A stretch of DNA of 26,310 nt from a virus: positions 1 through 26,310 of the IMG/VR virus record IMGVR_UViG_3300042380_000415; one strand, 5' to 3'. Position 1 is the first letter of the stretch; the number at the start of each line of letters is the position of its first letter. A program made the translations under genes and the position numbers. Under the pieces are notes generated by a model. The model did no database searches. It saw only the letters and a program-made list of their open reading frames with translations, and had not been told where the DNA came from. Positions 1-26,310 of this stretch are shown here, piece by piece.

Positions 1-149
1 AATTCTTCAACGGTTAGCCCACTAATAAAATGCAACGCTTGCCCTTGGGCGCACATGCAAGAGCCGTCGTTACTTACAAGACTTCCCTTGAAGGGCATGT
101 TTCCAGGCCAGTAATCAAGGAGTTCTACGACTGTGGTTGGTGTAGTCAT
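1..149 (-). CDS. Small hypothetical protein, 3' end outside window
   Basis: The visible 49 residues begin MTTPTTVVELLDYWPG and remain open to the left edge, so the C-terminus is missing. I do not recognise a domain. The first 13 bases of the gene are identical to those of the gene starting at 6026, which fits a common MTTP-type gene start in this phage. The ATG overlaps a TAA stop in another frame (TAATGA), but the only ORF ending there is a 13-codon one, so that is weak evidence of coupling. The gene is the most distal visible member of the short leftward unit that begins at the promoter near 787. No strong Shine-Dalgarno sequence is seen. Confidence 0.65.
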   Translation of the reverse strand, partial: MTTPTTVVELLDYWPGNMPFKGSLVSNDGSCMCAQGQALHFISGLTVEE

Positions 150-243
150 TAGAGAATGGGAATAGCGAGTGGATGACTGCCGGGATTCATAAGTTTGCCC
201 CCAACTCCCGGCGAACTGGAGGCGTTGTGGGTGGTGCCGGATA

Positions 244-269
244 GGCTCCCGGCGGGGCGTTCAGTTCAA
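244..269 (-). repeat. 26-bp direct repeat, copy A (spans stop of the 261-500 gene)
   Basis: This 26-bp stretch matches 540-565 in the same orientation with one indel and one mismatch. It straddles the stop codon of the gene at 261-500, and the second copy straddles the stop of the gene at 561-746. The two genes read the repeat in different frames (the first versus the second of two TCA triplets), so shared protein sequence does not explain the similarity. The two copies bracket the 261-500 gene. Confidence 0.8.
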
Positions 270-500
270 GTCTTCGTCGTCTTCAATCTCGGAGACTTCA
301 ATTTCGTTTTGAACACCGTAGAAAACGTTGCCGCGAACAATCTGTTCGTGAGCTTCAAACTCAAGAACCTCGCCGCCATCCTTGGCTTCAACGTAGAAAT
401 TGGATTCAAAGGCTTTTTCCTTTGCTTGCTTTTTGTCATCAGCTTGAACTTTGACCAGGACGGTCATGGTGCAAGGGATGATTACTGAATACTTGGGCAT
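261..500 (-). CDS. Small acidic-tailed hypothetical protein (79 aa)
   Basis: The product begins MPKYSVIIPCTMTVLVKVQA and ends in an acidic tail (EVSEIEDDEDLN). The alternating hydrophobic start suggests a beta-rich fold, but no family is recognised. Its DNA is clearly more AT-rich than the flanking GC-rich genes. It is bracketed by near-identical 26-bp direct repeats at 244-269 and 540-565, so it looks like an inserted cassette. It follows the membrane-HTH gene in the leftward unit that starts near 787. The ATG at 500 is the only good start for a compact protein of this length. Confidence 0.75.
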   Translation of the reverse strand: MPKYSVIIPCTMTVLVKVQADDKKQAKEKAFESNFYVEAKDGGEVLEFEAHEQIVRGNVFYGVQNEIEVSEIEDDEDLN

Positions 501-539
501 GGTTGCAATGCGGTGGAAATGAGCTGCCGGATTGGGGAC

Positions 540-565
540 GGCTCCGGCGGGCCGTTCAGTTCAAA
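540..565 (-). repeat. 26-bp direct repeat, copy B (spans stop of the 561-746 gene)
   Basis: This is the second copy of the repeat at 244-269. It covers the stop codon of the membrane-HTH gene and the first bases of the spacer before the next gene. Distance between copies is 296 bp, so recombination between them would cleanly remove the gene at 261-500. Confidence 0.8.
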
Positions 566-746
566 CCGCCAGCATCCTCCGAACCGTTGACCGGGAACAC
601 CCCAGTCGATCAGCGATGCGCTGCTGTGTCCAGCCGTCGCGCCGCCACCTGCGGGCGCGTTGCTGGCGGGACTCTGTGGCCCACAGCAGGAACAGCAGCG
701 GAAGCAACAGCAGCACCAAAGCGGTGCAGAGAATCGTGGTTGTCAT
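561..746 (-). CDS. Membrane-anchored mini helix-turn-helix protein (61 aa)
   Basis: Residues 4-23 form a leucine-rich transmembrane segment. A basic stretch (RQQRARRWRRDGW) follows, then a helix-turn-helix at about residues 39-60 (TQQRIADRLGCSRSTVRRML), which resembles resolvase- or MarR-type HTH elements. The start at 746 (MTTTIL) was chosen because the longer frame would read back through the promoter element at 787-817, whose predicted transcript begins near 780. It is the first gene of the leftward unit ending off the left edge. The predicted topology places a DNA-binding head at the inner membrane; partner and role are unknown. Confidence 0.75.
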   Translation of the reverse strand: MTTTILCTALVLLLLPLLFLLWATESRQQRARRWRRDGWTQQRIADRLGCSRSTVRRMLAV

Positions 747-786
747 GGCGAACAATGGCGAGTGGCGGGCGTGTGCCCGTGGTCGA

Positions 787-817
787 ATCATACCGGATGG
801 GTTCCGGTTTTGCACCC
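787..817 (-). promoter_or_regulatory. Promoter/operator repeat, copy 1
   Basis: Read on the minus strand, an interrupted palindrome GGGTGC-N7-GAACCC is followed by a -10 box TATGAT (792-787). There is no good consensus -35, so the palindrome may be a regulator site. Copies 2 (8072-8102) and 3 (11356-11386) keep the same spacing. The predicted transcript start near 780 gives a leader of about 34 nt for the gene starting at 746. Confidence 0.7.
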
Positions 818-859
818 CTTAGGGGCGGGGATGGGCAGGACGTGGGCGGAGTGGGTGGG

Positions 860-1087
860 TCATGCCCGCCCCTCCTGCCGCAGCTCGGCGGCGAGGGCGA
901 GGAGTTGGCGCTTGCTGACCCATTCCTCTCCACTAAGCGTGGTTATTTTGGAAACATTGGACACTGCAGCAACCAGCCCGGCGGCCAGCGGGTAACCCAT
1001 GTCTTCCAGCGGCCCTTGAGCTTCGTAGGCGTCATTCCAGGCATCCCATACAGCCTGCGCGGCGGGGGATAGGGGTTGGGTGGTCAT
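860..1087 (-). CDS. MTTxPxSPAAQ-type small phage protein (75 aa)
   Basis: The protein begins MTTQPLSPAAQAVWDAWNDA and contains GPLEDMGYPLAAGL. It resembles a recurrent small-protein family I associate with Synechococcus/Cyanobium phages; function is unknown. The ATG overlaps the stop of the upstream gene (ATGA, 1084-1087), indicating translational coupling. Its first 34 bases closely match those of the gene starting at 1604, differing by a two-codon indel, but the bodies of the two proteins are unrelated. It is the last gene of the long leftward chain before the promoter near 787. Confidence 0.85.
   Translation of the reverse strand: MTTQPLSPAAQAVWDAWNDAYEAQGPLEDMGYPLAAGLVAAVSNVSKITTLSGEEWVSKRQLLALAAELRQEGRA
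1054..1087 (-). repeat. Conserved gene-head repeat, copy A
   Basis: These bases encode the shared N-terminus MTT..P..PAAQ and match 1565-1604 apart from six extra bases (two codons) and scattered changes. Both copies begin at an ATGA overlap with an AT-richer upstream gene. Confidence 0.75.
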
Positions 1088-1350
1088 GGTCTTTGAACCT
1101 CAACAAACGTAATCTTTCTGAGTTTAATTAACTGTTTTTCAAGTGAAGTAATCTTTTTGTCCAGCTTCTTTTCTGCGGTTATCACTGCTTCGTCCCATGA
1201 ACGCACCCAATCGTTGCGACCTAGAAACAGCCCTGTAAGGCGTCGTCCATCTTCCCCTTTTTCTGAAAAATATCCATCAGAAGTGGGCTTGCCGACAACC
1301 TTGAAGATTCCAATGGTCAACGCATACTTAACGCAATACACAGTTTCCAT
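1084..1350 (-). CDS. Hypothetical small protein (88 aa), AT-richer cassette gene
   Basis: The product begins METVYCVKYALTIGIFKVVG and ends with a lysine-rich helical, coiled-coil-like segment (AEKKLDKKITSLEKQLIKLRK). No family is recognised. The ATG at 1350 sits in a TGATG overlap with the stop of the preceding gene. A GTG at 1353 is possible but less likely. The stop overlaps the next start as ATGA. The DNA is distinctly AT-richer than both neighbours. Upstream lies the 31-bp junction also present at 1688-1718, downstream the head repeat also present at 1565-1604, so the gene occupies the same flanks as the 29-aa gene at 1601-1690. Confidence 0.8.
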   Translation of the reverse strand: METVYCVKYALTIGIFKVVGKPTSDGYFSEKGEDGRRLTGLFLGRNDWVRSWDEAVITAEKKLDKKITSLEKQLIKLRKITFVEVQRP

Positions 1351-1378
1351 CACCCCACCTCCGCGCCGGGCACCGGCA
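1348..1378 (-). repeat. 31-bp identical junction repeat, copy A
   Basis: This 31-bp sequence is identical to 1688-1718. On the minus strand it encodes the PVPGAEVG end of one gene, the TGA stop and the overlapping ATG of the next. Because the identity runs through the stop/start overlap and ends there, the next genes are entirely different. Confidence 0.9.
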
Positions 1379-1604
1379 CAGTCAGGCTATCGACGAGCTT
1401 GAACAGGTCCGTCTTTAACTCAAAACAGCGAGTAGCCATCGCATAAGCGCGAAGCGCAGCGATTGCGGCGCGATCGGTGCCATCAATCCGCAACACAAAG
1501 CACGGATAATCAACGGGCTGGCCGTCTGCTTTTTGGATGGCGTACTTGCCGTGCAGTCCGCCATCCTGCGCGGCGGGGAATAGGGGCGGGGTTGGGGTGG
1601 TCAT
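1350..1604 (-). CDS. Small hypothetical protein with shared head and tail (84 aa)
   Basis: The N-terminus MTTPTPPLFPAAQ is shared with the gene at 860-1087, and the C-terminus PVPGAEVG is shared with the gene at 1690-2229. The middle (YAIQKADGQPVDYPCFVLRI followed by AAIAALRAYAMA) resembles a small phage family that starts YxIQKADG. No enzymatic motif is visible. I chose the start at 1604 because it forms an ATGA overlap with the 29-aa gene upstream and gives the MTTP start. The longer frame runs back through neighbouring genes. Function is unknown. Confidence 0.85.
   Translation of the reverse strand: MTTPTPPLFPAAQDGGLHGKYAIQKADGQPVDYPCFVLRIDGTDRAAIAALRAYAMATRCFELKTDLFKLVDSLTVPVPGAEVG
1565..1604 (-). 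repeat. Conserved gene-head repeat, copy B
   Basis: This is the second copy of the MTT..P-AAQ-encoding head (see 1054-1087), six bases longer. It again directly follows an ATGA overlap. Confidence 0.75.
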
Positions 1605-1690
1605 AGTTGAACTCCGTGGGGATACAGTTGATGGACTATTTCGTAAAGGAAGTAACAAATCCAAAACACAGTGAAGGCGTCTCGTTTCAT
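1601..1690 (-). CDS. 29-aa hydrophobic microprotein
   Basis: The sequence starts MKRDAFTVFWICYFLYEIVH and ends QLYPHGVQL. It is aromatic and hydrophobic in the middle, so a short membrane peptide is plausible. Its ATG overlaps the upstream stop by one base (TGATG at 1692-1688) and its TGA overlaps the next start (ATGA). It therefore fills exactly what would otherwise be an 85-bp gap between two coupled genes. It is AT-rich compared with its neighbours. It lies between the same 31-bp junction and head repeat that flank the 88-aa gene at 1084-1350. The overlaps are the main evidence that it is translated. Confidence 0.65.
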   Translation of the reverse strand: MKRDAFTVFWICYFLYEIVHQLYPHGVQL

Positions 1691-1718
1691 CACCCCACCT
1701 CCGCGCCGGGCACCGGCA
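1688..1718 (-). repeat. 31-bp identical junction repeat, copy B
   Basis: This copy is identical to 1348-1378. It covers the PVPGAEVG tail of the gene at 1690-2229, its TGA, and the ATG of the 29-aa gene. Confidence 0.9.
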
Positions 1719-2229
1719 GGGCGTTGTGGGGATACCAGTGGGCCCTGCGCAGTTCGTCACTTGTGGAGTATTCACGCAATACCCAGGCGTGAGGTATCCA
1801 TTCATACTCATCAAAGTATTGCTCTTTAATGCCGCCTTCTTCAACCCATACTTCTCCTTCATCGTTGCAATCCTCCCGCCCCGGCACCGGCTCACTGACC
1901 GGCACCGGCTCGGTGGTGGGGTGGGCGTAGCGGGTGAGGATGGCGCCACATAGATCGGCAACATCTTCGGCGCAGACATTGCCGATCAGTCGCGCAGTAG
2001 GTTCCCAGCCGAAAGCGCACTCTCGAACCGCCGTTGCAATGGATGCGATTCGCTCCGTCACCCCCTCCGGCTCGGGCTGGGCCAGGGCGGCGCGGGTCTG
2101 GGATAGGTGCTCGCGGCACTCCATCAGGGCGACGGGATCGAAACAGTCACGATCAACGCAATCAATCAGATAGCGGACATTTTCAATTAGCTCGGCGCAT
2201 GTCTTGCGCCAATCAGTTCGTTTAGTCAT
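1690..2229 (-). CDS. QPEPE-linker phage protein with PVPGAEVG tail (179 aa)
   Basis: The N-terminal helical part (WRKTCAELIENV ... ECREHLSQTRAALAQPEPEG) is followed by a helical segment. The C-terminal region contains EPVPVSEPVPGREDCNDEGE, several tryptophans and HNALPVPGAEVG. This layout matches a recurrent uncharacterised family I associate with Synechococcus/Cyanobium. Its neighbour at 2226-2666 is a paralogue in the N-terminal half. The start at 2229 gives an ATGA overlap with that gene; an ATG at 2238 is an alternative. The C-terminal half is AT-richer than the N-terminal half. Function is unknown. Confidence 0.8.
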   Translation of the reverse strand: MTKRTDWRKTCAELIENVRYLIDCVDRDCFDPVALMECREHLSQTRAALAQPEPEGVTERIASIATAVRECAFGWEPTARLIGNVCAEDVADLCGAILTRYAHPTTEPVPVSEPVPGREDCNDEGEVWVEEGGIKEQYFDEYEWIPHAWVLREYSTSDELRRAHWYPHNALPVPGAEVG

Positions 2230-2666
2230 CGTTGGCATGGGATGGGACGGGTTGATGTCCAGTAAGGGGGGCCACCAGGTGGCACAACAAAATAAACCTC
2301 ATCGTCTTGTGAGGGTTCGACAAGCTCGTATGTTTGATTGAACAGCTCGCGGCCGATCGGATATTCCTCGCCTTTCACGCCACGCATGATCAGATCATCG
2401 TTCATTGCTGGTGTGATGCCTTCGCGTGTCGAAACAAATGCTTCTCCAGGTCGCTGCTCTCTGACGTGTACCGTGATCGGCAGTTTCCTGCAAGGTTTCC
2501 AGTCGGGGCCAATCTCGGGCTCAAGGTTGGGCTCAGGCTCGGGCTGGGATAGGGCGGTGCGGGCGCGGGCAACCAGTTCAGATTCGTGACCTTCATACAG
2601 CGATGTGTGGCCATTAAGCGCATCAGCCAGCTCAGCACACAACGCTCTGTAATCAGTGCTCATCAT
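2226..2666 (-). CDS. QPEPE-linker phage protein, paralogue (146 aa)
   Basis: Residues 4-45 (DYRALCAELADALNG ... ARARTALSQPEPE) parallel the N-terminus of the downstream neighbour at 1690-2229, including the PEPE linker. The C-terminal half is different: GPDWKPCRKLPITVHVREQRPG, then PPGGPPYWTSTRPIPC, so the two genes share a head but not a body. The ATG at 2666 overlaps the stop of the preceding gene (ATGA). No catalytic motif is visible. The C-terminal half may be a protein-interaction or ligand domain, but that is a guess. Confidence 0.8.
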   Translation of the reverse strand: MMSTDYRALCAELADALNGHTSLYEGHESELVARARTALSQPEPEPNLEPEIGPDWKPCRKLPITVHVREQRPGEAFVSTREGITPAMNDDLIMRGVKGEEYPIGRELFNQTYELVEPSQDDEVYFVVPPGGPPYWTSTRPIPCQR

Positions 2667-2938
2667 TCATCTCCAGTGTGTGTGAATCCATCCAACCAGT
2701 CCGCAACCGAACTGGACCCGCCGTGCCGCTCCCTGAGCACCTGCCCCAGCTCACCGGCGACGCTGCGGGCGACGGCGGTGCAGGTCTGGCACGGCTCAGG
2801 GCACCGGCGCGGCATGGGGCAGGCGGCCAGGGCTAAGCGGGTGGATGCTGTCGGCGTGGGGCGGCCCTGATCACTGGTGACAGGCGCGGTGGCAATGCGG
2901 GCCATGGCCTGCTGGGTGGGGGTGGTGTAGGTGATCAT
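2663..2938 (-). CDS. Cysteine-motif small phage protein (91 aa)
   Basis: The core is SDQGRPTPTASTRLALAACP followed by MPRRCPEPCQTC, with cysteines at about 40, 46, 50 and 53, then a conserved-looking end (LRERHGGSSSVADWLDG). I associate the RRCPEPCQTC/ADWLDG layout with a small family in Synechococcus/Cyanobium-type genomes. The clustered cysteines could bind a metal, but that is not shown. The start at 2938 (MITYTTP) was preferred over the upstream in-frame ATG because that would overlap the preceding gene by about 75 bp. The stop overlaps the next ATG as ATGA. Confidence 0.8.
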   Translation of the reverse strand: MITYTTPTQQAMARIATAPVTSDQGRPTPTASTRLALAACPMPRRCPEPCQTCTAVARSVAGELGQVLRERHGGSSSVADWLDGFTHTGDE

Positions 2939-2942
2939 TGAA

Positions 2943-3206
2943 TTAAGCGTCGGAATCAGCAGAGAACACGCACTTGAAGTTGTAGACGTGGCCATCGTTC
3001 CACCATGCTTCGCCATAAGCGTTGTGGTGGTCCGGTAGCTTATGCGGGCGATCTGCGTCGAACTGATAGATCACAGTTCGACCAACTTTCATGGCCCATG
3101 CCATGGCAGCTTGAAGGCTGGTGAAGCCACGAACCGGGGCAATGATGTGCCCGGTTTCGCGATACAGCTTTGCTTTCTTCGGGGTGGTTGCGTGATACAG
3201 AATCAT
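2943..3206 (-). CDS. YHATTPKKA family small protein (87 aa)
   Basis: The protein begins MILYHATTPKKAKLYRETGH, continues IIAPVRGFTSLQAAMAWA, and has a histidine-rich HKLPDHHNAYGEAWW segment. It looks like a compact complete domain of a phage/bacterial family I have seen without an assigned function. The N-terminal YHATTP...G.I..PVRGF arrangement recalls the start of ADP-ribosyltransferase-fold proteins such as Arr or KptA, but no full catalytic set can be confirmed. Its ATG overlaps the stop of the preceding gene (ATGA) and it lies 4 nt before the next gene. Its DNA is AT-richer than its neighbours. Confidence 0.8.
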   Translation of the reverse strand: MILYHATTPKKAKLYRETGHIIAPVRGFTSLQAAMAWAMKVGRTVIYQFDADRPHKLPDHHNAYGEAWWNDGHVYNFKCVFSADSDA

Positions 3207-3424
3207 CGGGCGCCCTCACCATGCAGCAGCTGTTTGGCCGCGGCGGCCAGCACTTCCAGCTCTTCGACGCTGACAGGGATCTCGGCCTCCCCGTAGTGCA
3301 GCTCTAGGCATTCTTCGCCACTGTCGGGCACCAGTACCAGCCTGAGCGCTATGTCAGAAAACGGGCCATCAGGGGCGTTGGCGTCATAGACGACAACTTC
3401 AGTAGCTCGGGTTGCGTAGCTCAT
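3203..3424 (-). CDS. Hypothetical small acidic protein (73 aa)
   Basis: The product begins MSYATRATEVVVYDANAPDG and ends in a helix (VSVEELEVLAAAAKQLLHGEG). The middle contains DIALRLVLVPDSGEECLELH, suggesting a small alpha/beta fold. No family is recognised. I chose the start at 3424 because it makes an ATGA overlap with the 47-aa gene upstream; the longer frame overlaps two other genes. The stop overlaps the next start. Function is unknown. Confidence 0.75.
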   Translation of the reverse strand: MSYATRATEVVVYDANAPDGPFSDIALRLVLVPDSGEECLELHYGEAEIPVSVEELEVLAAAAKQLLHGEGAR

Positions 3425-3564
3425 CGTGATGGGGTGGGGTTGTGGATCCGGTCGTTCACGATCCGCCGAAGCAGATCGTTCATCCCCTCGCCAGGCCGGA
3501 GCTGGCGGCGGAGGGCCTCGACCTCGGGGAGGGTGAGGCAGATGGTTAGGCGGCGGGTTTCCAT
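3421..3564 (-). CDS. Ribbon-helix-helix-like microprotein (47 aa)
   Basis: The sequence METRRLTICLTLPEVEALRR continues QLRPGEGMNDLLRRIVNDRI. A basic beta strand (RRLTICLTL), a helix, a GEG turn and a second helix fit the minimal CopG/Arc ribbon-helix-helix fold, which binds operator DNA as a dimer. The gene sits 2 nt after the zinc-ribbon gene and ends in an ATGA overlap with the next start, which strongly supports translation. At 47 residues it is below usual ORF cut-offs. It is a candidate regulator of this leftward operon. Confidence 0.75.
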   Translation of the reverse strand: METRRLTICLTLPEVEALRRQLRPGEGMNDLLRRIVNDRIHNPTPSR

Positions 3565-3566
3565 GG

Positions 3567-3752
3567 TTATTCAGGGATGCGGTAATAGCCCAGCCCGTCA
3601 CACCTCGGGCAGCGTTTTTGGGTGACGCCATTGCCTGTATTCATAACGGAGTCAACGAACAGCGCAATCGGCAGCGCAATGGTGAGGCCAATAGAGATCG
3701 GATCGAACACGATTCCTTTGCCTTTGCACTTAGGACACAGAATGTTTGGCAT
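3567..3752 (-). CDS. Split zinc-ribbon with central hydrophobic segment (61 aa)
   Basis: The N-terminal CPKCKGKG (residues 6-13) and C-terminal CPRCDGLG (about 48-55) are DnaJ-like CxxCxGxG knuckles that could form one zinc site. Between them is a hydrophobic stretch, SIGLTIALPIALFVD, long enough to be a membrane or hairpin helix. If it crosses the membrane, both knuckles could still be on the same side only if the segment re-enters. It lies 4 nt after the methyltransferase and 2 nt before the RHH gene, so it is part of the same transcript. Function is unknown. Confidence 0.75.
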   Translation of the reverse strand: MPNILCPKCKGKGIVFDPISIGLTIALPIALFVDSVMNTGNGVTQKRCPRCDGLGYYRIPE

Positions 3753-3756
3753 AGTT

Positions 3757-5364
3757 TCAGGTGAGTAGTAGGCCCAGTTGCGCCCCGTTCATCCGGTGCT
3801 CAGCCATGGCGAAGTAGGCGGGATCCTGCTCAATGCCGATGGCGTTGAAGCCCTCGCCAATGGCGGCCTTGATGGTGGTGCCGCTGCCCATGAACGGGTC
3901 CAGCACCGTGCCGCCGGGTGGTGTCACCAGACGGCACAGGTAGGCCATCAGGTCGAGGGGTTTGACCGTGGGGTGGGTGACGCCCTGGCGCTCGGCTTTG
4001 GTGGTCTTTGCGGTGTAGAACGCCCTAGGCGCTGAGACCCGATCCCCAGCTTCCGTATTCGTCCCGGTGATGTTGAACGTGACAGGTTCGGCAGATCCAT
4101 CGGATTTCCAATGGCTTGCTGTAATCGTCGTGATGCCTGTCTGCTCTCGGGTTACCGCAAAGCTCGCATGGCTGAGTGTCAGGGTGAGCTTTGCGGGCTT
4201 TGACTCGCGCCAGAACCTTGGCCCGATACTCTGGATCGCTGTGATAACGCTCTCGCAGAGTTGCCTTAACTCGCTCCCCGTGGCGCTCGTAGAAGGTGCC
4301 AGGGAGACTTTGCTGCAGATTGCCCCTTGGAGCGCCCAAGTTGCTGCATCGCTTAGAGCAGAAGCGACGGCTTGCCTTGACTGGTTGGAAATGTTGCCCG
4401 CAGTGTTCGCAGGCTCTGGGAGCAAGTTTGGCCATGCCTCAGTATAGCCTTTGCACTGCTTGAAAAACCGGGCGGCGCTGCCGGTGCTGCCGTAAAAGCC
4501 TGAGGATTGTTGCCCGCCAGGCGTGAAGATCCCATCGTTTTCGTTGGAGTACGTGGCCCCACTCTTGCCGCCGCTCACCGTCTCAGGGAACAACCCCACC
4601 ACCTCGTCGCTGCCGTCGTGGATCAGGTTGGCGGGCCAGCGGCCACTCTGAGACGGCTCAAACGTCCTACGCTCCCGCCTCGGTTCGTAGGACGTTTGAG
4701 CCGTGTTTACTCCTTGCGTGACAGCGTTTTCTGTATAGCCATCGCCCGCTGCGATCCTGCACCCATCCACATTCAACGCCCCGGTGCCGTGCTCCAGCAC
4801 GTTGGCGGCCACGGTGCCCTGCAGAGGTTTGCGGGCCATGGTGATCGGCTCTAGGGCGGGCTTGAGAGCTGTGCCCCAGCCGGCCCACTGCTGGGCTTCG
4901 GGGGTGGCGGGGGCGGTGACTGGGATGCGATCACCAAACTCAGGATGCGCCTTGCTCGCTTTCAAGCTGACGCTGTCCTTTTGGTTCATCGTTGAACTGA
5001 TTCCCACCACCTCCCGCTCAGCCCCAGCCGCCTTATCAATCGCCTTTGACACATCCAACGACTTCGGGAACCCCGATCCATAGCAGTACATAATCAAATC
5101 CCGAATCTCAAAGCCCGCATCCTCAATACGCACCGCCATTCGATGCTGTGTGCGCGTACCAGCGAACGCCAATAGGTGCCCGCCAGGCTTGAGAACCCGC
5201 AGACATTCCACCCATATCTCCACACTGGGAACGTCGTAATCCCAGCGCTTGCCCATAAACGCCAACCCATACGGAGGATCACAAACCACCGCATCCACGC
5301 TGCAGTCAGGCATGGTGCGCATCACCTCCAGGCAGTCGCCCAGGTGCAGGGTGTGCTGAGTCAT
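3757..5364 (-). CDS. DNA methyltransferase (beta-class N6-A/N4-C), interrupted by HNH insertion
   Basis: The catalytic motif DPPYG is at residues 29-33 and the SAM-binding motif DPFMGSGTT is near 489-497, after HPTVKPLDLM. Motif IV before motif I is the beta-class order, and DPPY favours N6-adenine. The region between contains GRWPANLIHDGSDEV. The expected junction AARFF/YTAK is split between F301 and Y450 by 148 extra residues (nt 4018-4461, 444 bp). These contain the nested HNH ORF in another frame. The insertion is in frame without stops, so a 535-aa protein could still be made; whether it is active is unknown. Start ATGA overlaps the upstream stop. Confidence 0.85.
   Translation of the reverse strand: MTQHTLHLGDCLEVMRTMPDCSVDAVVCDPPYGLAFMGKRWDYDVPSVEIWVECLRVLKPGGHLLAFAGTRTQHRMAVRIEDAGFEIRDLIMYCYGSGFPKSLDVSKAIDKAAGAEREVVGISSTMNQKDSVSLKASKAHPEFGDRIPVTAPATPEAQQWAGWGTALKPALEPITMARKPLQGTVAANVLEHGTGALNVDGCRIAAGDGYTENAVTQGVNTAQTSYEPRRERRTFEPSQSGRWPANLIHDGSDEVVGLFPETVSGGKSGATYSNENDGIFTPGGQQSSGFYGSTGSAARFFKQCKGYTEAWPNLLPEPANTAGNISNQSRQAVASALSDAATWALQGAICSKVSLAPSTSATGSELRQLCESVITAIQSIGPRFWRESKPAKLTLTLSHASFAVTREQTGITTITASHWKSDGSAEPVTFNITGTNTEAGDRVSAPRAFYTAKTTKAERQGVTHPTVKPLDLMAYLCRLVTPPGGTVLDPFMGSGTTIKAAIGEGFNAIGIEQDPAYFAMAEHRMNGAQLGLLLT
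4025..4435 (-). CDS. HNH endonuclease nested within the methyltransferase gene (136 aa)
   Basis: The N-terminal zinc knuckle has cysteines 9, 12, 26 and 30 (CEHC ... CSKRC). The C-terminal HNH fold has CELC (90-93), RHHDDYSKPLE (100-110) and CRTCHVQHH (115-123), typical of small phage HNH enzymes with two zinc-binding pairs. A basic linker (about residues 51-82) separates them. The gene lies entirely inside the 444-bp insertion of the methyltransferase, in a different frame on the same strand. Its stop is 10 bases from the point where methyltransferase homology resumes. It probably nicks or cuts DNA and promotes its own spread by homing, but that is inferred from family and position. Confidence 0.85.
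   Translation of the reverse strand: MAKLAPRACEHCGQHFQPVKASRRFCSKRCSNLGAPRGNLQQSLPGTFYERHGERVKATLRERYHSDPEYRAKVLARVKARKAHPDTQPCELCGNPRADRHHDDYSKPLEIRWICRTCHVQHHRDEYGSWGSGLSA
4653..4704. repeat. Perfect 19-bp inverted repeat within methyltransferase
   Basis: ACGGCTCAAACGTCCTACG at 4653-4671 is the exact reverse complement of 4686-4704, with a 14-nt loop. It lies in the variable region between the catalytic and SAM motifs and encodes TAQTSYEP...RRTFEPS. It could form a very strong hairpin in DNA or mRNA. No coding reason for a perfect match is apparent. Confidence 0.9.
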
Positions 5365-5579
5365 CCCTCCATCCCCTCCCGCAGCAGCTGCGCTGCGTCG
5401 TGCGCCGACAGCCGGCCCTCATTGCGCTGGTGCATCACCAGCAGCTCAGCGGCCAGATGCTCGATCACGGCAGCCACACCACGGCGTCGGGCGGAGGCGT
5501 CGGGCCAGGCCTGCAGTGCATCGTTGAAGGCCTTTTCATAGGCCACGGTGCAGCGGCCTAGCAGGGTGTTCTCAGGCAT
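5361..5579 (-). CDS. Hypothetical helical protein (72 aa)
   Basis: The product begins MPENTLLGRCTVAYEKAFND and is predicted almost wholly helical (RRRGVAAVIEHLAAELLVMH, then SAHDAAQLLREGM). No named family is recognised. I chose the start at 5579 rather than an upstream in-frame ATG because it overlaps the end of the 43-aa membrane gene by only 8 nt. The stop overlaps the methyltransferase start (ATGA). Immediate coupling suggests co-production with the methyltransferase, but no functional link is shown. Confidence 0.75.
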   Translation of the reverse strand: MPENTLLGRCTVAYEKAFNDALQAWPDASARRRGVAAVIEHLAAELLVMHQRNEGRLSAHDAAQLLREGMEG

Positions 5580-5703
5580 CACCGGCCTCCCCCACCAACC
5601 GCTCACACAGCGCCCACCACAGCGACGTGGCCAGGGTGGCGGTGCCGACGATGGCCAGCACGGCGATGATTTCGACCATGCCGGCGAGGATGGAGAGGGT
5701 CAT
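5572..5703 (-). CDS. Single-span membrane microprotein (43 aa)
   Basis: The sequence MTLSILAGMVEIIAVLAIVG continues TATLATSLWWALCERLVGEA. Residues 5-32 form one transmembrane helix, with a short charged C-terminal tail. The ATG overlaps the stop of the preceding gene (ATGA, 5700-5703) and the stop overlaps the next gene by 8 nt, so it fills an otherwise empty 120-bp gap. This is the best evidence that it is a gene. Small phage membrane proteins can act as holin-like or inhibitor peptides, but nothing here assigns a role. Confidence 0.75.
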   Translation of the reverse strand: MTLSILAGMVEIIAVLAIVGTATLATSLWWALCERLVGEAGDA

Positions 5704-6026
5704 GGCTGGGCCTCCGCATCAGCCGGTGGCTCCATGCCCTTGATTCGGCCGTGCTCGTTTTGTGCATGCTCAAGATTGCGGCGAGCGCCGACTATTCCGC
5801 GCTCTGCCTGATGCAGCAAAGCAGCGTGCGCATCTGCCCAGGTTTTGTGGTAGCTGCGGTATCCGCTAGCGATGTTCTCCCTTTGAGGTTTTCCCAATCG
5901 GTACATTTCACCTTTCCAGTTTGGTTCGGCAACAATGAATACGGACTTTTCCGTTACCTTGCTGCATTCAACTTGCTCAATTTTTCTGGACGAATTGATG
6001 CGCCACATCGTGATTGGTGTAGTCAT
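5700..6026 (-). CDS. Hypothetical protein (108 aa)
   Basis: The product begins MTTPITMWRINSSRKIEQVE and has two parts. The first is a beta-rich basic region (KSVFIVAEPNWKGEMYRLGK, then NIASGYRSYHKTWADAHAAL). The second is a helical C-terminus (ARRNLEHAQNEHGRIKGME). The first half may be a nucleic-acid- or ligand-binding fold, but no family is recognised. Both ends overlap neighbours as ATGA. The AGCCATGAC sequence is shared at both junctions. Its DNA is AT-richer than the flanking membrane-protein genes. The first 13 bases equal those of the partial gene at 1-149. Confidence 0.75.
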   Translation of the reverse strand: MTTPITMWRINSSRKIEQVECSKVTEKSVFIVAEPNWKGEMYRLGKPQRENIASGYRSYHKTWADAHAALLHQAERGIVGARRNLEHAQNEHGRIKGMEPPADAEAQP

Positions 6027-6358
6027 GGCTCAGAAGGCGGAGGGTTTGCGCCGGGGCGGGATGGACGGGGCTGGTAGCCGATGGGGGCGCCGTTGGGGCC
6101 TATCAGCCGACCGCCAGCGGGCTGAGGTTTTGACGTGGTAGGCCCACCGTTGCCGTTGCCGCGCTGGATGGGGCCTTCTTTGAAGGGCGTACGCATGGCT
6201 TCCCATTGAGCCAGCGTGATCTCACCACCTCCACAGCGACGGGCGCTGTACTCATGCAGGTACCGGTCGCGGACCCTCGGCGGCCAAACGTCCCAGATGA
6301 AAAAGAGAATGCGGCCTAACGGTATGCCAACGGCAAGGCCAAGTAAGAAACTGCGCAT
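6023..6358 (-). CDS. N-terminally membrane-anchored protein with Gly/Pro tail (111 aa)
   Basis: The N-terminus MRSFLLGLAVGIPLGRILFF is a hydrophobic signal-anchor-like segment, followed by WDVWPPRVRDRYLHEYSARR. The C-terminal 50 residues are glycine/proline-rich and probably disordered (GNGNGGPTTSKPQPAGGRL). The ATG at 6358 shares one base with the upstream stop (TGATG); the GTG at 6361 is less likely. No family is recognised. It is one of at least three membrane-associated small products of this operon, with those at 561-746 and 5572-5703. Confidence 0.7.
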   Translation of the reverse strand: MRSFLLGLAVGIPLGRILFFIWDVWPPRVRDRYLHEYSARRCGGGEITLAQWEAMRTPFKEGPIQRGNGNGGPTTSKPQPAGGRLIGPNGAPIGYQPRPSRPGANPPPSEP

Positions 6359-6663
6359 CACGCCTCCACCTCCAACCGAAGCTGAGCAGGATCAGCAGGC
6401 CCAACCCTCCAGAACAGGTAGCCAGGGTCGCCGATCGTGCCGGCCTCGTACTCGACCAGATCAGCGGCCTTGAGCTCGCGGAGCAGTTTGGAGAGATGGT
6501 TGTGGCGAAGCACATTGCACTGCTGCATCAGCTCAGCAGTGGGCACCCGGCGGGTGGGCTGGGGATTCAGCTGAGCCAGCAGCAGGCAGGTGATGATCGC
6601 CCGGCTGGGCAGCTGGTGGTGCCGGGATAGGAGATGGTGCACGAGTGGGGTGAGGTTCTGCAT
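6358..6663 (-). CDS. Winged-helix DNA-binding protein (101 aa)
   Basis: Helices (LPSRAIITCLLLAQLN), a recognition-helix region (PTAELMQQCNVLRHNHLSKL) and LRELKAADLVEYEAGTIGDP, which reads as a beta wing, fit a winged-helix fold of about residues 18-90. It begins 3 nt after the ssb stop and ends in a TGATG overlap, so it is co-transcribed with ssb. It might regulate the early operon or act in replication initiation; the sequence does not decide. The target is unknown. Confidence 0.75.
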   Translation of the reverse strand: MQNLTPLVHHLLSRHHQLPSRAIITCLLLAQLNPQPTRRVPTAELMQQCNVLRHNHLSKLLRELKAADLVEYEAGTIGDPGYLFWRVGPADPAQLRLEVEA

Positions 6664-6666
6664 GGA

Positions 6667-7119
6667 TCAGAAGGGCACATCCTCATCGCTGGGGGCATCG
6701 TTGCCGAGCCAGCTCTGAGAGGGGGCGGATTGCTGGGCTGGAGCGGACTGCTGGGCTGGGGCGCCATCACTGCGCTTCTTCATCAGGAGCTCCCACTTCT
6801 CCACGCTCACGGACCAGGCGCTGCGCTCTTCGCCGGTGGTGCGATCGGTCCAGGTCTCGGACTTCACCTGGCCGGACACCTCCACCAAGTCGCCCTTCGC
6901 GCAGGCATCAGCGAAGGCCTGGGCCCGCTCGTTCCACAGCACCAGCTTGAAGCTGTCGGGCTGTTTGCCGTCGTCACGCTTGGCGCCGGGCTGGTTGACC
7001 AGCAGGCGTGCATTGCAGACCGTCAGGCCTGAGTCGAAATACTTCATCTCCGGCTCAAATCCCAGGCGCCCGATGAATCGGTGCTGAGAGGCGCGGAGCA
7101 GTTGGATCAGGAGTTCCAT
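6667..7119 (-). CDS. ssb: Single-stranded DNA-binding protein
   Basis: Residues 12-115 form an OB-fold of the SSB family, including LTVCNARLLVNQPG, FKLVLWNERAQAFAD and KGDLVEVSGQVKSETWTDR. A short disordered region with two APAQQS repeats follows, and the C-terminus is DEDVPF, the acidic tip by which SSBs recruit replication and repair proteins. At 150 aa it is normal length. It lies 19 nt after the RecT-like gene, as expected for a phage recombination module in which SSB and an annealing protein handle the same ssDNA. The N-terminus is slightly unusual (MELLIQLLRASQHRFIGRLG), but this ATG is the only one that fits the spacing. Confidence 0.9.
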   Translation of the reverse strand: MELLIQLLRASQHRFIGRLGFEPEMKYFDSGLTVCNARLLVNQPGAKRDDGKQPDSFKLVLWNERAQAFADACAKGDLVEVSGQVKSETWTDRTTGEERSAWSVSVEKWELLMKKRSDGAPAQQSAPAQQSAPSQSWLGNDAPSDEDVPF

Positions 7120-7138
7120 GGATGTTCAAGGGATGGGG

Positions 7139-8047
7139 TTAGATCTTCCAGGCAGCGGGGAGATCGTCGCTGTTATCCGAAGGCGGATCCTCACCTTCGG
7201 GCGAAGCCTCAACTTCCAAAGGATCGCCGTCGTGGTCCAAGACCGTCATGGTTGGTCGGTCTTCTTTCGCCGGCACACCGTTGCACTTCGCCACGGTCTC
7301 GCCGCTGATCCCCTGTTGGATGATGCGGTCGAGGGTCTGGCGGGGCAGCCGTTCCAGTGAGCTGGTTTCGCCCTGGCTCACCATCTGGCAGAACGCCATC
7401 ACGCCGTCTGAGGTCAGGCCGGCGGCATCGCAGACCTGCTGGGCATGTGGCAGGGCGGCGGCGGGATCAGGGACGCTCTCAGTCACAGTCACCGGTACCA
7501 CCTCCCCGCCGATCTCGTCGGGGGTGTAGGCCGTGTGGCCGCCGAGGGCGTCGGGGCAGTGCGTGCGCATCCCGGCGGTGAGCGCCCGGCTGAACAGCAT
7601 GGCCTCGGGGTAGGCCTTCCACGTGGGGTTCTTCAGGAGGCCGGCACGCTCAGCCATCTCGATGGTGAAGGTCTCCACGCCCATCTCTTCGCCGTTGGCG
7701 AGAAACCGGATCCGGCAGACCTTGGCCGATTTCTCCAGCACCCGGTAGTCGTACACCGGGTGCCGGCGCACAGCCTGGGCCAGCAGGTTGGAGCTGAACG
7801 CCGGCCGGCCGTTGATGATGTGGACGCCGGTGGCGGAGGCGAACGGGGAAAACCCGGCCTCCATGCCGGCCATCAGTCGGATGGCGCACTCGGCGACCTG
7901 TGTTTCCTGATTGCCGGCGCGGCCGAACAGGCCAGACGCGGCAAACACCCGGGCCAAGCGGGCCAGGTCATCTACTGACTGGACCTGCAGGCTGAGGGCT
8001 GGTGTGGCGCTCGGCGCTGTGAGCGCTGAGCTGGTGTGGTCGGCCAT
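7139..8047 (-). CDS. RecT-like ssDNA-annealing protein (302 aa)
   Basis: Residues 30-185 contain the pattern FAASGLF, AECAIRLMAGMEAGFSPFAS, TGVHIINGRPAFSSNLLAQA, then AGLLKNPTWKAYP, AMLFSRALTAGMR and YTPDEIGGEV. This is the pattern of phage proteins generally annotated as RecT recombinases. Such proteins anneal complementary ssDNA in recombination. The C-terminal 60 residues are acidic and probably disordered. It is the first gene after promoter/operator copy 2 (8072-8102), with a leader of about 18 nt, and precedes ssb. The neighbouring VRR-NUC nuclease supports a recombination role. Distant RecT-family membership should be checked by profile search. Confidence 0.7.
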   Translation of the reverse strand: MADHTSSALTAPSATPALSLQVQSVDDLARLARVFAASGLFGRAGNQETQVAECAIRLMAGMEAGFSPFASATGVHIINGRPAFSSNLLAQAVRRHPVYDYRVLEKSAKVCRIRFLANGEEMGVETFTIEMAERAGLLKNPTWKAYPEAMLFSRALTAGMRTHCPDALGGHTAYTPDEIGGEVVPVTVTESVPDPAAALPHAQQVCDAAGLTSDGVMAFCQMVSQGETSSLERLPRQTLDRIIQQGISGETVAKCNGVPAKEDRPTMTVLDHDGDPLEVEASPEGEDPPSDNSDDLPAAWKI

Positions 8048-8071
8048 GGCGTCGAGCGGTTGGATGCCAGA

Positions 8072-8102
8072 ATCCTAGCGGATGGGTTCCGGTTTCGCAC
8101 CC
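8072..8102 (-). promoter_or_regulatory. Promoter/operator repeat, copy 2
   Basis: The interrupted palindrome GGGTGC-N7-GAACCC (8102-8084) is followed by -10 box TAGGAT (8077-8072). The TAG of this -10 box is also the stop codon of the nuclease gene at 8075-8494. Predicted transcription starts near 8065, just before the RecT-like gene. Confidence 0.7.
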
Positions 8103-8494
8103 GTTCGCAGTATTTCTCTCGCATCCTCCACACTGCGCACGATTCCGGCGCACCCACCAGCGGCGGTGATGTGGTCGAGAAATGCGGTCTGCTGGGGGGT
8201 GGGCCTGCCGGTGGCCGATTTCACCTCAAGCGCCACGAACTGGGCCAGGTCGCCCACGCGGCGATACCCGATCAGGTCGGAGCTGCCGACACATAGGCCC
8301 GCATGGAGCGGCCTGGCGTTGCGCACCACCACGTCGCCAGGGCGGAGGGAATGGGCCAGCGCGGAAAGGTTCCCAGCGGTGACGCGGGTGGCGGCGCCAG
8401 CCCAGCCGGTGCCGACGTTGTTCCTGAAGAGGCGGACCGGGCCTGAGCCGTGGGCCAGGAGGATTCGTTGCTGAGTTTCCTGTTCGCTGGGCAT
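8075..8494 (-). CDS. VRR-NUC domain nuclease (139 aa)
   Basis: The PD-(D/E)XK core of the VRR-NUC family is visible: GLCVGSSDLIGYR with Asp73, ALEVKSATGRPTPQQ with Glu90, Lys92 and Gln101, then helix FLDHITAAGGCAGIVRS. The N-terminus has SEQETQQRILLA and RNNVGTG, also typical of the family. These stand-alone phage nucleases are thought to cut branched or junction DNA during recombination; the exact substrate is not visible. The start at 8494 (MPSEQETQ) matches the family's normal short length. It is read from a sigma70-like promoter at 8616-8644 behind a structured leader, and its end overlaps promoter copy 2. Confidence 0.88.
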   Translation of the reverse strand: MPSEQETQQRILLAHGSGPVRLFRNNVGTGWAGAATRVTAGNLSALAHSLRPGDVVVRNARPLHAGLCVGSSDLIGYRRVGDLAQFVALEVKSATGRPTPQQTAFLDHITAAGGCAGIVRSVEDAREILRTGAKPEPIR

Positions 8495-8544
8495 GGCGGG
8501 GGCGGGTGTGGTTCCGGCAGTCAACGGACGCCAAACAGCACAAA

Positions 8545-8567
8545 GCCGCCAGCGGTGGGCCGGCGGC
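8545..8567 (-). promoter_or_regulatory. Attenuator-like hairpin in the nuclease leader
   Basis: On the minus strand, a 9-bp stem (GCCGCCGGC/GCTGGCGGC, one G-U pair, 5-nt loop) is followed by TTTGTGCTGTTT, a weak U-rich run. It lies about 50 nt before the nuclease ATG at 8494. It resembles a leaky terminator or attenuator; the plus strand lacks a T tract. Confidence 0.45.
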
Positions 8568-8586
8568 AATGGCGGGAGCGTCCGCT

Positions 8587-8600
8587 TAGGCCCGGGCCTA
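8587..8600. promoter_or_regulatory. 14-bp perfect palindrome near predicted transcript start
   Basis: TAGGCCCGGGCCTA is perfectly self-complementary. It lies about 10 bp after the predicted start of the leftward nuclease transcript (near 8609), a suitable place for a repressor operator. Confidence 0.4.
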
Positions 8601-8615
8601 GCGAGTGCTTCACCA

Positions 8616-8644
8616 ATTCTACCCCACCTCCCGCAACGCCTCAA
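8616..8644 (-). promoter_or_regulatory. Sigma70-like promoter for the VRR-NUC gene
   Basis: TTGAGG (8644-8639), a 17-bp spacer and TAGAAT (8621-8616) match the housekeeping promoter pattern. The TAG of the -10 box is also the stop codon of the preceding gene (8619-8621), as at promoter copy 2. The leader to the ATG at 8494 is about 115 nt. Confidence 0.55.
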
Positions 8645-9239
8645 ACGTCATCCCCAGCACCCGCACCGGGCGGGCCTGACGCATCGCCAGGGTGATGGCT
8701 GCCTGGGATACGTGCAGCTCCCGGGCGGCGCTCACCGCACTGGGCCAGACCTGGCCGGTCTCCACGCACCGCACGCGCCAGTCACCACGGGGCCTGGGAT
8801 ACCGGTTGGCCACCTCTTCGGCCAGCTCGCGATCCTCCAGCAGGGCGAACAGGCGATCGGCATCGAATCCACCGAGGGCCTGCGGGCGCTGGCGGGCCAG
8901 TCGGCGCCAGTTCTGGCGGGAGACGTAGCGGAACGCGCCGCGCCACGCAGGGCGCAGGATCTCCCGGTTCCGTTTCGTGCGCAGCCAGGCCTCGACCCTG
9001 GCACAAGGGCAGCCCAGGATCTCGGCCGCGCCTCCCGATGTGACCCACTCGCCAGCACGGACTCTGGTGTGGTGGCCCATGCGGACGAGCTTCAGGTGGA
9101 TGGCATTCGCTGAGCGCTCCGGCCATTTCATCTGCCCAGCCTTGCGGCGGTAGCGGTTGGCGATCTCCTTGATGGGGAACGACTCGGCCAGGGATTCGAG
9201 GAACTCGGACTCGGGGCGGGTCCAGCGTGGGGGTATCAC
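8619..9239 (-). CDS. Multi-HTH DNA-binding protein with NUMOD-like C-terminus (206 aa)
   Basis: Three DNA-binding-like modules are visible. Residues 5-55 have a Myb/SANT-like pattern (WTRPESEFLESLAESFPIKE ... SANAIHLKLVRMG). Residues 65-118 resemble an excisionase-type HTH (WVTSGGAAEILGCPCARVEA ... YVSRQNW). Residues 155-200 resemble a NUMOD1 repeat (RCVETGQVWPSAVSAARELH, then SQAAITLAMR), usually found attached to homing endonucleases. No nuclease motif is present. The GTG start at 9239 overlaps the helicase stop (GTGA), so it is co-translated with the helicase. It may target the helicase or act as a regulator; function is inferred only. Confidence 0.75.
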   Translation of the reverse strand: MIPPRWTRPESEFLESLAESFPIKEIANRYRRKAGQMKWPERSANAIHLKLVRMGHHTRVRAGEWVTSGGAAEILGCPCARVEAWLRTKRNREILRPAWRGAFRYVSRQNWRRLARQRPQALGGFDADRLFALLEDRELAEEVANRYPRPRGDWRVRCVETGQVWPSAVSAARELHVSQAAITLAMRQARPVRVLGMTFEALREVG

Positions 9240-10816
9240 GCCACCCTCCCCCACTGCCCCTTCGCCTGCCGGGCGGCGATCACGTGCCGGGCCCAGCCGC
9301 GGGGGTTCTTCATGCCCCGGCGCTTGCCGATGGCGATCAGGTCTTCGACGGTCTGGGCGCGGGATTGTTCGCGTAACAGAGGCACTCGCATGCGTTTCCG
9401 ATGGCATCGACAGGAGTCCTGGAAAATGTCTTCATCATCAACAGGAAAAGGATTTTTCCTACTGATATGCCAGATTGATTCATCGTCGCTAGGCGAAAGA
9501 ACAAACCACCCAGGTTCCCACTTATTAGCTTCATTCAATACTTCTATTTTTTGGCCCATCTTCAACTGCACGGTTGCATTAGAGCCCACCTCAACCAACT
9601 CACCATCCACGTGCTGCAACGATCGCCGCTCCGGCTTGAACTCGTGGCCGCAGTCGGGACAGGCCTGGCGGGCGCTGGGCATGGCGGCGAAACATGCCGG
9701 GCAGACCTTCACGCTCGGCGCCTTCTCCCGGTCTTTCTTCGGTGTGCCCTCCAACGTCCACTCCCGCTCTTCAAGGTGGTGGCCCAGCCTCACCACGTTG
9801 CCCACGTGGTCGAGGATCACCGCCTGCTTCCCCGGCTGGGGCCTCAGGCAGCGGCCGATCATCTGCAGGTGCAGGCTCACCGACTGGGTAGGCCGCAGCA
9901 GGATGCACCCGGCCACGCTGGGCACGTCCACACCCTCGCCGATCAGCGCGCAGCTGGTGAGCACCTTCAGTCGACCGGCGCCCAAGTCCGCCAGCAGCTG
10001 CTCACGGGTGGCCGCATCCATGGTGCCGTCGATCGAGGCCGCGGCCACGCCGTTGCGCTGGAACAGGTCGGCCACCGCTTCGGCGTGCGCGACGCTGCAG
10101 CAGAACGCGATGGCCGTCCGCCCGTCGAGATACCGGCGGTAGTGCGACAGGCAGTCACCCATCGCCTGGCCTGCCTGCAGGGCCTGGCCCGCCTGGCTCA
10201 TGTCGAAGTCACCCATCCGCCGACGCAGGCCGCTGGTGTCGAATCCGATCGGCGGGGCCAGCACGCGGGCCGAGGCCAGGAACCCGGCCTCGGTGAGTTC
10301 GGCGGGGGTGGGGCCCATCACCATCGCTGAGTACCACTCACCCAGGCCGCGGCCATCGCAGCGGATCGGCGTGGCGGTCACCCCCAGCACCCGAGCGGTG
10401 CGGCAGTGCTGCAGCACGCGGGCCCAGGTGCCGGCATTGCTGTGGTGCGCCTCATCGATCACCAGCAGGTCGAAGAACTCCTGCGGGATGTGGTGCAGCC
10501 GCCTCGCCAGGGTCTGCACGGAGGCGACCTGCACCGGGCGGGACAGGTCCATGCTCCGGTTGGCGGCGATCAACCCATGCGGCACGTCGAGGGCCTCTAG
10601 GCTGGCGCTGGCCTGGCGGAGCAGCTCGGCGCGGTGGACCAGGATGCACACCCGGTTGCCGCGGGCTGCGGTCTCGCGGGTGATGTGGCTGAACAGCACG
10701 GTCTTGCCCCCGCCAGTGGGCAGCACGAACAGCACCGATCGGTGGCGGGACTGGTAGGCATGGCGGATCTCGGCGACGGCTTGGAGTTGGTAGGGGCGGA
10801 GGTTCAGGGTGGTCAC
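9236..10816 (-). CDS. SF2 DEAH-box helicase with zinc ribbon (526 aa)
   Basis: Motifs in order are LPTGGGKT (Walker A, 32-39), DEAH (121-124), TATP (147-150), the C-terminal helicase core with GEGVDVPS, and QMIGRCLRP (318-326). A zinc ribbon follows (CPACFAAM ... CPDCGHEF, about 372-393). It belongs to the UvsW/RecG-like group of phage helicases and probably remodels forked or recombination DNA. Residues about 411-478 (nt 9383-9586) are an AT-rich segment unlike the surroundings, after which the sequence resumes REQSRAQTVEDLIAIGKRRG. The start is GTG, overlapping the upstream stop as GTGA. Confidence 0.88.
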   Translation of the reverse strand: MTTLNLRPYQLQAVAEIRHAYQSRHRSVLFVLPTGGGKTVLFSHITRETAARGNRVCILVHRAELLRQASASLEALDVPHGLIAANRSMDLSRPVQVASVQTLARRLHHIPQEFFDLLVIDEAHHSNAGTWARVLQHCRTARVLGVTATPIRCDGRGLGEWYSAMVMGPTPAELTEAGFLASARVLAPPIGFDTSGLRRRMGDFDMSQAGQALQAGQAMGDCLSHYRRYLDGRTAIAFCCSVAHAEAVADLFQRNGVAAASIDGTMDAATREQLLADLGAGRLKVLTSCALIGEGVDVPSVAGCILLRPTQSVSLHLQMIGRCLRPQPGKQAVILDHVGNVVRLGHHLEEREWTLEGTPKKDREKAPSVKVCPACFAAMPSARQACPDCGHEFKPERRSLQHVDGELVEVGSNATVQLKMGQKIEVLNEANKWEPGWFVLSPSDDESIWHISRKNPFPVDDEDIFQDSCRCHRKRMRVPLLREQSRAQTVEDLIAIGKRRGMKNPRGWARHVIAARQAKGQWGRVA

Positions 10817-11166
10817 GCAGCGCCAAACCCCCTGGCGTTGGGATTATCGCAAAGGTTCAGTATTTCGCCCTTGCCAATTTCAGACTCAAGGTTTGCTTGA
10901 TTGAGAAAGACGCGAGCGTTAGTTTCGCCAGCCACAACCCTAACCACCAAAACCGCAACGGCAGTTTTTACTTCACCCGTAACATCTGGGACAATCTCTA
11001 GCTCATTCAAGTCGAGATAAGGCTTGCGAATGAACATGCTGCAACGGTGTCTGCGCATTTCCCGAAGATCGCGCTTCAGAATCGCCAGAGATGGCTCTGC
11101 GATTTCCGGCTGTAGATCTCCATGGTGAACCGAGCCGTCGGGCGAGTAGATGGTGTGCTGAGTCAT
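10813..11166 (-). CDS. Hypothetical early protein (117 aa)
   Basis: The product begins MTQHTIYSPDGSVHHGDLQP and continues with helices (LAILKRDLREMRRHRCSMFI) and strands (TAVAVLVVRVVAGETN). No domain is recognised. The first five residues, MTQHT, equal those of the methyltransferase. It is the first gene of the leftward helicase operon, read from promoter/operator copy 3 through a leader of about 180 nt. The stop overlaps the helicase GTG. The ATG at 11166 was preferred to the upstream GTG at 11205. Its DNA is AT-richer than the helicase. Confidence 0.7.
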   Translation of the reverse strand: MTQHTIYSPDGSVHHGDLQPEIAEPSLAILKRDLREMRRHRCSMFIRKPYLDLNELEIVPDVTGEVKTAVAVLVVRVVAGETNARVFLNQANLESEIGKGEILNLCDNPNARGFGAA

Positions 11167-11355
11167 GGCATCAGTGATCCGAATTAACACCACCACCCAC
11201 CCCACTTGCTGCCGCCCTCAGAAACCGTTGGAGCTGGAACCAGCGACAGTCCTCGATGGGACCCGTACAGACCAGAGGCCGACTGAGACCCACCGCCTGG
11301 CCCGGGCAGTGGTCGGCATCGTCAGGGAGTGGGGCGTGGGGGTAGTGGCTCCCAG

Positions 11356-11386
11356 ATCATACCCTGTGGGTTCCGCATCCGCACCC
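11356..11386 (-). promoter_or_regulatory. Promoter/operator repeat, copy 3, in the divergent control region
   Basis: This has the same layout as copies 1 and 2: GGGTGC-N7-GAACCC (11386-11368), then TATGAT (11361-11356) on the minus strand. The match to copy 1 extends to about 36 bp. Here a TAGGAT on the plus strand (11389-11394) could serve as a rightward -10 box, so one palindrome may control both arms. Region 11167-11355 otherwise shows only a short inverted repeat, GCTGGAACCAGC, at 11233-11244. Confidence 0.65.
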
Positions 11387-11416
11387 CTTAGGATGGGAAA
11401 ACAACAATCACCCCCG

Positions 11417-11593
11417 ATGCCCCGCTACCCGTCCCCTGAAGGCCTCACCACAATCAGCCTGGAGCTGAGAACCGATCTGGTGAGCCACCTCGACACACAG
11501 GCCCAGTACCTCGGCATGAGCAGAGCCGCATACCTGCGCCAGTTGATCGTGCGCGACACCGAACGCCAAGGACCCGCCCCCGCCCGGGCCTGA
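11417..11593 (+). CDS. CopG-like ribbon-helix-helix protein (58 aa)
   Basis: The pattern TTISLELRTDLVSHLDTQAQ followed by YLGMSRAAYLRQLIVRDTER is a typical ribbon-helix-helix: strand, helix, turn, helix. Such small dimeric proteins bind operator DNA. It is the first rightward gene, next to promoter/operator copy 3, and lies 4 nt before the primase-helicase. It may therefore bind that operator and its two distant copies, but this is inference. An in-frame ATG at 11393 would add eight residues; 11417 fits the usual family length better. Confidence 0.75.
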   Translation: MPRYPSPEGLTTISLELRTDLVSHLDTQAQYLGMSRAAYLRQLIVRDTERQGPAPARA

Positions 11594-11597
11594 CCCC

Positions 11598-14216
11598 ATG
11601 CCCCTTGATGCAGCGGACGGCAGCTGGCCTCGGCTGCTGATGGAGCTGGGCGGGTTGGCGCCCTCCGATCTATGCGACCGCGAAGGGCCCTGCCCCTCCT
11701 GCCAGGTCCTCACCGGTGACGCCGGCAATACCCGTTTTCGATGGGACGACGACACTGGCAGTGGTGGATGGTTCTGTTCTCACTGCGGCGGCAAGGACCG
11801 CATGGGTGGTGGTGGCAATGGGATGGACCTGCTGATGCGGGTCAAGGGCTGGGAGTTTAAGGACGCCTGCCGCAGGGTTGAGGAACACCTGGGCCTGCCG
11901 CAGCCGCAGGCCGCCAAGCCCAAGGCCAAGGGCCGGCCGCATCGCATCCCCGATCAGCCGCCAGCCGATGCCGCGGCCCCCGCACTGGGCCGGGCCACCG
12001 CGCAGTGGTGCTACCGCAATGCCGCCGGTGAGCAGCTGTTCTGGGTGCAGCGCATCCCCAAGCCCGACGGCAAGCTGTTCGTGCACCGGACCTGGCTGGA
12101 CGGTGGCTGGCACTACCCCAGCAAGCGCGACCCGTTCAAGTCGGAATGGCCCACACCCCGGCCGCTCTATCGCCTGCCGGATCTCACCACCAGGCCTGAT
12201 GCCTCGGTGCTGATCACCGAGGGCGAAAAGGCCGCCGACGCTGCTGCCGAGCTGTTTCCTGATCACGTCTGCTTGGCCTGGTGCGGCGGTACGGGCGGCA
12301 TCAACACCGTGGACTGGCAGGCCCTGGCGGGCCGCGACGTGACGCTCTGGCCCGATGCCGATGAGCCCGGCCGAGCGTGCATGGCGAAGGTCGCCGCCAA
12401 GCTGCTGCCCATCGCCGCATCGGTGGCCATCGTTGCCCCCCCAGGGTCGGCGCCCGAAGGCTGGGACCTGGCCGATGCCACCGACTGGACCCAGCGCCAG
12501 GCCATCAACGCCCTGCGGAAGTTCGCCAAACCCGTCGAGGCGCCTGCCGAGCCCGAGCCTGCTGCACCTAAGCCAGAGCCGGTCCGCGTCATCGCCGACC
12601 TCCCGACCTACCGCCCGTTCCTCTGCTTGGGATTCGACGAGGGGGTGTTCTACTACCAGCCCCGCAGCACCGGCCAGGTGGTGGCCATCGCCCGCGGCAG
12701 CCACACCGGCACCAACCTGGTGCAGCTCGCTGAGCTGGGGTACTGGGAGGCGCTCTATCCGTCGAAGACCGGCGTGAACTGGCTGGCCGCCGCATCCTCG
12801 CTGTTCGCTGAGCAGGCCCGGGTGGGCATCTTCAGTCCTGACCGGATCCGTGGCCGCGGCGCTTGGTGGGATGCTGGCAGGTCGGTCCTGCACCTGGGGG
12901 ACCGCCTGCTGATCGATGGCACTCAGCACCCGATCACCAAGGCCCCCAGCTCACGTTTCCACTACCAGCGCCTCGCATCGATCGATCTGCCCGACGGCAT
13001 CGAGCCACTTACCGATCACCTGGGCGCCGAGCTGATCGACATCGCCTCACGGTTCCATTGGGAGGTGCCGGCCTCCGGCCTGCTGCTGGCGGGATGGATC
13101 GCTCTGGCGCCAATCTGCGGCGCTCTCCAGTGGCGTCCGCACCTGTGGTTGACCGCATCGGCCGGCTCAGGCAAGTCCGCCATCCTTGATCGGCTCGTTG
13201 GCCCGCTAATCGAATCGCTGGCGCTGTTTCCTGAGGGCAACACTACCGAGGCATACATCCGCCAGCAGCTCCGCTCCGATGCGGTGCCCGTGGTGTTCGA
13301 TGAGGCCGAATCCAACGAGAAGGCCGACCGCCAGCGCATCCAAAATATCCTCTCGCTGGCCCGGGTCGCCAGCAGCGCCGGCCGCGGCGTGATCGGCAAG
13401 GGCGGCGCCGATGGCACTGCGCAGAGCTTCACCATCCGATCGATGTTTCTGCTGTGCTCGATTTCCACAGCCCTGAAGCAGGGCGCCGATCAATCCCGGT
13501 TCGCTCAGCTCACCCTGCGCAATCCGTCCTATCTGCCGAAGGAGCAGCGCATCGCCCACTGGTCCGCCCTGGACGCTGAGATCACCCGCCTCTGCACGCC
13601 CGAAACCGGCCACCGCCTGATGCTCCGCATGGTGCGCCAGATCCCGATCATCCGCGATTCGGTCGCCGTTTTCCGCAGGGCAGCAGCCGAACGGTTCGAC
13701 AGCCAGCGGCAGGGCGATCAGTACGGCACCCTGCTGGCCGGCGCGTGGTCGCTGATGAGTTCTAGGGCCGCCACCATTGAAGACGCCTATTGCCTCATCG
13801 ACGCCAACGACTGGGAGGCCTACAAGGAACAGTCCGAGGCCGATGAGGAGCGCTGCCTGCAGCACATCCTGCAGCATCAGATCAGGGTGGAAGGCGACCG
13901 GGGCAGCGCCTACAACCGCACCATCTGGGAGCTGGTGGAGCTGGCCCGTGGCAGCGCCGCATCGATGGAGATCGGGCCCGGCGCGGCTGAGTCGCACCTT
14001 GGCCGCATCGGCGTGAAGGTCGAGTCTGACCGGCTGCTGATCAGCAACACGGCAAAGGGGCTACGGCGCATCCTGGACGGGACGCCATGGATGGACTGTT
14101 ACGCCACGGTGCTCACCCGGCTGGCCGGTGCGAAGAAGGCCGGCGTGGTGCGGTTTAAGGGGCTGGCAGGCGTGAGCAGAGCCGTTTCACTGCCCCTTCC
14201 GAGCGCCGAAGCGTAA
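11598..14216 (+). CDS. Primase-helicase with zinc finger, TOPRIM and AAA-type ATPase (872 aa)
   Basis: A primase zinc finger lies at residues 32-63 (CPSC ... CSHC). TOPRIM follows: LITEGEKAADA with Glu208, and DVTLWPDADEPGR with Asp253 and Asp255. A Pro/Ala linker (about 312-330) leads to a DUF927-like region. The ATPase has Walker A SAGSGKS (521-527) and Walker B VVFDEAE (565-571). This combination primes and unwinds DNA for phage replication. It is co-transcribed with the RHH gene and directly precedes the repeat-rich candidate origin; the first repeat overlaps its stop codon. Confidence 0.85.
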   Translation: MPLDAADGSWPRLLMELGGLAPSDLCDREGPCPSCQVLTGDAGNTRFRWDDDTGSGGWFCSHCGGKDRMGGGGNGMDLLMRVKGWEFKDACRRVEEHLGLPQPQAAKPKAKGRPHRIPDQPPADAAAPALGRATAQWCYRNAAGEQLFWVQRIPKPDGKLFVHRTWLDGGWHYPSKRDPFKSEWPTPRPLYRLPDLTTRPDASVLITEGEKAADAAAELFPDHVCLAWCGGTGGINTVDWQALAGRDVTLWPDADEPGRACMAKVAAKLLPIAASVAIVAPPGSAPEGWDLADATDWTQRQAINALRKFAKPVEAPAEPEPAAPKPEPVRVIADLPTYRPFLCLGFDEGVFYYQPRSTGQVVAIARGSHTGTNLVQLAELGYWEALYPSKTGVNWLAAASSLFAEQARVGIFSPDRIRGRGAWWDAGRSVLHLGDRLLIDGTQHPITKAPSSRFHYQRLASIDLPDGIEPLTDHLGAELIDIASRFHWEVPASGLLLAGWIALAPICGALQWRPHLWLTASAGSGKSAILDRLVGPLIESLALFPEGNTTEAYIRQQLRSDAVPVVFDEAESNEKADRQRIQNILSLARVASSAGRGVIGKGGADGTAQSFTIRSMFLLCSISTALKQGADQSRFAQLTLRNPSYLPKEQRIAHWSALDAEITRLCTPETGHRLMLRMVRQIPIIRDSVAVFRRAAAERFDSQRQGDQYGTLLAGAWSLMSSRAATIEDAYCLIDANDWEAYKEQSEADEERCLQHILQHQIRVEGDRGSAYNRTIWELVELARGSAASMEIGPGAAESHLGRIGVKVESDRLLISNTAKGLRRILDGTPWMDCYATVLTRLAGAKKAGVVRFKGLAGVSRAVSLPLPSAEA

Positions 14217-14300
14217 CGCGTAACGCCTCCCGTAACGCTGAGATCGCAGTCGTAGAGCGGGTGTTACGGTTGTAACGCCTTTTGGGGGGTAGATAGCCCC

Positions 14301-14360
14301 ATAGAGAGAAAGGCACGTAGGCACAGGCATGGGTGATACGCCCTAGGCCTCTCTCTCTAT
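14301..14360. repeat. Long hairpin inside the candidate origin
   Basis: ATAGAGAGAAAGGC and GCCTCTCTCTCTAT are complementary over 14 bp with one mismatch, separated by 32 nt. It lies between the two iteron clusters. Confidence 0.6.
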
Positions 14361-14490
14361 CTATATCTCTATTTAAGCGTAACTAACGTAACAACAGGGG
14401 CAAACCGTAGCGGTGGCGCGGGATCTCGCGTTACAGCCGACCGTAACAGCACCGTAACGCACCGTAACGCTCCATGCTGCCTGTTTATTT

Positions 14491-14498
14491 GCTACAGT
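14491..14498 (+). promoter_or_regulatory. Possible extended -10 promoter element
   Basis: TGCTACAGT is an extended -10-like sequence about 19 bp before the ATG at 14517. No clear -35 is seen. It resembles the TGCTACAAT element at 16062-16070. Confidence 0.3.
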
Positions 14499-14516
14499 TA
14501 CGTTTTTACGTCAGAC

Positions 14517-14780
14517 ATGTTTCAAGTGTTGACCGCCGATCAGCTCCCAGAGCCCGTCCGCTTGCAGTCCGCCGCGAAAAAGTCAATCCCCCCTTTGCCG
14601 TTTGAATCCATGCCACCTGGCGGCGCGATCAGGATCCCGTTTGATTTGCTTCCTGTTTGCCCTGATGCGCGGAGGCGCATCCATGCAACGCTCAGAACCA
14701 GGGCCTGCAGGGCTGGTCAAAAGCTGGGCGTCCAGTTTTCCGTTCGCCAAGCTGCCGACGCCTTTTACATCACGTGCTAA
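14517..14780 (+). CDS. Small phage protein, DUF7303-like (87 aa)
   Basis: The sequence has PFESMPPGGAIRIPFDLLP, then DARRRIHATLRTRACRAGQK and FSVRQAADAFYITC. The order yPFe-lppGgafriP ... R...a.lr...rr.g..f..r recalls the small phage proteins grouped as DUF7303, whose role is unknown. It is the first gene after the candidate origin and is followed by an intrinsic terminator at 14884-14911. The ATG at 14517 is the only start giving the full domain. Confidence 0.7.
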   Translation: MFQVLTADQLPEPVRLQSAAKKSIPPLPFESMPPGGAIRIPFDLLPVCPDARRRIHATLRTRACRAGQKLGVQFSVRQAADAFYITC

Positions 14781-14844
14781 GCCTCACCTGCCATCCTCCC
14801 AGTGTGACAATTGGTTAGCTAGCCGCCGCCTGACGGCCATCCCC

Positions 14845-14911
14845 TACACTGCCCTCGGTGCATGGCGCATCGAGTGGACCGCGACCCTCGCCCTGGCAGG
14901 CGGGGGTTTTT
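14845..14911 (+). ncRNA. Possible short structured RNA ending at terminator
   Basis: A TACACT -10-like box (14845-14850) is followed by a hairpin with an 8-bp stem, CTCGGTGC/GCATCGAG (14854-14874), then by the terminator hairpin. The transcript would be about 55-60 nt. No matching -35 is seen, so this is only a candidate. The hairpins could equally be the 3' end of the preceding gene's mRNA. Confidence 0.3.
14884..14911 (+). terminator. Intrinsic terminator after the 14517-14780 gene
   Basis: ACCCTCGCC and GGCGGGGGT form a 9-bp stem (one G-T pair) around a 6-nt loop, followed by TTTT. This separates the replication module from the genes that follow. It argues against the long reading frame that would cross it. 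Confidence 0.75.
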
Positions 14912-14949
14912 CATTGCCACGGCAGACTGTGCGCAGATGCCCTGCCACC

Positions 14950-15180
14950 GTGAAGCGTGCTGCCACCCCTTGGCATTTGCTAGACCGCTCGACCCCATGG
15001 CTGGCCTGGTGGCAGGAGCTGATCCTCAACTGGGTGTCGTCGTGGGATTCCATCGGCTGCCTGACCGTTATCAGCGCTGCTGACCCTGATGAGTTCGCCG
15101 CCTGGGATCTGCCGACTGATCTGGAGCTGCAGCGGATGGAGCCGGAGGAACTGCTGGACGTGCCGGCGGGGGAGGGGTGA
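14950..15180 (+). CDS. Hypothetical protein, start uncertain (about 76 aa)
   Basis: The C-terminal part reads LAWWQELILNWVSSWDSIGC, DEFAAWDLPTDLELQRMEPE and ELLDVPAGEG, which looks coding and acidic. The stop overlaps the next start as TGATG. The frame is open much farther upstream but crosses the terminator at 14884-14911, so the true start is probably after it. I chose the GTG at 14950; a TTG at 14914 is also possible. No family is recognised. Position before the virion gene suggests a structural or assembly role. Confidence 0.45.
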   Translation: MKRAATPWHLLDRSTPWLAWWQELILNWVSSWDSIGCLTVISAADPDEFAAWDLPTDLELQRMEPEELLDVPAGEG

Positions 15181-15923
15181 TGTTGGAGCTCTCGATCACG
15201 ACCAACATTCCCGAGAAAATCGGCAAGCTGGCGCTGCTGACGGATCTCCAGTTCCGCTATGCCGTGGCCCAAGCGATGACCGACAGCGCCAAAGCTGGAC
15301 AGAAGGCCATCACCGACAGCATGAGCCGCTACATCGACCGGCCGACGCCGTTCACTCAGCGCAGCACCTACGTGAGCTTCGCCAACCCGAACCGCATGCG
15401 GGCTGAGGTGGGCTTTAAGCAGTTCGCCACCAAGGGCACACCAGCTGGCAAGTACCTCTCAGCCATGGCCCGTGGTGGGGACCGCTCGCACAAGCGCTCT
15501 GAGTCGGTCCTGCGCGGCGCTGGCGCCATCGGCCGCGGCCAGTACATCGTGCCCCGTCGCGAGTGGCAGGGAGACCCGTACGGCAACGTGCCACGCGGCA
15601 CCATGTCGATGGTGCTGAGTCAGCTCAAGGCGTATCAGGGCAGCCTGTCCTACATGAACGCCAGCAACAGCGCCCGGTCGCAGCGCAGGCGGGCACAGGC
15701 TGGCCAGTTCTTCATGTCGCGATCAGGCCGGGCGATCCTCTACCGCCCGCCTGGCGGGGACAGCCGCGACGTGGAGACGGCCTTCATGGTGCTCGACGAT
15801 GCGCCCAACCATGAGCGGCGCTTCCCGATCGTGCGGCTGCTGAATGAGGAGATCGACCGCACCTATCCCCGGCTGATCAGGAGCAGCCTGGAGGCGGAGC
15901 TGCGGCGGGCTGGGTTCGGGTGA
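15180..15923 (+). CDS. Putative virion morphogenesis / minor tail protein (247 aa)
   Basis: The product begins MLELSITTNIPEKIGKLALL, and a region DRPTPFTQRSTYVSFANPNR is followed by KGTPAGKYLSAMARGGDRSH and KRSES. This motif series occurs in phage proteins of the minor-tail or neck type, where N-terminal helices are followed by a basic mixed domain. The exact role is not settled. The ATG at 15180 shares one base with the preceding stop (TGATG). It is unusual for this gene to precede the terminase genes. Confidence 0.6.
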   Translation: MLELSITTNIPEKIGKLALLTDLQFRYAVAQAMTDSAKAGQKAITDSMSRYIDRPTPFTQRSTYVSFANPNRMRAEVGFKQFATKGTPAGKYLSAMARGGDRSHKRSESVLRGAGAIGRGQYIVPRREWQGDPYGNVPRGTMSMVLSQLKAYQGSLSYMNASNSARSQRRRAQAGQFFMSRSGRAILYRPPGGDSRDVETAFMVLDDAPNHERRFPIVRLLNEEIDRTYPRLIRSSLEAELRRAGFG

Positions 15924-15950
15924 GGGCGGGTGATGGCTGGGCTATGCGTC

Positions 15951-15960
15951 TATGCGCATA
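15951..15960. repeat. TATGCGCATA palindrome with nearby TATGCG copies
   Basis: A perfect 10-bp palindrome is accompanied by a further TATGCG just upstream (15943-15948) and one about 35 bp downstream. It lies in the 204-bp spacer before the HNH gene and may be a regulator site. Confidence 0.3.
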
Positions 15961-16039
15961 AGCGGGTCCCGTCTAGGCAAAGCCGCGCCGGGTGTATGCG
16001 AATGTTGAACTTTTTGGCGATTTCGTTTTCGCAATAAGG

Positions 16040-16070
16040 TTGCACAGTTGCGAAGAACACTTGCTACAAT
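16040..16070 (+). promoter_or_regulatory. Possible promoter before the HNH/terminase genes
   Basis: TTGCAC (16040-16045), a 19-bp spacer and an extended -10 TGCTACAAT (16062-16070) precede the HNH gene. The long spacer makes the -35 doubtful, but the extended -10 is good. Predicted start is near 16077. Confidence 0.45.
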
Positions 16071-16127
16071 GGTGTGGGCCAGCGAGTTCCCGCTCCTGAC
16101 CCGTGACCAACCTGCGAGCACAGGCCG

Positions 16128-17048
16128 ATGAGCGAAAGCGTAGCGCGCCACCTGCACGGCGCCGAAATTGAATCCATCCGCGAGTGGCTTTACTGCGACA
16201 ATTCTTCGCCAAGTGGATTGCGCTGGCGTAAAAGTTTCGGAAAACTTCGCATTCAAGGGCAGCCCGCCGGAAGACTTACGCAGGGCTATTTCTGTTTTTC
16301 GCTTAATCAGTCTTACTATCGAGCCACTGATTTAATACTGCTACTGAATGGCATCTTCCCAGCAGACCCCCGTCAGCGTGCCTGTTTAATTGATGCCGAA
16401 GGTCCGGTAAACGACGCACTAAACCTTCAATGGCATATACCGGTTAAAGAAAAAACCAAACAATCAAGCGTTAAACCTGATTTAGAATCAATAAAAAGGC
16501 GCAAAGAAAGGCGTTTTGTTGATAGCGCTTTAAGCGGCAGAATAGCCGTTATAACTGAAGACACAAGGCTTTTCCGCTTGTGCCCAGGCAATCATTTCTG
16601 GATGGGTCAACCCTTGACGCTGTACAAAATGGGCCATGACGGCAAATGGGAATGCCCTGAGTGCAAGCAGCATGATCAAGAGCTTTACTCTAGGTATTTG
16701 CTGGCAAGGAAAGGGTTTCACATTCGTGTTCACAGAAGCAGGCGAAACCTCAAATCCCTACCTTGGCATGAAGTGCAGCAAAGGTTTGCTCAGTTCGAGC
16801 ACCGCTGCGCCTATTGCGGCTGTGATGGCAAGATGCAGATTGAGCACGTCGTGCCGATCAGCAAAGGCGGGTCTCATTCTGTGGGCAGCATCGTGCCAGC
16901 GTGCAAGCGCTGCAACGCGAGTAAGCACGCAAAGCCGGCCGAAACCTGGTACCGCTCCCAGCCGTTCTTCAGCGAGCTGCGCTGGCGGAAAATCTGCAGG
17001 GTGCTGGGCTGGCAGCGCTCCAGTGTCGGGCAGCTGGCGCTGCTGTAG
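16128..17048 (+). CDS. HNH endonuclease with degenerate N-terminal HNH_3-like half (306 aa)
   Basis: A complete HNH domain lies at residues 227-265: CAYC, IEHVVPISKGG, then CKRCNASKH. The N-terminal half resembles an HNH_3 homing domain: GLRWRKSFGKLRIQGQPAGR, then LTQGYFCFSLN and LLLNGIFPADPR. Its expected catalytic His residues are replaced by Arg and Ala. A second zinc pair, CPEC, lies at 176-179. The first 550 bases are AT-richer than the flanks. HNH enzymes often sit beside terminase genes in cos-type phages and can assist packaging, but this one looks more like a homing enzyme. It has its own promoter-like element. Confidence 0.8.
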   Translation: MSESVARHLHGAEIESIREWLYCDNSSPSGLRWRKSFGKLRIQGQPAGRLTQGYFCFSLNQSYYRATDLILLLNGIFPADPRQRACLIDAEGPVNDALNLQWHIPVKEKTKQSSVKPDLESIKRRKERRFVDSALSGRIAVITEDTRLFRLCPGNHFWMGQPLTLYKMGHDGKWECPECKQHDQELYSRYLLARKGFHIRVHRSRRNLKSLPWHEVQQRFAQFEHRCAYCGCDGKMQIEHVVPISKGGSHSVGSIVPACKRCNASKHAKPAETWYRSQPFFSELRWRKICRVLGWQRSSVGQLALL

Positions 17049-17066
17049 CCCGCAACCCTGGCTTAC

Positions 17067-17093
17067 GCTGGTTGCATGACGGTTGCAACCAGC
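17067..17093 (+). promoter_or_regulatory. Hairpin with terS start codon in its loop
   Basis: GCTGGTTGC (17067-17075) pairs exactly with GCAACCAGC (17085-17093). The loop ATGACGGTT begins with the start codon. An upstream GCAACC at 17052-17057 could form a competing pair. It may control terS translation or act as a terminase-binding site; neither is shown. Confidence 0.55.
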
Positions 17094-17684
17094 CAAGAAC
17101 TCAGCGCTGAAAAGGGTGCTGAGTTGATCCACCGCGAAACCGGCCGCAGCTGCTCAAGGCAGAACCTGGAGAAGCTGTGCCGGAAAGGGGCGCTGAAGGA
17201 AAGCCCCTGCGTGCTGAGCGCCTACCCATTGCGCGTGGATGCGGGCCTGCTGGTGGCCGAGTACCTGGCCAAGGTGGCCCCGTACCAAGCCGAAGCGCAG
17301 CAGCCTGCGGCCAAGGTCAAAACCGCCACCCCCAGCTCAGCGCCGCGCACACTCAGCCACCCGCCCAATGATCCTGACGCTGGCGACCCTGGCGAGGTTC
17401 CCAACTACAACGAAGAACGCGCCTGGCACGAGCGCGAAAAACGCCTGATCGCCGAACTTGACCGCCGCCAAAAAGCCGGCGAGCTGGTCTACAAGGCCGA
17501 CGTAGAGCAGGCGCAGATGGCCATCGCCCTGACCCTGAAAAACCAGCTGGAGGCGCTGCCCAAGCAGATCAAGCAGCAGCTGCCGCACCTGTCGATCAGC
17601 GATGAGGAAATGATCGAGCGGCTGGTGGCCAAGGTGCTCACCGCCGTGGCGGACTGGCGCATGGATCAGGAGGAAGAGGAATGA
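17076..17684 (+). CDS. Terminase small subunit (202 aa)
   Basis: An N-terminal HTH-like segment (LSAEKGAELIHRETGRSCSR, then QNLEKLCRKGAL) resembles the winged-HTH of lambda Nu1-type small terminases. A Pro/Ala linker (about 70-100) leads to a helical C-terminus (AWHEREKRLIAELDRRQKAG ... QMAIALTLKNQLEALPKQIK). The acidic end is MDQEEEE. It would recognise the packaging start and recruit the large subunit. Its stop overlaps the large-subunit ATG (ATGA). The start codon lies in a 9-bp hairpin loop. Confidence 0.8.
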   Translation: MTVATSQELSAEKGAELIHRETGRSCSRQNLEKLCRKGALKESPCVLSAYPLRVDAGLLVAEYLAKVAPYQAEAQQPAAKVKTATPSSAPRTLSHPPNDPDAGDPGEVPNYNEERAWHEREKRLIAELDRRQKAGELVYKADVEQAQMAIALTLKNQLEALPKQIKQQLPHLSISDEEMIERLVAKVLTAVADWRMDQEEEE

Positions 17685-19612
17685 TCACCCGAGACGTACC
17701 AGCCCTGGCGGCAGGGATCGCCGAGTGTTTCCGCCCCAGGCCGGTGCTCAGCGGTGTGGAGTATGCCGACACCTACGGCCACGTGACGGGCAACGCGGCC
17801 AGCAAGGGCCCATGGATCACCCGGCCCTATCAGGCCTACTGGTTCTACGCCTTCGCCTCGCGGCGGGTGCCGATCTTCGTGTGCATGAAGTCCGCCCGTG
17901 TCGGCTGGTCCGAATCGGTAAAGATCGGCGCGGTGCAGTATTACGCGCATTGGAAGCCATCCAAGGTGATGGTGGTGCAGCCGATTGAGAAGGACGCGGA
18001 GGAATACAGCAAGGAAGACATCAGCGACCTGTTTGCCGATACGCCGTGTCTTGATGGCCTTCTGTCGGAGTCGAAATCCCGCGGCACGGCGACCAACACC
18101 ATCCTGTTGAAGAAGCTCACGAATGGCGCACTGATCGACATCGTGAACGCCAAGAGCGGCAAGTCATTCCGGCGCAAGGAACGGCCGGTGGTGATCTTTG
18201 AGGAACCGTCCGCCTACGACCGGATCAACGAGGGCTGCCAGATCAAGCTGGGCATCCGCCGTACAGAGACCTCCTGGAATCCCAAGGTGATCATCGGCGG
18301 CACGCCGATCTTCCCGAACGACAAAACCCATCAGTGGTTCCTGCGTGGTGATCAGCAGTACCGCCATCTGCCGTGTCCGCACTGCAACCACTACCAGCCG
18401 CTGCGGTGGGAGGCGATGGCAAAGGAGGGCCCCGACGCCGGCACCTTCGAGTGCGAGAACTGCAAGGAGCCGATCCGCTACACCTCCCTGCGGGAGATGG
18501 ACGCCCACGGCGGATGGGCCTGCCCACTGGGCCTGGACCGCTCACAGCAAGCGCTGACGGCCGAGGGTGAGCCGGCAGTTGAGAGCCAGTACATCTGGGC
18601 GGCGTACAGCTACCACGCCGGGGCGGTGTGGTCGAAGCTGATCAGTGAGTACCAGGAAGCACTGGAGGCAATGCGCCGGGGTGATACCGACCCGATGCAG
18701 ACCTACCACAACACCGTGCTGGGGATCCCTTGGGAAGACAGCATCGCCGGCAAGCTCACCTGCGACGGACTGGCGGAGCGGCGGAAGAACATCGAGGCAG
18801 GGAACGGCTATCTAGCCGGCACCGTGCCCAACGGCGTGCTGATGGTGACGATCGGCGTGGACACCCAGGGCGGCGGCGGATCGGTTGACGAGCGGGTGGT
18901 GGTGACGGTGTGGGGCTGGGGCCGTGGCGAGGAAGGCTGGCACCTGGGCCACTGGGAGATCGACGGCGACCCGCAACAGAAGGAGACACTGGAGCAGCTG
19001 GAGCAGATCGCGGCGACGAAATGGCGGCGGGATGATGGCGTCGAGGTGCCGGTGGCGATGGGCGCAATCGACGAAGGCGGCCACTCAACCCAGGAGATCA
19101 GGGATTGGTGCCGCAGGCAAGGCGGCCTATGGGTGCCGGTGCGTGGTGATGGCGCCAAAGGCAAGCCACTGGTGGGCCGCGGCACGCCGGTGGATATCAA
19201 CCGGAAGAATCAGCCGGTGCAGAAAAAAGGCCTGCTGCTGTACCGGGTCGGGTACGAAACGAGCGTCTCGCACCTGCAAGGCCGGCTGCGGAACGAGATC
19301 CCCGGGCCTGGGTATCTACACCTGGGCGAGGCCTCGACCGATCAGTTCCTAGCGGAGCTGTTCCCGTGGAAGCGCATGCCGAAGAAGGGCAGCCGCGGCC
19401 GGGAATACCACTGGGACTGCCCGACCGGAATGCGGGATGAGGCGGGCGACTGCACCCGCTACGCCTATGCCGCGATGCAGCTGGTAAGCCGCCGTTACAA
19501 CCGTCAAACCATGTGGGACCAGCTGGCGGCACAGCTGGCGGCCTCCGTAGCCTCAAAGCAGGGAACGGCGCGGCCAACGGTGCGACGCCGTAACTTCAGC
19601 CTGAAGTATTGA
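17681..19612 (+). CDS. Terminase large subunit, GpA family (643 aa)
   Basis: The ATPase has a variant Walker A, KSARVGWSE (70-78), as in lambda GpA, and Walker B VVIFEEPSAYD (170-180). A zinc ribbon lies at 232-261 (CPHC ... CENC). The nuclease domain starts near GVDTQ (Asp394) and continues through MGAIDEGGHS. The C-terminal end RRRNFSLKY is typical of the family. It cuts and translocates DNA into the prohead. Length is normal for GpA. Confidence 0.93.
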   Translation: MITRDVPALAAGIAECFRPRPVLSGVEYADTYGHVTGNAASKGPWITRPYQAYWFYAFASRRVPIFVCMKSARVGWSESVKIGAVQYYAHWKPSKVMVVQPIEKDAEEYSKEDISDLFADTPCLDGLLSESKSRGTATNTILLKKLTNGALIDIVNAKSGKSFRRKERPVVIFEEPSAYDRINEGCQIKLGIRRTETSWNPKVIIGGTPIFPNDKTHQWFLRGDQQYRHLPCPHCNHYQPLRWEAMAKEGPDAGTFECENCKEPIRYTSLREMDAHGGWACPLGLDRSQQALTAEGEPAVESQYIWAAYSYHAGAVWSKLISEYQEALEAMRRGDTDPMQTYHNTVLGIPWEDSIAGKLTCDGLAERRKNIEAGNGYLAGTVPNGVLMVTIGVDTQGGGGSVDERVVVTVWGWGRGEEGWHLGHWEIDGDPQQKETLEQLEQIAATKWRRDDGVEVPVAMGAIDEGGHSTQEIRDWCRRQGGLWVPVRGDGAKGKPLVGRGTPVDINRKNQPVQKKGLLLYRVGYETSVSHLQGRLRNEIPGPGYLHLGEASTDQFLAELFPWKRMPKKGSRGREYHWDCPTGMRDEAGDCTRYAYAAMQLVSRRYNRQTMWDQLAAQLAASVASKQGTARPTVRRRNFSLKY

Positions 19613-19615
19613 GGA

Positions 19616-20170
19616 ATGAACCCAGCCGATCTCTACCAAGGCGACCGGGTGACGTGGCTGGAGACCAGCGCTCCAGCTGAGGCCACTGCCCTCAAGGTCT
19701 GGCTGCGCAGCACCACCGCAGGTGCCGGGCTTGAGCTCAATGGCACGGCTGCCGATGAGGGATGGGAGGTGGTGATCAGCCAGCAGGCCACCTCTGCAAT
19801 GACGCCCGGCGCGTGGGAGCTGCAGGTTGTCGCGACGGTTGACAGTGCGCCTGTGACCGTGCGGCGCGGCAGCCTGACAGTGCGCCGCGGGCTGGCGTTC
19901 ACTGGGACGCCGGGAACATTTGACGACCGCAGCCAAGCGGAACGCGACCTCGACGCGGTGGAAGAAGCAATCCGCGCCCTGACTACCGGCGCACAGGAGT
20001 ACCAGATCGGCAGCCTGGGCAACGGTGGCCGGAGGGTGGTCCGCGCCGACCTGGCGGAACTGATCAAATGGCGTGATCGGCTCGCCGCGCAGGTGGCCCA
20101 GGAGAAGAGAGCCCAGGCGCTGGCGAGTGGCACAGCCGCCAGCCGCAAAATCCGCGTTGCCTTCCGATGA
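19616..20170 (+). CDS. gpW-like head-tail connector with extra N-terminal beta domain (184 aa)
   Basis: The C-terminal half (DDRSQAERDLDAVEEAIRAL, then EYQIGSLGNGGRRVVRADLA and ELIKWRDRLAAQV) matches the gpW/DUF6148 pattern of small head-tail joining proteins. The N-terminal half is beta-rich (VTWLETSAPAEATALKVWLR, then TPGAWELQVVATVD) and may be an Ig-like or BppU-type fold. Position between the large terminase and portal is typical for gpW. Its stop overlaps the portal ATG. Confidence 0.75.
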   Translation: MNPADLYQGDRVTWLETSAPAEATALKVWLRSTTAGAGLELNGTAADEGWEVVISQQATSAMTPGAWELQVVATVDSAPVTVRRGSLTVRRGLAFTGTPGTFDDRSQAERDLDAVEEAIRALTTGAQEYQIGSLGNGGRRVVRADLAELIKWRDRLAAQVAQEKRAQALASGTAASRKIRVAFR

Positions 20171-21855
20171 GCATGTTCAGCCGCGCCCGGCGCCTGATGA
20201 GGAAAATCTGGGAAGCAGGCCCTGGCCCCCGCGCCAGACGACTGCGGGCGCACGGGCTATCCCAGCACCTAGGCGGCCGGCTGCTGGGCGATATGCCAGC
20301 GGTCTACCTCGACCCGCAAGCAATGCTGCGCGGCGGGCTGAAGGAGATTCGGGCGAAGAGCCGCTATCAGGCGTTGCTGAATCCCTACGCCAGGCGTGCG
20401 ATTCGGAGCCTGCAGATCAACATCGTTGGCGCCCGTGGCGTGCAGATGCGCGGGCAGATCCCTCTGGGTGGCAGAAGCAACCCCGCTGCCGGGCGAGCTC
20501 GCGCAGAGTCTGCCCAGCAGATTGCGGCGCTGCTCTCCCGTGGCCGCACCGGCGGAGAGCTTGACGCGGCGCTGGATCGGCTGATCCTGGCGCAGACCGC
20601 AATCGAGCGGGACGAAGAACGAAACCAGATCCTGGAGGCGAAGTGGCGGCAGTTCTGCAAACCTGACAACTTTGACCTGTCCGGGCGCTACTCGTTCCAC
20701 CAGTACGAGCTGCTGATCGCCGGTGCCTTCGGCTCCCATGGCGGAGCGATGGTGCGGATCATCCGCGAATCGGCCACAGGCAACCCGAACGCTGAGCAGC
20801 TGTGCTTCGAGCTGCTGAGCACTGACCAGCTGGATGAGGACTACAGCGGAGGGTCCGACCGACCTGGCCACTTCTGGCGGATGGGCGTTGAAACCAACGA
20901 CCGCCGGGGAGGCCGGGTGACGCGCTATGCGGTGCTGCGCCGGCACCCCGGAAACATGGATCCTGGCGATCCGCGAAGCATGGAGCCGAAGCACATCTTT
21001 GTGGATGCGCGAGACCTGATCCACATCTTCATCCCGGAGGAAATCGGCCAGCTGCGTGAGATCCCCCACCTGGCGCCGGTACTGACCACGATCCACAACC
21101 TGAACGAATACGAGAAAAGCCACTGGACCCGCAAGAGAATTGCGAACAACATCCTGGGATTCATCGAGAAGAAGCAGCCCGATGATGCGCCCCCTAACTC
21201 ATCCCTGGTTGACGAAAAATCCCAGGCAACCGGCGAGGTGTTGTCAAACTCTTCGCCTGGCGAGTGGATTGAGCTGTTCCCCGATGAGCACCCCGTGCCA
21301 CCCCAGCTGGGCCCGGACGACAATCAGTACGAGACGGTGCTCAAGACCATGCTGCGCCGGTTTTCGACGGGATTCACCGCCAGCTACTCGGCGATCAGCG
21401 GTGATCACTCCGACGCCAACTACAGCTCGATGAGGGAAGAGAAGCTGGAGATCCGCGACTGGTACAGGGTTGTGCAGTCAATCTTTATTCAGCAGTTCCA
21501 CCAGCGAGTATTTGAGGAATGGGTTGACGCTGCCACGTTGGCGGGCGTGTTGCCGGTTGAACTGTTCGCCAACTACTGGAACGAGCCGGAGCTCTACACG
21601 GCGCCGCGGTGGCAGGCCAGAACCTGGAGCTGGGTGGACCCGGCCAAGGAAATGAAGGCCTACAAGGATGCCCAAGAGATGGGCCTGCAGAGCACCTCCG
21701 ATCAGATGGCGGAGCTCTACGGCACCGACCTGGAGCACACCTGGGCCCAGATCGCGTACGAGATTGCATTGCGCCGGAGGCTGGGGTTGTCGCAGTCCGC
21801 GGCATCACAGCCGGCCCTGGCACCACAGCCAGAGGCCACCCCTGAGGGTCCATAG
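20167..21855 (+). CDS. Portal protein, lambda family (562 aa)
   Basis: The N-terminus MSMFSRARRLMRKIWEAG and the core RYQALLNPYARRAIRSLQIN, with DARDLIHIFIPEEIGQLREI and SAISGDHSDANYSSMREEKL, match the lambda gpB-type portal family. The portal forms the dodecameric DNA gate at one prohead vertex. It follows the connector with an ATGA overlap and precedes the protease-capsid gene. An alanine/proline/glutamine-rich tail may be disordered. Length is normal for the family. Confidence 0.92.
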   Translation: MSMFSRARRLMRKIWEAGPGPRARRLRAHGLSQHLGGRLLGDMPAVYLDPQAMLRGGLKEIRAKSRYQALLNPYARRAIRSLQINIVGARGVQMRGQIPLGGRSNPAAGRARAESAQQIAALLSRGRTGGELDAALDRLILAQTAIERDEERNQILEAKWRQFCKPDNFDLSGRYSFHQYELLIAGAFGSHGGAMVRIIRESATGNPNAEQLCFELLSTDQLDEDYSGGSDRPGHFWRMGVETNDRRGGRVTRYAVLRRHPGNMDPGDPRSMEPKHIFVDARDLIHIFIPEEIGQLREIPHLAPVLTTIHNLNEYEKSHWTRKRIANNILGFIEKKQPDDAPPNSSLVDEKSQATGEVLSNSSPGEWIELFPDEHPVPPQLGPDDNQYETVLKTMLRRFSTGFTASYSAISGDHSDANYSSMREEKLEIRDWYRVVQSIFIQQFHQRVFEEWVDAATLAGVLPVELFANYWNEPELYTAPRWQARTWSWVDPAKEMKAYKDAQEMGLQSTSDQMAELYGTDLEHTWAQIAYEIALRRRLGLSQSAASQPALAPQPEATPEGP

Positions 21856-21865
21856 CCTGAGGCTA
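21850..21865 (+). repeat. CCATAGCCTGAG element before the protease start
   Basis: CCATAGCCTGAG, then GCTA, forms a TAGCC-TGA-GGCTA hairpin that includes the portal stop codon, 17 bp before the protease ATG. A second copy is at 22605-22616 inside the fused gene. Confidence 0.5.
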
Positions 21866-21882
21866 GAAACTGCTCGGGTTGT

Positions 21883-23973
21883 ATGTCTGGCGTGACGATT
21901 AAGGCTGCGGCCGAGGGCGCAACCCTGGAGCTGGCCCTGATCGGGGAGGTCGGATGGGAGATCAACGCATCGGTGCTGCAGCGGGCACTGGTGGGGAGGA
22001 CCGAAGATCTGACGATCAACCTGTTCAGCTATGGCGGCGATGCGATCGAGGGCCTGGCCATCTATTCGATGCTGGCGAGGTATCCCGGCAAGAAACGGAT
22101 GGTGATTGATGGCGTGGCTGCATCGGCCGCGTCGGTGATTGCGATGGCGGGCGACGAGATCGTGATGCCCGAGTCGTCGTTCCTGATGATCCACGAGGCG
22201 TGGGGCCTTGCGATCGGCGGATCCGGTGATCTGCGCCAGCAGGCCGACCTGATCGACCGCATCAGCACCGCCTACCGCCAGACCTACTCCGCCAGGTCTG
22301 GAATGAGCACTGAGGACGTGGCGTCGCTGATGGCCGCCGAGTCATGGCTGACTGCCGCCGAGGCGGTGGAGTTCGGGTTCGCTACCGAGGCGGCGCCAGC
22401 CCGCGAGATCCGCAGCGCTGCCGTTCCTCGCGGCCGGTTCGCCAGGGTGCCGCAGGCGCTGGTGCAGCTGGTGGAGTTTGTCGAGCCCAGCCGCCCAAAA
22501 GCTCAGGCCGCCACCGTGCCAGCCGAACCCGAACCCGCTCCCGAGCCTGAACAACCTGAGCCCGTCGCTGCTGCGACCGAAGGGGGTGGGGAACCGGAAG
22601 TGCTCCATAGCCTGAGCTCAGGTACGCAAACTGCACCTGTCCCCATGACCATCCAAAACACCGAAGCGGCGGACCGGGAGGCAGCCGCTATTCAAGCGGA
22701 GCGCGACCGGGCCCGAACCATCCGCAACATGTGCGAGCAGTCCGGCGCTGGCCACGAAAAGGCCGAGGAGTACATCAACTCTGGCGCTGAGATCGGCAAG
22801 GTCCGCGAGGAACTGTTCGCCCTTGTTACCGGCAAGGAAAAGCGCAGTCTCTCCAGCCGCCTGCAGGATTCCGGCGATGGCCTGCTCGGAATGAGCGACC
22901 AGGAAGTCAAGAGCTACAACATCCTGAACGCCATCCGCCACTTCTCCGACCCGACCGATGTGCGCCTCCGCGAGGCCGCCGGGCTGGAACTGGAGGCCTC
23001 TGCCGCTGCGGTGAAACAGTCGGGTCGCGAGCTGCAAGGCTCGTTCCGCATTCCTGCAGACGTGATGATCGCCCAGATCCCTGGGATGGGCGCCGGCCGC
23101 AGGGGCATCCAGGCCAATCAGACCGCAGGCGGGTTCACCACCGGCGGCGCGATGATCGATACCGATCTGCTGGTCGGTTCGATGATCGAGTTGATCTACA
23201 ACCGTCTGAGCATCACCGCTGCTGGCGCCACCGTGCTGAGCGGCCTAGTGGGTGACATTGACATCCCGAAAGAAACCAGCGGCCCTACCCATTACTGGGT
23301 CGGCGAAGGGCAAGCGCCTGATGCGTCCGAGATTCTGGTTGGGCAGCTCAGCCTGACGCCCAAGACCGTGGGCGCCAAGACCGTGCTGACTCGCCGGTTC
23401 ATCGGCCAGACCTCGTTCTCCGCTGAGGCATGGGTGCGCAGTCACCTGAGCCGCAAGGTTGCTCTCGGCATCGACAAGGACTTCCTCTACTCGCCAGGCG
23501 GATCCAAGCGCCCTCTGGGCCTGCGGTCCACCGATGGGGTACGGACTGAAACGCTTTCTGGCGGCCAGTCCAAGACCATTAACTCGGTGAGCTACAACTT
23601 CGGCACCTTTCTCAACCTGGTTGAGATGGAGACGAAGGTAAGCCTGGCCAATCTGGACGTACCCAGCATGGCCTACATGATGAACGCTCACGCCAGGGGC
23701 GTCTACAAGACCACGCTGGAGAACGCTCAGAGCGACTTCTACATCCTGCGGAACAACGAGATCAACGGCTACCCGGCCCTGATGTCGAACCAGCTGGAGG
23801 TAAACAATATCCTCTTCGGCGATATGTCGCAGGTCCTGCTGGCATTCTGGAGTGGCCAGGACATCGGCGTGAACCCCTACAAGTACCAGGATTCGGGCAG
23901 CGTTGAGATCAGCATCCTGCAGGATTGCGATTTCGGTGTTCGCTATCCCGAGGCCTTTGTGTGGGGTATCTAA
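21883..23973 (+). CDS. ClpP-like head protease fused to HK97-fold major capsid protein (696 aa)
   Basis: Residues 5-190 form a ClpP-type protease: SYGGDAIEGLAIYSMLARYP, GVAASAASVIAMAGD with probable nucleophile Ser81, and MIHEAWG with His104. A Pro/Glu-rich linker lies at about 195-250. An internal ATG at 22645 (M255) begins a helical scaffold-like delta region. The HK97-type capsid domain follows (TTGGAMIDTDLLVGSMIELI, then FIGQTSFSAEAWVRSHLS and SMAYMMNAHARGVY). One polyprotein, self-cleaved, or two products by internal start are both possible. Protease-capsid fusions are known in other phages. Confidence 0.9.
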   Translation: MSGVTIKAAAEGATLELALIGEVGWEINASVLQRALVGRTEDLTINLFSYGGDAIEGLAIYSMLARYPGKKRMVIDGVAASAASVIAMAGDEIVMPESSFLMIHEAWGLAIGGSGDLRQQADLIDRISTAYRQTYSARSGMSTEDVASLMAAESWLTAAEAVEFGFATEAAPAREIRSAAVPRGRFARVPQALVQLVEFVEPSRPKAQAATVPAEPEPAPEPEQPEPVAAATEGGGEPEVLHSLSSGTQTAPVPMTIQNTEAADREAAAIQAERDRARTIRNMCEQSGAGHEKAEEYINSGAEIGKVREELFALVTGKEKRSLSSRLQDSGDGLLGMSDQEVKSYNILNAIRHFSDPTDVRLREAAGLELEASAAAVKQSGRELQGSFRIPADVMIAQIPGMGAGRRGIQANQTAGGFTTGGAMIDTDLLVGSMIELIYNRLSITAAGATVLSGLVGDIDIPKETSGPTHYWVGEGQAPDASEILVGQLSLTPKTVGAKTVLTRRFIGQTSFSAEAWVRSHLSRKVALGIDKDFLYSPGGSKRPLGLRSTDGVRTETLSGGQSKTINSVSYNFGTFLNLVEMETKVSLANLDVPSMAYMMNAHARGVYKTTLENAQSDFYILRNNEINGYPALMSNQLEVNNILFGDMSQVLLAFWSGQDIGVNPYKYQDSGSVEISILQDCDFGVRYPEAFVWGI
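22605..22622 (+). repeat. CCATAGCCTGAG element before the internal capsid start
   Basis: CCATAGCCTGAG followed by CTCAGG gives a perfect palindrome, CCTGAGCTCAGG. It lies 22 bp before the internal ATG at 22645, paralleling the copy before the protease start. Confidence 0.5.
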
Positions 23974-23975
23974 GG

Positions 23976-24221
23976 ATGCAGGTCGAGATGCTCGAATCAA
24001 TGGTACTTAATCGCCAAGATCGAGAGATCGGCGAAGTGGTTACTGTTGATAACGACCTAGGCCTTCACATGATCCGCAACGGCTGGGCGGCTGAGCATAT
24101 TGCTCCCGCCCCAGTTGCTGAGGCCGAAGGCGAATCGCCCCGCCGTGGCGGAAAACGGCGCACCACCTACAACAACCCCGAGCTCAGCACGGGCACCAAT
24201 CCCCCCACGGAGGAACCCTGA
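23976..24221 (+). CDS. Small head protein (81 aa)
   Basis: The product begins MQVEMLESMVLNRQDREIGE and continues DLGLHMIRNGWAAE, then a basic, probably disordered C-terminus (RRGGKRRTTYNNPELSTGTN). I do not recognise a named family. It starts 2 nt after the capsid stop. Its position after the capsid gene suggests a decoration or connector role. The ATG at 23976 is preferred because the longer frame overlaps the capsid gene. Confidence 0.7.
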   Translation: MQVEMLESMVLNRQDREIGEVVTVDNDLGLHMIRNGWAAEHIAPAPVAEAEGESPRRGGKRRTTYNNPELSTGTNPPTEEP

Positions 24222-24223
24222 CC

Positions 24224-24607
24224 ATGATCAGACAACGCAACCTGGAAGCGCTGCACAGCGTCACCATGCTGGCCCCGACCACTGTTTCGGCCGCTAATGA
24301 CACCACCGCCATCGACTGCTCTGCGTTTGACGGCGATGTGTGCCTGATCCTCACCGCTCCGGCCAGTGCGTCCGGTAGCGCCATGAAGGTGAAGGTGCAG
24401 GCCGGCAGCGCATCCGACGGCAGCGACGCCGTGGACGTAGCCGACGGGGCATTCCCTGACCTGGCCACTGCCGCCTATCACAACCGTCTGGTGCTTTCCA
24501 AGGATGATCTGCCGGCCCGCCTGCGCCTGCGGTTCTTCGATGAAACAGGCACCTACAGCGCCGCCGTGAGCTGCGTTGCAGTGGGCATCAAGAAGTACCG
24601 CCCCTAA
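24224..24607 (+). CDS. Putative head decoration/structural protein (127 aa)
   Basis: The beta-rich sequence (NLEALHSVTMLAPTTVSAAN, then DGDVCLILTAPASASGSAMK and RLRLRFFDETGTYSAAVSCV) reads as a single jelly-roll- or beta-sandwich-like domain. No named family is recognised. GGAGGAA lies about 10 bp before the ATG, one of the few strong Shine-Dalgarno sequences here. It lies between two small head genes and is probably a capsid decoration protein. Confidence 0.7.
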   Translation: MIRQRNLEALHSVTMLAPTTVSAANDTTAIDCSAFDGDVCLILTAPASASGSAMKVKVQAGSASDGSDAVDVADGAFPDLATAAYHNRLVLSKDDLPARLRLRFFDETGTYSAAVSCVAVGIKKYRP

Positions 24608-24609
24608 CC

Positions 24610-24969
24610 ATGATCCAGGAAATCCCCGATGATTTCCTGCTGGCTGACTTCGGCTCCAGTGTCACTGCTGGGGCCGTTGTTGGTTTGGGCATCATGGACC
24701 GCGCCAGCCAGATCATCATGAATGATCAGGTGGTGACGGTGGACTATGCGCTGACTGCCAGAACTGAACAGTTCGGCGCCCTGCAGTATGGCGACCAGGT
24801 GCAGCACGAGGGATTGACGTACAAGCTGCAGCACGAACCGCTGAAGCTGGCTGATGGCCGGTTCTGCGTGATGGTGCTGGAGAAGGTGGAGGCCGTGGCC
24901 ACCTACCTGGTGACGCTGAGCGGCCTGCGGATCACGACTCTGAATAACAAGCAACTCCGCATTCTGTAG
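24610..24969 (+). CDS. Putative gpFII-like head-tail attachment protein (119 aa)
   Basis: The protein has IPDDFLLADFGSSVTAGAVV, then IIMNDQVVTVDYALTARTEQ, QYGDQVQHEGLTYKLQHEP and a C-terminal beta segment (FCVMVLEKVE). This recalls lambda gpFII-type head-tail attachment proteins in length, position and beta content, but similarity is weak. It starts 2 nt after the preceding stop and precedes the fibre gene by 2 nt. Confidence 0.6.
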   Translation: MIQEIPDDFLLADFGSSVTAGAVVGLGIMDRASQIIMNDQVVTVDYALTARTEQFGALQYGDQVQHEGLTYKLQHEPLKLADGRFCVMVLEKVEAVATYLVTLSGLRITTLNNKQLRIL

Positions 24970-24971
24970 GT

Positions 24972-26310
24972 ATGGCTGAAACCACGATTACAGGCCTACC
25001 GAACGCCACGACCCCGCTCGATGGAACTGAGCGGGTGCCGATGGATCAGGCTGGGGCGACGAAGGATGCCAGCACCCAAGATATTGCGAATCTGGCCGGC
25101 GCGGCGATCAGCAGTGCGGTTACCGCTCACGTTGCCGCAGCAGACCCACATCCCGGCTACCTGACTCAGGCCGAAGGAGACTCTCGATACCGGCAATCGG
25201 CCACGGCGCTGAGCGATTCGGACATCCCTGCAGGAATCGCCAGGGACTCGGAGGTTGCAGCGGCAATCGGAGCGCATGAGGCAGCAGTAGATCCGCATCC
25301 TGGCTACCTGACCGCCGCCTGGTGGACCGGCGTTAGCACCGCCGCAGGCCGCGCCATGGTGGAGGCGGTCAGCTCTGCCGCGCAACGCACCCTGCTGGGC
25401 CTGGGCACGGCTGACAGCCCATCATTTACCGGCCTGACGATCACCGGCACGGCGCCGGTCGTCATCCCGCACATCCATGGCAGCATCGCCGGGAACCTTT
25501 ACGTTCACGTCCGCAACACCAGCGGAGGGGATCTGGCGGCAGGCACGGCGGTCTATGCGACCGGCAGCGTGGGCAGCACCGACCGAATCACAGTGGCGGC
25601 CTGCGACCCGACCGATCCGCTCAAAATGCCGGCGATTGCCGTGCTGGAGACCACCCTTGCCAACAACGGCGATGGCGATGCCGTGATCCTGGGCGAGCTG
25701 AGGCCATTCAATACCAACAGTTATCAGCTGGGCGATCAGCTCTATGTCGGCGCTGGCGGCGCCCTGGTGGCGACGATCCCGGCATCTGGCGAGGTGCAGC
25801 AGGTCGGCAGCGTAGTGAGGGTGAACGTCAACACCGGGACCATCCTGGTGAACACCGGCGCGGCGATGGCCCGGGTGGGATTCACTGGGGCATACGGAGA
25901 TCTAGGCGGTCTGCCCACCCTGGGCACGGCAGCAGCAGCAGCTAGCACGGACTTCGCCCCTGCCGCGCAAGGCGTCACGAACGGCAACAGCCACAACCAC
26001 GACGGCGGCGACGGGGCGCAGATCGCTTACAACAGCCTGTCGGGGTTGCCGTCAATCCCTAGCACATACGCCGACCTGGGGCCTATTGGCGATGGAATCA
26101 TATTCACGATCTCCAACCGGGGCGAAACGGCGACACCAAGCACTAACTACGACGAATCGCTCCCGCTATCTTTTGCGGTAACGATCACGAAAGTTACGTT
26201 TATTACGCACATTGATAACACCGGGAGCAGCACAACAACTCTCAGCGCGTACAAGCGAACTGCGGCAGGGACAAAAACCTCACTGCTTTCCGCCAACGCA
26301 ACGCTTGCCT
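24972..26310 (+). CDS. Virion fibre/structural protein, 3' end outside window
   Basis: The first 446 residues are visible and the frame is open to the right edge. The N-terminus MAETTITGLPNATTPLDGTE, then RVPMDQAGATKDAST, is typical of phage fibre proteins that attach to the virion by a short N-terminal module. Two AHxAAxDPHPGYLT repeats lie at about residues 56-69 and 98-111. Further Gly/Thr-rich beta repeats follow, and the last part has YDESLPLSFAVTITKVTFIT, a beta-sandwich-like end. It may be a tail or head fibre involved in host recognition. It begins 2 nt after the preceding gene. Confidence 0.75.
   Translation, partial: MAETTITGLPNATTPLDGTERVPMDQAGATKDASTQDIANLAGAAISSAVTAHVAAADPHPGYLTQAEGDSRYRQSATALSDSDIPAGIARDSEVAAAIGAHEAAVDPHPGYLTAAWWTGVSTAAGRAMVEAVSSAAQRTLLGLGTADSPSFTGLTITGTAPVVIPHIHGSIAGNLYVHVRNTSGGDLAAGTAVYATGSVGSTDRITVAACDPTDPLKMPAIAVLETTLANNGDGDAVILGELRPFNTNSYQLGDQLYVGAGGALVATIPASGEVQQVGSVVRVNVNTGTILVNTGAAMARVGFTGAYGDLGGLPTLGTAAAAASTDFAPAAQGVTNGNSHNHDGGDGAQIAYNSLSGLPSIPSTYADLGPIGDGIIFTISNRGETATPSTNYDESLPLSFAVTITKVTFITHIDNTGSSTTTLSAYKRTAAGTKTSLLSANATLA

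Follow-up and report, generated by a model that had tools for sequence, protein, structure and literature searches.

A putative homing-type HNH nuclease gene nested out of frame in a phage DNA methyltransferase whose reading frame stays open

The DNA analysed here (the window) is the whole 26.3 kb (26,310 nucleotides) of virus record IMGVR_UViG_3300042380_000415. It carries genes for a terminase, portal, head protein, primase, helicase, SSB and RecT, which marks it as part of the genome of a tailed phage or a prophage. The locus of interest is a 535-aa ORF on the minus strand (table 1), whose matches to PF01555 and phrog_67 identify it as a beta-class N6/N4 DNA methyltransferase. In a 60-row alignment, the N-terminal part of this protein has conserved columns and the C-terminal part nearly invariant ones. 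Most of the catalytic core was well predicted by AlphaFold, and a fold search with the model returned solved beta-class methyltransferases. Between the two conserved parts lies an inserted segment, the core of which (aa 328-433) was modelled with a pLDDT of about 58-79 and is joined to the rest by low-confidence linkers on either side. Two other ORFs on the plus strand of the window deserve mention: a second HNH endonuclease ORF, free-standing and 306 aa long (16128-17048, PF01844/PF14279), shortly upstream of the terminase gene, and a single 696-aa ORF (21883-23973) with matches to both a head maturation protease and a major head protein, apparently a protease-capsid fusion.

Table 1. Features of the interrupted methyltransferase locus, in positions of the window.
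Feature	Position	Strand	Evidence or remark
Methyltransferase ORF, 535 aa	5364-3757	-	ORF list and translation
Methyltransferase N-terminal part, aa 1-301, DPPY motif to SAARFF	4462..5364	-	PF01555 / phrog_67
Inserted element, 444 bp, 148 open host codons (aa 302-449)	4018..4461	-	Missing from uninterrupted homologues
TATACT, -10-like hexamer, weak leaderless-promoter candidate	4441..4446	-	Aligns with TATAAT-N6-ATG of L013 and L015
Nested HNH endonuclease ORF, 136 aa, frame +2 relative to host	4025..4435	-	Invariant residues, AlphaFold, phrog_2340
SAPRAF in methyltransferase frame, copy of SAARFF, 3' end of insert	4018..4035	-	Overlaps HNH C-terminus and stop
Methyltransferase C-terminal part and stop, aa 450-535: YTAK, HPTVKP, DPFMGSGTT	3757..4017	-	PF01555 stretch 453-522

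The insert separates RFF from YTAK in the methyltransferase, whereas in uninterrupted homologues SAARFF is joined directly to Y(C/T)AK. A reading made from the sequence alone had proposed that 444 bp were inserted here and that they added 148 stop-free codons to the host gene. Pairwise alignment with an uninterrupted homologue (L044) bears this out: its one large insertion, of 148 aa, falls between RFF and YTAK. The boundaries can be placed only to within a few codons, because SAPRAF, with which the insert finishes, copies SAARFF imperfectly; its length of 444 bp is not in doubt.

Within the insert, and wholly within the methyltransferase ORF, lies a complete HNH ORF in another frame, again as first proposed. 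Its zinc-ribbon cysteines (Cys 9, 12, 26 and 30) are invariant among 28 relatives, as are C90, C93, H101, H102, D104, C115, H119 and H123. The AlphaFold model (pLDDT 88) has a beta-beta-alpha unit at its end. The protein matches phrog_2340 (endonuclease) at 2e-11, and the viral structures returned by a fold search include HNHc and endonuclease VII proteins. The HNH models of Pfam gave no match above cut-off for the nested ORF, and the PDB, queried with the HNH protein by sequence and by fold, gave no significant match. Substitutions between relatives are concentrated at the third codon positions of the HNH frame, with a modest excess, and because these positions vary most the HNH frame is under purifying selection. 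Judged by its conservation and predicted fold, the nested ORF is a genuine gene for a nuclease.

A scan of IMG/VR gave 38 loci, to which a profile scan added more and a bacterial genome one, with duplicates removed; most carriers are metagenome contigs and all of the evidence comes from sequence. In each of the 58 distinct loci (window included), methyltransferase sequence flanks the insert in phase on both sides, the HNH ORF lies at +2 and the host frame contains no stop. HNH identity across this set spans 27-93% and insert lengths run from 115 to 209 codons, with the phase kept every time. The arrangement had been thought unusual when the window was read in isolation, which does not hold: it is widespread, and the same architecture was described by Arsenault, Gosselin and Gogarten in 2025 as the ShiLan domain of mycobacteriophage methylases (PMC11855218), following an earlier paper by Gosselin et al. 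in 2023 (PMC9957025).

Three further HNH families are nested at other sites of the same methyltransferase family, all of them at +2. The first is a 202-aa HNH_2-like nuclease at FPKSLDV/SKAIDK, present in Escherichia phage BUCT618 and 12 IMG/VR loci. A ShiLan-type HNH_3 nuclease lies near ALKP/xxEPI in mycobacteriophages Pollywog and Starcevich, and a few residues past that site in Cylindrospermopsis phage Cr-LKS3. Another HNH_3 nuclease follows YCAKASKADRNxGLD in L041, L042 and their relatives. In one contig (L139/L209, IMGVR_UViG_3300035703_000378, 25-876), two different nested HNHs stand in tandem in a single methyltransferase, both at +2 and with the host frame open. The preference for +2 is explained by the stops themselves, which in that frame require xTA before A or G, or xTG before A, and are easily avoided; many codon pairs create a stop in the other sense frame (+1), which was almost never open when codons were resampled.

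On the tree of methyltransferases, occupied alleles are scattered among empty ones, with 12 changes of state, at least six of which are forced by well-supported branches; empty alleles for this tree were sampled near the methyltransferase of the window, and some branches are long. The window's methyltransferase falls into a clade with five empty alleles and L003 (support 100/99), while L002 lies outside. AU tests rejected a single clade for the three nearest carriers (p 0.0003) and a grouping of the window with L002 (p 1.4e-5). The HNH proteins of the window and L002 are nevertheless 93% identical, against 77% amino acid identity for their methyltransferases, a difference that agrees with homing, though double coding itself slows change. 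Such a patchy distribution, incongruent with the methyltransferase tree, likewise fits homing and, with the AU tests, lends indirect support to the original proposal of a homing element; recombination of methyltransferase genes could produce patchiness instead. The same data bear on the possibility that the HNH gene does not move at all and has long been fixed as a partner of its host enzyme, for instance as a restriction-like nuclease against which methylation protects, inherited along with its host. This would agree with the finding that closer members of the window HNH family occur only inside methyltransferases, and with the age of the arrangement (HNH identity down to about 30%). We regard it as unlikely in view of the interleaved alleles, the AU tests and the presence of four unrelated HNH families in the same host at different sites.

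We then asked how readily the host frame would stay open by chance, using a null model in which the HNH protein was fixed, its codons were resampled and openness of the host frame was scored. With codon usage taken from the locus, the host frame of the window was open in 4% of trials, and with that of the ORF itself in 23%; taken on its own, the window is therefore weak evidence and only mildly surprising. About 1-3 host-frame stops per locus are expected in most of 37 HNH-bearing loci, and none is seen; the per-locus probabilities cannot be multiplied, because the loci are related to one another. The decisive comparison is with HNH relatives found outside methyltransferases, which have stops in the corresponding frame in 44 of 44 cases (1 to 23 each). 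This control rules out the chance overlap that the window alone would allow. Its sharpest case is L215 (IMGVR_UViG_3300029585_000085, 1023-3393), where an HNH of the L042 type with three host-frame stops follows directly after an intact, uninterrupted methyltransferase. We do not count it as an exception, given that the HNH sits after the methyltransferase gene and not within it. Nor is L186 (IMGVR_UViG_3300001487_000056, 91-1810), which belongs to the 58 loci, an exception. In this phage contig of 31% GC, the methyltransferase and the nested HNH both contain many in-frame TGA codons at glycine positions and neither contains TAA or TAG. TGA is read as glycine in the SR1/Gracilibacteria code, and the same code, deduced from those positions, apparently applies here; both overlapping frames would then be open.

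The comparison, in which no stop is found inside methyltransferases against at least one in every free-standing relative, gives strong support to dual coding with the host ORF left intact, as the sequence-only reading had suspected. The related loci carry the HNH ORF, which is the constrained frame; they do not show the pattern that the original proposal had named as its refutation, namely 148 residues conserved without it. That the insert merely inactivates the methyltransferase, its open frame being a matter of chance, seems highly improbable. The window's own frame could be open by chance (probability 0.04-0.23) and phage methyltransferases can be dispensable, but the contrast between internal and free-standing loci is complete and both catalytic halves are still conserved. 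The amino acids that the host frame specifies within the insert are under weak constraint at most. Their excess over synonymous resampling has a mean z of 0.4-1.8 at HNH identity below 60%, and with so small an excess at high divergence, and a modest excess at third positions, strong amino acid selection on this segment was rejected. What we claim for the host frame is therefore confined to its openness and to a motif at the 3' end of the insert.

At the 5' end, a repeat of the downstream host sequence has been reported for ShiLan (PMC11855218). Among our loci it is clear in L014, L128, L137 and L196 and is not general (median p 0.24). At the 3' end, a copy of the host motif stands directly before YCAK in 37 of 41 loci (p<0.05 versus the rest of the insert), and the re-created motif (xxRFx) takes forms such as SAPRAF, SSARFM and SASRFK, among others. 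The downstream half of the methyltransferase thereby resumes with a native-looking segment, as the end of the insert restores the host motif in the host frame. The codons of the motif lie at and beyond the HNH C-terminus and stop, and without translation of the host frame at this point there would be little reason for them to be kept. In young copies the motif might be left over from target duplication, but that could hardly hold at this divergence.

HNH genes are frequent in phage group I introns, and a minimal or novel intron that escapes detection could take the insert out of the mRNA. We consider this slightly less probable still than simple inactivation. The HNH ORF leaves just 33 bp of the insert uncovered, too little for a group I intron, as had been argued from the sequence alone, and an Rfam search of the window and 10 relatives returned no match and hence no intron core RNA or other intron family. 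Splicing would require neither phase nor an open frame, yet all loci keep both, and the host motif is restored in the host frame at the 3' end. An intein-like segment that splices itself from the protein is the least credible reading: although the 148 aa are in frame and within a conserved motif, they begin with Lys and finish RAF/Y, without the Cys/Ser/Thr and terminal Asn of an intein, and a Pfam search with the host-frame segment found no family.

We therefore favour, with a probability of roughly three in four, a homing-type element consisting of little beyond an HNH gene. It lies in a conserved motif of a phage methyltransferase with both frames open, and the open host frame would be what lets it persist there unspliced. 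Translation of the host would run straight through, and the resulting methyltransferase would keep its activity despite the 148-aa excursion, or the excursion would at least be tolerated. The nuclease would be made by internal initiation, from a Shine-Dalgarno sequence in some members and, in others, from a leaderless mRNA transcribed from an internal TATAAT-N6-ATG promoter. It would then cut empty alleles near the RFFYCAK codons, and repair would copy the element in.

Leaderless initiation was also a speculation of the ShiLan authors (PMC11855218). In 11 of 47 loci a TATAAT-like hexamer (at least 5/6) has its end 5-7 nt ahead of the HNH start codon, compared with 0.6% of background positions, and the gap is mostly 6 nt, the spacing that a leaderless promoter should have. 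A Shine-Dalgarno match of 5 nt or more precedes the start in 28% of loci versus 4.7%, and no locus among the 47 has both signals; some loci are related, so these counts are not fully independent. The enrichment of TATAAT-N6-ATG suggests a leaderless mRNA. In the window, the start signal is the least certain step of the proposed pathway, since all of its elements are weak: TATACT ends 5 nt before the HNH ATG, has a poor -35 and was not reported by a generic promoter scan of the window, and the Shine-Dalgarno match is a poor one of 3 nt. A programmed frameshift into the HNH frame was rejected, as a TGA two codons ahead of the ATG (ac TGA ggc ATG) would end any shift made further upstream.

The element of the window is of the ShiLan kind, with a nested HNH ORF, an open in-phase host frame, no detectable intron or intein and a disjunct distribution. 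Both consist of a complete HNH gene out of frame at the same +2 in homologous phage methyltransferases. It is not the ShiLan domain proper, however, as nuclease and site both differ. The two nucleases have 32 zinc-ribbon columns in common and no more; the site is RFF/YTAK in the window and ALKP/xxEPI in ShiLan; the insert adds 148 aa as opposed to 202 aa; and the HNH ORF starts with ATG, where that of ShiLan starts with GTG. The window type is carried by phages of environmental metagenomes and by a Paraburkholderia genome. HNH homing endonucleases of group I introns, such as I-HmuI, likewise occupy conserved parts of phage genes and share the probable homing, but in the window no intron is found and the host frame would be read through. 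Free-standing phage HNH or endonuclease VII-like nucleases (phrog_2340) and NinG resemble the nested protein in their zinc ribbon and HNH, and in family and fold matches, yet these genes stand alone and have stops in their +2 frame.

What is new relative to the ShiLan work is the breadth of the survey, the free-standing control, the +2 rule with its cause, the 3' motif and the statistics of start signals. Whether frame-preserving homing genes form a general third way besides introns and inteins is, on present evidence, an evenly balanced question. On this proposal, at least four HNH families would have converged on one methyltransferase family at +2, with their own start signals (leaderless ones included) and the 3' motif re-created, and the host enzyme would work with the nuclease gene as a loop. 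Our results turn a mycobacteriophage curiosity of 2025 into a broad class open to testing, in which long dual-coding overlaps persist because breaking the host gene is something a mobile nuclease cannot afford. With occupied and empty alleles to compare, and named carriers in Escherichia phage BUCT618, Cylindrospermopsis phage Cr-LKS3, mycobacteriophage Pollywog and a Paraburkholderia phenazinium genome, one can ask how the hidden gene starts and how large a loop the enzyme tolerates.

Some individual loci show further peculiarities. The bacterial carrier (L196, Paraburkholderia phenazinium LMG 2247 contig, 3992-4408) has a window-type nested HNH in a sequenced isolate and is probably a prophage, since the adjoining ORFs look NinB- and NinG-like by eye. 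In L025/L157 (L025: IMGVR_UViG_3300048813_000093, 303-3214), an apparent exception to the general pattern, matches to the methyltransferase N-terminus stop about 500 bases before the ORF with the nested HNH, and there may be another insertion or a frame break upstream. Annotation splits the methyltransferase of Mycobacterium phage Bobi (L123, 465-2934) into two genes (73 and 75), with the C-terminal part in another frame, past a long insertion.
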